Shown here piece after piece: positions 1-48,762 of a stretch of 48,762 nt of DNA. The stretch is from Dysgonamonadaceae bacterium (lineage in GTDB: Bacteria; Bacteroidota; Bacteroidia; Bacteroidales; Dysgonomonadaceae), in contig JARKPE010000139.1 of assembly GCA_029975415.1 (NCBI GenBank), positions 1-48,762 of the forward strand. Reading direction: 5' to 3'. Position 1 is the first letter of the stretch. The number at the start of each line of letters is the position of its first letter. Under the pieces are notes generated by a model. The model saw only the letters and a list, made by a program, of their open reading frames with translations. It was not told the DNA's origin and made no database searches. Both the position numbers and the translations under genes were made by a program.

Positions 1-152
1 CAGATTTCTGTTCGTCAAAACGTCAGCTTTGCTGATGGCTTCTTTCAGATTTGCGGTCGCCCGCAACACCCTTGCCATTCGCTAATGTTTCTTGTCAACT
101 CGGCACATACAGGAACTCGCATCCTGCAAGCTTAATACCATACCTGACATAC
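1..152 (-). ncRNA. Group II intron, 5' part (domain I), cut by the window edge
   Basis: Read on the minus strand, this stretch has the look of domain I of a bacterial group II intron: an AAACATTAGCGAATGG segment, then AAGGGTG, a hairpin TTGCGG-gcga-CCGCAA (51-66) with a GNRA tetraloop, AATCTGAAAGAAGC, a hairpin TCAGC-AAA-GCTGA (23-35) and GACGAACAGAAATC. Smaller stems are at 76-87 (CATT/AATG) and 110-126 (CAGGA/TCCTG). The rest, presumably with the reverse transcriptase/maturase, would lie left of base 1. The exact 5' end is uncertain; GTATG at 152 is a possibility but differs from the usual GUGYG. No coding sequence is seen here. The call rests on sequence resemblance to known introns plus the visible stems. 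Confidence 0.72.
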
Positions 153-154
153 TA

Positions 155-185
155 AAAAAGCGCTGCCTAAATTTTGAGACAGCTC
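155..185 (-). terminator. Rho-independent terminator of the sulfatase gene
   Basis: On the minus strand, seven bases after the sulfatase stop, GCTGTC (178-183) can pair with GGCAGC (162-167, one G-U pair) and is followed shortly by a run of six T. The group II intron begins directly after the T run, a position typical of introns that insert behind terminators. Confidence 0.65.
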
Positions 186-191
186 CTTAGA

Positions 192-1742
192 TTAAAAATT
201 CCCCAAATTTCGGTGATCACTGTGCGGCCATTCAGTTCTTTTCAGCGGAATATTCATTCCTCCGGTCGATTCGAGCCAGTTATACAATTCGTGATTCAAC
301 GCTTTTATTGTATCCTGATATGCAGGATCGGCAATAAGATTGTGCATTTCGTCGGGATCGTTTTTCAGATCATAAAATTCGTTTGTATCCCAAATTCCAT
401 GATAACGAATATATTTATAGCGATCTGTACGAACTCCGTGCATGGTTGGCGTTTGAGGAAATTCATGCTCCCAATAATATTCGTAAAAAATTTTGTCGCG
501 CCAAGTGATATTTTCTCCGAGTAAGAGTGGTATGAACGATTCTCCCACCATTTGTGGAGTCTTATCCAATCCTGCACATTGCATCAGGGTGGGAGCTATA
601 TCGATATTCTGAACCATTTTTTCGACGACCTCACCTCCGGCGAAAAGTCTCGGAGCCCAAACCAGCATCGGCACCCGTACCGATTCTTCATAAAACTGTC
701 GTTTGTCTATTAATCCGTGTTCACCCCACGCAAAACCGTTGTCGCCCATGTAAATGACGATCGTATTCTTGTCCAATCCGTTTTCAACCAGATAATCGAG
801 CACTGCACCTATACTTTCGTCCACTGAACGAAGCGTTTCGCAATAGTTGCGCACTTGCGTTTCCCAAGGTCTGCCGTGATAGGAATAATCGACACCGTGC
901 CAACTTTCGCGCTGATTTTTCACCCAGTTGGGCATCATGTTTTCGCCATAAAAATCTTTTCCCGAAGCGGCCTTACCCGTAATGCTGTCGATGGTTGGAG
1001 GCGTGGTTATCCCATACTTCGGAGTATTAAAGGAAGCGGGATATACAAGTGGTTTGTCTTGATAACTTCCTTTGTGTCGCTTTGCAGGTTGAAAATTGTC
1101 GTGCACTCCTTTGTGCGAAAGATAAACCATAAACGGCTGATGATTTTTACTCTGTTTATCGATAAAATCGATGGCATGCTCCGTGAGCAAGTCTGTTATG
1201 TATGTGCTATCGGCATATTGAATCCACTCTCCGTTTGTGTTTAGTCGCGGATTGTAATATTCGCCTTGGCCTTTGAATGCTTCCCAATAATCGAATCCGG
1301 GTTGTGGCTCGCCCGAATCGTTTCCCATGTGCCATTTACCGAAAAAAGCAGTTTTGTATCCTGCTTTTTGTAAGTATTCGGGGAAAAAAGTCAATCCATC
1401 GGGTAGTGGAGCCGTGTTATCTACCACTTGATGCGAATGCGAATACATTCCGGTGAGAATCGATGCGCGGCTGGGAGAGGATAGCGAAGTGGTTACGAAT
1501 GCGTTTTTCATCCATGCGCCTTCGTGAGCCATTCTGTCCATCGATGGTGTTTGCAACCAGGGGACTTTACCTACAAATCCCATATAATCGTAGCGATGAT
1601 CATCGGAAATGATGAACACAATGTTCATCTTTTCCCCGATTTTTTTTTCTTGGCTGTTCGTTTTACCGACTTGTTGTGCCTGCAAATTATAGCCGTTTAA
1701 TGTTAGAGGAATAGATAGATAGCTTAAAAACTTGCTGTTCAT
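192..1742 (-). CDS. Sulfatase, Ser-type, probably exported
   Basis: A 516-residue arylsulfatase-family enzyme that hydrolyses sulfate esters, probably on host or plant glycans. The active-site signature is S88-S-P-S-R-A-S-I-L-T-G, so residue 88 is a Ser that must be oxidised to formylglycine by an anaerobic sulfatase-maturing enzyme (family knowledge). Metal-binding D47/D48 follow a short beta strand (IVFIISDDH), GKWHMG lies near residue 140, and MGDNGFAWGEH supplies further metal and sulfate ligands. The N-terminus (LSYLSIPLTLNGYNLQAQ) is a weak signal peptide; a start at M39 would give a cytosolic form. No SusC/D genes or sulfatase maturase are nearby, so the substrate is unknown. A TAAATTTG -7 box lies at 1820-1827 on this strand. 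Confidence 0.93.
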   Translation of the reverse strand: MNSKFLSYLSIPLTLNGYNLQAQQVGKTNSQEKKIGEKMNIVFIISDDHRYDYMGFVGKVPWLQTPSMDRMAHEGAWMKNAFVTTSLSSPSRASILTGMYSHSHQVVDNTAPLPDGLTFFPEYLQKAGYKTAFFGKWHMGNDSGEPQPGFDYWEAFKGQGEYYNPRLNTNGEWIQYADSTYITDLLTEHAIDFIDKQSKNHQPFMVYLSHKGVHDNFQPAKRHKGSYQDKPLVYPASFNTPKYGITTPPTIDSITGKAASGKDFYGENMMPNWVKNQRESWHGVDYSYHGRPWETQVRNYCETLRSVDESIGAVLDYLVENGLDKNTIVIYMGDNGFAWGEHGLIDKRQFYEESVRVPMLVWAPRLFAGGEVVEKMVQNIDIAPTLMQCAGLDKTPQMVGESFIPLLLGENITWRDKIFYEYYWEHEFPQTPTMHGVRTDRYKYIRYHGIWDTNEFYDLKNDPDEMHNLIADPAYQDTIKALNHELYNWLESTGGMNIPLKRTEWPHSDHRNLGNF

Positions 1743-2115
1743 AAGAAGAATTTATCGTTGTTATAAATAATTAGCATTATTTCTTGTGGCTAGTGAATAA
1801 TGGAATGGAAATGAACTCTCAAATTTAAAAAAAATCGGGAAATTCCATCTATCTTTATAGCCGAAAAAATAATTTATAAGGTAAGTATTTGTGAGTAAAA
1901 CTCCCCTGTTTTGCCGAAGTATGCACGGTATTCTGATATTGTCTAACGTTATCTACAAGCGACGAAAACAAATGCAGGAGGTATTTTACTTTAAAAAGAC
2001 AAAAAACAAGAACGATAAAATATACATCCACTGAACAAACAACGCATTTGCAAACCACACTTGCCGACACACCACTAAAATTTGATACCTTTGTGATTAT
2101 AAATTCGGATAACCT
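1743..2115. promoter_or_regulatory. Divergent intergenic region with two Bacteroidetes -7 boxes
   Basis: 373 bases separate the divergent sulfatase and SWIM genes. A TAAATTTG box on the minus strand (1820-1827) could drive the sulfatase, and TACCTTTG on the plus strand (2086-2093, 22 bases before the start codon) fits the Bacteroidetes TAnnTTTG -7 element for the SWIM gene. Neither has a perfectly spaced TTTG -33 partner. No gene or RNA is recognised in the remainder. Confidence 0.5.
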
Positions 2116-3819
2116 ATGCAGATTCCACTGAACCGATTTGAGCAATATATCGACGAAACCATACTGAAACGTGGTTTGCAGTATTTCAAAAAAGGACATG
2201 TACATGAGCCTGAAGAGATAAGTCCCGGTGTGTACGAAGCTATTGTTGAAGGTACCGAAGATTATATCGTGCAACTTACTCTTAAAAACGGTATCATTAC
2301 GGAGCATGTTTGCGATTGTCCCTACGATTTCGGTCCTGTATGCAAGCATGTGGCCGCCGTAATTTTTTATCTGCAACAGGATGAGTTGGAATTGAACAAT
2401 AAAACGAAAAGAGCAAAAACAAACCAAACGTCTAAACCTGTAAAACGAAAGACGGTTGCCGAGCAAGTTGACGAGCTGCTCGAAAAAGCGACACACGACG
2501 AGCTAAAACAATTTGTGCGTGAGCAGGCATTACAAAACGCATCGTTCCGGAATTTGTTCTTGTCGTCGTTTGCCCAACACAATTCCAATGAATCGAAAGA
2601 ACTGTATGTAAAGCAGGTGAAAGCGATACTTAAAGCCGCCTCCGACAGAGATGGTTTTATCGACTGGTCAGCTTCGAGGCTTGTTGGCAAAGCAGTTGAC
2701 AACCTTTTGGAATCGGCTCGCAAACAAATTGATAACCGCAACTACAGAAGTGCTGTTTTTATTTGTACTGCCGTAATGGAACAAATGACCGAAGCCCTGC
2801 AATATGCCGATGACAGCAATGGTGAAATTGGCGGGAGAGTTGAAGTTGCATATGAAATACTCTATAACATAGCCTTGGAACAATCATCCGAAGAAATCAG
2901 AAAACTGATTATCGAATATTGTTTTACTTCTTTCGACAAACAAATTTATTCAGGTTGGGATTGGCATACCGATATTTTACGTCTTGCTGCTTTGCTTTTA
3001 AAAACAGAAGAAGAAACCGAGCGTATTTTTAAACAAATCGATAAAGCCCAAAGGTCTGATTATGAGATGGAAAGAATTCAAAACATCAAGTACGAGATCT
3101 TGTTAAAGACTAAAGGTGAAAATGCTGCAGAGAAATATCTTGAACAGAATATTACAAATTCAGAATTAAGGCGAGTAGCTATTCAAAAAGCGCTGGAAAA
3201 GAGAGATTTTGAGAAAGCTGCTTCATTAGCCGAAGACGGAGTGAGTTATGATTTGAAAGACAGACCCGGCTTGGCAAAAGAATGGTACGACTGGTTGCTA
3301 AAAATAGCACAAGCCCAAAACGATTCCGAAAAAATTATCGAATATGCACGCTTGCTGTTTATTGACAATTTCAGGAAAGAACAGGATTATTACACGATCA
3401 TGAAACAACAGGTAAAACCTGAAGAATGGAACGCATTTGTTGAAGCGATTATAAAGGACATTAAAACGAGTAAACGATGGTTTGATGATATTAGCTTAAT
3501 TGCAAGTATCTTCATAAAGGAAGAATGGTGGGACAGACTTTTGGAATTGGTTAAAAAGTCACCCAGTTTAAACACAATTGACCGTTACGAGATATATCTT
3601 TCTCAAAGTTATTCTAAGGAATTAATCGAATTATACGCAAACGGGATTCTGAATTACATGAAAAACAGCATGGGAAGAGACCATTACCAAAATGCGTGCA
3701 GATATATCCGAAAGATTATTAAAATGGGAGGAAGAGGCAAAGCAAACGAAATTATTTCCTACCTGAGAACCGAATATCCCAAAAGAAGAGCATTAATGGA
3801 AGAATTGAATAGGATATGA
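2116..3819 (+). CDS. SWIM zinc-finger domain protein
   Basis: A 567-residue cytosolic protein. Near the N-terminus C66-x-C68-x7-C76-x-H78 (CDCPYDFGPVCKH) is a SWIM zinc-binding motif, a module known for DNA or protein binding. Residues about 95-115 form a basic KRAKTNQ/KPVKRK linker. The remainder is charged, helix-rich and TPR-like in texture, with no catalytic motif recognised. It sits 149 bases upstream of sbcD on the same strand, separated by two hairpins, so co-transcription is uncertain. In other bacteria SWIM proteins are often near SNF2 helicases; none is seen here. The biochemical function is unknown. The start follows a TACCTTTG -7 box. Confidence 0.85.
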   Translation: MQIPLNRFEQYIDETILKRGLQYFKKGHVHEPEEISPGVYEAIVEGTEDYIVQLTLKNGIITEHVCDCPYDFGPVCKHVAAVIFYLQQDELELNNKTKRAKTNQTSKPVKRKTVAEQVDELLEKATHDELKQFVREQALQNASFRNLFLSSFAQHNSNESKELYVKQVKAILKAASDRDGFIDWSASRLVGKAVDNLLESARKQIDNRNYRSAVFICTAVMEQMTEALQYADDSNGEIGGRVEVAYEILYNIALEQSSEEIRKLIIEYCFTSFDKQIYSGWDWHTDILRLAALLLKTEEETERIFKQIDKAQRSDYEMERIQNIKYEILLKTKGENAAEKYLEQNITNSELRRVAIQKALEKRDFEKAASLAEDGVSYDLKDRPGLAKEWYDWLLKIAQAQNDSEKIIEYARLLFIDNFRKEQDYYTIMKQQVKPEEWNAFVEAIIKDIKTSKRWFDDISLIASIFIKEEWWDRLLELVKKSPSLNTIDRYEIYLSQSYSKELIELYANGILNYMKNSMGRDHYQNACRYIRKIIKMGGRGKANEIISYLRTEYPKRRALMEELNRI

Positions 3820-3890
3820 ATCATGTGAATTTATGTATATGTATTTGTTGTTGTATTTACATTTTCACATTTTCCACGAACATCCCATAG

Positions 3891-3950
3891 CCCACGAATT
3901 TATTCGTGGGTAATCGGAGAATTCGAAAATATGTAACCGTTTCAACGGTT
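3891..3950. repeat. Two REP-like intergenic hairpins before sbcD
   Basis: CCCACGAAT-TT-ATTCGTGGG (3891-3910) is a near-perfect palindrome, and AACCGTT-TC-AACGGTT (3935-3950) is a second one 24 bases on. Similar short palindromes recur between genes in Bacteroidetes and are often linked to REP-associated transposases. They end 18 bases before the sbcD start and have no T run, so they are not obvious terminators. Confidence 0.6.
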
Positions 3951-3968
3951 TAAAATATTTGAAACGCA

Positions 3969-5189
3969 ATGAAAATTTTACATACTTCCGATTGGCATTT
4001 AGGGAGGACGCTTTATTCCAAAAAAGAACGGCAGGAAGAGCATACTGCATTTTTAGCATGGTTGCTCGGGACGATTCGGGAACATGCGGTTGACTTGCTG
4101 CTCATAGCCGGCGATGTGTTCGACACGGCATCACCGAGCAGTGCGGCTCAAAAAATGTATTACGACTTTCTGATCAACGTACGCAAAGCGGGTTGCAAAA
4201 ATGTGATTGTTGTAGGTGGCAACCATGATTCGCCAAGTTTCCTGAATGCTCCCAAAGACATTTTGGCTGCACTGAACGTATCGGTCATTGGTAATGCTAC
4301 TGAAAATCCTGAAGATGAAATGATTGTCATCAAGGACAGGCAGGAAAATCCAATTGCCATTGTTTGTGCGGTTCCTTTCCTGCGAGAACGAGACATCAGT
4401 CGTTTTACGGAAGGCGAAAATTATTCCGATCGTTCGAAGCGAATCAACGAAAACATCAGAAAGCACTATGAAGCGATAGCTCAACTTGCCGAAAACAAAC
4501 GAAGAGAATTGGGAGTAACCATCCCGATTATAGCAACCGGACATTTGCCGGTAGCAGGAGGAAAAAGAAACGACGACGATGGCGTGCGTGAAACCTACAT
4601 CGGAAATATCGAAGCGGTTGGTAATGACATTTTTCCCGACACGTTCGATTACGTTGCACTCGGGCACTATCATATTCCGTCGGTTATCAAAGACAACATT
4701 CGCTATTGTGGTTCGCCGATTCCGATGGGTTTTGGCGAATCAGGACAAAAGAAGCTGGTGTATCTCATTGAATTGAATGAGCAGAGAAGCATTGAAACCA
4801 TTGAAATTCCTGTTTTTCAACAATTGGAATCTATCGTCGGCGACAAAAACTTCATTGCCCGACGTTTGTCGGAATTGAAAAAATCCGATTCATCCGTTTG
4901 GGTGGAAGTGATTTACACCGGTGATGAAATTTTTCCCGATTTGTCTTCGTGGGTGAACGAACAAATTGCCGATTCGAACATCGAAGTGCTCAAACTTCAA
5001 AACCGTCAATACTTGAACGAAGTTTTAACACAAGTCGATACCGCCGGTTCGCTGGAGGAGCTCAACGAAATGGAAGTTTTCGACAAACTATTGGAAAAAA
5101 GCAGCATTTCCGACGAGCAAAAAACGGAATTGAAAGCATTGTACAAAGAGATTGTTGACGGATTACGACTTCAAGACATCGCCTTATGA
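3969..5189 (+). CDS. sbcD: Exonuclease subunit SbcD (Mre11-like)
   Basis: The nuclease subunit of the SbcCD complex, a Mn-dependent 3'-5' exonuclease and hairpin endonuclease used in DNA repair. At 406 residues it matches the family. Phosphodiesterase motifs are in order: SDWHLGR at 7-13 (D8, H10), AGDVFD, GGNHDSP, GHLP and a GHYH metal site. The start ATG leads straight into the first beta strand (MKILHTSDWH), as is usual. The gene overlaps sbcC by four bases (ATGA), so the two subunits are translationally coupled. Confidence 0.96.
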   Translation: MKILHTSDWHLGRTLYSKKERQEEHTAFLAWLLGTIREHAVDLLLIAGDVFDTASPSSAAQKMYYDFLINVRKAGCKNVIVVGGNHDSPSFLNAPKDILAALNVSVIGNATENPEDEMIVIKDRQENPIAIVCAVPFLRERDISRFTEGENYSDRSKRINENIRKHYEAIAQLAENKRRELGVTIPIIATGHLPVAGGKRNDDDGVRETYIGNIEAVGNDIFPDTFDYVALGHYHIPSVIKDNIRYCGSPIPMGFGESGQKKLVYLIELNEQRSIETIEIPVFQQLESIVGDKNFIARRLSELKKSDSSVWVEVIYTGDEIFPDLSSWVNEQIADSNIEVLKLQNRQYLNEVLTQVDTAGSLEELNEMEVFDKLLEKSSISDEQKTELKALYKEIVDGLRLQDIAL

Positions 5190-8100
5190 AAATTTTGAAA
5201 CTCAAATTCAAGAATATCAATTCGCTGTCGAGCGAAAACGAAATTGATTTTACCCAACCTGTTTTCACCAACGAAGGACTTTTTGCCATTACCGGAAAAA
5301 CAGGAGCAGGCAAGAGTTCCATTCTGGATGCCATTTCGCTGGCTTTGTACGGTAAAACACCGCGTGTGGAAATTTCGGGCAACGAAAATGCCGTAATGAC
5401 AAGAGGCGAGAAAGATTGTTATGCGGAAATTACGTTTGAAGTCAACGGCAAAATATCGAAATCGAGCTGGAAACAGGAACGCACACGAACGGGGAACCTG
5501 AAACCGGTGATTCGGCAGATTTCCGATTCCAACAACAAAATCATAGCCGACCAACTACGTACCTGCGATACAAAAATCGTCGAAATTCTCGGGTTGACCT
5601 TCAATCAGTTTACCAAAGTGATTTTGCTTGCGCAAGGAAGTTTTGCTGCATTTTTGGAAGCGGACAAAAATGATAAGGGCGAACTGTTGGAACAAATCAC
5701 GGGAACTGAAATTTATGGAGCCATTTCGAGAAAGGTCTTTGAACGAAGCAAGACGGAAAAAGAGAAATTGGATAAGGTCTTGTTTGAACTCGAAGCCATT
5801 AAAATTCTTTCGGATGATGAAATTAAACGTTTGAACGAAGAAATCACTGCTTTTGAAACGGAAAAAACGCAGTTGGATGAGGAGTTGCAAAAAATAGAAA
5901 CTGCGAAGAAATGGCTTTCGGATTTGGAGAGTTTGCGAAAACAAATTGATGAAGCCAAGCAAAAATTGCCCGAATTGGAAGCAAGAACAAAAGCAACGCA
6001 AGAAGCTTTCATCGCTTCGGATGAGGCGTTAAAGTCGATAAAAGCGAAACAGCAAGAAAATGAACCACTTTTCAAAAAAGTCAGAGAGTTGGATACAAAA
6101 ATCTCGGAGAAAGATAGATTGTTGCAACCTATTCTCACAGCCATTTCGAATTTGACCGCTAAGATCAAGCGATTAATGCAAACCATCGAAACACAAGATG
6201 CCGATTTGGGAAAAGCGGAAAAATTGTTGGAAGAAAAACATAAATGGGCTAATGAACATCAGAAGTACGAAGAACTGGTTTCCAACTACGCTGCGATTGA
6301 AAATGAAAATCATCAATTGATCGCTTCGTCGAAAGAAATTGAAAATCTGAACGCTGAAATCATTCGTTTGGAGAAAGATTTATCGTCGAAAGCATCTGCG
6401 CTTCAACAGGCAGTAAAAGTTTTCACAGAAAAAGAAAAGAATTTGGCAGCGAAAGCGGAAGAGCTCGAAACCAGAAAAACGGAATATGCATCGATATTGG
6501 ATGGAAAGGAACTTTCCCAGCTTCAATCGGAAAAAGAAAATATTTCCGGTCTTTACAATCAAATCAAGAATCTGATTCTGGTTGAACAGTCCATTATTGT
6601 CAATCAAAAAGAAATGAATGATTTTGATGAAAAAGTAAGGCAACTTGATTCCTTAATCAAAGAGCTTTCCGAGAAAATTGAAAGCGATAAAAAAACAATT
6701 GACAGTCTGGATCGTCAAATCAATTTGCTGGAGGAAAACATCAAACTGACAAAGACCATCCAAAGTTTGGATGAACTTCGTCACACGCTCAAGGACGGAG
6801 AGGCATGTCCGCTTTGTGGAGCGTTGGAGCATCCGTTTGCTCGTGGCAATGTTCCACAAATGGGCGAAAAGGAAATTGAATTGCAAAATTTAAAAAAGCA
6901 ATGGCAAGAAATAACCCAGACCGTTCAACAAAACGAAAAAAATCTTGCAAAGCATAATTCGGATAAAAAGAATGCCTTTGAAAATAAAGCAAAAGAAGAA
7001 AAACGTTTGTTGGATAACATTCAAAGACAAAAGGAAATACTTGCTGAAATAAAAAATAGACGGGCTGACTTTACGATTCCTGCCGGAGAAAACAAAATTG
7101 AAAAACTGAATGAAATGCTGGCGCAGTACCATTACGAACTTCAGCAAATTACCACTGTCATCGAACGAGCTGCAAATTGCGAAAAACAACTGGTAAATCT
7201 TCGAGACAAGGAAATTCCTGCGTTGCAGGGAGAAAAAGAAGCAGCACTGAAATCAAAAAATGAAGCCGAAACCGCTCACAAATTGGCTGAACAACAATTG
7301 AAGGACAAACAAGGATTGGCAGCCACTGCAAAGGATAAATACGAAAAGGAAAAAGCTTCTTTGTGGATTAAATTCCAGAACTATGACGTTGAAAATATAA
7401 CTGCGCTGAAAAAATGCCTCGATGCCTGGAACGAGAATAAAAAACAAACCGAAGAACTAACAAACCGAATCACTATCCTAAAAAGCGATATTGCTCTCAA
7501 TAAAAAAGAATTGGAAAATATGGGGAAATTGCTTGCCGATAAGCAAAACGAAAAGCAGCAGATTAATTCGGAAAAGCAAACACTTTCGGATCAACGGAAA
7601 GAAATCTTCGATGAAAAATCGGTTGAGGAAGAAGAAAATCGTTTGAAGAGAAGACTTGAAGCAACCGAAGCGACAAGAGCAAATTCGGAAAAAGAAAAGA
7701 ATGACGCAAATACCGAATTTGAGAAAAACAAGGCCATTGTGTCCGAAAAAGAAAAAGAGTGGGTAGAAAAGCAAGCACAAAAGATTACGGAAAAATCCTA
7801 CGAAGAACTTCAAACTGAAGGAGACGAAAGGAGAAGGAAGGCAGACGAATTATCTCAAAAAATCGGAGCAAACAAGCAAACCTTACTTGCCAATGCCCAA
7901 AATTTAAAGATCAGTGGCGACAAACTCAAGGAAAAGGAAAAACAGCAGGCAATTTCCAATCAATGGGCAAAACTGAACGAGCTGATTGGTTCCAGCGACG
8001 GGAAAAAATATCGCAACTTTGCTCAGGCATTGACTTTTGAACATTTAATCGGTTTGTCGAACCGGCAGTTGCAAAAAATGTCCGACCGCTATCTGCTGAA

Positions 8101-8467
8101 ACGTTCTGGTGATAATATAAATCCATTCGAATTGTCGGTGATCGATAAATTCCAAAACAGCGAAGAGCGGACGGCTCAAAACCTTTCGGGAGGTGAAAAA
8201 TTTATTGTCTCTCTTTCGCTTGCCCTCGGTTTGGCCAATATGGCAAGTAAGAATATGCGCATCGACACCATGTTTATCGACGAAGGCTTCGGAACACTCG
8301 ATTCCGACTATCTCGACGTAGCTCTCAATGCCCTATCGAATTTGCAAAGCGAAGGAAAAATCATCGGCGTCATTTCCCATTTGACCGAGCTGAAAGAACG
8401 AATTTCTACCCACATCGAAGTAGTTCCAATGGGTAACGGACACTCACGGATTCAAATAACGAATTGA
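5186..8467 (+). CDS. sbcC: Exonuclease subunit SbcC (Rad50-like ATPase)
   Basis: The SMC-like ATPase partner of SbcD, 1093 residues. The Walker A motif GKTGAGKSS is at 37-45. Two long, Lys/Glu-rich coiled coils follow, broken by the zinc hook C541-P-L-C544 that joins two molecules. The C-terminal ATPase half has the ABC signature LSGGEK at 1000-1005 and Walker B FIDEGFGTLD around 1030-1039. All elements needed for function are present. It overlaps the 3' end of sbcD and is followed by a hairpin terminator at 8583. Confidence 0.97.
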   Translation: MKILKLKFKNINSLSSENEIDFTQPVFTNEGLFAITGKTGAGKSSILDAISLALYGKTPRVEISGNENAVMTRGEKDCYAEITFEVNGKISKSSWKQERTRTGNLKPVIRQISDSNNKIIADQLRTCDTKIVEILGLTFNQFTKVILLAQGSFAAFLEADKNDKGELLEQITGTEIYGAISRKVFERSKTEKEKLDKVLFELEAIKILSDDEIKRLNEEITAFETEKTQLDEELQKIETAKKWLSDLESLRKQIDEAKQKLPELEARTKATQEAFIASDEALKSIKAKQQENEPLFKKVRELDTKISEKDRLLQPILTAISNLTAKIKRLMQTIETQDADLGKAEKLLEEKHKWANEHQKYEELVSNYAAIENENHQLIASSKEIENLNAEIIRLEKDLSSKASALQQAVKVFTEKEKNLAAKAEELETRKTEYASILDGKELSQLQSEKENISGLYNQIKNLILVEQSIIVNQKEMNDFDEKVRQLDSLIKELSEKIESDKKTIDSLDRQINLLEENIKLTKTIQSLDELRHTLKDGEACPLCGALEHPFARGNVPQMGEKEIELQNLKKQWQEITQTVQQNEKNLAKHNSDKKNAFENKAKEEKRLLDNIQRQKEILAEIKNRRADFTIPAGENKIEKLNEMLAQYHYELQQITTVIERAANCEKQLVNLRDKEIPALQGEKEAALKSKNEAETAHKLAEQQLKDKQGLAATAKDKYEKEKASLWIKFQNYDVENITALKKCLDAWNENKKQTEELTNRITILKSDIALNKKELENMGKLLADKQNEKQQINSEKQTLSDQRKEIFDEKSVEEEENRLKRRLEATEATRANSEKEKNDANTEFEKNKAIVSEKEKEWVEKQAQKITEKSYEELQTEGDERRRKADELSQKIGANKQTLLANAQNLKISGDKLKEKEKQQAISNQWAKLNELIGSSDGKKYRNFAQALTFEHLIGLSNRQLQKMSDRYLLKRSGDNINPFELSVIDKFQNSEERTAQNLSGGEKFIVSLSLALGLANMASKNMRIDTMFIDEGFGTLDSDYLDVALNALSNLQSEGKIIGVISHLTELKERISTHIEVVPMGNGHSRIQITN

Positions 8468-8582
8468 AAAACATCGGTGGGAAATAAAATCCGTAAAAAT
8501 ATGAATGCAAATACATTCCTACGCTAGCGGAAGGATACAAATTATAAATTATCTGCGAAAAACATTTCTGATAATTGGTTTC

Positions 8583-8611
8583 ACGAGCAATCTACGCTCG
8601 TTAATTTTTTC
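8583..8611 (+). terminator. Probable terminator after sbcC
   Basis: ACGAGC (8583-8588) pairs with GCTCGT (8596-8601) around a 7-base loop, followed by TAA and a run of six T. It is 116 bases after the sbcC stop, so it could also be a remnant intergenic repeat. Confidence 0.55.
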
Positions 8612-8687
8612 GCCGATGAATTCATAAATTGATAAATCATCGACTCATTAATTCATCAACTCTATATGCCGATTGGAAATTATCATG

Positions 8688-8695
8688 TAAATTTG
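8688..8695 (+). promoter_or_regulatory. Candidate -7 box for prfB
   Basis: TAAATTTG matches the Bacteroidetes TAnnTTTG element 29 bases upstream of the prfB start codon. No TTTG is found at the expected -33 position. Confidence 0.45.
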
Positions 8696-8724
8696 CAGCC
8701 TAAAACCCAAATAGGAATAGATTT

Positions 8725-9838
8725 ATGATAACAGCAGACCAACTAAAAGATGTGTTGGAGCGCGAGCAAGCGCTGAGGGGGTATCTTTGACATCGATGCA
8801 AAGACTATTCAACTCGAAGAGGAAGAACTGAGAACTCAGTCGCCCGATTTTTGGAGCGATTCCAAAGCGGCTGATGCTCAGATGAAAGTAGTGCGCGAAC
8901 TGAAAGGATGGATACGAGATTATAATGAAGTGAAATCGGCTACGGACGAGTTGCAACTTGCCTACGATTTTGTGAAAGATGGTGTCGTTACCGAGGAAGA
9001 AGTTGATGCAGCATACCGCAAGGCGATCGATTTGATAGAAAATCTCGAGCTCAAAAATATGCTTCGCAAGGAAGAGGACAAGCTCGGTGCAGTGCTGAAA
9101 ATCAATGCCGGTGCCGGTGGTACAGAAAGTCAGGATTGGGCGTCGATGTTGCTCAGGATGTATCAACGCTGGTGCGAAAGCAAAAACTATAAAACTACCA
9201 TTACCAACTGGCAGGATGGTGACGATGCCGGCATCAAGACTGCTACGCTGCAAATAGAAGGCGAGATGGCCTATGGCTTTTTGAAGAGCGAGAACGGAGT
9301 TCACCGCCTCGTACGAGTTTCGCCTTATAACGCTCAGGGCAAACGTATGACATCCTTTGCGTCGGTTTTTGTCGTTCCGTTGGTGGACGACAGTATCGAA
9401 ATTGAAGTGAATCCGGCGAACTTGAGTTGGGATACTTTCCGTTCGTCGGGAGCTGGCGGACAAAATGTGAATAAGGTTGAAACCGGTGTTCGATTGCACT
9501 ACATCTATAAAGATCCGGATACGGGTGAGGAGCAGGAAATCGTCATCGAAAATACCGAAAGTCGTTCGCAATTGGGGAATCGCGAAAACGCTTTACGCTT
9601 GTTGCGTTCGCAACTCTATGAGATTGAACTCGAAAAACGTCGTGCAGCTCAGGCTGAAATCGAAGCCGGGAAAAAGAAAATAGAATGGGGTTCGCAAATC
9701 CGCAGCTATGTTTTCGACGATCGTCGAGTGAAAGATCATCGCACCAATTATCAAACTTCAGACGTTACAGGCGTTATGGATGGTGATATCGATGGTTTCA
9801 TTAAGGCATATCTGATGGAATATGGCGGCGAAAGTTGA
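8725..9838 (+). CDS. prfB: Peptide chain release factor 2, with programmed +1 frameshift
   Basis: Terminates translation at UGA and UAA. Translation starts at ATG 8725 and meets an in-frame TGA at 8788-8790 after 21 codons; a +1 shift at CTT-TGA-C leads into the long frame beginning GAC at 8789, giving about 370 residues (8725-8787 joined to 8789-9838). The peptidyl-tRNA hydrolysis motif GGQ is at about 244-246 (SSGAGGQNVNKVETG). The codon-recognition tripeptide, SPF in Escherichia coli, reads SPY (about 199-201) here. A start at M8882 alone would remove the N-terminal domain, so the frameshifted form is the real gene. Confidence 0.96.
8776..8791 (+). promoter_or_regulatory. prfB autoregulatory frameshift signal
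   Basis: AGGGGGTATCTTTGAC has all the classic parts: an internal Shine-Dalgarno-like AGGGGG, a three-base spacer, the slippery CUU codon and a poorly recognised UGA followed by C. When RF2 is scarce the ribosome slips forward one base at CUU and makes full-length RF2, a known feedback loop. Confidence 0.95.
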
Positions 9839-9973
9839 TTTCGCTGTCATATATCGTCGTGTTTTGACGGAAAAATCAGATTTTGATAGATTATTCAAAG
9901 TTCATCGAGTCTGACTCCTAATGTTGCTTATTGAGATTATTCCATGATAAATTTACCTTCTTATTTTTTTAAC

Positions 9974-10531
9974 ATGAAACAAAAAATTATCTTTTCTCTT
10001 CTTTTGTTGGGCTTTTCGATATCCGGTATCAATGCTCAGAATTATAAATTAAACAAACAGACGTACGATTACAGAATGTATATGCCTCAGATTGGCGATC
10101 CGTACAATCCTACTACGATGGGACTTGCGTCTTTTTTTGTGCCGGGACTTGGACAAATTTTGTGTAATGAAACCGGACGAGGTTTGGCTTTTCTGGGAAG
10201 TTCGGCTTTGTTGTCCGGTGTTACAGTGATAGGAGCTTTGATGAGTTACGATGAAGTTACGACGTATAACGAATTCGGACGTTTTACCGAACTCGAAACT
10301 AATCCGACAGGTGTGGCGATTATGCTCACAGGTTTGGCCGCTACGCTTGCTGTTGACATTTGGGCAATCATAGATGCAACCAGAGTAGCCAAAGTCAACA
10401 ATATGTATATTCAGGACTTAAGAAAAAATACAAGTCAGGTTAAAATTAATCTCACACCGTTTATAGATTCGAATAATTATTTGGGCGAACATCATTCTTC
10501 CGCCGGATTGTCGTTGAATGTTACGTTTTAA
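9974..10531 (+). CDS. Small secreted or membrane protein of unknown function
   Basis: About 185 residues from ATG 9974; the frame also opens at 9944, but the later start begins a clean signal peptide (MKQKIIFSLLLLGFSISG, cleavage after INAQ). The mature part contains a glycine-rich hydrophobic segment (ASFFVPGLGQILCNETGRG) and a second one around GVAIMLTGLAATLAVDIWAI, each likely to cross or enter the membrane. The PGLGQ segment recalls the PGMGQ of the DUF5683 protein encoded at 15426, but the proteins otherwise differ. It lies after prfB with a 135-base gap and converges on the TIGR02757 gene. No function is recognised. Confidence 0.7.
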   Translation: MKQKIIFSLLLLGFSISGINAQNYKLNKQTYDYRMYMPQIGDPYNPTTMGLASFFVPGLGQILCNETGRGLAFLGSSALLSGVTVIGALMSYDEVTTYNEFGRFTELETNPTGVAIMLTGLAATLAVDIWAIIDATRVAKVNNMYIQDLRKNTSQVKINLTPFIDSNNYLGEHHSSAGLSLNVTF

Positions 10532-10536
10532 CGAAT

Positions 10537-11340
10537 TTACTTGTTGGAATTGCGGAGAGGCTTTATAGCCGTTTTTTGATCGACCGAAAGTCCGAAGAGG
10601 GCAAAGTCATATTTCACCGGATCATCTGGATCGAGCTGTCGAAGGCTTTCCGTAAGTTCCAATGCAGTTTTCCAGTCAGTTTGTCTTCGGAAAATCAATC
10701 CCAGTCGGCGAGCTGTCCGTTCTACATGGACATCGATGGGGCAGATCAGTGCATGTTGCGGAATCCGTTTCCATAGCCCGAAATCTACGCCTTTGTCATC
10801 GTTGCGCACCATCCATCGGAGAAACATGTTTAATCGTTTGCAGGTGGAATTGCGGGTTGGAGTTGCAATGTGCTTACGGGTGCGATTAGGCGCGTCGGGA
10901 TGGTTGAAAAACTTTTTTTCGAATTGGATTAGCGAATTTTCTACCGAAATAAAAGAGCCGTCCGTCATAAAAGCATCCTCTAAACTGTCGTAGTGATGAT
11001 AGTGTCGATGAAGAAAATCGACAAAATAAAGCAAATCCGTATCGTTGAAAGTACGATGTTTGAATCCGACAAGCTGTTGCAGTTCCAATGGATCGTTTTT
11101 CATGACGAATGAATAGGGCGAATTATTCATTCTGTCGGCCAGTTCCGAACATTTTTGTAAAATGGTTTTTCGTTGTCCCCAAGCGAGTGTGGCTGCAAAG
11201 AATCCCATGATTTCGATGTCGTGTTTATCGGAATAACGATGGGGAATGGAGATCGGATCGTTGGTAATAAAGGTCGGAGAGTTGTAGATTTCGACCTGTT
11301 CGTCCAAAAAATGTTTTAGCTGAAAATCGGTAACACTCAT
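10537..11340 (-). CDS. TIGR02757 (DUF2400) family protein
   Basis: 267 residues with the recognisable N-terminus of the TIGR02757 family (DUF2400): IMGFFAATLAWGQRKTIL, then ADRMNNSPYSFV and HRTFNDTDLLYFVDFL. The middle has KRLNMFLRWMVR and the C-terminal part PIDVHVERTARRLGL, a pattern reminiscent of helix-hairpin-helix DNA glycosylases, although no catalytic role has been established as far as I know. Cytosolic. It has its own TATTTTTG -7 box 24 bases upstream on the minus strand and is divergent from the protease gene. Confidence 0.88.
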   Translation of the reverse strand: MSVTDFQLKHFLDEQVEIYNSPTFITNDPISIPHRYSDKHDIEIMGFFAATLAWGQRKTILQKCSELADRMNNSPYSFVMKNDPLELQQLVGFKHRTFNDTDLLYFVDFLHRHYHHYDSLEDAFMTDGSFISVENSLIQFEKKFFNHPDAPNRTRKHIATPTRNSTCKRLNMFLRWMVRNDDKGVDFGLWKRIPQHALICPIDVHVERTARRLGLIFRRQTDWKTALELTESLRQLDPDDPVKYDFALFGLSVDQKTAIKPLRNSNK

Positions 11341-11363
11341 TTTGCATCGGGAATTTTACAATG

Positions 11364-11401
11364 CAAAAATAATTTATATTCTTAAAAACATCTTACATTT
11401 G
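11364..11401. promoter_or_regulatory. Divergent promoter pair
   Basis: The minus strand has TATTTTTG (11364-11371) for the TIGR02757 gene and the plus strand has TACATTTG (11394-11401) for the protease gene, each matching TAnnTTTG. Neither -33 element is clear. Confidence 0.45.
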
Positions 11402-11441
11402 CAAAACGGTATGAAGTATTATTCATGTAAACGGGCAAACT

Positions 11442-13700
11442 ATGACTTTCGATTATCAATTTTCCCGAAAAATCGGAAAAAATTTTTTTCTATTATTTTT
11501 TATTCTCGTAACAACAAACATCGATGCGCAAATTAGTCATGGTGGGAGTCCGCTTCCGTTAAATGTCGGTGTAAAAGCTTTGACTATTAAACCTGAAATG
11601 TTTGTAGAGATGCCATCTTTCGACGTTGCGGAAGAGTTGCGTTCGAGCGAGAACAATCTCCAATTCAAAAGTTTATATTTTGCGCATAAGTTTTATGTAC
11701 ACCTTCGTCCCGATAATTCCGGAATCAGATTTTCAACTTCCGATGGTACGAATGTTTGGCGTGTCGGTATTCGTTCACGAGGCGCTTATTCGATAAATAT
11801 TCTGTTTTCGAAATTTCATTTGTCCAAAGGGGCAAAAGTTTTCGTGTATAATGCCGATCAAACGCAGATTTTAGGTTGCTATACAGACGAAAACAATACC
11901 GAACATAATTTGCTGCCGGTGCAACCTATTGGTGGTGAAGAGTTGATTGTGGAATTACAAGAACCGGAAAATTCTGTATGCGAAATTGAGATAGGCGAGG
12001 TGAATCACGATTTCTTGGGCCTTTTTCGTGCAGGAACCGAGCCTCGTGATCCGTCGCAAAGTTGCCATCCGAATCTTGTTTGTTATCCCGAAGATGCTGA
12101 GCCAGGTAGCGGTGTGGTGGAGCTGATTATCAATGGCAACACTTATTGTACCGGAGCACTTGTCAATAATACGACTCAGGATGGAACACCTTATTTCCTC
12201 ACAGCTACTCATTGTTTGAACAGAAATTACAATACTGCCTTTTTGTCAAACAGAAAATATGACGTGGTCGCGGGCAGTATCGTTGCATTTTTTCATTATG
12301 AATCGCCGGTGTGTGATGCAACTATTCGAGGCAATACGCAAATGACACTTGCAGGGGCCGACTCGGTTCTGATTAGTGAAAAACACGATATTTCTCTTCT
12401 GCGTTTCTTGCAAATGCCACCCGGAGAATATCAACCCTATTATTTGGGTTGGAATGTTAGTTCGGCACCATCCGCGCCTTTTCACGGAATTCATCACCCC
12501 AACGGAGGTATAAAAAAAATTGCCGTTGAAAACGATGCGCTCACGATTACTTCTTTTGGAACTTCAGCTCCCTATAACATGGAGCCAAATTCGCATTGGA
12601 ATGTTGCGCAGTGGGAAATGGCATCGACTGAAGACGGCTCTTCGGGATCACCTTTGTTAGATAAAGATAAACGGCTGGTAGGAACGCTTAGCGGCGGGGT
12701 GTCCGCATGTTCATCGCCAAAAGGACCCGATCAGTATGCTTCGCTCAACAAATTTTGGGCTGTAGAAGGATCAATCAATAATCCGAATTCCATAAAATAT
12801 TATCTCGATCCGCTCAATTCCGGTACTCAGCAGTTAAATGGTTTTAATCCTTATGAAAATGCGCCAATGACGCGTGAAAACAATTTTGATTCGGGCGAAA
12901 AGGTTACGCAAACAACCTATAATAATACGATCAATCTTTTTCAAACAAATACGTCTCTTGGATACTTGGAATTTGCTGAACAATTTTATTCCGAAAAAGA
13001 AGTGCAACTTGCCGGAGTGTTTATATCAACTCCTGCAACAACGAATATCTCGGGAATGGATGTGCGAATCAAGGTTTATTCGGGAACAACAGGCCCGGAA
13101 GTTTTGCTGGCCGATCAAAAATTTAAATATTCGTTCCAATATTATTCGGGAGCAACTTTCGTCACAGGGAACAGGAGCATGAACAGCACGGTTGAGAATT
13201 ATATTCGATTCGATTCGCCCGTAACGGTTTCCGGTAATTTTTTCATTACTTATAGTGAGGCAAACGGAGTAGCTCCGGGATTTTGTGTATTGAATACGGA
13301 GCCACGCGCTACCGGTTCGGGATTTAATCCTACTGCTTGGATGAAGAACTCTTCTGGCTGGATTCTTTCCTCTGAAAATATATACAATCCGGTAAATACT
13401 TCATTGTTGATTTCACCCTACGTAATAGGACCCGGTCTTGAAGGGGAAGTACAAAAGCCCGAATCGTTTGAACTGAATGTTACTTATAATCGCGAAGTTC
13501 AGCGAATTTTTGTGGAATCGAATCATGAAATAGTTTCGTGGGAGATATTTTATGTAACCGGTCAAAAAATATTTGCCAAACAAATCGACAAGAGCGTTAA
13601 TCTTGCATCGTATTCCGCCTCGCATCTTTCCAAAGGTGTTTATATTGTAAGGGTGATAACTACGCACGGAAGCGGAATACGAAAAGTATTGGTACGATAG
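11442..13700 (+). CDS. Secreted trypsin-like (lysyl endopeptidase-type) protease with T9SS sorting domain
   Basis: 752 residues. A signal peptide (FFLLFFILVTTNIDAQ) is followed by a propeptide-like region and an S1-type peptidase domain resembling Achromobacter lysyl endopeptidase: VCYPED, CTGALVNNT, PYFLTATHC with H257, KHDISLL with D316, and EDGSSGSP with S401 complete a Ser-His-Asp triad. Next comes a beta-rich domain (about 480-670), then a C-terminal type A sorting domain of the type IX secretion system (GQKIFAKQ, LSKGVYIVRV, ending KVLVR). The enzyme is therefore predicted to cross the outer membrane and be released or anchored at the cell surface. Lys specificity is a guess from overall similarity. 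It converges on the MltD gene with a 5-base gap. Confidence 0.9.
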   Translation: MTFDYQFSRKIGKNFFLLFFILVTTNIDAQISHGGSPLPLNVGVKALTIKPEMFVEMPSFDVAEELRSSENNLQFKSLYFAHKFYVHLRPDNSGIRFSTSDGTNVWRVGIRSRGAYSINILFSKFHLSKGAKVFVYNADQTQILGCYTDENNTEHNLLPVQPIGGEELIVELQEPENSVCEIEIGEVNHDFLGLFRAGTEPRDPSQSCHPNLVCYPEDAEPGSGVVELIINGNTYCTGALVNNTTQDGTPYFLTATHCLNRNYNTAFLSNRKYDVVAGSIVAFFHYESPVCDATIRGNTQMTLAGADSVLISEKHDISLLRFLQMPPGEYQPYYLGWNVSSAPSAPFHGIHHPNGGIKKIAVENDALTITSFGTSAPYNMEPNSHWNVAQWEMASTEDGSSGSPLLDKDKRLVGTLSGGVSACSSPKGPDQYASLNKFWAVEGSINNPNSIKYYLDPLNSGTQQLNGFNPYENAPMTRENNFDSGEKVTQTTYNNTINLFQTNTSLGYLEFAEQFYSEKEVQLAGVFISTPATTNISGMDVRIKVYSGTTGPEVLLADQKFKYSFQYYSGATFVTGNRSMNSTVENYIRFDSPVTVSGNFFITYSEANGVAPGFCVLNTEPRATGSGFNPTAWMKNSSGWILSSENIYNPVNTSLLISPYVIGPGLEGEVQKPESFELNVTYNREVQRIFVESNHEIVSWEIFYVTGQKIFAKQIDKSVNLASYSASHLSKGVYIVRVITTHGSGIRKVLVR

Positions 13701-13705
13701 ATGTC

Positions 13706-15388
13706 TTAATTCGTTTGTTCGCCGTCTAGTATTGGTTGATCGGTATCTTCATCCAAACCTTGTTGCGATTCTGAGGAATTTCGTATTTGACTTTTCAGGT
13801 AATTGGAAATGATGCTGCTCTCGGTCTTGCCGGGTGCTGTGTATGATTGGTCGTTGGTTTGTGTATTCGACGGTGTTGTAATAGTCTTTTTTTGAACAAT
13901 CAAATTTTTTCCAATTGATAATTCGGCAGAATTTAGTCCGTTCCATGCCTTTAGTTGAGACACTGTAACATTATTTTTCTGTGCGATACCACTCAATGTA
14001 TCACCTTTTCTTACACGATAGTATTGGTTGACGGAGCGGTTTTCGGCCGGATGTTGTTCGTTGTCGGTTTGTGCAAGTAAAGCTTGACTTTCTTCCGGCG
14101 AAGATTTAGGCGTTTCTATTTGGCGTTTGTTCACGATAAGTCTTTTTCCGACGGTAATATGGCTCGATTTGAGATTATTCCACGATTTCAACTGACTGAC
14201 GGTAACCCCGTTTCGTTGAGCGATTTTCGATAAATTATCACCACGTTGTATTTTATAATACACATTTGCTCCATCTGATGTGGAGATATTATTATTGCTG
14301 ATATAACTATCGGTACTAAGACGGTGTGTTAAAAATTCGGATCGTCGGTAATTGGTTATGCTGTCTTTTTGATCGATAAAAGCTATCATTTTTATTGTTG
14401 GCAAATTGAGTGCATAGGATTTGTAATTGCCGGGAATAATATCTCGCTTGAATTGAGGATTAAGTCGGCGAAGTTGGGTTAAAGGAATATCAAGCATGTC
14501 GGATATTTGTTGCAAATGGATTTCTTCACTTACATGAACGGTATCCAATGCTACATAATCATCTACGCGAACAGGACAAATATTATGATCGGAATAGTAC
14601 GTCATGATGTAGTTTGCCGCGATAAATGCGGGAACATATCCACGAGTTTCGCGAGGAAGATGGAAATAGATTTCCCAGTAATCGCGTTTTCCTCCACTAC
14701 GGGCAATGGCCTTATTTACGTTGCCTGGTCCACAATTGTATGCAGCAATTACCAGATTCCAATCCTGATAGATGGTATATAAATCTTTGAGGTATCGGGC
14801 GGCAGCTTCGGAGGATTTAATGGGGTCGCGGCGTTCGTCCACCAAACTGTTGATTTCGAGTCCGTAACCTTTTCCTGTTTTAAGCATGAATTGCCAAAGT
14901 CCTGTAGCGCCTGCTTTTGAAACGGCAATAGGATTAAGTGCCGATTCGATGACCGGCAGATATTTCAATTCGAGAGGAAGTCCATATTTATCGAGCATTT
15001 GTTCGAACATTGGAAAATAATAATCTCCCAGCGCCAGCATGTACGCTACCTGGCTGCGTTTACGGTCGGCATACATATCGATATACGATCGCACAACATG
15101 ATTATAAGACAGTTCCATAAACGATGGCATGTTGTGAAGACGCCGAATATAGATGCTGTCATTAAAAATGACATTTGATCCTTGTTGGCAATCGTTTTGG
15201 AAAGAAGAGAAGTCGATTTGCCAATCGTGTAGTAAATCGCTGAGGTCTTTGTTCATGCTTTCGGGGACAACAATCGATTTGTCGTCGATAGTATCTTTAG
15301 CCTGCTTAGTTGTTTGAGAACATATCGGTTGCATAGCCAATGAGCAGGCAACTATCGTTGAAAATATCAGTCTGTGAGTAGCTTTCAT
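13706..15388 (-). CDS. MltD-like lytic transglycosylase with two LysM domains
   Basis: A periplasmic murein-cleaving enzyme of about 560 residues. The start at 15388 gives a signal peptide (MKATHRLIFSTIVACSLA); a start at 15412 is also open. The SLT domain has catalytic Glu in PVIESALNP, then SKAGATGLWQF, YLKDLY and AAYNCGPGNV. Two LysM peptidoglycan-binding modules follow (YKIQRGDNLSKIAQ and YRVRKGDTLSGIAQ), with a Ser/Gln-rich linker and tail. It is last in the parA-parB-DUF5683-mltD set, an order I know from many Bacteroidetes. Confidence 0.93.
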   Translation of the reverse strand: MKATHRLIFSTIVACSLAMQPICSQTTKQAKDTIDDKSIVVPESMNKDLSDLLHDWQIDFSSFQNDCQQGSNVIFNDSIYIRRLHNMPSFMELSYNHVVRSYIDMYADRKRSQVAYMLALGDYYFPMFEQMLDKYGLPLELKYLPVIESALNPIAVSKAGATGLWQFMLKTGKGYGLEINSLVDERRDPIKSSEAAARYLKDLYTIYQDWNLVIAAYNCGPGNVNKAIARSGGKRDYWEIYFHLPRETRGYVPAFIAANYIMTYYSDHNICPVRVDDYVALDTVHVSEEIHLQQISDMLDIPLTQLRRLNPQFKRDIIPGNYKSYALNLPTIKMIAFIDQKDSITNYRRSEFLTHRLSTDSYISNNNISTSDGANVYYKIQRGDNLSKIAQRNGVTVSQLKSWNNLKSSHITVGKRLIVNKRQIETPKSSPEESQALLAQTDNEQHPAENRSVNQYYRVRKGDTLSGIAQKNNVTVSQLKAWNGLNSAELSIGKNLIVQKKTITTPSNTQTNDQSYTAPGKTESSIISNYLKSQIRNSSESQQGLDEDTDQPILDGEQTN

Positions 15389-15425
15389 AGTTTTGCAAAA
15401 AAATGAGGGCATAGCTGCCCCTTAG

Positions 15426-16148
15426 TTAATTGAAATTAAAAGTACAACTGATGCCAAAAGCATCTTTCGAAAACGAATAACCCCTCTGAATAACGGAAGG
15501 TTGTAACCGCATGGTCAGATCGGGACTAATGTCAAAATCAAACAATTGAGCGTCAACATAAGCATCAACGATGCTCAATCCATACAGAGCGACAGTGCCG
15601 ATGATACTAAGATCGCGATATCGACGATAGTAATCCTTACGACGCTTCATTACGCTCTTTAACCACTCTTTGTCAACCGTTTCAGGATCTTGACCATACC
15701 TCAAGAATTTTTGCCAGCTATTAGTATTCGGATCATCGTCTGCAATATCTTTGTAGCCATTAAAATAATCCTGATAGTAACGGTTATTCCATGAAATGGC
15801 GTAGGCAAATCCTACGAACCCACCGTAAAGAATCGGCAACTTCCAGTATTTTCGATTGTAAACTTGTCCCATTCCCGGAAAGATGGCCGCCATGATGACT
15901 GCTTTGGTAGGATCGGGTTTAAATTCTGCCGGTATGAGAATGCGCGTAGTGTCGATTTGCTGTTCTGTAGCTATGATGCTGTCCGTTTTATGCTGAATGA
16001 CATCGGGACGAATCTTTTGCGAAATAGTATCTTGCAAAGGACGCATTAGTTCGGCGGTGTCTTTTTGGGGGAATGTGGAGTTCACTTGTGCCTGAATTTG
16101 TATCGACACAAGAATACCCATGAAAAGGATAAACCTCCACTTTTTCAT
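15426..16148 (-). CDS. DUF5683 membrane protein
   Basis: 240 residues. A signal peptide (FILFMGILVSIQIQAQ) is followed by a polar segment and a DUF5683 domain beginning at DPTKAVIMAAIFPGMGQVYNR, which has the PGxGQ-Y-N-x-K-Y-W motif, two hydrophobic helices and a Tyr-rich stretch. The family is confined largely to Bacteroidetes and has no assigned biochemical role. It lies four bases after parB and before mltD, so it is probably co-transcribed with both. Confidence 0.88.
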   Translation of the reverse strand: MKKWRFILFMGILVSIQIQAQVNSTFPQKDTAELMRPLQDTISQKIRPDVIQHKTDSIIATEQQIDTTRILIPAEFKPDPTKAVIMAAIFPGMGQVYNRKYWKLPILYGGFVGFAYAISWNNRYYQDYFNGYKDIADDDPNTNSWQKFLRYGQDPETVDKEWLKSVMKRRKDYYRRYRDLSIIGTVALYGLSIVDAYVDAQLFDFDISPDLTMRLQPSVIQRGYSFSKDAFGISCTFNFN

Positions 16149-16152
16149 GCGA

Positions 16153-17064
16153 TTATTTTTTGTTGAGTTGATCGAAAATACCGATGATGCGTTCCAACTC
16201 GTCTGTCGAGGTAAACGGGATGGTGATTTTACCTTTTCCCTGTTTATTGCAGCTGAATTTTACGCTGGTTTTAAAATAAGCCGACAAATGCTTTGCCAAA
16301 ACATCGAAATCGTCAGAATAATTGCTTTTTGATTTGGATGATTTTCCGTCTTTTTTGTTCTGCCTCGGATGAAGGATTTCGTCGAGATCTCTTCCTTCCG
16401 AAATGTCTTTGGCTATACTTTCGACATTTCTCACCGACAAATCTTCTTGGAGGATAAGATTATATATTGCCAATTGCGAAACCGGATCATTAATCGTAAG
16501 CAGAGCACGGGCATGTCCCATATCGATCTTTTTGTCCTTTACGCCCATTTGCACTTCGGCCGGCAGTTTGAGAAGACGAAGATAATTGGCAATAGTTGCT
16601 CTTTTTTTTCCGACGCGTTCGCTCAACTGTTCCTGAGTGAGTGAAAATGTTTCGATGAGATTTTGATAAGCCAATGCGATTTCGATGGAGTTTAGATCTT
16701 CTCGTTGAATATTTTCGACAAGAGCCATTTCCATCAAATCGTCATCTTCGGCCGTTTTGATATAGGCAGGGATACTTGTCAGTCCTGCGATTTGCGAAGC
16801 ACGAAATCTGCGTTCGCCGGCAATGATTTGATACGTGTCGTCATCTATTTTGCGAAGAGTAATAGGCTGTATAACACCAATTTTGCGGATGGATGTTGCC
16901 AGTTCGTCCAACGCTTCTTCATCGAAAACGCGACGTGGTTGATCGGGATTGGGCGTTATTTTCGAAAGCTCCACCTCGTTGATGGAGGATGTGCCCTGTG
17001 TCTCGGTCTCCTCCATTGTGATGAGCGCATCCAGTCCTCTTCCTAAAGCATTTTTTTTAGACAT
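16153..17064 (-). CDS. parB: Chromosome partitioning protein ParB
   Basis: A 303-residue ParB/Spo0J-type CTP-dependent DNA clamp that loads at parS and works with ParA in chromosome segregation. It begins MSKKNALGRGLDALI, then NPDQPRRVFDEEAL, the CTP-binding region AGERRFRAS, ENIQREDLN, and a helix-turn-helix (LTQEQLSERVGKKRATIANYLRLLKLP). The C-terminal dimerisation part ends IIGIFDQLNK. It is 33 bases after parA on the same strand. No clear parS copy was noticed in the window. Confidence 0.95.
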   Translation of the reverse strand: MSKKNALGRGLDALITMEETETQGTSSINEVELSKITPNPDQPRRVFDEEALDELATSIRKIGVIQPITLRKIDDDTYQIIAGERRFRASQIAGLTSIPAYIKTAEDDDLMEMALVENIQREDLNSIEIALAYQNLIETFSLTQEQLSERVGKKRATIANYLRLLKLPAEVQMGVKDKKIDMGHARALLTINDPVSQLAIYNLILQEDLSVRNVESIAKDISEGRDLDEILHPRQNKKDGKSSKSKSNYSDDFDVLAKHLSAYFKTSVKFSCNKQGKGKITIPFTSTDELERIIGIFDQLNKK

Positions 17065-17097
17065 TCTTCTACGTTTTCGTTCGATGTACAGGCAAAG

Positions 17098-17862
17098 TTA
17101 CGAATTTTTTTCAATAAGTTCTTTGGCCAATTGCATATAGTTGTAAGCTCCCCGTGAAGAGGCATCATACATCAATGCTGGCTGTGCATGACTTTGAGAC
17201 TCACTTAGAGTAATATTTCGTTGTATGACCGAATTGAAAACCAGTTCCTGAAAATGGTGTTTTACCTCTTCGTACACCTGGTTGTGCAGGCGCAGACGTG
17301 AGTCGTACATAGTGAAAACGAATCCTTCTATTTCCAACTTGGTATTCAATTTCGATTTGATGATTTTAATCGTATTCAGGAGTTTGCTTAATCCTTCGAG
17401 AGCAAAATATTCGCATTGTACCGGAATAATTACGGAATCGGCAGCCGTAAGTGCATTGACTGTGATGATGCCCAACGAAGGTGAGCAGTCTATTAGAATA
17501 TAGTCGTAGCGGTCTTTGAGCGGAAGCAGTAAATCACGCAGTCGTTTCTCTCGGTTGTCCATTTGCACCATTTCGAGTTCGGCTCCTACCAGATTGATGT
17601 GGGACGAAATAATATCGATGTTTTCGAATGGTGTTTTCAATACAATCTCCGAAGGGCTTACTTTTCCAATGAGCCCTTCATAAATGGTGTTTTTTATGTT
17701 TTTGATATCGATGCCCAATCCCGAAGAGGCATTAGCCTGAGGATCGGCATCGACAACGAGAACTTTTTTATCGAGTGCAGCGAGTGAAGCTGCGAGATTG
17801 ATGGCGGTAGTAGTTTTTCCGACTCCTCCTTTTTGATTTGCAAGCGCAATTATTTTGCCCAT
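17098..17862 (-). CDS. parA: Chromosome partitioning ATPase ParA (Soj)
   Basis: A 254-residue Walker-type ATPase. The deviant Walker A KGGVGKTT is at about residues 10-17, followed by VVDADPQANAS and Walker B DYILIDCSPSLG. The ATG at 17862 is preferred over a GTG at 17868 because AAAGGTG just before it looks like a ribosome-binding site. It is first in the minus-strand parA-parB-DUF5683-mltD set. Confidence 0.95.
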   Translation of the reverse strand: MGKIIALANQKGGVGKTTTAINLAASLAALDKKVLVVDADPQANASSGLGIDIKNIKNTIYEGLIGKVSPSEIVLKTPFENIDIISSHINLVGAELEMVQMDNREKRLRDLLLPLKDRYDYILIDCSPSLGIITVNALTAADSVIIPVQCEYFALEGLSKLLNTIKIIKSKLNTKLEIEGFVFTMYDSRLRLHNQVYEEVKHHFQELVFNSVIQRNITLSESQSHAQPALMYDASSRGAYNYMQLAKELIEKNS

Positions 17863-17971
17863 ATTCACCTTTCAATTAGCCGGCAAAATAAACAATAAAT
17901 CATTTAATATGATGTTAATATTTTAAAACAATCCGATTTTTGTTGAAAAATCATCTTAAGGGTGATCCAAA

Positions 17972-19303
17972 TTATTCCCATAGGATATCCGAATCATTTT
18001 CTTTTTTTGTCATCAATTCGTTAGTTTCGAAGAAAAATTTTTCCTCACCAAATGCAGGCTTGAGCTGGTCGAACCATGTTGCTTTCGGGTCGTAAGCTGC
18101 AAAGAAAGGAATATCTACAAATTGCGGATTGCGACATTGAAGAAATCGTAGAACGAAAACTTTTTCTCCTTTTATTTCCGTTATTCCGAGAATTTGAATC
18201 TTTCCGGGAGTAGCACTCATGCTTGGCCCTCTTACCGTACGACAGATGCCGCTTACACTCGAATAAGCCTTTCGGAAGATATCCCACGTTTTTTCGAGAG
18301 GCAATTCGAAAAATGCCTTAGCTCCTGTATCACGGGCCACAAACATATAATAAGGAATAAGTCCGAGTGCAACTTGTTCACGCCACATGTTTGCCCATAT
18401 CTTGGCATCATCGTTGATGTTTTTCAGTAGCGGCGATTGCGTTCTGATTTGACTACCTGTGTTTTTAATACGCTGTATCGCCAGCTTTACGGATTCTGTG
18501 GACAATTCGACCGGATGGTTAAAATGTGCTTGAAAAGCAAGATGTTTCCCTGCTTTGTTAACTTTTTCGAACAATCTGAGCAAATCGTCCGCATCTTTAT
18601 CGGTGAGAAAGCGATATGGCCAATAAGATAGCGTTTTGGATCCAATACGTATGTTGCGGATATGCGAAAATTCTTTCGAAAGAAGTGGTTCGATGTAGGC
18701 TCTCAATATTTTGGCATTCACCGTGAATGGATCGCCACCTGTGAACAAGATGTCAGTGACTTTGGGGTGCTTCAATAAATATTTATGGAGCAGATCGGCC
18801 TCCTTCATCGCAAATTTTAATTCATTGATACCCGAAAATTGCGTCCATCTGAAACAGAATGAACAGTAGGCATGACACGTTTGTCCTTGGCTCGGAAAAA
18901 ATAAAACTGTTTCTCGATATTTGTGTTGTATTCCATGCAATTTGTTTCCTTCCATAACCGGCACATTATGCTCCTGACCTGCCGGATTCGGATTCAGACC
19001 CATACGTATTTCGTATATTTTTTTTTCGAGTTTTTCATTGTCTGCTTTCTCCAAAAGTTTTAACACTTCCTTGTAGGCGGCATTCGCAAGCATACCTTTT
19101 CGAGGGAATGTAAGCGTAAACATTGGATCCTCCGGAGCGTTGTTCCAGTCAATCAATTCATCTACCACATAGTTGTTCGATTTGAAAGGTAAAACGTGTC
19201 CCACAACCTCTATTGCTTCCAAAGACGATTCGGATAACTTTTTAAGTTGGGGTATTTCTTTGTAATTGTGTAATGTATAAGCACGATACTTCATTTCTTT
19301 CAT
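17972..19303 (-). CDS. KamA-family radical SAM aminomutase, substrate unlikely to be lysine
   Basis: 443 residues, PLP-dependent radical SAM aminomutase family. The cluster motif is C143-x3-C147-x2-C150 (CHAYCSFC), followed by FTGGDPF for SAM binding. K368 (TPGK) aligns with the PLP lysine (Lys337) of lysine 2,3-aminomutase. The two Asp residues that bind the lysine side chain there, 293 and 330, fall by ungapped spacing on R324 and S361, so lysine is a poor substrate candidate. Glutamate 2,3-aminomutase is recalled to have Lys and Asn at these places, which makes an acidic substrate plausible. It is divergent from the arginine cluster. M4 at 19294 is an alternative start. Confidence 0.88.
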   Translation of the reverse strand: MKEMKYRAYTLHNYKEIPQLKKLSESSLEAIEVVGHVLPFKSNNYVVDELIDWNNAPEDPMFTLTFPRKGMLANAAYKEVLKLLEKADNEKLEKKIYEIRMGLNPNPAGQEHNVPVMEGNKLHGIQHKYRETVLFFPSQGQTCHAYCSFCFRWTQFSGINELKFAMKEADLLHKYLLKHPKVTDILFTGGDPFTVNAKILRAYIEPLLSKEFSHIRNIRIGSKTLSYWPYRFLTDKDADDLLRLFEKVNKAGKHLAFQAHFNHPVELSTESVKLAIQRIKNTGSQIRTQSPLLKNINDDAKIWANMWREQVALGLIPYYMFVARDTGAKAFFELPLEKTWDIFRKAYSSVSGICRTVRGPSMSATPGKIQILGITEIKGEKVFVLRFLQCRNPQFVDIPFFAAYDPKATWFDQLKPAFGEEKFFFETNELMTKKENDSDILWE

Positions 19304-19731
19304 ATACTTCTCTATTTTTAATTTGGGTCCAAAACTTATTAACGATATGGATAGGTGGAGATAATAGGGTCAAAAAAACATGGATACCAAAATCTCAATA
19401 AACAAAAATACAATCATTTCATTTTAAAATTATTAATCAGGATTTTATACTTTGTTAAATATTATGAATCAATGTTAGACCTGTCATTATTTTATTTTTT
19501 TCGCATATTTCCTATCAAAAAAATAGAATATTAAAAATTTTATGATTACTTTTGCAGCATCAATGAATGAGTTATATACACATATTATCTTTGTAAGTGC
19601 ATCTGGTATCGTCCGACGATGCTGTTAACTTTATTTATAAGCGATGAAGCTTGTAAATACGAAATCTATTATTGCCTTACGGCAAAAAATAATCCTCCTC
19701 TTAAAAAAAATATTATATTATTGATTGTTAG
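19304..19731. promoter_or_regulatory. Leader region between kamA-like gene and the arg cluster
   Basis: 428 AT-rich bases. On the plus strand TACTTTTG (19547-19554) and TATCTTTG (19586-19593) match the -7 consensus. A 21-codon open frame at 19563-19628 (MNELYTHIIFVSASG...RRCC) has two adjacent Arg codons that fall inside the palindrome ATCGTC-C-GACGAT (19608-19620). A further inverted repeat, TTGCC-ttac-GGCAA (19672-19685), lies 47 bases before the GNAT start. These may be control elements of the arginine operon, but none is a proven operator or leader peptide. Bases 19304-19540 show nothing recognisable. Confidence 0.4.
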
Positions 19732-20352
19732 ATGAATGTAGAAATTCATGTGGCTAATAGCAGCCATACAGGTTATGCACAGGAAATATGCGATCTGGTT
19801 TACGAATCGGCGCAAGCGAGAGGGACAGGCATCGCAAAACGCAGCCCTGAATATATCGCCGAAAAGATGATCGCAGGCAAAGCTGTTATCGCACTCGATG
19901 GTGATAAGGTGGTCGGCTTCGCCTATATCGAAACATGGGGGCATGAGCGGTTTGTAGCCAACTCGGGACTAATCGTACATCCCGATTATCGAAATCAGGG
20001 ATTGGCTAAGCAAATCAAACATAAAATATTCGAGCTTTCGCGAACGCTTTATCCCAAATCGAAGATTTTCAGCATCACTACCGGCCTTGCCGTGATGAAA
20101 ATGAATACAGAGCTTGGATTTCGCCCTGTTCCTTTTTCGGAACTGACCGACGATATGGAGTTCTGGAAAGGGTGTCAAGGCTGTCGAAATTTTGATATTT
20201 TGGAACGCAACAACTATCGTATGTGCTTATGTACGGGTTTGCTGTATGATCCGGCAGAAAAAAAACCGGCACCTCAACCAAGCGGTTTTGCCAAAAAGGT
20301 GGTGAAGCCGGTAGTGAAGAAAAAAAATCCGAATAAAATGTTTAAAAAATAA
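19732..20352 (+). CDS. GNAT acyltransferase at the head of the arg cluster
   Basis: 206 residues with a GNAT fold: KVVGFAYIETW as beta strands 2-4, then VHPDYRNQGLAKQIKHKIFEL as the acetyl-CoA pyrophosphate loop (R/Q-x-x-G-x-A), followed by a TGLAVMKMNTELGF segment. A Cys-rich patch (CQGCRNFDILERNNYRMCLC) and a basic Lys/Pro tail (about residues 180-206) are unusual additions. Being first in the cluster, and with no other argA or argJ in the window, it is the natural candidate for N-acylation of glutamate, but this is inference from position. The tail may reflect nucleic-acid or protein binding. Confidence 0.85.
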   Translation: MNVEIHVANSSHTGYAQEICDLVYESAQARGTGIAKRSPEYIAEKMIAGKAVIALDGDKVVGFAYIETWGHERFVANSGLIVHPDYRNQGLAKQIKHKIFELSRTLYPKSKIFSITTGLAVMKMNTELGFRPVPFSELTDDMEFWKGCQGCRNFDILERNNYRMCLCTGLLYDPAEKKPAPQPSGFAKKVVKPVVKKKNPNKMFKK

Positions 20353-20418
20353 TATTGCGCGTTGTTTAACATTTCGAATGAATGAAATATGATCAACGTA
20401 GCTTCAAAAACAAACAAG

Positions 20419-21609
20419 ATGAAACAAAAGGTAGTTTTGGCATTTAGTGGCGGTCTCGACACGTCGTTTTGCGTGCCTTACTTGAAAGACGAAAAGGGCT
20501 TGGAAGTTCACACCGTTTTTGTGAACACAGGCGGTTTCTCCGACGAAGAGGCCAAGCATATCGAAGAGCGTGCCTTTCAGTTAGGCGCTACAACACACAC
20601 CTGTGTGAATGCTGTGGAGAATTATTACAATCGAGGAATCAAATATTTGATATTTGGAAATGTCTTGAAGAATAATACTTATCCTTTGTCTGTAAGTTCC
20701 GAACGATTCTTTCAGGCACTGGCCGTACTCGATGAAGTGAAAAAAATTGGAGCCGATTTTGTTGCTCATGGCAGCACAGGTGCCGGCAACGACCAGGTGC
20801 GTTTCGATTTGGTTTTCGAAGTGCTTGCTCCGCAGGTAAAGATAATCGCACCCATTCGCGAATTGGTATGGTCGCGTCAGCAGGAAATCGATTATTTGCG
20901 CAAAAAAGGGTTTGATTTTTCGTGGGAAAAATCGAAATATTCCATCAACCAGGGGTTGTGGGGAACCAGTGTGGGCGGTGTAGAAACCCTCAAATCGAAC
21001 GGAACAATTCCGGAAGAGGCCTATCCTTCGCAAGTTACCGATTTCGGAGTGGAACGTATCACCATTCGTTTCGAAAAAGGAGAACCGGTGGCACTCAACG
21101 GTGAAAAAATGACGCCGATCGAATTTATTCATAAGTTGCATCAAACAGCTGCCAAATTTGGCATCGGTCGTGATGTGCATGTAGGGGACACCATCATCGG
21201 AATGAAAGGACGGGTGGTTTTCGAAGCTCCTGCACCTCTCATTATTGTAAAGGCTCATCATTTGCTCGAAAAACATGTGCTCACCAAGCAACAACTATAT
21301 TGGAAAGATCAGTTGGCAAATTGGTATGGACAGCTCATGCACGAAGCGCAATATCTTGAACCGGTGATGCGCAATATCGAAGGATTTCTTGAAGACACTC
21401 AAAAATACGTTACCGGCGATGTAGATGTAGAATTGAGGCCATATCATTTTGCCGTTTTGGGTTGCACTTCTGATTATGATTTGATGAATTCGAAATTTGG
21501 AGAGTATGGCGAAATCAACAAGTCGCTTACAGGCCAAGATATTGTAGGATTTACCAAAGTGATTGCCAATCCGCTAAAAATATATTACAATATCCATCAA
21601 AATGATTAA
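20419..21609 (+). CDS. argG: Argininosuccinate synthase
   Basis: Condenses citrulline and aspartate with ATP to give argininosuccinate. The ATP-binding PP-motif AFSGGLDTS lies within the first 15 residues from ATG 20419 (MKQKVV); an upstream ATG at 20389 would add ten residues with no conserved content. GSTGAGNDQVRFD and the C-terminal SFGEYGEINKS-like segment are typical. Length about 396 residues is normal. It overlaps argC by eight bases. Confidence 0.95.
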   Translation: MKQKVVLAFSGGLDTSFCVPYLKDEKGLEVHTVFVNTGGFSDEEAKHIEERAFQLGATTHTCVNAVENYYNRGIKYLIFGNVLKNNTYPLSVSSERFFQALAVLDEVKKIGADFVAHGSTGAGNDQVRFDLVFEVLAPQVKIIAPIRELVWSRQQEIDYLRKKGFDFSWEKSKYSINQGLWGTSVGGVETLKSNGTIPEEAYPSQVTDFGVERITIRFEKGEPVALNGEKMTPIEFIHKLHQTAAKFGIGRDVHVGDTIIGMKGRVVFEAPAPLIIVKAHHLLEKHVLTKQQLYWKDQLANWYGQLMHEAQYLEPVMRNIEGFLEDTQKYVTGDVDVELRPYHFAVLGCTSDYDLMNSKFGEYGEINKSLTGQDIVGFTKVIANPLKIYYNIHQND

Positions 21610-22576
21610 AGCAAGCATTGTGGGTGGAACGGGCTATACTGCCGGTGAGCTTTTGCGCATTTTGCTTCGGCATCCCGAAGTGAAAATAGAATCGGTGGTT
21701 AGTTCTTCGGCCACAGGAAAACCGATAACAACTGTGCATCGCGATTTGTATGGCGAAACCGACCTTGTATTTACCGATCAAATCGGAAATCCGGATGTCG
21801 TTTTTCTTTGCCTCGGGCATGGAATGTCGCGACCTTTTCTCGACGAGAATCGGCTTCCATCATCGTGTAGAATTATCGATTTGGGAAACGATTTCCGAAA
21901 TGATGCCGTTTATGGCAACCGCACTTTTGTTTTCGGGCTTTGCGAATTAAATAAGAATCTCATTCGCGATGCGAAATTCATTGCCAATCCCGGATGTTTT
22001 GCAACATCTATTTTGCTCGCATTGATTCCATTGGCTTCGAAGAAGTTGTTGACAGATGAAATTCATATCCATGCTATCACGGGATCGACAGGAGCCGGCA
22101 AAAAACCAGGCGAAACTACTCATTTCAGTTATCGCGACAATAATATTTCGGTATATAAGGCTTTTCGTCATCAACACTTGGACGAAATCCGAAACACGTT
22201 GACGAGTGCAGGAAACGATCCTCTTCCTCAAGTTAATTTTGTGCCGATGCGTGGCGATTTCACGCGAGGAATTTTTGCGAGCGTTTATACCAAATGGGAG
22301 GGTACAATGAGCGAAACGGAAACGATCGATTTTTACAAACAATTTTATGCTGAGTCTCCGTTTGTTTTTGTATCGGACGAGCCTGTTTCGTTGAAGGAAG
22401 TGGTGAATACCAACAAGGGATTGTTGCACATCGAGTTTCATAACGGATATATTCACATTACCTCTATTATCGATAATTTGCTCAAAGGAGCATCGGGACA
22501 AGCGGTTCAGAATATGAATCTAATGCTCGGACTGGATGAGGCAACCGGATTAAAATTGAAAGGGAGTGCCTTTTGA
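21602..22576 (+). CDS. argC: N-acyl-gamma-glutamyl-phosphate reductase
   Basis: Reduces N-acylglutamyl phosphate to the semialdehyde using NADPH. The 324 residues begin with a Rossmann motif (GGTGYTAGELLRIL) and contain the catalytic Cys in NPGCFAT and the substrate loop GSTGAGKKPGE. It overlaps argG and is followed by a 172-base gap carrying a hairpin repeat before argD. Confidence 0.95.
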   Translation: MIKASIVGGTGYTAGELLRILLRHPEVKIESVVSSSATGKPITTVHRDLYGETDLVFTDQIGNPDVVFLCLGHGMSRPFLDENRLPSSCRIIDLGNDFRNDAVYGNRTFVFGLCELNKNLIRDAKFIANPGCFATSILLALIPLASKKLLTDEIHIHAITGSTGAGKKPGETTHFSYRDNNISVYKAFRHQHLDEIRNTLTSAGNDPLPQVNFVPMRGDFTRGIFASVYTKWEGTMSETETIDFYKQFYAESPFVFVSDEPVSLKEVVNTNKGLLHIEFHNGYIHITSIIDNLLKGASGQAVQNMNLMLGLDEATGLKLKGSAF

Positions 22577-22644
22577 ACACTTGAAATAAAGAAAAAAAAT
22601 CTACAGTCAGGTTGAGAATGAAAGGTCATTTTAAAACTTTGCGT

Positions 22645-22697
22645 TTTTGTGCCTTCGTGGCAAGAAAATAGCCACAAAGACACCAAGTCACAAAGGG
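22645..22697. repeat. REP-like inverted repeat between argC and argD
   Basis: GTGCCTTCGTGGC and GCCACAAAGACAC form the arms of an imperfect hairpin around AAGAAAATA (22661-22670), with an additional CACAAAG beyond. Such CTTCGTGGC/GCCACAAAG palindromes recur between genes in Bacteroidetes and relatives. There is no T run, so it does not look like a classical terminator. Confidence 0.6.
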
Positions 22698-22748
22698 AAA
22701 CAACGTTGGAAAGTAAAGAAATTGTTATTGTTTAATTAATTACACTTC

Positions 22749-23873
22749 ATGAATTTATTTGAGGTTTATAGTTTGTGGAATATTGAGCCGGTAAAGGCCG
22801 AAGGATGCAAACTTTGGGATAAAAACGGCACTGAATATCTTGATTTTTATGGCGGACATGCTGTAATTTCAATCGGACATTCGCATCCCGAATATGTTAA
22901 AGCGATCAAGAAACAGGTCGATAATTTGGGATTTTACTCCAATTCCGTACAAAATTCGCTTCAAAAACAAGTTGCCGAAAAGTTAGGCGAACTCAGCGGA
23001 TATTCCGATTATTCGCTCTTTTTATGCAATTCGGGTGCCGAAGCCAATGAAAATGCCTTGAAGCTGGCATCGTTTCATACAGGTCGCAAACGTGTGATTG
23101 CGATGAAGAAAGCTTTTCACGGACGCACATCAGGAGCTGTCGCAGTTACCGATGATCCATCCATTCAATCGCCTTTTAATACAGGACATGAGGTTACTTT
23201 CGTTGACCTGAACGATACAGAAGGAGTAGAAAATGAGTTGGCAAAGGGTGATGTGGCTGCCGTCATTATTGAAGGCATTCAGGGGGTGGCCGGAATTTTC
23301 GTGCCTGAAACCGAATTCCTGCAGCGTGTGCAAGCTGCTTGTGAAAAATATGGATCGGTGCTTATCCTCGATGAAATTCAATCGGGATATGGACGTACGG
23401 GAAAGTTCTTTTCTCATCAGTTTTCCGGCATCAGACCCGATCTTATTACCACCGCGAAGGGGATGGGGAACGGTTTCCCGATAGGAGGCGTATTGATTTC
23501 GTCGAAATTTGAAGCCAAAAAAGGAATGTTGGGGACAACTTTCGGCGGAAATCATCTGGCTTGTTCGGCCGCAATTGCCGTGCTCGATATTATGAATAAT
23601 GAGTCGCTGATGAATAATGCGGAGGAAATGGGCCGTTATCTGCAAAGTGAACTTTCCAAATGTGCCGGAATCAAAGAAATTCGTGGCTATGGATTGATGA
23701 TCGGTGTGGAAATGAAACCTGAATATGCCGGCGTTCGTGATAAATTGTTATTCGAAAGCCATATTTTTACCGGCAGTTCGAAAAATAATGTGATTCGACT
23801 ACTTCCACCGCTCACCGTTTCGAAAAAAGAAATTGATATTTTAATTCACGAGTTCAAAAAACATACGTCATGA
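22749..23873 (+). CDS. argD: N-acylornithine aminotransferase
   Basis: A PLP-dependent class III aminotransferase of 374 residues that converts N-acylglutamate semialdehyde to N-acylornithine with glutamate as donor. Motifs: FYGGHAVISIGHSHP, SGAEANENALKLA for the cofactor phosphate, AFHGRTSGA, LILDEIQSGYGRTG with the PLP-binding Asp, and TTAKGMGNGFPIGG with the Schiff-base Lys. It overlaps argF' by four bases (ATGA). Confidence 0.95.
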   Translation: MNLFEVYSLWNIEPVKAEGCKLWDKNGTEYLDFYGGHAVISIGHSHPEYVKAIKKQVDNLGFYSNSVQNSLQKQVAEKLGELSGYSDYSLFLCNSGAEANENALKLASFHTGRKRVIAMKKAFHGRTSGAVAVTDDPSIQSPFNTGHEVTFVDLNDTEGVENELAKGDVAAVIIEGIQGVAGIFVPETEFLQRVQAACEKYGSVLILDEIQSGYGRTGKFFSHQFSGIRPDLITTAKGMGNGFPIGGVLISSKFEAKKGMLGTTFGGNHLACSAAIAVLDIMNNESLMNNAEEMGRYLQSELSKCAGIKEIRGYGLMIGVEMKPEYAGVRDKLLFESHIFTGSSKNNVIRLLPPLTVSKKEIDILIHEFKKHTS

Positions 23874-24826
23874 GGCATTTTACCAGTGTTAAAGACATAA
23901 GCGACCTGAATTTGGCGCTCGAAAAAGCAAAATATGTCAAGGAAAATCCGTTTGCCGATCAGGCTTTAGGCAAAAACAAAACCTTATTGATGATTTTCTT
24001 CAATTCGAGTCTTCGAACGCGTTTGAGTACCCAAAAAGCGGGATTGAATCTGGGCATGAACGTAATTGTGCTCGATATTAATCAGGGAGCATGGAAGCTT
24101 GAAACAGAGCGTGGCGTGATTATGGATGGCGACAAAACCGAACACATCCTTGAAGCCATTCCCGTGATGGGCTGTTACTGTGATATTATAGGCGTTCGCT
24201 CTTTTGCTCAGTTCCAAAGCAAAGCCGATGATTACAACGAGGTTATTCTCAATCAGTTTATCCAATATTCTGGTCGACCCGTTTTCAGCATGGAGGCGGC
24301 TACACGACATCCTTTGCAAAGCTTTGCCGATTTGATTACCATCGAAGAGTATAAAAAAACGCCTCGACCAAAAGTGGTACTTACTTGGGCTCCTCATCCC
24401 AAACCGCTCCCTCAAGCTGTGGCAAACTCATTTTGCGAATGGATGAATGCTACCGATTACGAATTCGTTATCACTCATCCCGAAGGATACGAGCTGGATG
24501 AAAAATTTGTGGGTAATGCCAAAGTGGAATACGATCGCGAGAAAGCATACAAAGATGCCGATTTCATTTATGCCAAAAACTGGTCGGCTTATCGTGATCC
24601 GAACTATGGCAAGGTGATCAATAAGGATATGTCGTGGACAGTGGATGCGAAAAAAATGGCGTTGACCAACAATGCTTATTTCATGCACTGCCTGCCAGTT
24701 AGGCGCAACATGATAGTTACTGACGAGGTGATCGAAAGTCCGCAATCTATCGTGATTCCCGAAGCAGCAAATCGTGTGGTATCGGCTCAGGTGATATTAA
24801 AAGAAATTCTTCTGGGATTGCAATAA
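23870..24826 (+). CDS. argF': N-acylornithine carbamoyltransferase (ArgF')
   Basis: Transfers carbamoyl phosphate to N-acetyl- or N-succinylornithine, giving N-acylcitrulline. The 318 residues follow the Bacteroides fragilis type closely: carbamoyl-phosphate loop SSLRTR (46-51), INQGAWKLETERGVIMDGD, CHQ-like MGCYCDIIGVRSF, ATRHPLQSF, and HCLPVRRN near the C-terminus. Residue 90, in DGDKT90EH, is Thr; published work places Pro there in the succinyl-specific B. fragilis enzyme and Glu in acetyl-specific Xanthomonas enzymes (numbering 92). The acyl group used is therefore open. The stop is 16 bases before the vestigial argB start. Confidence 0.94.
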   Translation: MRHFTSVKDISDLNLALEKAKYVKENPFADQALGKNKTLLMIFFNSSLRTRLSTQKAGLNLGMNVIVLDINQGAWKLETERGVIMDGDKTEHILEAIPVMGCYCDIIGVRSFAQFQSKADDYNEVILNQFIQYSGRPVFSMEAATRHPLQSFADLITIEEYKKTPRPKVVLTWAPHPKPLPQAVANSFCEWMNATDYEFVITHPEGYELDEKFVGNAKVEYDREKAYKDADFIYAKNWSAYRDPNYGKVINKDMSWTVDAKKMALTNNAYFMHCLPVRRNMIVTDEVIESPQSIVIPEAANRVVSAQVILKEILLGLQ

Positions 24827-24842
24827 CACAAAAAATTCCGAA

Positions 24843-24902
24843 ATGACCGAAAATAGAGCTCTCTCGATAGTTAACCAACATTGCAGGTGTATGGTTGAGT
24901 AG
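24843..24902 (+). pseudogene. Vestigial 5' end of argB, cut after about ten codons
   Basis: ATG 24843 opens a frame MTENRALSIVN that parallels the intact ArgB N-terminus MSENNLSIVK (27753). The 11 bases TCGATAGTTAA (24864-24874) are identical to 27771-27781. It sits 16 bases after argF', where argB would be expected, and runs into foreign sequence at the TTAA of an insertion sequence, reaching a stop at 24900-24902. It cannot be functional; the complete argB lies 2.9 kb downstream. Confidence 0.7.
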
Positions 24903-25141
24903 TAGTTATGATGAAAGCCCAGGTTGTTATAACTACCCGAGCCACACAGAATGATGGCGCACGTGTAGAAATATGTCAGTGCACAGAGCCGGAAGAGAAA
25001 CTCAATCAAATCCTGTTCGCTCTGGATATAAAAACTCCCTTAATAAAAAGAAAAAAATTTTGAGTGTCATCCAAATGCACCTCCTCAAAAGGACATCCAC
25101 TCCGTTACAGGTACTTAGCTCGATAATACCTACAATGTGGG
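24875..25141 (+). mobile_element. Decayed insertion sequence with TTAA duplication
   Basis: Left end CCAACATTGCAGGT (24875-24888) and right end ACCTACAATGTGGG (25128-25141) are inverted repeats with 12 of 14 positions matching, and both are flanked by TTAA (24871-24874 and 25142-25145), a likely target duplication. The CC ends and 4-base duplication recall the IS1380 family, common in Bacteroides, but this is tentative. At 267 bases the element is internally deleted and keeps only the 3' end of its transposase gene. Confidence 0.65.
24908..25063 (+). pseudogene. Transposase C-terminal fragment
   Basis: A 51-codon frame inside the decayed insertion sequence reads ...ARVEICQCTEPEEKLN... followed by a short hydrophobic helix and KTPLIKRKKF at the end. 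This CxC-TEP-helix-basic tail pattern is like the C-terminus of DDE transposases of Bacteroidetes elements. The two starting ATGs are probably accidental; the 5' part of the gene is missing. Confidence 0.5.
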
Positions 25142-25210
25142 TTAACATTGAATTTCTGCAATAGTAAAATATTTTTTTTATTTTTGTGCTGGATATTTTT
25201 TTAATTTTAT

Positions 25211-25218
25211 TACTTTTG
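25211..25218 (+). promoter_or_regulatory. Candidate -7 box for the radical SAM operon
   Basis: TACTTTTG matches TAnnTTTG 24 bases before the radical SAM start codon. A TTTG at 25183-25186 lies 24 bases upstream, longer than the usual 19-21 spacing. It is outside the insertion sequence, so the island carries its own promoter. Confidence 0.45.
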
Positions 25219-25242
25219 CCATAAAACATCTTTGAAGTTTTT

Positions 25243-26220
25243 ATGCTATTAATTCAGCCTAAAATATTGACTTTAATTACAACCTATAAATGCACTGCTG
25301 CATGTGAAAATTGCTGTTTTAATTGCTCTCCAAGAATCTCTAAAATGATGTCGTTATCAGAGATGATTAAATATATTACAGTCTCTGTAGAAAATTTCCC
25401 ATCAATTGACGTAGTTGTATTTACAGGAGGAGAATGTACGCTTTTAAAAGACTCGTTGTTAGATGCTATTAAGTTTTGCACAACATTAAACTTAAAAACA
25501 AGAATCGTAACTAATGGTTATTGGGCTAAGAATAAAGGAGAAACAATAAAAAAACTTAATTCATTTGTTCAAGCAGGATTAAGCGAAATAAATGTTAGTA
25601 CAGGGAAAGATCACATGAAATATATACCTATATCTAATGTAATGAATATTATGGAAGAATCTTGTAAAAATGATAGCATTGACGGAATTATTATCGCTAT
25701 AGAGGAAAGAGATGATTACGAAAAAGAACATCCTTATTTGTTGCTAGAAGAAAAGAGAAAAATTATTAATAACAATCAAAAAGTATTATTAGTTAAAAGT
25801 CCTTGGATTAACTTTAGGAATAGACGGTCTTATTTTAATCATGAAAAAACGATGAACCGATCTGGATGCAAGAACTTATTTACAGGAATACAAATAAATC
25901 CAAATGGACAATTATTGTCTTGTTGTGGATTAGCATGCGAATACACTCCTTTTTTAAAATTAGGAAAGGTTTCAAATGAAAATATTACCGAATTATATGG
26001 ACTTCAATTTTATGATTTATTAAAATTATGGCTCTATACTGAGGGCCCAGTACAAATATTAAATAAAATAAATAATGATAATATTCAAGATTGCAGACAT
26101 GATTGTGATCATTGCTTAGAGCTTTTGACAAATAAGGACAATATTCAAAAACTTATTAATACTACTCATCGTATGGCCAATGAAATTATCTTAAAATATA
26201 GCATTAAAACTAAAATTTAA
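25243..26220 (+). CDS. Radical SAM protein with C-terminal SPASM-like cysteine cluster
   Basis: 325 residues. C17-x3-C21-x2-C24 (CTAACENC) binds the SAM [4Fe-4S] cluster, with extra Cys at 25 and 28, and TGGE at 61-64 contacts SAM. A second group (C209, then C227, C228, C232 after NPNG, and C284-x3-C288-x2-C291) is arranged like a SPASM/twitch auxiliary cluster region, typical of enzymes that modify ribosomally made peptides or proteins. It lacks a RiPP-recognition N-terminal domain. Six bases separate it from the lipoprotein gene. The sequence is very AT-rich (11 G/C in 25741-25800, against 24 in 27961-28020 of argB), consistent with transfer. The substrate is unknown. Confidence 0.9.
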   Translation: MLLIQPKILTLITTYKCTAACENCCFNCSPRISKMMSLSEMIKYITVSVENFPSIDVVVFTGGECTLLKDSLLDAIKFCTTLNLKTRIVTNGYWAKNKGETIKKLNSFVQAGLSEINVSTGKDHMKYIPISNVMNIMEESCKNDSIDGIIIAIEERDDYEKEHPYLLLEEKRKIINNNQKVLLVKSPWINFRNRRSYFNHEKTMNRSGCKNLFTGIQINPNGQLLSCCGLACEYTPFLKLGKVSNENITELYGLQFYDLLKLWLYTEGPVQILNKINNDNIQDCRHDCDHCLELLTNKDNIQKLINTTHRMANEIILKYSIKTKI

Positions 26221-26226
26221 ACGATT

Positions 26227-27126
26227 ATGAAAAATAAAATTAAACAAAATTATAAAAAAGTTGTTTTGTCTCTTGTAACGACTTCTATTGGTGTTACTTC
26301 TTGCAATTTAAATGGTGATTTAGATGATAATCTTAAAGAGGAAGAAGAAAGAACAATAGGTTTTACGATTAATAATTTTGCAAAAGATGAGCCTATTGGC
26401 ACAAATTTATTACCTATAAGTTTATATGTCGGGAAAGAATATAATACAAAAATCAAATTCATTGATTCCTTTGTAAATAATATATTATCAAATCACTCTG
26501 AAGCTCTAAAATTTAAAGAAAATCCATGCGAAGTGTTATCTAAATACAATATAGAAAATATGCCTATTGATAAAAACTCTCCAGAAATACAAATTCTTTT
26601 TGCTCTTGCAGATTCAGAAATATTAAAGGCAATTGAAGACAATGATGTAAAAGCTTATTTTGAACTCCTTAAAAAGAAAAATTTATTTCAAACAGATAAG
26701 TTTAAAAAGATGGTCTCTATCTACGAAGCAAACGAAAAGATGGGGGCTAATTCTAAAGGTGCGAGTTCTGTTAATCAAGAAGAAGTTATATCTCCCGTAG
26801 CAATATGTTTTTTAGGGGTTGCTATTTATGTTGCATTGGCTACAGTTGCGGAAACTTATGTAATGGCACATCATAAATTTGCCATGTGGGGAGGCACAAT
26901 AGAAGAAGTCAGGGCTGTTGCCAATTCAGAACTTATAGATGAAAATGTAATGAAATTATGGAGTTTAAAAGGGAACATACCTAACACGTATGATTTGAAT
27001 GATCCACAACAAAATTCAATAATTGAAACTTCATTCCTCATTTCTGAAAGTGCAAAATTGACAGAAAGTGAGAGAGAAATAGTAACGAAGATATCTTTAG
27101 GTACGATCGAAAAATATAAAAATTAA
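26227..27126 (+). CDS. Predicted lipoprotein of the radical SAM island
   Basis: 299 residues. A basic N-terminus and short hydrophobic stretch end in a lipobox-like VTSC (Cys about residue 26), followed by an acidic segment with EEEE. The middle (about 75-150) includes FKENPCEVLSKYNI and ILFALADSEILKAIEDND; the F-x-x-N-P-x-x-V-L-x-K-Y-x-I pattern resembles the leader region of nitrile-hydratase-type (NHLP) peptide precursors, an analogy made by eye. A later hydrophobic helix (AICFLGVAIYVALATVAE) could anchor it further. It may be the substrate of the adjacent radical SAM enzyme, but nothing proves this. No known family is recognised. Confidence 0.75.
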   Translation: MKNKIKQNYKKVVLSLVTTSIGVTSCNLNGDLDDNLKEEEERTIGFTINNFAKDEPIGTNLLPISLYVGKEYNTKIKFIDSFVNNILSNHSEALKFKENPCEVLSKYNIENMPIDKNSPEIQILFALADSEILKAIEDNDVKAYFELLKKKNLFQTDKFKKMVSIYEANEKMGANSKGASSVNQEEVISPVAICFLGVAIYVALATVAETYVMAHHKFAMWGGTIEEVRAVANSELIDENVMKLWSLKGNIPNTYDLNDPQQNSIIETSFLISESAKLTESEREIVTKISLGTIEKYKN

Positions 27127-27130
27127 AAAA

Positions 27131-27592
27131 ATGAAATACTATTTTTTACCTGACAAATCTGTAATAATTATAAGTATAATTATAATTATTGCCATAGGTT
27201 TTATGGTGCAATATATTATACATGTTAATAAATGGTATATTGCGCTTCCTACAGTGCTGGCTGTAGTTCTTTTCATCTTCTTTTTTCTTAAAACGCCTTA
27301 TTGCACAGAAGTTACAACAGATTCAATAAAAATAAAAAAGATATTTGGACAGGAAATATTCAAAAAAGAAGATATTCAAAAAATTGAAATAATTAAAAAA
27401 GAAGATTTAGAAGGTGGCTACCGGAAAATGGGAAACGGAGGATTCTTTGGATATAGCGGTTTTTTTTATGCCCCCAAGATAGGTAATTTTCAAATGATTA
27501 CAATCAATCAATCTGAATTAGCTAAGATAACTATGAATACAGGAAAAATCTACATCATTAATTATCCTCACAAACTTTTAGATGAGCCTTAA
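27131..27592 (+). CDS. Membrane protein with bacterial PH-like domain
   Basis: 153 residues, four bases after the lipoprotein gene. Two N-terminal transmembrane helices (VIIISIIIIIAIGFMVQYII and a second around residues 38-56) are followed by a soluble part beginning CTEVTTDSIKIKKIFGQEIF, whose strand pattern (TDSIKIKK...FKKEDIQKIEI) is that of bacterial pleckstrin-homology domains. A Gly-rich GNGGFFGYSGFF loop lies in the middle. Proteins of this type typically act as membrane adaptors. It is the last gene of the AT-rich island; role unknown. Confidence 0.75.
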   Translation: MKYYFLPDKSVIIISIIIIIAIGFMVQYIIHVNKWYIALPTVLAVVLFIFFFLKTPYCTEVTTDSIKIKKIFGQEIFKKEDIQKIEIIKKEDLEGGYRKMGNGGFFGYSGFFYAPKIGNFQMITINQSELAKITMNTGKIYIINYPHKLLDEP

Positions 27593-27620
27593 TTATCAAA
27601 AATCAAAAACAAATACATAA

Positions 27621-27713
27621 AATCCAAAGTATCAACTATTTGCATCAACTTCCGGTATTGGTGGTATTGGTGCACTCCGACCCCAGCCACCTTATAGGAG
27701 GAATTTTATCTAA
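27621..27713 (+). other. Start-less open frame with Gly-Ile-Gly tail before argB
   Basis: The 160-base gap between the island and argB contains an open frame without ATG, GTG or TTG, ending TSGIGGIGALRPQPP-YRRNFI at a TAA (27711-27713). It includes a direct repeat of GGTATTGGT (27654-27662 and 27663-27671) and differs from the AT-rich island in base composition. It could be the 3' remnant of another gene carried in with the present argB copy, or chance. A GGAGG at 27698-27702 is not followed by a start codon. Confidence 0.3.
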
Positions 27714-27752
27714 ATCGTCTGACCTTTCAAGTGAAGGTTTATTTAAAGCGTT

Positions 27753-28535
27753 ATGTCAGAAAACAACCTTTCGATAGTTAAAATCGGTGGAAATATTGTT
27801 GACCATCCTGAGGTACTGGAGTCATTTCTTTCCGATTTTCATCGGTTGGAAGGTCGAAAGCTACTCGTTCATGGTGGTGGCGTTATGGCCTCGAAACTTT
27901 CGGCGCAACTTGGCATCGAAACGAAAATGATAGAAGGTCGTCGCGTAACTGACGAGGAAACTTTGAAATTGGTTACGATGGTGTACGCTGGCTGGATCAA
28001 TAAACAGATAGTAGCTTTGTTGCAAAAAATCGGTTGTAATGCCATTGGACTTTCGGGTGCCGATGCCAATTGCATTCCTTCGAAGCGTCGAAATCCTGAA
28101 CCGATAGATTATGGTTTTGTTGGCGATCCGATAACCGAAAAAATGAACGGAAAATTTATCTCGATGTTGATCGAAAATGAAGCAGTGCCGGTTTTTTGTG
28201 CGATTACACATGACGAAAACGGTTCGTTGCTCAACACTAATGCCGACACCATTGCCTATTCGCTTGCAGCTGCTCTCTCGAAATATTATCGAACGACGTT
28301 GTTTTATTGCTTCGAAAAGGAAGGAGTCTTGCGCGACATTAACGACGAAGATAGTTTGATTTCATCTATTACTTTCGGCGAATATATCGACCTAAAATCG
28401 CAAGGAGTTATTGCCGGGGGGATGATTCCCAAAATCGATAATTCGTTTAAGGCAATCCAAAATGGTGTGTCGGAAGTGGTAATTTTGCACGCCAAAAATT
28501 TATTGAACGGAAAAGGAACAAAACTGATTTTATAA
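27753..28535 (+). CDS. argB: N-acylglutamate kinase
   Basis: Phosphorylates N-acylglutamate (acetyl or succinyl) in arginine synthesis. 260 residues of the amino-acid kinase family: KIGGNIVD at the N-terminus, VHGGGVMAS for the ATP phosphates, GLSGADANC, NTNADTIAYSLAAALS and GGMIPKIDNS near the C-terminus. It is complete despite the disrupted copy of its start 2.9 kb upstream, so its promoter must lie in the island or the 160-base gap. Two bases separate it from argE. Confidence 0.94.
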   Translation: MSENNLSIVKIGGNIVDHPEVLESFLSDFHRLEGRKLLVHGGGVMASKLSAQLGIETKMIEGRRVTDEETLKLVTMVYAGWINKQIVALLQKIGCNAIGLSGADANCIPSKRRNPEPIDYGFVGDPITEKMNGKFISMLIENEAVPVFCAITHDENGSLLNTNADTIAYSLAAALSKYYRTTLFYCFEKEGVLRDINDEDSLISSITFGEYIDLKSQGVIAGGMIPKIDNSFKAIQNGVSEVVILHAKNLLNGKGTKLIL

Positions 28536-28537
28536 TT

Positions 28538-29638
28538 ATGACTGCTCCCGAAAATTCATTATGTGAAACTTGCCGGCTGCTTCGCAATTTGGTTAAAATT
28601 CCATCACTCTCGGGTGATGAAGGCGCACGTGCGGCCTACTTATCCGATTATTTCGCTAAGCGTGGAACAGTGGTCGATTTCATTGGTAAGAATATCGTTG
28701 CCCGTCAACGCAATTATGATTCTTCGAAACTTACATTGATGCTTAATTCACACATCGACACCGTTAAGCCGACTTCAAGTTATACCTTCGATCCTTATTA
28801 CCCCTTGATTTCCGATTCGCATATATACGGCTTGGGAAGTAATGATGCCGGAGCAAGTGTAGCATGTATGATTCAAGTGTTCCTTCATTTTTATGAGGAA
28901 CAATTGCCTTTTAACCTCATGCTTGTACTTTCCTGTGAAGAAGAAAATTCGGGGCCGAACGGGATGGTAAAAGTTTGGTCGGAAATTTCCGATTCGGTGG
29001 ATTTTGCAATTATTGGTGAACCGACAAATATGAAAGCGGCTATAGCTGAACGTGGTCTGCTTGTCATCGATGGTGAGGCCAGGGGCGTTAGTGGACATGC
29101 TGCTCGTGATGAAGGTATAAATGCAATTTATATTGCTCTGGAAGATATTATTACGCTTCGAAATATAGATTTCGATAAAGTTTCTCCGACAATGGGTAAA
29201 GTGAAGCTATCAGTTACACAGATCAATGCAGGAACGCAACATAACGTGATACCCGATAAATGTACGTTTGTAGTGGATATTCGTCCGACCGAAATGTATA
29301 CTAATCCTGAAATCATGGATATGTTGCAACCGAAAGTAAAAAGTGAATTGAAAGCACGTTCGCTCACCAACAAAAGTTCAGCAACGCCGCCCGACCACTT
29401 GTTGATGAAATGTATTCGACAACTTGGAATAGAGACCTATACTTCGCCCACAACCTCCGATTGGATGCGCATTTCCTGTCCTGCGATCAAAATGGGGCCG
29501 GGACAATCTTCGCGGTCGCATCAGGCAGATGAGTTCGTGCTTGTTGAAGAATTAGAGGCTGGTTTGACGGGATATATTGGTTTTATTGAGGAACTTTCAA
29601 AATATGCAATGGGAGATTTCGCAAATTCGAAAAAATAG
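28538..29638 (+). CDS. argE: N-acylornithine/N-acylcitrulline deacylase, M20 family
   Basis: A zinc peptidase-like amidohydrolase of 366 residues that removes the acyl group; with an ArgF' enzyme upstream the substrate should be N-acylcitrulline. Metal-site motifs are NSHIDTVKP, SNDAGASVA, SCEEENSGPNG (catalytic Glu) and GEPTNMKAA; the dimerisation domain contains GVSGHAARDEG. Two bases separate it from argB and 24 from argH. Confidence 0.93.
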   Translation: MTAPENSLCETCRLLRNLVKIPSLSGDEGARAAYLSDYFAKRGTVVDFIGKNIVARQRNYDSSKLTLMLNSHIDTVKPTSSYTFDPYYPLISDSHIYGLGSNDAGASVACMIQVFLHFYEEQLPFNLMLVLSCEEENSGPNGMVKVWSEISDSVDFAIIGEPTNMKAAIAERGLLVIDGEARGVSGHAARDEGINAIYIALEDIITLRNIDFDKVSPTMGKVKLSVTQINAGTQHNVIPDKCTFVVDIRPTEMYTNPEIMDMLQPKVKSELKARSLTNKSSATPPDHLLMKCIRQLGIETYTSPTTSDWMRISCPAIKMGPGQSSRSHQADEFVLVEELEAGLTGYIGFIEELSKYAMGDFANSKK

Positions 29639-29662
29639 TTTTTAATCAAGAGAAAAATTCAG

Positions 29663-30958
29663 ATGGCGAAAATTTGGGATAAAGGGTTCGATGTCAATGC
29701 ACTTGTCGAAAATTTCACGGTTGGAAACGATCGCAAATTGGACTTGCGTTTGGCAAAATATGATATCATCGGTTCGATGGCGCATATCAAAATGCTGGCA
29801 AAAATCGGGTTGCTCGAAATTGAGGAAGAGCAACAATTGCGAGCAGAGTTGCAACATGTTTTGGAAGAAGTCGAGAAGGGCAATTTCCATCTCGATAAAG
29901 ATGCAGAAGATATCCATTCGCAGATCGAATCGATGCTTACTGCAAAATTTGGCGAGATGGGCAAAAAAATCCATTCTGGGCGTTCGCGAAACGATCAAGT
30001 ACTCGTTGACATCAAGCTTTATTTGAAAGACGAAATTCGTCAGCTCAAAAACGAAATGCTTCAACTTTTCGATTTGTTGCAATCGCTGAGCGAGCAACAC
30101 AAGAATGTGCTCCTTCCCGGATATACGCATGCCCAAATTGCTATGCCGTCGTCCTTCGGTTTGTGGTTTGGCGCTTATGCCGAAACACTTGTTGACGATA
30201 TGTATTCGTTGGTTGCTGCATGGCATGTGGCCGATCAGAATCCGCTCGGTTCGGCGGCAGGTTATGGAAATTCGTTCCCGCTCGATCGGGAAATGACCAC
30301 TCGTGAACTTGGTTTTGCCGAAATGAACTATAATGTGATTGCAGCCCAAATGGAACGTGGCAAGACGGAAAGAATTCTCGCTCAGGCGATGTCGAATATA
30401 GCCTTCACACTTAACAAACTAGCTGCCGACAATTGCATGTATTTGTCAGGAAATTATGGATTTATTTCATACCCTAACGAGTTGACGACCGGATCGAGCA
30501 TCATGCCACACAAGAAAAATCCGGATGTGTGGGAGCTTATCCGTGCTCATAGCAATCGACTCCAAAGCCTTCCGAACGAAATAGCCCTCATGACAACGAA
30601 TATGCCGCACGGTTATCATCGCGACTATCAGTTGCTCAAAGAGGTGCTTTTCCCTGCCATCGAAACGCTTCACCGGCTTCTTCAAATGGCGCACTTCATG
30701 CTCGATCATGTATCGGTAAACGAACATATCCTCGATGATCCGCGTTACGATTATCTGTTTACGGTTGAGGAAGTGAATAAACTCGTGCTTGCCGGAGTGC
30801 CATTTCGTGAAGCTTACAAGCAGGTGGGGTACGAAGTGGAAAACGGAACTTACAAAGCCAATAAAGAAGTGCATCATACTCATGCCGGGAGCATCGGAAA
30901 CCTTTGCACAAAAGAAATTGCAGCCAAGATGGCGAGAGCGGCAGAGGAAATAGGATAG
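29663..30958 (+). CDS. argH: Argininosuccinate lyase
   Basis: Splits argininosuccinate to arginine and fumarate, the last step of the pathway. 431 residues of the fumarase/aspartase superfamily, with SGRSRNDQV, GYTHAQIAMPSSF and the signature GSSIMPHKKNPDVWE carrying the catalytic Ser. It ends the arg cluster; 207 AT-rich bases without a clear terminator separate it from the convergent cassette. Confidence 0.95.
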   Translation: MAKIWDKGFDVNALVENFTVGNDRKLDLRLAKYDIIGSMAHIKMLAKIGLLEIEEEQQLRAELQHVLEEVEKGNFHLDKDAEDIHSQIESMLTAKFGEMGKKIHSGRSRNDQVLVDIKLYLKDEIRQLKNEMLQLFDLLQSLSEQHKNVLLPGYTHAQIAMPSSFGLWFGAYAETLVDDMYSLVAAWHVADQNPLGSAAGYGNSFPLDREMTTRELGFAEMNYNVIAAQMERGKTERILAQAMSNIAFTLNKLAADNCMYLSGNYGFISYPNELTTGSSIMPHKKNPDVWELIRAHSNRLQSLPNEIALMTTNMPHGYHRDYQLLKEVLFPAIETLHRLLQMAHFMLDHVSVNEHILDDPRYDYLFTVEEVNKLVLAGVPFREAYKQVGYEVENGTYKANKEVHHTHAGSIGNLCTKEIAAKMARAAEEIG

Positions 30959-31165
30959 GATTATTATTTTTAAGGTTGTGAATGGTTATGTGAAAGTTTT
31001 TCGAAGACGAGTAAATTTAGTGAAAATGATTATATTGTTAAGTCATTTAATTGTATTTCATTTCAGGTAAATCATTACCCAATTTTGTAAATTTATTTTT
31101 AAGAACGATTATCGATAAATAATTAACTAAATAAATAGCTTATATTCAACTTTTTGGATAGTTAT

Positions 31166-31783
31166 TTATTTTATTATACCTTTTCTTTCTACATTGTCCT
31201 GAATTCTGGTAAAATGAACTGATAGCTTTAAAAGAAAAAGGTAAGCACCATAATCACTTAATGAAAAGATTCGATCGTTCGGAACTTTTTCTCTATCGAT
31301 TAGATTGTTAGGCATGTTATTTACTCTATCAAGAAAAACAATTGATTCATCCAATTTTCCTTGAAATCTTGGAAGGTAAAAAATTTGAGTAATTTCTTGT
31401 TTTTTGATAGCCTTAATATGATCATCAATTTGTTGTTCGGTTTTTTTGGAATTTGTAAGGAGAGCTTCTTTGTATTTTTCCAAATTGAAAATAGGAGCAT
31501 ATACAATTTGAGAGGTGAAATTTCTATGATTTTGTAAATCAATATCGCAAGTATTAGATAAAATAATTCCTGGTGCAGCTTTTATGTCAGATTGAGGAAG
31601 ATTTATAACCAATAAATTGTTCAAGCCATCGCCCTGATAAATTATTTCACTATCAATAAGATAAGTTGTGTATAATCTTTCATCAATATTTTCAGGGAAG
31701 TCTTTAAGTCCATTAAATAATTCACGTTCAGAATCCGCTGACAAAAATTTAGGCAAATAGATTTTAATATCATCTATATTCAT
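31166..31783 (-). CDS. Unknown protein with SNTCDI motif, third gene of an AT-rich cassette
   Basis: 205 residues from the ATG at 31783, which overlaps the previous stop (ATGA); an upstream TTG at 31795 is less likely. No family is named with confidence. The most distinctive segment is GIILSNTCDID (Cys79), the only Cys in the protein; I loosely recall similar I-L-S-N/Q-T-C-D-I motifs in proteins of accessory cassettes. A Lys-rich helix (KKTEQQIDDHIKAIKKQ) and a hydrophobic-aromatic C-terminal half follow. No signal peptide or membrane helix is seen, so it is predicted cytosolic. Its role may depend on the two genes before it. Confidence 0.75.
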   Translation of the reverse strand: MNIDDIKIYLPKFLSADSERELFNGLKDFPENIDERLYTTYLIDSEIIYQGDGLNNLLVINLPQSDIKAAPGIILSNTCDIDLQNHRNFTSQIVYAPIFNLEKYKEALLTNSKKTEQQIDDHIKAIKKQEITQIFYLPRFQGKLDESIVFLDRVNNMPNNLIDREKVPNDRIFSLSDYGAYLFLLKLSVHFTRIQDNVERKGIIK

Positions 31784-32088
31784 ATCAATTCCCAAAAATT
31801 CTTATTGACTATATCTACAAATTCACTATCAATATCTTTAGTATTTTGAATTACTTTGTTAGAGAAGTCGATTATTATTTGCAGCTTTTCTATGCTTTCA
31901 TCTTGAAACTGATAGTCTGATTGACGTAATGCAATGTCTTTCCAATCTGCGATGTCATTTTGATGTTTAAAATCGTAATTCATTTTAGGAATAGATTTTT
32001 CAAATTCATAAGTTAAACTAATCACACTTGTACTAATAGTCGCAAGTAAAACAACACTAGTTAATGAATTAAGTGTATTTATTTCCAT
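31780..32088 (-). CDS. Small predicted membrane-anchored protein
   Basis: 102 residues. The N-terminus (TSVVLLATISTSVISLTYEF) is moderately hydrophobic and may be a single transmembrane helix, leaving an acidic helical tail (DESIEKLQIIIDFSNKVIQ) in the cytosol. It lies two bases after the TIGR04255 gene and overlaps the next gene by four bases, so all three are one transcription unit. No known family is recognised. Confidence 0.65.
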   Translation of the reverse strand: MEINTLNSLTSVVLLATISTSVISLTYEFEKSIPKMNYDFKHQNDIADWKDIALRQSDYQFQDESIEKLQIIIDFSNKVIQNTKDIDSEFVDIVNKNFWELI

Positions 32089-32090
32089 AA

Positions 32091-32795
32091 TTAATATTTT
32101 GGATGAAGAGTATTTAAAAATTCCGTTTTCAATAAACTAAAAAATAATTCCTTTTCTTTTAGATGGCCTGCCTCAATAACTTCGATTTTTCTAGAGAAAA
32201 AAGATTCCAAATTATTAGTAGTGAATACATCGATATCGATAATTGAACCAATCTTTCCATTAATAATTGCATTATTAGCTGTTTGTAAAGTACTTTTAAA
32301 TTCACCCTGTTCAATTTCTGTTCTTACAATTGTATTGTTATATTTAATTTCATCTTCTTCTAAGTATACTTTAAGATTAATTTTTTCAAAAATATTTGTT
32401 TCAAAGAAATTAATATATCTAATGCCAATTCTCTCAATCGTATTAATAATTTTAATATTTTCAACTTTTGAGAGTACATTTAAGATAATTTGTGAAAACA
32501 AGTCCCAGCCCTGATAAGTCGGAAAGGAACTAATTGTAATTACATCAGGTCCAATTTGGACGACAAATCGATCATTCGATATTTTATAGTAAGGTTTATA
32601 TTTAAAATTTGGATCATTTGCTCTAATTATATCTGGTAATTGCAGAATCGGCAAACTTTCAACGTTCGGAAAGTCATTTTGCAATACATTGTATGTTATA
32701 CCAAATACGGCATTAGCATTGATTACCGAAGTAAATCTTACTTCCAGTAATGCATCAACAATCGGGCACGGATCAATATTACTAGGTAAATTCAT
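32091..32795 (-). CDS. TIGR04255 family protein
   Basis: 234 residues that match my recollection of the sporadically distributed TIGR04255 family: the start PIVDALLEVRF, a central FVVQIGPDVITISSFPTYQGWD, and RIGIRYINFFE. The family has no established function. The sequence is AT-rich (16 G/C in 32281-32340). First gene of the minus-strand cassette, behind a TATATTTG promoter box and a roughly 115-base leader. Confidence 0.8.
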   Translation of the reverse strand: MNLPSNIDPCPIVDALLEVRFTSVINANAVFGITYNVLQNDFPNVESLPILQLPDIIRANDPNFKYKPYYKISNDRFVVQIGPDVITISSFPTYQGWDLFSQIILNVLSKVENIKIINTIERIGIRYINFFETNIFEKINLKVYLEEDEIKYNNTIVRTEIEQGEFKSTLQTANNAIINGKIGSIIDIDVFTTNNLESFFSRKIEVIEAGHLKEKELFFSLLKTEFLNTLHPKY

Positions 32796-33111
32796 TGATA
32801 ATTCTTTTATGGAATCATTATTAGGAGTAAATATCGCTGATAAATATGTAATAAGTTATTTTATTATCTTCTATCTGAATTATTTCATCATTTGTCACTA
32901 TGAGCTAACTTAGATGGCAAATATACGATTTTCTAATTATCTAATCAAGATATTTCTAATATTTTTTTGCTGTTCCCTTTTACAAATTAGACACTGGAGA
33001 TAAGTTGAAATCATTCAATTTTCTCGCAAAGAATAAAAAATCGGATTCCTTTTTCAAATGACTAAATCCAATTTTCTTTTCTATCTTTGCAGCGTAATCA
33101 AAAATCGAACA
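32796..33111. promoter_or_regulatory. Divergent region between the TIGR04255 cassette and pta
   Basis: 316 bases, AT-rich. On the minus strand CTTG (32946-32949) is 20 bases upstream of TATATTTG (32918-32925), a good match to a Bacteroidetes promoter for the cassette. On the plus strand TATCTTTG (33082-33089) is a -7 box for pta without a clear -33 partner. No further gene is seen. Confidence 0.55.
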
Positions 33112-34122
33112 ATGAACTTAATCGAAAACATTATTGCTCGGGCTAAGGCAAACAGACAGCGTATTGTACTGCCCGAGGGGACCGAAAAACGCACACTTCA
33201 GGCTGCCGACAAGTTGATTACGGATGGTGTTGCTGACATCATTCTCTTGGGAGATCCCAATGAAATAACCACACTGGCAGAAGAACTGAAACTGCAGCAT
33301 ATCCACAAAGCAACAATTGTCGATCCCCAAAATCATTCGAAAAAGAAAACTTATGCCGATCTGTTATTCGCACTCCGGAAGAACAAAGGCATGACCCTCG
33401 AACAAGCGGAAAAACAGATTGAAGATCCACTTTATTTGGGATGTCTGATGATTGAAAACGGAGATGCCGATGGCGAAATAGCGGGCGCTCAAAATACTAC
33501 AGGCGATGTCCTTCGTCCTGCTTTGCAAATTATAAAAACATTGCCGGGAGTGAGTGTTGTTTCTGGTGCTTTCATTATGTTTACGAACACACCTCAATAT
33601 GGCGAAAACGGAATTCTTGTTTTTGCCGATTGTGCCGTGATACCTGATCCTACGGCCGAAGAACTTGCTTCGATTGCTATTGCTTCGGCACAAACCGCTC
33701 GTGATATCGTCGGAATTGAACCGAGAGTTGCCATGCTTAGTTTTTCTACTAAAGGCAGTGCGAAGCATGAACGTGTGGATAAGGTAGTGGATGCTATTCG
33801 GATCGTAAGAGAAAAAGTCCCTTCCTTGCAGATTGATGGGGAGCTCCAAGTTGACGCCGCCCTTGTATCTTCGGTTGCCGAGCAAAAGGCTCCCGGAAGC
33901 TCGATTGCAGGGAATGCAAATGTGCTGGTATTTCCTTCGCTTGAAGCCGGAAATATCGGTTATAAGCTTGTGCAGCGATTGGGAAATGCGGAGGCAGTCG
34001 GCCCTATTTTGCAAGGGATGGCGGCTCCCGTCAATGATCTTTCGCGAGGATGTTCGGTGGAAGATATTTACAAAATGGCAGCAATTGCTGCCAATCAGGC
34101 TATTGGTTTGAAAAAACCGTAA
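33112..34122 (+). CDS. pta: Phosphate acetyltransferase
   Basis: Interconverts acetyl-CoA and acetyl phosphate; with AckA it makes acetate and ATP. 336 residues of the PTA/PTB family: [19 protein letters not shown] at the start, [32 protein letters not shown] and [11 protein letters not shown] near the end. ATG 33112 is chosen over an upstream in-frame ATG (33058) that precedes the -7 box. It is the short form, without the regulatory DRTGG domain. Confidence 0.94.
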
Positions 34123-34157
34123 ACGTGTTACAATAGATAAAAAGTTATCAAACTATT

Positions 34158-35135
34158 ATGACAGAAACTATCATAGAACCTATAGAGCAATTTGGGCTCA
34201 GCATTGGTGCTCAACGCAAAAAAAAACCATTGTTTTCGAAAATTGGTGTTGTAGGTGCCGGAAAAGAGGGAAGAACGATTATCAGTCTAGCTTCCAGTGC
34301 AGGAATGGATGTGGTTTTCATGGACGAAAATCAGGAACGCATCGACTTCGTAATGGAAGAGGTAAGTAGAAATCTCGACTCGAAAATCGAAAACTGGGGG
34401 CTCACTCAGTCCGAAAAGAAAATCATCATGAATCGTATCACTCCAACTCTCGATTATGAGGATTTCAGAGGATGTGATTTGGTGGTTGAATGTACGCGTT
34501 ATTCCGAAACAGGACGCAGAAGTACTCCGTTGAGAAAAAATATTTTCAAAAAACTTGAAGAAATTCTTGAACCTGATGCCATTATTGCCACTAATGGACC
34601 AACAGTAATTATTAGTGAACTTGCTGCAGACTTGATACATAAAGAAAGATGCGTAAGTCTGTATTTTCCTGTAGCACATCCCGATGCACGTATTCTCGAA
34701 ATTGTGAGTGGAATGTACACTTCGAACGAAGTGTATGCAAAAATGGAAATTTTTGCCAAACTCATCGGATACAAACCTCACAAAGTGAGTGAAAGCAATG
34801 GAAATGTGAGTATGCGTTTGATGGTAGCCATGCTCAACGAAGCGTGTGAAATATTAATGGAACACGTAACTTCGATGGAAAACATCGAAGAAACATTTAC
34901 GATAATCTATGGTCAGCGCTACGGAATTTTCCGTATGGCTGATATTATTGGAATTGAGCGAATGGTAACTCTTATGGAAGCAATGTTTAACGATTTTGGA
35001 GATAAGAAATACAAACCCAATCCCATTCTGTGGAAACTATATCGGTCGAATCAATTGGGAATTCGTACAGGAAAAGGATTTTATATTTATGACCAAAACG
35101 GTAATGTAACCGGCATCAATAATTCACTTTTTTAA
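34158..35135 (+). CDS. 3-hydroxyacyl-CoA dehydrogenase-like protein lacking the usual catalytic His and Asn
   Basis: 325 residues with the two-domain fold of 3-hydroxyacyl-CoA dehydrogenases: NAD-binding GVVGAGKEGRT (G-x-G-x-x-G), DLVVECTRYSE in place of DLVIEA, ATNGPTVIISELA, and a C-terminal helical domain ending LGIRTGKGFYIYD. Ungapped comparison with the canonical LHFFNPxxxMxLVE segment puts Tyr at position 169 where the catalytic His belongs, while Glu181 is kept. The canonical VNR Asn is Met219. H174 could substitute, or the protein may do another job. It sits between pta and ackA with 35- and 18-base gaps, suggesting a link with acyl-phosphate or CoA metabolism. Confidence 0.85.
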   Translation: MTETIIEPIEQFGLSIGAQRKKKPLFSKIGVVGAGKEGRTIISLASSAGMDVVFMDENQERIDFVMEEVSRNLDSKIENWGLTQSEKKIIMNRITPTLDYEDFRGCDLVVECTRYSETGRRSTPLRKNIFKKLEEILEPDAIIATNGPTVIISELAADLIHKERCVSLYFPVAHPDARILEIVSGMYTSNEVYAKMEIFAKLIGYKPHKVSESNGNVSMRLMVAMLNEACEILMEHVTSMENIEETFTIIYGQRYGIFRMADIIGIERMVTLMEAMFNDFGDKKYKPNPILWKLYRSNQLGIRTGKGFYIYDQNGNVTGINNSLF

Positions 35136-35153
35136 ACAGGAAATCAAATTAAA

Positions 35154-36365
35154 ATGAAAATTTTGGTACTTAACTGTGGCAGTTCGTCCATTAAATACAA
35201 ACTTTATCAGATGGAAACTCGGCAAGTACTTGCTCAGGGTGGAGTGGAAAAGATTGGGCTGAAGGGTTCTTTTCTGAAATTCACTTTACCGGATGGCAGA
35301 AAAGTGATACTCGAAGGTGAAATTCTGGAACATCAGGCAGGTATTGAATATATTTTGGGCGTTTTGCTCAGCAAAAAATATGGCTGTATTAATTCTTTGA
35401 GTGAGATAGATGCGGTTGGTCATCGTGTGGTGCATGGAGGAGAGAAATTCAATCAAAGTGTTTTGTTAACGCAAGAGGTGATTGCATCCGTTGAAGAATG
35501 CATTGAGCTGGCACCCCTACACAATCCACCCAATTTGAAAGGTATTTATGCAATTCGGGAACTCATGCCCGAAACGCCTCAGGTTGCTGTGTTCGATACT
35601 GCTTTTCATCAAACGATGCCTGACTATGCTTATATGTACGCATTGCCTTATTCGCTCTACGAAAAATATGGTATTCGCCGATACGGTTTTCATGGAACGA
35701 GTCATCGCTACGTTTCGAAAAGGGCGTGCGAATTTCTTGGTGTTCCTTTTGAAGAGCAACGCATGATTACTGCCCATATTGGCAACGGTGGGTCGGTAGA
35801 TGCGATCAAAAACGGGAAATCCATCGACACGAGTATGGGAATGACGCCGGTAGAAGGATTGATGATGGGAACCCGCTCAGGTGATGTTGATCCGGGAGTT
35901 TTGACTTATCTCATGGAAAAGGAACGCTTGGGTGCTCAGGGAATATCACGTTTGGTGAATAAATTCTCCGGCGTGTTGGGTATTTCGGGTGTATCGTCGG
36001 ATATGCGGGAAGTGGATGCTGCGATTGAGCAGGGAAATAAGCGTGCAGCCTTGTCGCTCGAAATGTATAACTATCGCATCAAAAAATATGTGGGAGCTTA
36101 TACTGCCATTTTGGGCGGTCTCGATATCCTTGTATTTACCGGTGGAGTAGGCGAGAACCAGGCTATTACTCGAAGTGAAGTATGTAAAAATATGGAATTT
36201 TTGGGTATCGAACTTGATGAAGATAAAAACGTTTCGGTGCATGGGATAGAATGCGAAATAAGTAAACCTGAATCGAAAGTGAAGGTTGTTGTTATTCCAA
36301 CGGATGAAGAGTTGACCATTGCTCAAGACACATTGCAAATCGTTTCGAAAAATCTTTCGAATTAA
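35154..36365 (+). CDS. ackA: Acetate kinase
   Basis: Transfers phosphate from acetyl phosphate to ADP. 403 residues of the ASKHA fold with all signatures: NCGSSSIKYKLYQ, GHRVVHGG, RRYGFHGTSHRYV, AHIGNGGS, MGTRSGDVDPG and FTGGVGENQ. Converges on the LuxR-type gene with a 25-base gap and no visible terminator. Confidence 0.96.
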   Translation: MKILVLNCGSSSIKYKLYQMETRQVLAQGGVEKIGLKGSFLKFTLPDGRKVILEGEILEHQAGIEYILGVLLSKKYGCINSLSEIDAVGHRVVHGGEKFNQSVLLTQEVIASVEECIELAPLHNPPNLKGIYAIRELMPETPQVAVFDTAFHQTMPDYAYMYALPYSLYEKYGIRRYGFHGTSHRYVSKRACEFLGVPFEEQRMITAHIGNGGSVDAIKNGKSIDTSMGMTPVEGLMMGTRSGDVDPGVLTYLMEKERLGAQGISRLVNKFSGVLGISGVSSDMREVDAAIEQGNKRAALSLEMYNYRIKKYVGAYTAILGGLDILVFTGGVGENQAITRSEVCKNMEFLGIELDEDKNVSVHGIECEISKPESKVKVVVIPTDEELTIAQDTLQIVSKNLSN

Positions 36366-36390
36366 GGTCTCAGACGGGTAGGGTGGTGAA

Positions 36391-36990
36391 CTAATCGTTT
36401 TTATTAATATCATCAATCTCGATTAGCTTATTGACGATAGCGTAGATGGTAAGTCCTGACGTGCTGTGGATATCGAGTTTTGTTGATATATTGCGCCGAT
36501 GGGTTATTACGGTGTGAATCGAGAGATTGAGTTTTTGAGCAATTTGCTTGTTAGAGAGTCCTTTTACAACCAACCCGACGATTTCTTTTTCGCGTGAGCT
36601 GAGACACTCTGTCGAAATGTCTGTATCGGGGGATGATATTGCTTTTTTTAATTTGCTTATTATTTGTTCACTCGAATCGAATATGGAAATTGACTCATCG
36701 TATTGCGAGAGAAGAGAATTTTCACACAAGACGCTTTGCAATGCGATGATTTTAATGCCGCCGGATTTGATGATTTCCTTTTTTAATTGCTGAGGGGATG
36801 AAAATCCCGTCAGAATCGGATTAAGGATTAAGATATCGAAATTATGATGGGCTACCGATTGCCTGAGTTGTTGAAAGTTTTTTATTTCAAAAAATAAAAT
36901 CTGAGAATTCATTCTTTTGAGAATCGATATAACTCCGGCTCGGATTACATCGGACGATTCGGCAATTGCTATCTTAATTTGTTTGCTCAT
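36391..36990 (-). CDS. LuxR/NarL-type regulator with degenerate receiver domain
   Basis: 199 residues. The N-terminal half has a receiver-like fold (IKIAIAESSDVIRAGVISIL), but the strand that should end in the phospho-accepting Asp reads FDILILNP, with Asn, and the conserved Lys/Thr surroundings are weak. The C-terminal half is a good LuxR helix-turn-helix (SSREKEIVGLVVKGLSNKQIAQKLNLSIHTVITHR, split here by domain: recognition helix at SIHTVITHRRNI). It overlaps the hemerythrin gene by 17 bases, so the regulator probably responds to, or with, that protein rather than to a phosphorelay. Confidence 0.88.
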   Translation of the reverse strand: MSKQIKIAIAESSDVIRAGVISILKRMNSQILFFEIKNFQQLRQSVAHHNFDILILNPILTGFSSPQQLKKEIIKSGGIKIIALQSVLCENSLLSQYDESISIFDSSEQIISKLKKAISSPDTDISTECLSSREKEIVGLVVKGLSNKQIAQKLNLSIHTVITHRRNISTKLDIHSTSGLTIYAIVNKLIEIDDINKND

Positions 36991-37684
36991 CTCTTAGCCG
37001 GTTTTTTTGTTCCAGTTTCAGAATCGAAGGAATAAGCAATTGATTTTCTATTTTATTATGTGAGGCTAGATCGTATTCGCAGTTAAATATGTCGAACAAT
37101 ACATTGTTTAACTCATTCGATCCTTTGGCAGGATAATATTTAATTAAAATCTGCTTAAACTCCTTTAGTCTGTATTCAACTTGATCGTGATGACGCCGAA
37201 AAATATCGATATTGTATTTTCGATTGTTTTTTCCTTCGATCAGTTCACGGATATAAGGGAATACTTTTGTTTCTTCATACATCATGTGTTTTCGAACCTC
37301 TTCTACATACTCGTCAAAATAGTTCAACACAGCATTGTTCAGGTCGTTCTTTCTTTCGGTTAGGACATTTTCTAATCCTTGCCTGATTTCGGGCAGTCTA
37401 AATTCGAGAAAATATTCATGCGACCGTTGCAGGTACGTTATAAGAGCTTCCGGCGATATATTGAGAATCGTTTCTTCTGCAATGTCATCGTCTTTTACCA
37501 GCATGTTGGCTACAGCCAAAAAAGTCGCTACATCGACATTATTTTCTTTGCACACCTCAGCAATTGTTTTTTCGCCAAAACCTAGTCCAATTCCAAAACG
37601 ATTGAGGACTAGTAATATACGAAAATGTTGAGTAGCCAAGTCACTCATTTTGTGCGTAGGAGTATATGTCATCAATTTTTTCAT
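36974..37684 (-). CDS. ScdA/RIC-like hemerythrin-domain protein
   Basis: 236 residues. The start resembles the ScdA N-terminal domain (KTIAEVCKENNVDVATFL), followed by a hemerythrin-type four-helix bundle. Candidate di-iron ligands: H in RSHEYFLEF, H and E in KHMMYEETKVFPYI, H in RRHHDQVEY, and H/E in SHNKIENQLLIP. Relatives (RIC/YtfE) repair iron-sulfur clusters after nitric-oxide or oxidative damage; a sensory role is also possible because of the fused operon with a LuxR-type regulator. Cytosolic. Confidence 0.85.
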   Translation of the reverse strand: MKKLMTYTPTHKMSDLATQHFRILLVLNRFGIGLGFGEKTIAEVCKENNVDVATFLAVANMLVKDDDIAEETILNISPEALITYLQRSHEYFLEFRLPEIRQGLENVLTERKNDLNNAVLNYFDEYVEEVRKHMMYEETKVFPYIRELIEGKNNRKYNIDIFRRHHDQVEYRLKEFKQILIKYYPAKGSNELNNVLFDIFNCEYDLASHNKIENQLLIPSILKLEQKNRLRDEQTN

Positions 37685-37804
37685 TAAGATACATTTTAGG
37701 ACAAAAATAGCATTAAAATCTGTGATTGAGGGTCGTTTCGAAAATAATCAAATTTTCGATTTATTTCCAAGTATCTCTTTTTGAAGAATATCTTTGTCGA
37801 AAAC

Positions 37805-37838
37805 AAAAAGAGGATATTCCGAAGAACATCCTCTTTTT
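37805..37838 (-). terminator. Terminator of the rpsF-rpsR-rplI operon
   Basis: AAAAAGAGGAT (37805-37815) pairs perfectly with ATCCTCTTTTT (37828-37838) around a 12-base loop. On the minus strand it follows rplI by 39 bases and is trailed by TTTTTGTTTT. Confidence 0.85.
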
Positions 37839-37877
37839 GAATATGATTTTGAAAGAATAGTAGAACTATTTTAATTT

Positions 37878-38321
37878 TTATTCTGAAACCACTTCAAACG
37901 GTATTTCTACCGATACTTCCTTGTGTAATTTAACTGTTGCTTTATAATTCCCGACTTCTTTTACGGGATCTTTGATGACGATGAGTTTTCGGTCAATTTC
38001 GAATCCCTTTTCTTTTAGAGCATCGGCAATTTGGATGTTCGTTACCGACCCGAAGATAGTACCCGTAGAGCTTGTTTTTGCACCGATGGTGAGAGAAACT
38101 CCCTCGAGTTTGCTGGCAAGTTCTTGAGCCTCGTTTTTGATTTTTTCGATTTTGTGAGCACGTTGTTTCAAATTTTCGGCAAGTACTTTTTTTGCCGATT
38201 CGGTAGCTATATAAGCCTTCCCCTGAGGAATGAGATAATTGCGACCATAGCCGCGTTTCACGTTAACGATATCGTCTTTATAGCCCAAATTTGGAACGTC
38301 TTCTTTCAATATTACTTCCAT
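37878..38321 (-). CDS. rplI: 50S ribosomal protein L9
   Basis: 147 residues, starting with the conserved [19 protein letters not shown], then [16 protein letters not shown] and a C-terminal domain ([16 protein letters not shown]). Third gene of the rpsF-rpsR-rplI operon. Its ribosome-binding site AAGGAGGAG (38327-38335) overlaps the rpsR stop codon. Confidence 0.97.
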
Positions 38322-38326
38322 TTTTT

Positions 38327-38335
38327 CTCCTCCTT
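38327..38335 (-). promoter_or_regulatory. Strong Shine-Dalgarno site of rplI
   Basis: AAGGAGGAG stands six bases before the rplI start and shares its first bases with the rpsR stop (TAAGGAGGAG). Such strong sites are rare in this window. Confidence 0.8.
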
Positions 38336-38600
38336 ATTTCATTAAATCGGTTACGTAAGGCAGCAAAGCGATATGGCGAGCACGTTTGACGGCCTGTGCT
38401 ATGCGGCGTTGAAATTTAAGCGAAGTTCCGGTGATACGACGGGGTAAGATCTTTCCTTGTTCGTTCAGAAACTTTTTAAGGAATTCAGGATCCTTATAGT
38501 CGATGTATTTGATTCCGTTCTTTTTGAAACGACAATATTTTTTCTTTTTTACATCTACCGAAACCGGTGTTAGATAACGAATTTCTGATTGTTTTGCCAT
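38334..38600 (-). CDS. rpsR: 30S ribosomal protein S18
   Basis: 88 residues of normal length. The [20 protein letters not shown] core and the [23 protein letters not shown] basic region are typical of Bacteroidetes S18, which binds 16S rRNA with S6. It is three bases after rpsF, whose last codons carry its ribosome-binding site. Confidence 0.97.
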
Positions 38601-38603
38601 TTT

Positions 38604-39008
38604 TTAGTCCTCCTTTTCTTCTATTTCAACTTTCTCAGCCACCTTTTCTTTTACAGGAGCAGGAGCTTCGTTTTTCTTACTGCCTTTGTTGTTACGCCTC
38701 TTCTCGGCGTATTCTAAAGCGAATTTGTCTTGTTTCACTGTCAGAAAACGAATCACGCGCTCGTCGCGACGGTAGTTAATTTCCAGTTTTTCAATCACCG
38801 AAGGATCGGCTTTGAATTCCAAAAAATAATAAAAACCGGTGGTCTTTTTGTCAATGGGATAGGCTAACTTGCGCAATCCCCAATTTTCTTCGTTTACGAT
38901 TTCGGCTCCTTGTTCGGTAAGGATGTTTTTGAATTTGTCAACCGCTTCCTTCATCTGTGCATCAGACAAAACGGGAGTCAAAATGAAAACGGTTTCGTAA
39001 TTGTTCAT
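38604..39008 (-). CDS. rpsF: 30S ribosomal protein S6, with charged C-terminal tail
   Basis: 134 residues: [36 protein letters not shown] and the C-terminal [12 protein letters not shown] identify S6. A Lys/Glu/Ala/Pro-rich extension of about 30 residues (from [14 protein letters not shown]) exceeds the common bacterial length, though S6 tails vary. First gene of the operon, about 55 bases after a perfect TTTG-19-TATCTTTG promoter. Confidence 0.96.
38608..38615 (-). promoter_or_regulatory. Strong Shine-Dalgarno site of rpsR inside the rpsF tail
   Basis: AAGGAGGA encodes the last Lys-Glu-Asp of S6 and lies seven bases before the rpsR start, coupling the two genes. Confidence 0.8.
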
Positions 39009-39063
39009 ACTGATAATCTTTTGATTAGATAATTATTATAGCTAAATATCGAATTTAGAGGTG

Positions 39064-39094
39064 CAAAGATACAATAAAACTTTGATATTTCAAA
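39064..39094 (-). promoter_or_regulatory. Promoter of rpsF-rpsR-rplI
   Basis: On the minus strand TTTG (39091-39094) is 19 bases upstream of TATCTTTG (39064-39071), a perfect Bacteroidetes sigma-factor promoter. Transcription would begin about 50 bases before rpsF. Confidence 0.85.
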
Positions 39095-39270
39095 TGCTAA
39101 CTTCGAAAAAATTACGGAATAGAGTTTTAATTTGTTTCCATTTTAGTCTTTTATTTGTTTCATTTTCAGTATAATTCTATGCCTCGATCAGGATGATCGA
39201 CTGAATGAAGTCAAACGAACAATTTAGCATGATAGGCGTTTAATATATTGAATATAAAACTATAATATAT

Positions 39271-39840
39271 ATGATAGAGGATATGCTAACATCAGCTCAT
39301 CAAGTTGTTAGAAGATGGTATCTTCCGCTTGTTATTGGCGTTATTTTGTTGATTTTAGGAGTTTGGACGCTTTTCACTCCGGCAAAATCTTACGTAGCAT
39401 TGGCTATTGTTTTTGCAATCGGTTTTTTGATTAACGGAATTCTCGAAACTTATTTTGCTATCGTAAACAAAACGAATGGCTGGTCGCTGGTATTGGGAAT
39501 TTTGAGTTTTATTCTTGGCTTGGTTCTTCTGTTTAATCCTGCATTGTCAGCAATAACGCTACCGATCTACGTGGGGTTTATGTTGATGTTTCGTTCTGTT
39601 TTGGGTGTCGGAATTGCACTTCAATTGCGCCGTCATTATGTAATCGATTGGGGGACGCTGATGGTGTTTTCGGTATTGGGAATTTTGCTTTCGATTTTGA
39701 TGATTTTTAATCCGGCATTCGGCGGATTGTCCATCGTGTTTTGGACCGGTTTTGCTTTTTTGGCCTGTGGAGCACTTTCGATAATTTTTGCCTTGAGATT
39801 GAGAAAGTTGCATACTTTCATTCAAAAAGAATTGGAATAA
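39271..39840 (+). CDS. HdeD/DUF308-family membrane protein
   Basis: 189 residues with six predicted transmembrane helices in three repeated pairs, starting WYLPLVIGVILLILGVWTLF. The pattern of paired helices separated by short N-P turns (LLFNPALSA, MIFNPAFGG) is typical of the DUF308 repeat in HdeD-type acid-stress proteins. Inner membrane; no physiological role can be deduced. Monocistronic, ending in a hairpin terminator. Confidence 0.85.
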   Translation: MIEDMLTSAHQVVRRWYLPLVIGVILLILGVWTLFTPAKSYVALAIVFAIGFLINGILETYFAIVNKTNGWSLVLGILSFILGLVLLFNPALSAITLPIYVGFMLMFRSVLGVGIALQLRRHYVIDWGTLMVFSVLGILLSILMIFNPAFGGLSIVFWTGFAFLACGALSIIFALRLRKLHTFIQKELE

Positions 39841-39865
39841 GTGTTGGTATTACGTGTTTGCTACC

Positions 39866-39910
39866 GGGATACAAACGGTCTTTCACGCTTGTGTCCCTAT
39901 ATATTTTTTT
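39866..39910 (+). terminator. Rho-independent terminator of the HdeD-like gene
   Basis: GGGATACAA (39866-39874) pairs with TTGTGTCCC (39889-39897, one G-U pair), followed by TATATA and seven T. Confidence 0.8.
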
Positions 39911-39933
39911 GACTGCCCCAGAACGAAACTTTT

Positions 39934-40977
39934 TTAATTGTTTCTAATCGAAAGTATTTCGCCGGTTTTCAAAACTTTTCCTATAGACGGATTCCATGAC
40001 TTAATTTGTTCGATCGAGCAATTGTATTTTCGAGAAATAGAATAGAGTGTCTCGCCCATTTTTACAGTGTGTCGGATATTAGCATCTTTGTTGACAGTAT
40101 CTTCTGACGATGAATCGGATTTTGCGTCCATTTCCTCCGGATCGGGAACGGTTGTATATTCGGGGCGACGCATGGTTTGCTTTTCCTGATGAATTTTGCT
40201 ACTCAACGGTGAATTGTTTGTCGTGTTTTTATGATTTGTTTCGCTTGCTAGCTGAGACATTGTTTTTCGAGATGCCTCCCGCGAGTGCACCATATAATTT
40301 TTATCTGACTGAGCTTTCGAAATTTCATCCGAAGATTCAAATCGAGACAAATTGACCCGATTGGCTTCGTTTTCCGAAATATTTTTCGCAAAGTAAATAC
40401 TGTTTTCTTCTTCGAAAACTTTTTGCTTTGCTATTTTCGCTTTTTGAGAGGTCAGTCGATCTGCTTCTTTCAATACACGTCCACCACGCAAGTAGCGCGA
40501 AGCATAATAAGGTTCAGTGGATGCGGTGATGATTACTCCATCGGATGTAGAAGCATGGATAAAATTGAACTCGCCATTTGATTTTTTCTCGATGACAATT
40601 CCAACATGGCCTACTTTTCCATTTTTGCGACGTCCCTCAAAGAAAACCAAATCGCCTATTTGCAAATCATCCTTCCGTCTGATAGTAGGTACTTGTCTGT
40701 CCTGATCTTCGGAGCTGGCTCCGAGTTTGTATCCGAATTTTAGAAATACGAAAGATGTGAATCCGGAGCAGTCAAACGCATTAGGCCCTTTTCCTGCAGG
40801 CCGGTATGGCTTACCTAAAAAATCTTTGCTATAATTGATCAACTGCTGTTGTGTTGACGAAAGGTACGGTTTCTCGGAAACGGCTTTTCGTGATGTTCCA
40901 CAGGAAGCGAGTAGCAATGTCAGTAATAATAGCCAGAGAATAGTTACAATTTTTTTTTCGATGAAAAAATATGTCAT
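39934..40977 (-). CDS. NlpC/P60 peptidoglycan hydrolase lipoprotein with LysM domain
   Basis: 347 residues from ATG 40977 (a GTG two codons earlier is open). The signal LLLLTLLLASCG has a lipobox with Cys at about residue 25, so the protein should be lipid-anchored. The NlpC/P60 domain has the catalytic Cys in NAFDCSGFTSFVF, His in KVGHVGIVI and a third polar residue in FIHAST. A long polar linker leads to a C-terminal LysM module (HTVKMGETLYSISRKYNCS). It cleaves peptide stems of peptidoglycan (family knowledge). Monocistronic. Confidence 0.92.
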   Translation of the reverse strand: MTYFFIEKKIVTILWLLLLTLLLASCGTSRKAVSEKPYLSSTQQQLINYSKDFLGKPYRPAGKGPNAFDCSGFTSFVFLKFGYKLGASSEDQDRQVPTIRRKDDLQIGDLVFFEGRRKNGKVGHVGIVIEKKSNGEFNFIHASTSDGVIITASTEPYYASRYLRGGRVLKEADRLTSQKAKIAKQKVFEEENSIYFAKNISENEANRVNLSRFESSDEISKAQSDKNYMVHSREASRKTMSQLASETNHKNTTNNSPLSSKIHQEKQTMRRPEYTTVPDPEEMDAKSDSSSEDTVNKDANIRHTVKMGETLYSISRKYNCSIEQIKSWNPSIGKVLKTGEILSIRNN

Positions 40978-41027
40978 AAACACGTATTCGTCGGACAGAT
41001 TGAATTTTATTGCAAGACAAATATATA

Positions 41028-41120
41028 AAGAATTGATCGTGATTGCTGCTGTTATTCTGTTTTTTTAACGTTTAGAATTCCGCTTCTTAATTATTTTTCG
41101 ATCGTTTCGGCTTATTTTTG
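41028..41120. promoter_or_regulatory. Divergent -7 boxes for the NlpC/P60 and HAD genes
   Basis: The minus strand has TATATTTG (41028-41035) for the NlpC/P60 gene, and the plus strand has TATTTTTG (41113-41120) 22 bases before the HAD gene. No good -33 partners are seen. Confidence 0.45.
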
Positions 41121-41142
41121 TCCGAAAATTGACTTTGAATAG

Positions 41143-41751
41143 ATGAAACAACTCAAAAATATCGTATTCGACTTTGGAGGTGTACTTATCGACTGGAATC
41201 CTCGTTATCTGTATCGAAACGTTTTCCGGAGCGAAGATGAAATGGAATACTTCCTCGAACACATTTGTCCGTACGACTGGAACCTCATGCAGGATGCCGG
41301 CCGTTCGCTCGCCGAAGCAACGCTGTCGAAACAAAAAGAACATCCCGAATACAGCGACGAAATTGGGTTATATTATGGCAGATGGATTGAAATGGTAGGT
41401 GGAATTTTCGATGAAAATGTGAAATTATTGAAGCCGCTGAAAGAAAAATACAATTTGTATGGACTGACGAACTGGTCGGCCGAAACGCTACCGCTTGCTC
41501 AAGCTAAATACGATTTTTTTGATTTGCTTGACGGAATTGTTGTATCGGGTGCAGAAAAAATCATAAAACCTGATCCTGCACTTTATCACATATTGATCGA
41601 TCGTTATCAAATTGATCCTCGAGAAACGCTGTTCATCGACGATAATCCGGAAAACATCCAAACTGCCAAACAACTCGGATTTCAGACGTTACACTTCACG
41701 CCTCAAATCAATTTAGAGCAAGAACTGAAAAATAGAGGCATTATCGATTGA
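41143..41751 (+). CDS. HAD-superfamily hydrolase (IA subfamily)
   Basis: 202 residues. Motif I is VFDFGGVLIDWNP, where the first Asp is the nucleophile and Gly replaces the general-acid Asp at the next-but-one position, as is common in this YihX-like group. Motif II is YGLTNWS, motif III K at IIKPDPALY, and motif IV FIDDNPENIQTA. The cap is helical, of the C1 type. Likely a phosphatase of small sugar phosphates; substrate unknown. Confidence 0.88.
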   Translation: MKQLKNIVFDFGGVLIDWNPRYLYRNVFRSEDEMEYFLEHICPYDWNLMQDAGRSLAEATLSKQKEHPEYSDEIGLYYGRWIEMVGGIFDENVKLLKPLKEKYNLYGLTNWSAETLPLAQAKYDFFDLLDGIVVSGAEKIIKPDPALYHILIDRYQIDPRETLFIDDNPENIQTAKQLGFQTLHFTPQINLEQELKNRGIID

Positions 41752-41801
41752 TGCCGGGAAGAATTCCGTCCGCGAAAAATAGTTTTAAGGCGGAAGCATT
41801 T

Positions 41802-42710
41802 TCATAGCAATCTCAAAAAAAGCTTGGGTACGGGCGTTTCGAAATGCATGATTTCACCCGAAGTGGGGTGATAAAATTCCAACACCCGTGCATGTAGTGC
41901 AATGCGGCCTATGGATGTGGATGATCCGTATTTGCGGTCGCCCACGATAGGATGTCCAAGATCCTTGAGATGGACGCGTATCTGATTTTTGCGCCCGGTT
42001 TCGAGCTCCAATTCGAGTAACGAAAATTTGTCGGTAGTCTGCAAAACTTTATATGTTGTGATAGCCAGTTTTCCCCCATTATCCACGGGACTGGAATACA
42101 TCATATAGTTCTTTTTGTTTTCGGTTAGCCAACTCGAAATTTTCCCCTCAGGTTCATCCATTTTTCCCTCTACAACAGCTACATAAGTGCGTTTGGTAAC
42201 CATATCGCGCCAATTGTCGCGCAACTGATGCTGGGCTTCGCTATTTTTGGCAAAGACCAATATTCCCGAAGTCAATTGATCGAGCCGATGAACCGTATAT
42301 ATTTTATTGTAAGGAGATTGTTTTTGGACGTAATCCTTAAGCAAGGAAACCGCAGTTGTATCAATTCCACTTCCGGTAGTGATTGTAAGCAGCCCTGCTT
42401 CTTTGTCGATAACAATGATATCATCATCTTCATACAGAATGCGCAATTGCGGAATATTCTTCTCCACGATGCTCCGATGATTACCAACAATAATTTTATC
42501 ACCCGATTTTAAAGAATAATCAAAGCGCGTTATCGCTTTGCCGTTGACAATGATTTGACCGTGTTTGAGTAACGATTTCACCGAATTTCGACTCTTTTCA
42601 CTCATATTTTTCAGCAAAAAATCGAGCAAAAGAGCTTTTTCGTTCACGATCATTTCCTGTTTTTTCTTCGTCGATGCAGCAGGAGACTTTTTATGTGTTT
42701 GTTTGTTCAC
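41802..42710 (-). CDS. RluA-family 23S rRNA/tRNA pseudouridine synthase
   Basis: 302 residues. After a Lys-rich start comes an S4 RNA-binding domain (SRNSVKSLLKHGQIIVNGK) and the synthase domain with catalytic Asp in VHRLDQLTSGILVFAKN, then a GRKNQIRVHLKDLGHPIVGD motif typical of RluA/C/D. The target uridine cannot be deduced. It overlaps the amidase gene upstream by four bases. Confidence 0.92.
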   Translation of the reverse strand: MNKQTHKKSPAASTKKKQEMIVNEKALLLDFLLKNMSEKSRNSVKSLLKHGQIIVNGKAITRFDYSLKSGDKIIVGNHRSIVEKNIPQLRILYEDDDIIVIDKEAGLLTITTGSGIDTTAVSLLKDYVQKQSPYNKIYTVHRLDQLTSGILVFAKNSEAQHQLRDNWRDMVTKRTYVAVVEGKMDEPEGKISSWLTENKKNYMMYSSPVDNGGKLAITTYKVLQTTDKFSLLELELETGRKNQIRVHLKDLGHPIVGDRKYGSSTSIGRIALHARVLEFYHPTSGEIMHFETPVPKLFLRLL

Positions 42711-43741
42711 TTCTTTAAATTATTTTCGTAATCTTTTATAAACCCGAGAGTCATCCAATTAGCCATTGCCTGTCGATTATTTTGGAGGATAATGCGACGA
42801 CGATCGAAATCATTCTGAATATTGCCGACTTCTATCAGAATGGATGCCGGTTTGTAATTGCGAATGACATACAAATCTCTTTGACCAACTACTCCCTGAA
42901 ATCCTCTCCAAGGCTGAAATTGGTCATATTTCTGTTGAAAAACATCGCTCATGGTTTTGGCCAATGCAATACTTTTCGGATCTTCGGAATGATAAAAAAA
43001 CACGTCGATTTGTTCGGTCCGGTTACGGCTATCCACGTGAATTGCAATGGCTCTCTGGTAATCGAATTTTTCACGATCCTCCCGATAAAGCTTATTGACA
43101 GCATTCACCCTCTGTTTGAGCCTGTCGAGCTGACCTAGGGGAATAGGCTCACCCATGCAAGTTTCATCGTAACTATTGTTCAAAAATTTGTCGTCACGAA
43201 TGCCATCGTTCTGGTCTTGAATGATCATATAAACCGTAGCGCCCTCGGCCATTAAGTTTCTGGCCAATCGAAGTGCAATATCGTAAGCATGCTCATCTTC
43301 ATGGAGTTCGATTCCGTCAATATTGCTTACCGCACCAGGATCAGGGCCTCCATGTCCGCTTTCGATATAAAAACAGGCATTTTTAAGTTTGTCGGAATTT
43401 TTGGGCACATCGGCAGATGCACTTCCAAAAAGAGCCGGATCGAATGTTGAAAAACCAACGGACTTTGGAGGATAAACATCTCCGGGATGCAATGGAGGAA
43501 TAAGATAAACCGTGCCTAACTCAAGTCCACCCTTAGCATTTAATCGATCTCTGTTCAATTGAACAAATTCGCGTACATAGGTGGAATCGATTCTGTTCCA
43601 ACGTCTAAGAAACGAATAAACGCCATCCCCCTGGATCGGATAAGCCATATCCTGAGCGGCAACGGATAAAGGAATGAAAAAAAGGACAAAACACGATATT
43701 TTGTAAAGCCGTCTTCTCAATGCAATCACATTCTTAATCAT
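42707..43741 (-). CDS. N-acetylmuramoyl-L-alanine amidase (amidase_3)
   Basis: 344 residues. A signal peptide (SCFVLFFIPLSVAAQ) precedes a short region with YPIQGDGVYSFLRRWN, possibly a divergent LysM. The amidase_3 domain contains zinc ligands in YIESGHGGPDPGA (His) and ELHEDEHAYDIALRLA (Glu), a later His in AIHVDSRN, and a catalytic Glu in LIEVGNIQN. It cleaves the bond between MurNAc and L-Ala in the periplasm (family knowledge). A TAATTTTG box at 43746-43753 lies so close to the start that a leaderless or very short-leader transcript is possible. Confidence 0.9.
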   Translation of the reverse strand: MIKNVIALRRRLYKISCFVLFFIPLSVAAQDMAYPIQGDGVYSFLRRWNRIDSTYVREFVQLNRDRLNAKGGLELGTVYLIPPLHPGDVYPPKSVGFSTFDPALFGSASADVPKNSDKLKNACFYIESGHGGPDPGAVSNIDGIELHEDEHAYDIALRLARNLMAEGATVYMIIQDQNDGIRDDKFLNNSYDETCMGEPIPLGQLDRLKQRVNAVNKLYREDREKFDYQRAIAIHVDSRNRTEQIDVFFYHSEDPKSIALAKTMSDVFQQKYDQFQPWRGFQGVVGQRDLYVIRNYKPASILIEVGNIQNDFDRRRIILQNNRQAMANWMTLGFIKDYENNLKK

Positions 43742-43814
43742 AACGCAAAATTACAAAAATTATGGCATCGAACTTTCCAATAAATAAAACCTATCGGCTA
43801 TTTAATACAATCTG

Positions 43815-43845
43815 TTTGCAGTCTGAAGTTTTATTTATAACTTTG
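43815..43845 (+). promoter_or_regulatory. Promoter of metK
   Basis: TTTG (43815-43818), 19 bases, then TAACTTTG (43838-43845): a perfect Bacteroidetes promoter. The predicted start near 43852 leaves a leader of about 145 bases containing the riboswitch. Confidence 0.85.
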
Positions 43846-43851
43846 CGCGTT

Positions 43852-43931
43852 AGAAAGACGATGTGGACAGATTTGAGCTGCTTGCAACCACAGAAAAAAA
43901 TGCTAAAACCATTCTCCGCAATGCTTTAGAC
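43852..43931 (+). ncRNA. Probable SAM-I (S-box) riboswitch, Bacteroidetes variant
   Basis: The metK leader carries the S-box hallmarks: GCAACC (43884-43889) followed by TGCTAAAA (43901-43908), a P2-like helix TGTGG/CCACA (43862-43866 with 43888-43892), a P4-like hairpin CATT-ctccgc-AATG (43910-43923), and a short closing pairing AAAG/CTTT (43854-43857 with 43924-43927). P3 seems reduced to an A-rich loop. SAM binding would lower metK expression. A further hairpin GCTT-agt-AAGC (43943-43953) lies between it and the start codon. Confidence 0.65.
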
Positions 43932-43997
43932 TTCCCTTTGTTGCTTAGTAAGCTTTCACGATTCCGCTGTTTTTCAGGTACAGATTAACAACGATTT

Positions 43998-45305
43998 ATG
44001 AACTATTTATTTACTTCCGAATCAGTGTCCGAAGGACACCCCGATAAAGTAGCCGATCAAATATCGGATGCTTTGCTTGACGAGTTTTTGGCTTACGACC
44101 CTAACTCAAAAGTAGCTTGCGAAACGCTGGTAACAACCGGACAGGTAATACTGGCAGGAGAAGTCAAATCACAAACTTATGTGGATGTGGCCGAAGTGGC
44201 ACGTAACGTAATTGCCAAAATTGGTTACACGAAGAGCGAATATCGTTTCGAAGCACAATCGTGCGGCGTTTTCTCGAGCATTCATGAACAGTCGGACGAC
44301 ATCAATCGTGGCGTCGACCAAAAAGCCGATCCCATGCAACAGGGAGCAGGCGATCAGGGAATGATGTTCGGTTATGCAACAAACGAAACCGAAAATTTCA
44401 TGCCGCTTCCTCTCGATTTGAGTCATGCGTTGTTGCAGGAATTGGCTTATATCCGCAAAAATGAGCTCCACCTGATGCCCTATCTTCGTCCTGACGCCAA
44501 ATCTCAGGTAACCATCGAATATTCCGAAGACGGAACGCCACTTTGCATTGATACCATTGTGATCTCCACTCAGCACGACGAATTTATTTTGCCCGAAAAC
44601 AATTCGCCTGAAGCTTCCGACGAGGCTGATAAAGCCATGCAAAATAAAATTCGCGAGGACATCATCAATATCCTCATTCCTCGAGTAAGAGAAAAATACA
44701 AATTCAAAAAAGATATTCATAAACTTTTTGAGGGTAATATCAAATATTATATCAATCCTACAGGCAAATTTGTTATCGGGGGTCCTCATGGAGATACAGG
44801 ACTTACAGGCCGAAAAATCATCGTTGACACTTACGGAGGAAAAGCTTCTCACGGTGGAGGTGCGTTTTCGGGAAAAGATCCTTCCAAAGTTGATCGTTCG
44901 GCAGCGTATGCAGCTCGCCATATCGCCAAAAATTTGGTTGCCGCAGGTGTAGCTCCCGAAATTCTTATTCAGGTTTCGTATGCCATTGGCATCGCAGAAC
45001 CGATGAGCATTTATGTCAACACATACGGCAAAAGCAATGTCAATCTTTCGGATGCCGAAATCGCCGAAAAAGTGAAACAACTCTTCGATATGCGTCCAAA
45101 AGCTATTGAACAACGGCTAAAACTTCGAAATCCGATTTATTTCGAAACGGCTTCATACGGCCATATGGGACGTGAACCTCAAGTGGTGAAAAAAGTTTTT
45201 TCGTCGCGCTACATGCCCGAGCCTGTAGTGTGCGAAGTTGAACTTTTTACTTGGGAAAAACTCGACTACGTAGATAAAGTAAAAAATGCATTCGGACTTG
45301 AGTAG
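43998..45305 (+). CDS. metK: S-adenosylmethionine synthetase
   Basis: Makes SAM from methionine and ATP. 435 residues, slightly long as in Bacteroidetes. Motifs: [15 protein letters not shown], the conserved [25 protein letters not shown] (ATP phosphate site) and [17 protein letters not shown]. Preceded by a strong promoter and a probable SAM riboswitch; seven bases before the LOG-like gene. It is the source of SAM for both radical SAM proteins in this window. Confidence 0.97.
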
Positions 45306-45312
45306 AAAAAAC

Positions 45313-45948
45313 ATGAAAGTTAATAAAACAGAGAATGATGCTTCCGAATTTTTGGAGACTCAAAATTTGGGAGTTGTTGTTTATTGTGCCTCAAGCCCGC
45401 AAATCGGACAGAATTATTTTGAAGCAGCCGAGAGACTGGGACAATTATTTGCCGAGCAAGGAATAGCGGTAATTAATGGTGCAGGCAAACAAGGTTTGAT
45501 GGGGGCTCTCAACGATTCCACTCTTGCACATGGTGGAACGTCCATAGGAGTTATTCCCAAATTTATGGTAGATGCGGGTTGGTGTCACGAAAGCTTAACC
45601 AGAACAATTTTAACCGATACCATACACGAACGCAAATCGTTGATGGCCGAAATATCTAACGCAGCTATCGCATTGCCCGGAGGAATCGGAACACTCGAAG
45701 AGTTAGCCGAAATTATCACTTGGAAACAATTGGGACTTTACAACAAACCTATCATCATCATCAACATAAACGGTTATTACGACTTATTGCTTCGTTTTTT
45801 GGACAAAATGATGACGGAGCAGTTTATGAACCCCGATCATTGTCAAATGTGGAAAGTAGTATCAACACCCGAAGAAGCGATTGAATTGCTAAATAATTTT
45901 CCTGCATGGATTCCTACGTTTTCCAAATATGACAAAAAAGAGTTGTAA
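45313..45948 (+). CDS. LOG-family (TIGR00730) nucleoside-5'-monophosphate phosphoribohydrolase
   Basis: About 211 residues from ATG 45313, seven bases after metK; an ATG at 45286 inside metK is unlikely. The Rossmann-like protein has VVYCASSPQIGQNYFEAA, GAGKQGLMGALND and the LOG catalytic motif LPGGIGTLEELAEI. Relatives remove ribose 5-phosphate from (modified) AMP; the bacterial role is often nucleotide clean-up. Confidence 0.88.
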   Translation: MKVNKTENDASEFLETQNLGVVVYCASSPQIGQNYFEAAERLGQLFAEQGIAVINGAGKQGLMGALNDSTLAHGGTSIGVIPKFMVDAGWCHESLTRTILTDTIHERKSLMAEISNAAIALPGGIGTLEELAEIITWKQLGLYNKPIIIININGYYDLLLRFLDKMMTEQFMNPDHCQMWKVVSTPEEAIELLNNFPAWIPTFSKYDKKEL

Positions 45949-45972
45949 CTTTGCGAAAATTTACGACAATAA

Positions 45973-46860
45973 GTGTTCGATACGATTCGCAATACAACAC
46001 TCGATACCACTTCATTTTTCCTCATCGGGGAGCCTGTGGTTGCTAAAACCGATTCTGTCACTTTCGGCTTTTCTCCGTATAAAGTTATTGCTAACGATTC
46101 ATTAGGCATTCATTTCAAAAAGGATTCTATAGCTTATTCAATCCAGTCTGTCGAAAATGGCAAAGTTGGAATTCCGCGTAATTATCCTCTATACGAAAAC
46201 AGTCTCTTTTTTTTGATTTTTTTGTTATGCCTATCCATTTTTTCTTTTTTTTATGGCATTTCCGGAGGATCGATTCGCAATCACTTCGAGGAAGAATTTC
46301 GTCGCAAACGTCACTCATTATCTTACAGAGAGCAGGTGACAGCAGCTGACGTTTGGGCCGATTTTTTCATGATCGTGCAAACCATTTTGATTGCAGCAAT
46401 GGTTGCTTACAAGTATTTTGTACAGCAGGGATTTGTTTTGCCTTCTATAGAAATCAAAACGATCTATTTCATCGGATTGGGAATATTTTTTGGATTATTT
46501 ATATTGGGACGTCTATTGATTTATCGATTGTTCGGAAGTGTTTTTTTCTCAACCGATGTTTCAGAACTGATGTCGAAATACCTTTCTCTGATAGGATTTA
46601 TGGGAATATTGTCTTTTGTTCCCGCCTTTATTTTTGTTTTTGTTCCACAGTTCAGTAAAATAATGCTGATTATTCTTATTATAATTTTTTTTATTAGTAG
46701 AGTCATCATTATAGTTTCTGTTTTAGATATTTTTGTTAAACGCAGGTTAGGTTACTTTGGTTTTATTGCGTACCTTTGCGGCGTCGAAATTTTGCCTTAT
46801 TTTTTACTTTATTTTGGGGCAATTTCGTTGATTCACATTGTTGGCAGCATAACATTATGA
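45973..46860 (+). CDS. DUF4271 membrane protein
   Basis: 295 residues with a GTG start at 45973. After a polar N-terminal region come about six to seven transmembrane helices; the family segment begins around EEEFRRKRHSLSYREQV with TAADVWADFFMIVQTIL. DUF4271 proteins regularly precede hemD in Bacteroidetes, and here the stop overlaps the hemD start (ATGA), so the two are coupled. Biochemical role unknown. Confidence 0.85.
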   Translation: MFDTIRNTTLDTTSFFLIGEPVVAKTDSVTFGFSPYKVIANDSLGIHFKKDSIAYSIQSVENGKVGIPRNYPLYENSLFFLIFLLCLSIFSFFYGISGGSIRNHFEEEFRRKRHSLSYREQVTAADVWADFFMIVQTILIAAMVAYKYFVQQGFVLPSIEIKTIYFIGLGIFFGLFILGRLLIYRLFGSVFFSTDVSELMSKYLSLIGFMGILSFVPAFIFVFVPQFSKIMLIILIIIFFISRVIIIVSVLDIFVKRRLGYFGFIAYLCGVEILPYFLLYFGAISLIHIVGSITL

Positions 46861-47618
46861 ATGTAAGGAAAGTTAAGAAGATACTTATATCACAACCCAA
46901 ACCCACAACAGACAAATCTCCCTACTACGAGATTGCCGAAAAATTTCATGTCGAGATTCATTTTCGTCCGTTCATCAAAGTAGAGCGCGTATCGGTTAAG
47001 GAGTTTCGTCAACAGCGCATCAATATTCCCGACTACACGGCTATTGTTTTCACCGCGCGTACGGCCATCGATCATTTTTTTTCGTTGTGTGAAGAATTAC
47101 GAATTACGATGCCCGAAACCATGAAATATTTCTGTATCTCCGAGTCCGTTGCTCTATATTTGCAGAAATACATCGTGTATCGCAAACGCAAGATATTTTT
47201 CAGTCAGACGGGAAAAATAGAAGGGTTGAACAATGCAATTACGAAACATTCCAAAGAAAAATTCTTGGTACCTGTCCCTGATCAGCATAATGATGAGGTA
47301 ACTCGTTTTCTTGAAGAAAAAAAAATCGATTATACCGAGAGTGTTATGTATCGTACGGTGAGCAATGATTTTGACAAAGACGAACCGTTTGACTACGATA
47401 TGGTTATTTTTTTCAGTCCTGCCGGAGTGCAGTCACTTTTCAAAAATTTCCCCGACTTTAAACAAGGTGACATTGCCATCGGGTGTTTCGGAAGCACTAC
47501 TGCCAAAGCCGTTGAAGAAGCTGGATTGAGACTCGATTGTGAAGCTCCGCTTCCTGGACTTCCTTCTATGACCGCTGCTCTTGAAAACTTCTTGAAAGAA
47601 AACCACAAAAATCGCTGA
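46857..47618 (+). CDS. hemD: Uroporphyrinogen-III synthase
   Basis: 253 residues from ATG 46857, which overlaps the DUF4271 stop; the open frame extends further upstream within DUF4271 but without homology. The HemD family has low identity; recognisable parts are ILISQPKP, YTAIVFTARTAIDHFF, KFLVPVPDQ and FFSPAGVQSLF, with IAIGCFGSTTAKAVEEAG near the C-terminus. It closes and inverts ring D of hydroxymethylbilane for haem and corrinoid synthesis. Confidence 0.88.
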   Translation: MNVRKVKKILISQPKPTTDKSPYYEIAEKFHVEIHFRPFIKVERVSVKEFRQQRINIPDYTAIVFTARTAIDHFFSLCEELRITMPETMKYFCISESVALYLQKYIVYRKRKIFFSQTGKIEGLNNAITKHSKEKFLVPVPDQHNDEVTRFLEEKKIDYTESVMYRTVSNDFDKDEPFDYDMVIFFSPAGVQSLFKNFPDFKQGDIAIGCFGSTTAKAVEEAGLRLDCEAPLPGLPSMTAALENFLKENHKNR

Positions 47619-47707
47619 AATCCTTTGACAGTCGAGATGCTTGGTTTATTCGATGAGAAAATTTTTAAAATTACTTCGAAAGAGAATCAACAAATAACAA
47701 AAACAAC

Positions 47708-47715
47708 TATCTTTG
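47708..47715 (+). promoter_or_regulatory. Candidate -7 box for rnpA
   Basis: TATCTTTG lies 38 bases before the rnpA start; a GGAGG (47733-47737) in between is a possible but distant ribosome-binding site. Confidence 0.45.
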
Positions 47716-47752
47716 TTCATTGAATTGCTTTCGGAGGAATGCTTTTTATCAT

Positions 47753-48163
47753 ATGATGGAAGGACTTAAAAAGAGAACTTTACAAAAGGGACAGCGTATT
47801 TCCGGCGTGAAACGGATTGAACACCTTTTTGTACATGGAAAGTCCTTTATATCATATCCGTTGAGGGTGGTATATGTGATTCGTTCTTCAAGAGACGATT
47901 ATCCTATATCGGTTATGGTGAGCGTGCCTAAGAAAAAATTGAAATCGGCCGTTGCTCGTAATCGAATGAAAAGACTCGTTCGTGAAGCCTTTCGCCAAAA
48001 CTCCCATCTGTTGGATATAGATGCATTTCCACATGAACAATCGTTGGATATTGCATTTGTGTATCTCAAAGATGAGCTTTGTGATTATGCCACAATTCAA
48101 AAGGCGGTACTCAAGGCGTTAAGCGAAATAGCCCGTCAGATGAAGGGAAACAAAAAATGCTGA
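47753..48163 (+). CDS. rnpA: Ribonuclease P protein component
   Basis: About 136 residues from the ATG pair at 47753/47756; an upstream ATG at 47720 is not supported. The start [20 protein letters not shown] and the hallmark [14 protein letters not shown] identify RnpA, which binds the RNase P RNA. It overlaps yidD by seven bases, the common rnpA-yidD coupling. Confidence 0.95.
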
Positions 48164-48429
48164 AAATTTTACGAAACATAGTAATCCAAATTCTTCTGGC
48201 TCCGGTGTATTTCTACCGGTTTGCTATATCTCCGCTCACGCCTCCCAGTTGCCGATATACACCCACATGTTCTCAGTATGCGATAGAAGCATTGAAAAAA
48301 CACGGACCCATTAAAGGTTCGTGGCTATCTGCCAAACGCATCTTAAGTTGCAACCCGTGGGGTAGTTCGGGGTACGATCCTGTTCCTGAGCCAAAAGTAA
48401 AGGTAAAAAAAGACAGCTCGAAAGCATAG
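48157..48429 (+). CDS. yidD: Membrane protein insertion efficiency factor YidD
   Basis: 90 residues with the typical [17 protein letters not shown] amphipathic helix, the Cys-rich [15 protein letters not shown] and RILSCNPWG. Helps membrane protein insertion alongside YidC (family knowledge). A Lys-rich tail ends the protein. Confidence 0.95.
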
Positions 48430-48440
48430 CAAGACACACT

Positions 48441-48762
48441 ATGGAACTTTATGACGTACATACTCACCAAGTTTTTTTAGAGGACAACGATGACCCCTAT
48501 CACTCGTGTATCCTCGATGTTTATCCTTTGGAATTTGAAGTAGCAAAAGAATCTTATCACCGACACGCTTTCTCATGCGGAATCCATCCATGGTATTCCG
48601 AGGATAGCGATTTTCAAATGCAATATTTGACCGAAATAGCAACTGATCCACGCATCGTAGCTATCGGCGAAACAGGTATCGATAAACTGAAAGGGCCATC
48701 ATACGACATTCAGATCCCTGTATTCAAAAAACACATCGCATTGTCCGAATCTCTCAAGAAAC
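48441..48762 (+). CDS. TatD-family metal-dependent hydrolase, cut by the window end
   Basis: The first 107 codons of a frame starting ATG 48441, 11 bases after yidD. The metal-binding start YDVHTHQ, CGIHPWY and AIGETGIDKLKG identify the TatD family of metal-dependent nucleases. It resembles the short, divergent TatD proteins next to yidD in Bacteroidetes. The C-terminus is beyond the window. Confidence 0.85.
   Translation, partial: MELYDVHTHQVFLEDNDDPYHSCILDVYPLEFEVAKESYHRHAFSCGIHPWYSEDSDFQMQYLTEIATDPRIVAIGETGIDKLKGPSYDIQIPVFKKHIALSESLKK

What the first reader, a model, noticed from the sequence alone, without database searches (positions are those of the whole stretch)
24843..27781. Vestigial argB start and TTAA-flanked insertion sequence split the arginine operon
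Seen: 16 bases after argF' a frame MTENRALSIVN mirrors the intact ArgB start MSENNLSIVK; 11 bases (TCGATAGTTAA) are identical at 24864 and 27771. The vestige stops at TTAA, where a 267-base decayed insertion sequence begins (14-base inverted repeats, 12 matching; TTAA on both sides; transposase tail). What follows the second TTAA is not argB but three foreign genes, and then a complete argB. Simple insertion cannot give this. Either a second recombination delivered cargo plus a new argB 5' end, or argB was replaced together with the island.
Basis: partly seen in the sequence, partly recalled or inferred. Interest (0 to 1): 0.7.

Follow-up and report, generated by a model that had tools for sequence, protein, structure and literature searches.

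The report
Toxin-like gene islet inside arginine operon
A small foreign islet, made of a decayed insertion sequence and three genes that look like a modified-peptide toxin set, sits inside the start of a host arginine gene, which stays readable only because a substitute start lies at the far end of the islet.

Summary
The one congener held, G001, has the empty site: argF', 16 bp, then argB. Relative to it the window carries a 2,903-bp insert (24875-27777) at TTAA in codons 10-11 of the old argB. Deleting it in silico restores an uninterrupted 261-codon argB. One net insertion is therefore enough, and "simple insertion cannot give this" is too strong. An 11-bp direct repeat (TCGATAGTTAA) borders the insert. 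Beyond it the new start MSENNL- resembles the old MTENRAL- only modestly, so where it came from stays open. The 267-bp element is an internally deleted IS1634-family copy; other copies in the same genome (one assembled to 2,172 bp) also sit at YTAA. argB itself is not foreign: it is sister to G001's in the argB, argF' and argE trees. The cargo is G+C-poor (28% against 44%), unmatched in G001, and encodes a YydG-like radical SAM enzyme, a 299-aa lipoprotein-like protein with a hydrophobic stretch, and a membrane PH-domain protein. Decayed or diverged sets occur in Phocaeicola coprocola and two further genomes. Most likely it is a RiPP-toxin/immunity islet; function was not tested.

The parts
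23870..24826 (+). argF' (N-acetylornithine carbamoyltransferase type), intact
   Evidence: NCBIfam NF003384, 301 bits against cut-off 288; 97% aa identity to G001
24843..24874 (+). vestigial native argB start, MTENRALSIV, cut at TTAA in codons 10-11
   Evidence: collinear with the intact argB start of G001; 2 of 20,000 shuffles; codon position
24864..24874 (+). left copy of the 11-bp direct repeat TCGATAGTTAA
24875..25141 (+). internally deleted, decayed IS1634-family element: left end, then the last 231 bp with the transposase tail, frameshifted against the other copies
   Evidence: inverted repeats 12 of 14; alignment to the 2,172-bp copy L053:1829-4000; IS1634 model 253 bits on that copy
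25142..25145 (.). TTAA on the right of the IS (target type YTAA)
   Evidence: the six other flanks of this IS seen in the genome are TTAA or CTAA
25211..25218 (+). TAnnTTTG box 24 bp before the radical SAM start codon; candidate promoter of the cassette (consensus recalled, not from a call)
   Evidence: a second match lies at 25179, and the motif occurs 31 times on the + strand of the window, so weak
25243..26220 (+). YydG-like radical SAM enzyme, 325 aa, with CxxxCxxC (CTAACENC, residues 17-24)
   Evidence: Pfam Radical_SAM 34.7 bits, cut-off 29.5; TIGR04078 YydG 87 bits, below its cut-off of 300; solved YydG chains 8ai1-8ai6, E about 6e-13; motif
26227..27126 (+). putative peptide precursor, 299 aa, lipobox-like VTSC at residues 23-26 and a hydrophobic stretch at about residues 187-209
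   Evidence: TIGR04032 SdpC-family E 0.011, 15.6 bits, far below cut-off 99.2; distant relatives in G105, G079 and a piece in P. coprocola L064; positions
27131..27592 (+). 153-aa protein with a hydrophobic N-terminal part and a bacterial PH domain (bPH_5); candidate immunity protein
   Evidence: Pfam bPH_5 33 bits, cut-off 22.5; hydrophobic part; relatives beside the same partners in L064 and G105
27593..27752 (+). spacer of unknown origin between the cassette and the new argB start
   Evidence: in 101 genomes searched, own included, only the window itself matched at length; the others are pieces of 24-40 bp
27753..28535 (+). complete argB, 260 aa; its first six codons (27753-27770) lie in the insert, the part after the repeat is native
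   Evidence: TIGR00761 190 bits; 91% aa identity to G001
27771..27781 (+). right copy of the 11-bp direct repeat TCGATAGTTAA
28538..29638 (+). argE-like deacylase, intact

Best explanation
A 2,903-bp foreign islet (deleted IS1634-family copy plus a three-gene cassette) lies at TTAA in codons 10-11 of the host's old argB. Shown: the empty site in the congener, the insert limits (which can slide within the 11-bp repeat), the direct repeats, an argB reading frame kept by a start codon in the right end of the insert, and native descent of the rest of argB at genus level. Inferred: the islet came in as DNA whose right end already bore an argB-like 5' end (for example IS, cassette and argB start from a related strain). 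It joined the host by homologous exchange within argB on the right and at TTAA or an IS copy on the left, and selection for arginine synthesis kept products with a working argB start. I give this route about 0.5, a single insertion with an 11-bp target repeat and a fortuitous start about 0.35, and duplication of the start by the IS about 0.15. Inferred function: the radical SAM enzyme modifies the hydrophobic core of the precursor, which is exported and cut to a membrane-active peptide, and the PH-domain membrane protein protects the producer.
For: Empty site in G001 with 16-bp spacing. Flanks joined in silico give a 261-aa ArgB without internal stop. G001 gave no match to the precursor, the radical SAM gene or the IS DNA. 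Cassette G+C is 28% against 44% for its neighbours. argB shows the same divergence and tree place as argF' and argE. Codon-aligned, new start and vestige differ at 6 of 29 sites, vestige and G001 at 8 of 32, new and G001 at 8 of 29; TCG-ATA is shared by both window copies and not by G001. The three partners recur in P. coprocola L064 (decayed) and G105 (enzyme gene in pieces), and two of them as fragments in G079. Radical SAM relatives lie near SdpI or DUF1648 proteins in 3 of 7 plasmid records opened (Thermus, Collinsella, Klebsiella) and in G606.
Against: No donor locus with the cassette next to another argB was found. Outside ATG and the 11-bp repeat the likeness of the new start to argB is marginal in nucleotides (2,206 of 20,000 shuffles; 91 of 1,842 ATG sites). 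No integrase or second IS end bounds the right side, and a terminal inverted repeat test failed (1,149 of 5,000 shuffles). On function: the precursor's SdpC match is far below cut-off, and none of the neighbouring candidate precursors tested (7 plasmid proteins; G105 and G606) matched SdpC at all. The P. coprocola protein and the G606 protein in the PH place did not match bPH_5 in Pfam. Four of the 7 plasmid records opened show no annotated SdpI or DUF1648 protein nearby. The precursor's predicted model was unusable (mean pLDDT 38). No transporter or protease gene lies in the cassette.
Confidence: 0.55

Rival explanations
1. One insertion event with an 11-bp target repeat: the IS (acting one-ended) or an unknown recombinase inserted the unit at TCGATAGTTAA, and the unit's right end happened to supply ATG and five codons in frame.
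For: Removing the insert leaves a clean empty site; a perfect 11-bp repeat borders it; likeness beyond the repeat is marginal in nucleotides. IS1549 and IS1634 of this IS family are reported to make direct repeats of 8-514 bp (PMC2266710, passages).
Against: The one copy of this IS whose two sides could be paired, by inference, shows a 4-bp repeat (CTAA); no right-hand IS end, and no terminal inverted repeat above shuffles; protein likeness MSENNL/MTENRAL is reached by only 2 of 1,842 ATG sites.
Confidence: 0.3
2. An IS1634-family insertion duplicated the argB start as a long direct repeat; the cassette entered later between the IS and the second start.
For: Long variable repeats are reported in this IS family (PMC2266710, passages); the two starts are about as alike as each is to G001.
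Against: It does not explain TTAA followed by non-argB sequence at the IS right end; the argF'-argB spacer is not repeated before the new start; the paired copy of this IS shows a 4-bp repeat.
Confidence: 0.1
3. Assembly artefact: reads of two strains joined at the IS or at the 11-bp repeat.
For: The genome is a 141-contig assembly and the other copies of this IS sit at or near contig ends.
Against: A separately named contig crosses both junctions with 100% identity, though perhaps from the same reads; 11 bp is short for a misjoin (inference); the window copy is only 83-85% like the other copies.
Confidence: 0.05

Closest known systems
IS1634 family insertion sequences
   Same: Transposase of the 2,172-bp copy matches the family model; inverted ends; A+T-rich target
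   Different: The window copy is a 267-bp internal-deletion remnant; the duplication is 4 bp (YTAA) in the paired copy, while 5-6 bp is reported for the family (PMC2266710, passage)
YydFGHIJ / EpeXEPAB epipeptide system of Bacillus subtilis
   Same: Radical SAM enzyme nearest to YydG by profile and by solved structures
   Different: YydG score far below the equivalog cut-off; precursor is 299 aa and lipoprotein-like, not a short peptide; no protease or ABC transporter genes in the cassette (the make-up of the Bacillus operon is recalled, with search-listing abstracts)
SDP cannibalism toxin (SdpC) with SdpI immunity
   Same: Weak match of residues 136-240 of the precursor to the SdpC family; some relatives of the radical SAM enzyme sit near SdpI or DUF1648 proteins
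   Different: Match far below cut-off; a PH-domain protein takes the place of SdpI; a radical SAM enzyme is added
SXT/R391 elements at the 5' end of prfC
   Same: Works like: DNA enters the 5' end of a conserved gene (PMC2791158, passage); that the gene then uses an altered start is recalled
   Different: No integrase, no conjugation genes, 2.9 kb only

Membership tests
IS1634 family (the element at 24875-25141) | transposase matches the family model | tested here: met
   668-aa transposase of the homologous copy: NF033559 253 bits, cut-off 100; the window copy keeps only its tail
IS1634 family (the element at 24875-25141) | terminal inverted repeats | tested here: met
   12 of 14 bases
IS1634 family (the element at 24875-25141) | A+T-rich target duplication of 5-6 bp (PMC2266710, passage) | tested here: inconclusive
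   A+T-rich, but 4 bp: CTAA in the C90/C64 copy, paired by inference; TTAA at the window
YydG epipeptide epimerases | TIGR04078 at or above its curated cut-off | tested here: not met
   87.1 bits against 300
YydG epipeptide epimerases | epimerisation of precursor residues | not testable with these tools
   needs expression and mass spectrometry
SdpC sporulation-delaying toxin family | TIGR04032 at or above its cut-off | tested here: not met
   15.6 bits against 99.2; no match in the relatives tested
RiPP cluster (general) | modifying-enzyme gene next to a candidate precursor gene, recurring together | tested here: met
   pair seen in the window, G105 (enzyme gene in pieces), G079 (fragments) and P. 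coprocola (decayed); similarity is distant
RiPP cluster (general) | precursor is modified by the enzyme | not testable with these tools
   needs an experiment
Integrative element with att site | integrase gene in the element | tested here: not met
   of the ORFs between the repeats, the three cassette proteins and the 63-aa ORF in the IS gave no integrase match
Viperin (pVip) antiviral enzymes | NF038283 at its cut-off | tested here: not met
   30.4 bits against 180; PADLOC pVip 32 bits; weaker than the YydG match

The most novel reading that the evidence does not exclude
The islet is a mobile, non-autonomous RiPP-toxin cassette that uses the argB start as its attachment site (11-bp core TCGATAGTTAA) and carries a replacement argB start, moved by a recombinase supplied in trans; its cargo is an undescribed Bacteroidota class in which a YydG-like enzyme modifies a lipoprotein-borne SDP-like peptide, with a PH-domain protein as immunity.
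Probability: 0.12. Interest if true: 0.65.

Novelty: new variant of a known kind. Interest (0 to 1): 0.4.

Why it matters
It gives a clear case, with its empty site, of a biosynthetic operon gene keeping its reading frame after an insertion into its own coding start, through a substitute start. The cargo points to a recurring partnership of a YydG-like radical SAM enzyme with large hydrophobic-core precursors and PH-domain or SdpI-type proteins, in Bacteroidota and on some plasmids of other phyla. That partnership is directly testable by expression.

Tried and rejected
Foreign argB: not supported by identity, four-fold sites or trees. Terminal inverted repeats of the insert without its IS: not above shuffles (1,149 of 5,000). 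Origin of the 160-bp spacer: only 24-40-bp matches; the 34-bp match in G034 led nowhere. Cassette on viral contigs: two scans, with the radical SAM and the PH-domain protein, no relative confirmed; the precursor was not scanned there. Precursor on plasmids: no match. Structure of the precursor: one job, mean pLDDT 38, not used. Hairpin or terminator at the right junction: RNA fold z -0.97, and the only terminator-like site in 24700-28000 is inside the PH-domain gene. tRNA genes as target: none in the window. Defence reading: only weak viperin hits. Papers, seen as search listings with the start of the abstract: SdpC with radical SAM and epimerase, 3; SdpI with radical SAM, 3; sporulation delaying protein with Bacteroidetes and radical SAM, 0; SdpC with homologs and Bacteroid, 2, unrelated by title; epipeptide terms, 28 of which 20 listed. 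None of these was opened.

Not examined: 12 of the 42 argB-bearing genomes gave no locus; 6 of 13 plasmid records were not opened. ISfinder was not available.
Full report
What was checked. argF' ends at 24826, a vestigial frame MTENRALSIV starts at 24843 and runs into TTAA at 24871-24874, in codons 10-11. A 267-bp element (24875-25141) with 12-of-14 inverted ends follows, then TTAA, three genes on the same strand, and a complete argB from 27753.

Empty site. The window lies in a 141-contig genome. The only other genome of the genus held, G001, has argF', 16 bp and argB directly joined. Its homology to the window ends at TTAA on the left and resumes at the repeat on the right. One search returned 30 loci with argB: 1 own, 22 with the same-family argB type, 7 more distant. 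argF' lies upstream on the same strand in 22 of 22 same-type loci: within 241 bp in 19 (measured to the place aligned with the window's argB residue 1) and with one gene between in 3. The 7 distant loci show no argF' in the roughly 1.5 kb held. The adjacency therefore looks ancestral, and the junction has taken other genes in three genomes.

Net insertion. Removing 24875-27777 and one TTAA yields an uninterrupted argB of 261 codons. The insert is bordered by TCGATAGTTAA on both sides, so its limits can slide within that repeat. The claim that a simple insertion cannot explain the locus fails in its strict form: one net insertion suffices if the right end of the insert brings a start codon. An in-frame stop lies just before the new ATG with two codons between, so the new start is the first one available.

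Is the second start an argB start? The vestige is clearly homologous to the G001 start (2 of 20,000 shuffles; 1 of 1,788 ATG sites). The new start shares the 11 bases exactly, including TCG-ATA codons that G001 lacks. Outside ATG and the repeat the nucleotide likeness is marginal: against the vestige 2,206 of 20,000 shuffles and 91 of 1,842 ATG sites; against G001 1,030 of 20,000 and 95 of 1,842. The protein likeness to the vestige is stronger (2 of 1,842). Codon-aligned differences are 6 of 29 (vestige-new), 8 of 32 (vestige-G001) and 8 of 29 (new-G001), the repeat included. A start from a related argB fits; so does a fortuitous end. I weigh them about 0.5 to 0.35, with 0.15 for duplication by the IS; these weights are judgement.

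argB history. Over seven arg genes, nucleotide identity to G001 is 86.7-91.6% and argB has 90.2%; identity at four-fold sites is 62-73% and argB has 69%. In maximum-likelihood trees of argF' (23 rows), argB (25 rows) and argE (21 rows), the window is sister to G001 with 99/96, 100/98 and 100/100 support. L015, L018 and L021 were left out there as second copies of the genomes in L077, L075 and L076, and rows covering under 80% of the query were dropped. argB as a gene is native at the level of the genus; a donor within the genus would not show.

The insertion sequence. Copies 83-85% like the window element sit at or near the ends of contigs C102, C90, C63 and C64, and left ends were found on C90, C139 and C47. 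The C90 copy is 2,172 bp with a 668-aa transposase of the IS1634 family; the others are assembled only in part. The eight flanks seen, the window's two included, are all YTAA: six TTAA and two CTAA. The CTAA pair is probably the two sides of one insertion in a receptor-like gene split between C90 and C64 (inference). The window copy lacks the middle of the element and is frameshifted. Because this IS seems to favour YTAA, TTAA on both sides does not by itself prove that both flanks belonged to one insertion. A review gives 5-6-bp A+T-rich duplications for the family and says that IS1549 and IS1634 make direct repeats of 8-514 bp (PMC2266710, passages seen).

The cargo. Cassette G+C is 28% against 44% for argB-argH. 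The first gene is a radical SAM protein, nearest to YydG (TIGR04078 87 bits, cut-off 300; solved YydG chains). The second is a 299-aa protein with a lipobox-like VTSC at residues 23-26 and a hydrophobic stretch at about 187-209, with a weak match to SdpC-type toxins (E 0.011). The third has a hydrophobic N-terminal part and a bPH_5 domain. In 101 family genomes, own included, the radical SAM protein was matched at E 1e-8 or better only in the own genome and, as a fragment, in G079. In 395 class genomes, own included, it was matched at 1e-10 or better only in the own genome and G606 (32% identity). In 101 relatives at the looser E 0.001, 10 had a match, own included, the others weak. The precursor had 2 further hits, both weak, among 395 phylum genomes, own included.

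Relatives of the set. Phocaeicola coprocola carries a decayed set of all three. G105 carries radical SAM pieces beside a 323-aa precursor and a bPH_5 protein of 55.9 bits. G079 carries fragments of the first two. Of 13 plasmid records with a radical SAM hit, 7 were opened: 3 (Thermus, Collinsella, Klebsiella) have an SdpI or DUF1648 protein and a methyltransferase near the enzyme gene, and 4 show no annotated SdpI or DUF1648 protein (the plasmid gene tables are incomplete). G606 has a DUF1648 protein as the second gene after the enzyme.

Results against the toxin reading. None of the 7 plasmid neighbours nor the G105 and G606 candidate precursors matched SdpC. The proteins in the PH place in P. 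coprocola and G606 did not match bPH_5 in Pfam, although the former is 49% identical to the window's over 110 residues. The cassette has no transporter or protease gene. The reading as a modified-peptide toxin with an immunity protein is an inference from anatomy and neighbours; nothing here shows activity.

Verdict. The event that made the second start is unresolved. The cargo is the more novel part, a variant of known radical-SAM peptide systems that meets neither the YydG nor the SdpC cut-off. The literature searches made listed no paper whose title or start of abstract describes this pairing in Bacteroidota (20 of 28 were listed). Of the literature, only passages of PMC2266710 and PMC2791158 were read.

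Noticed in passing
window 30959-33023: A second G+C-poor (27%) stretch of about 2 kb directly after argH without a counterpart at that place in G001: three minus-strand ORFs, one of the TIGR04255 family (130.7 bits, cut-off 30).
   Followed up: partly
window 43857-43916: SAM-II riboswitch, 58.4 bits.
   Followed up: no
window 1-66: Partial group II intron domain match on the minus strand at the contig edge.
   Followed up: no
window 2267-3968: About 1.7 kb with no counterpart at that place in G001.
   Followed up: no
L075 4062-5492 and L076 7395-8819; L077 3978-4943: In three other genomes of the family one extra gene sits between argF' and argB: similar 474-476-aa proteins with a signal-peptide-like start in two, a 321-aa protein that looks like an M28 peptidase (by eye, not scanned) in the third.
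   Followed up: partly
L074, L071, L072 (Klebsiella, Thermus, Collinsella plasmids): Proteins encoded just before the YydG-like enzyme carry Asn-rich repeats (such as ANANA or NVN), and a methyltransferase gene follows the enzyme directly or one gene later, recalling proteusins such as polytheonamide (resemblance recalled, not tested).
   Followed up: partly
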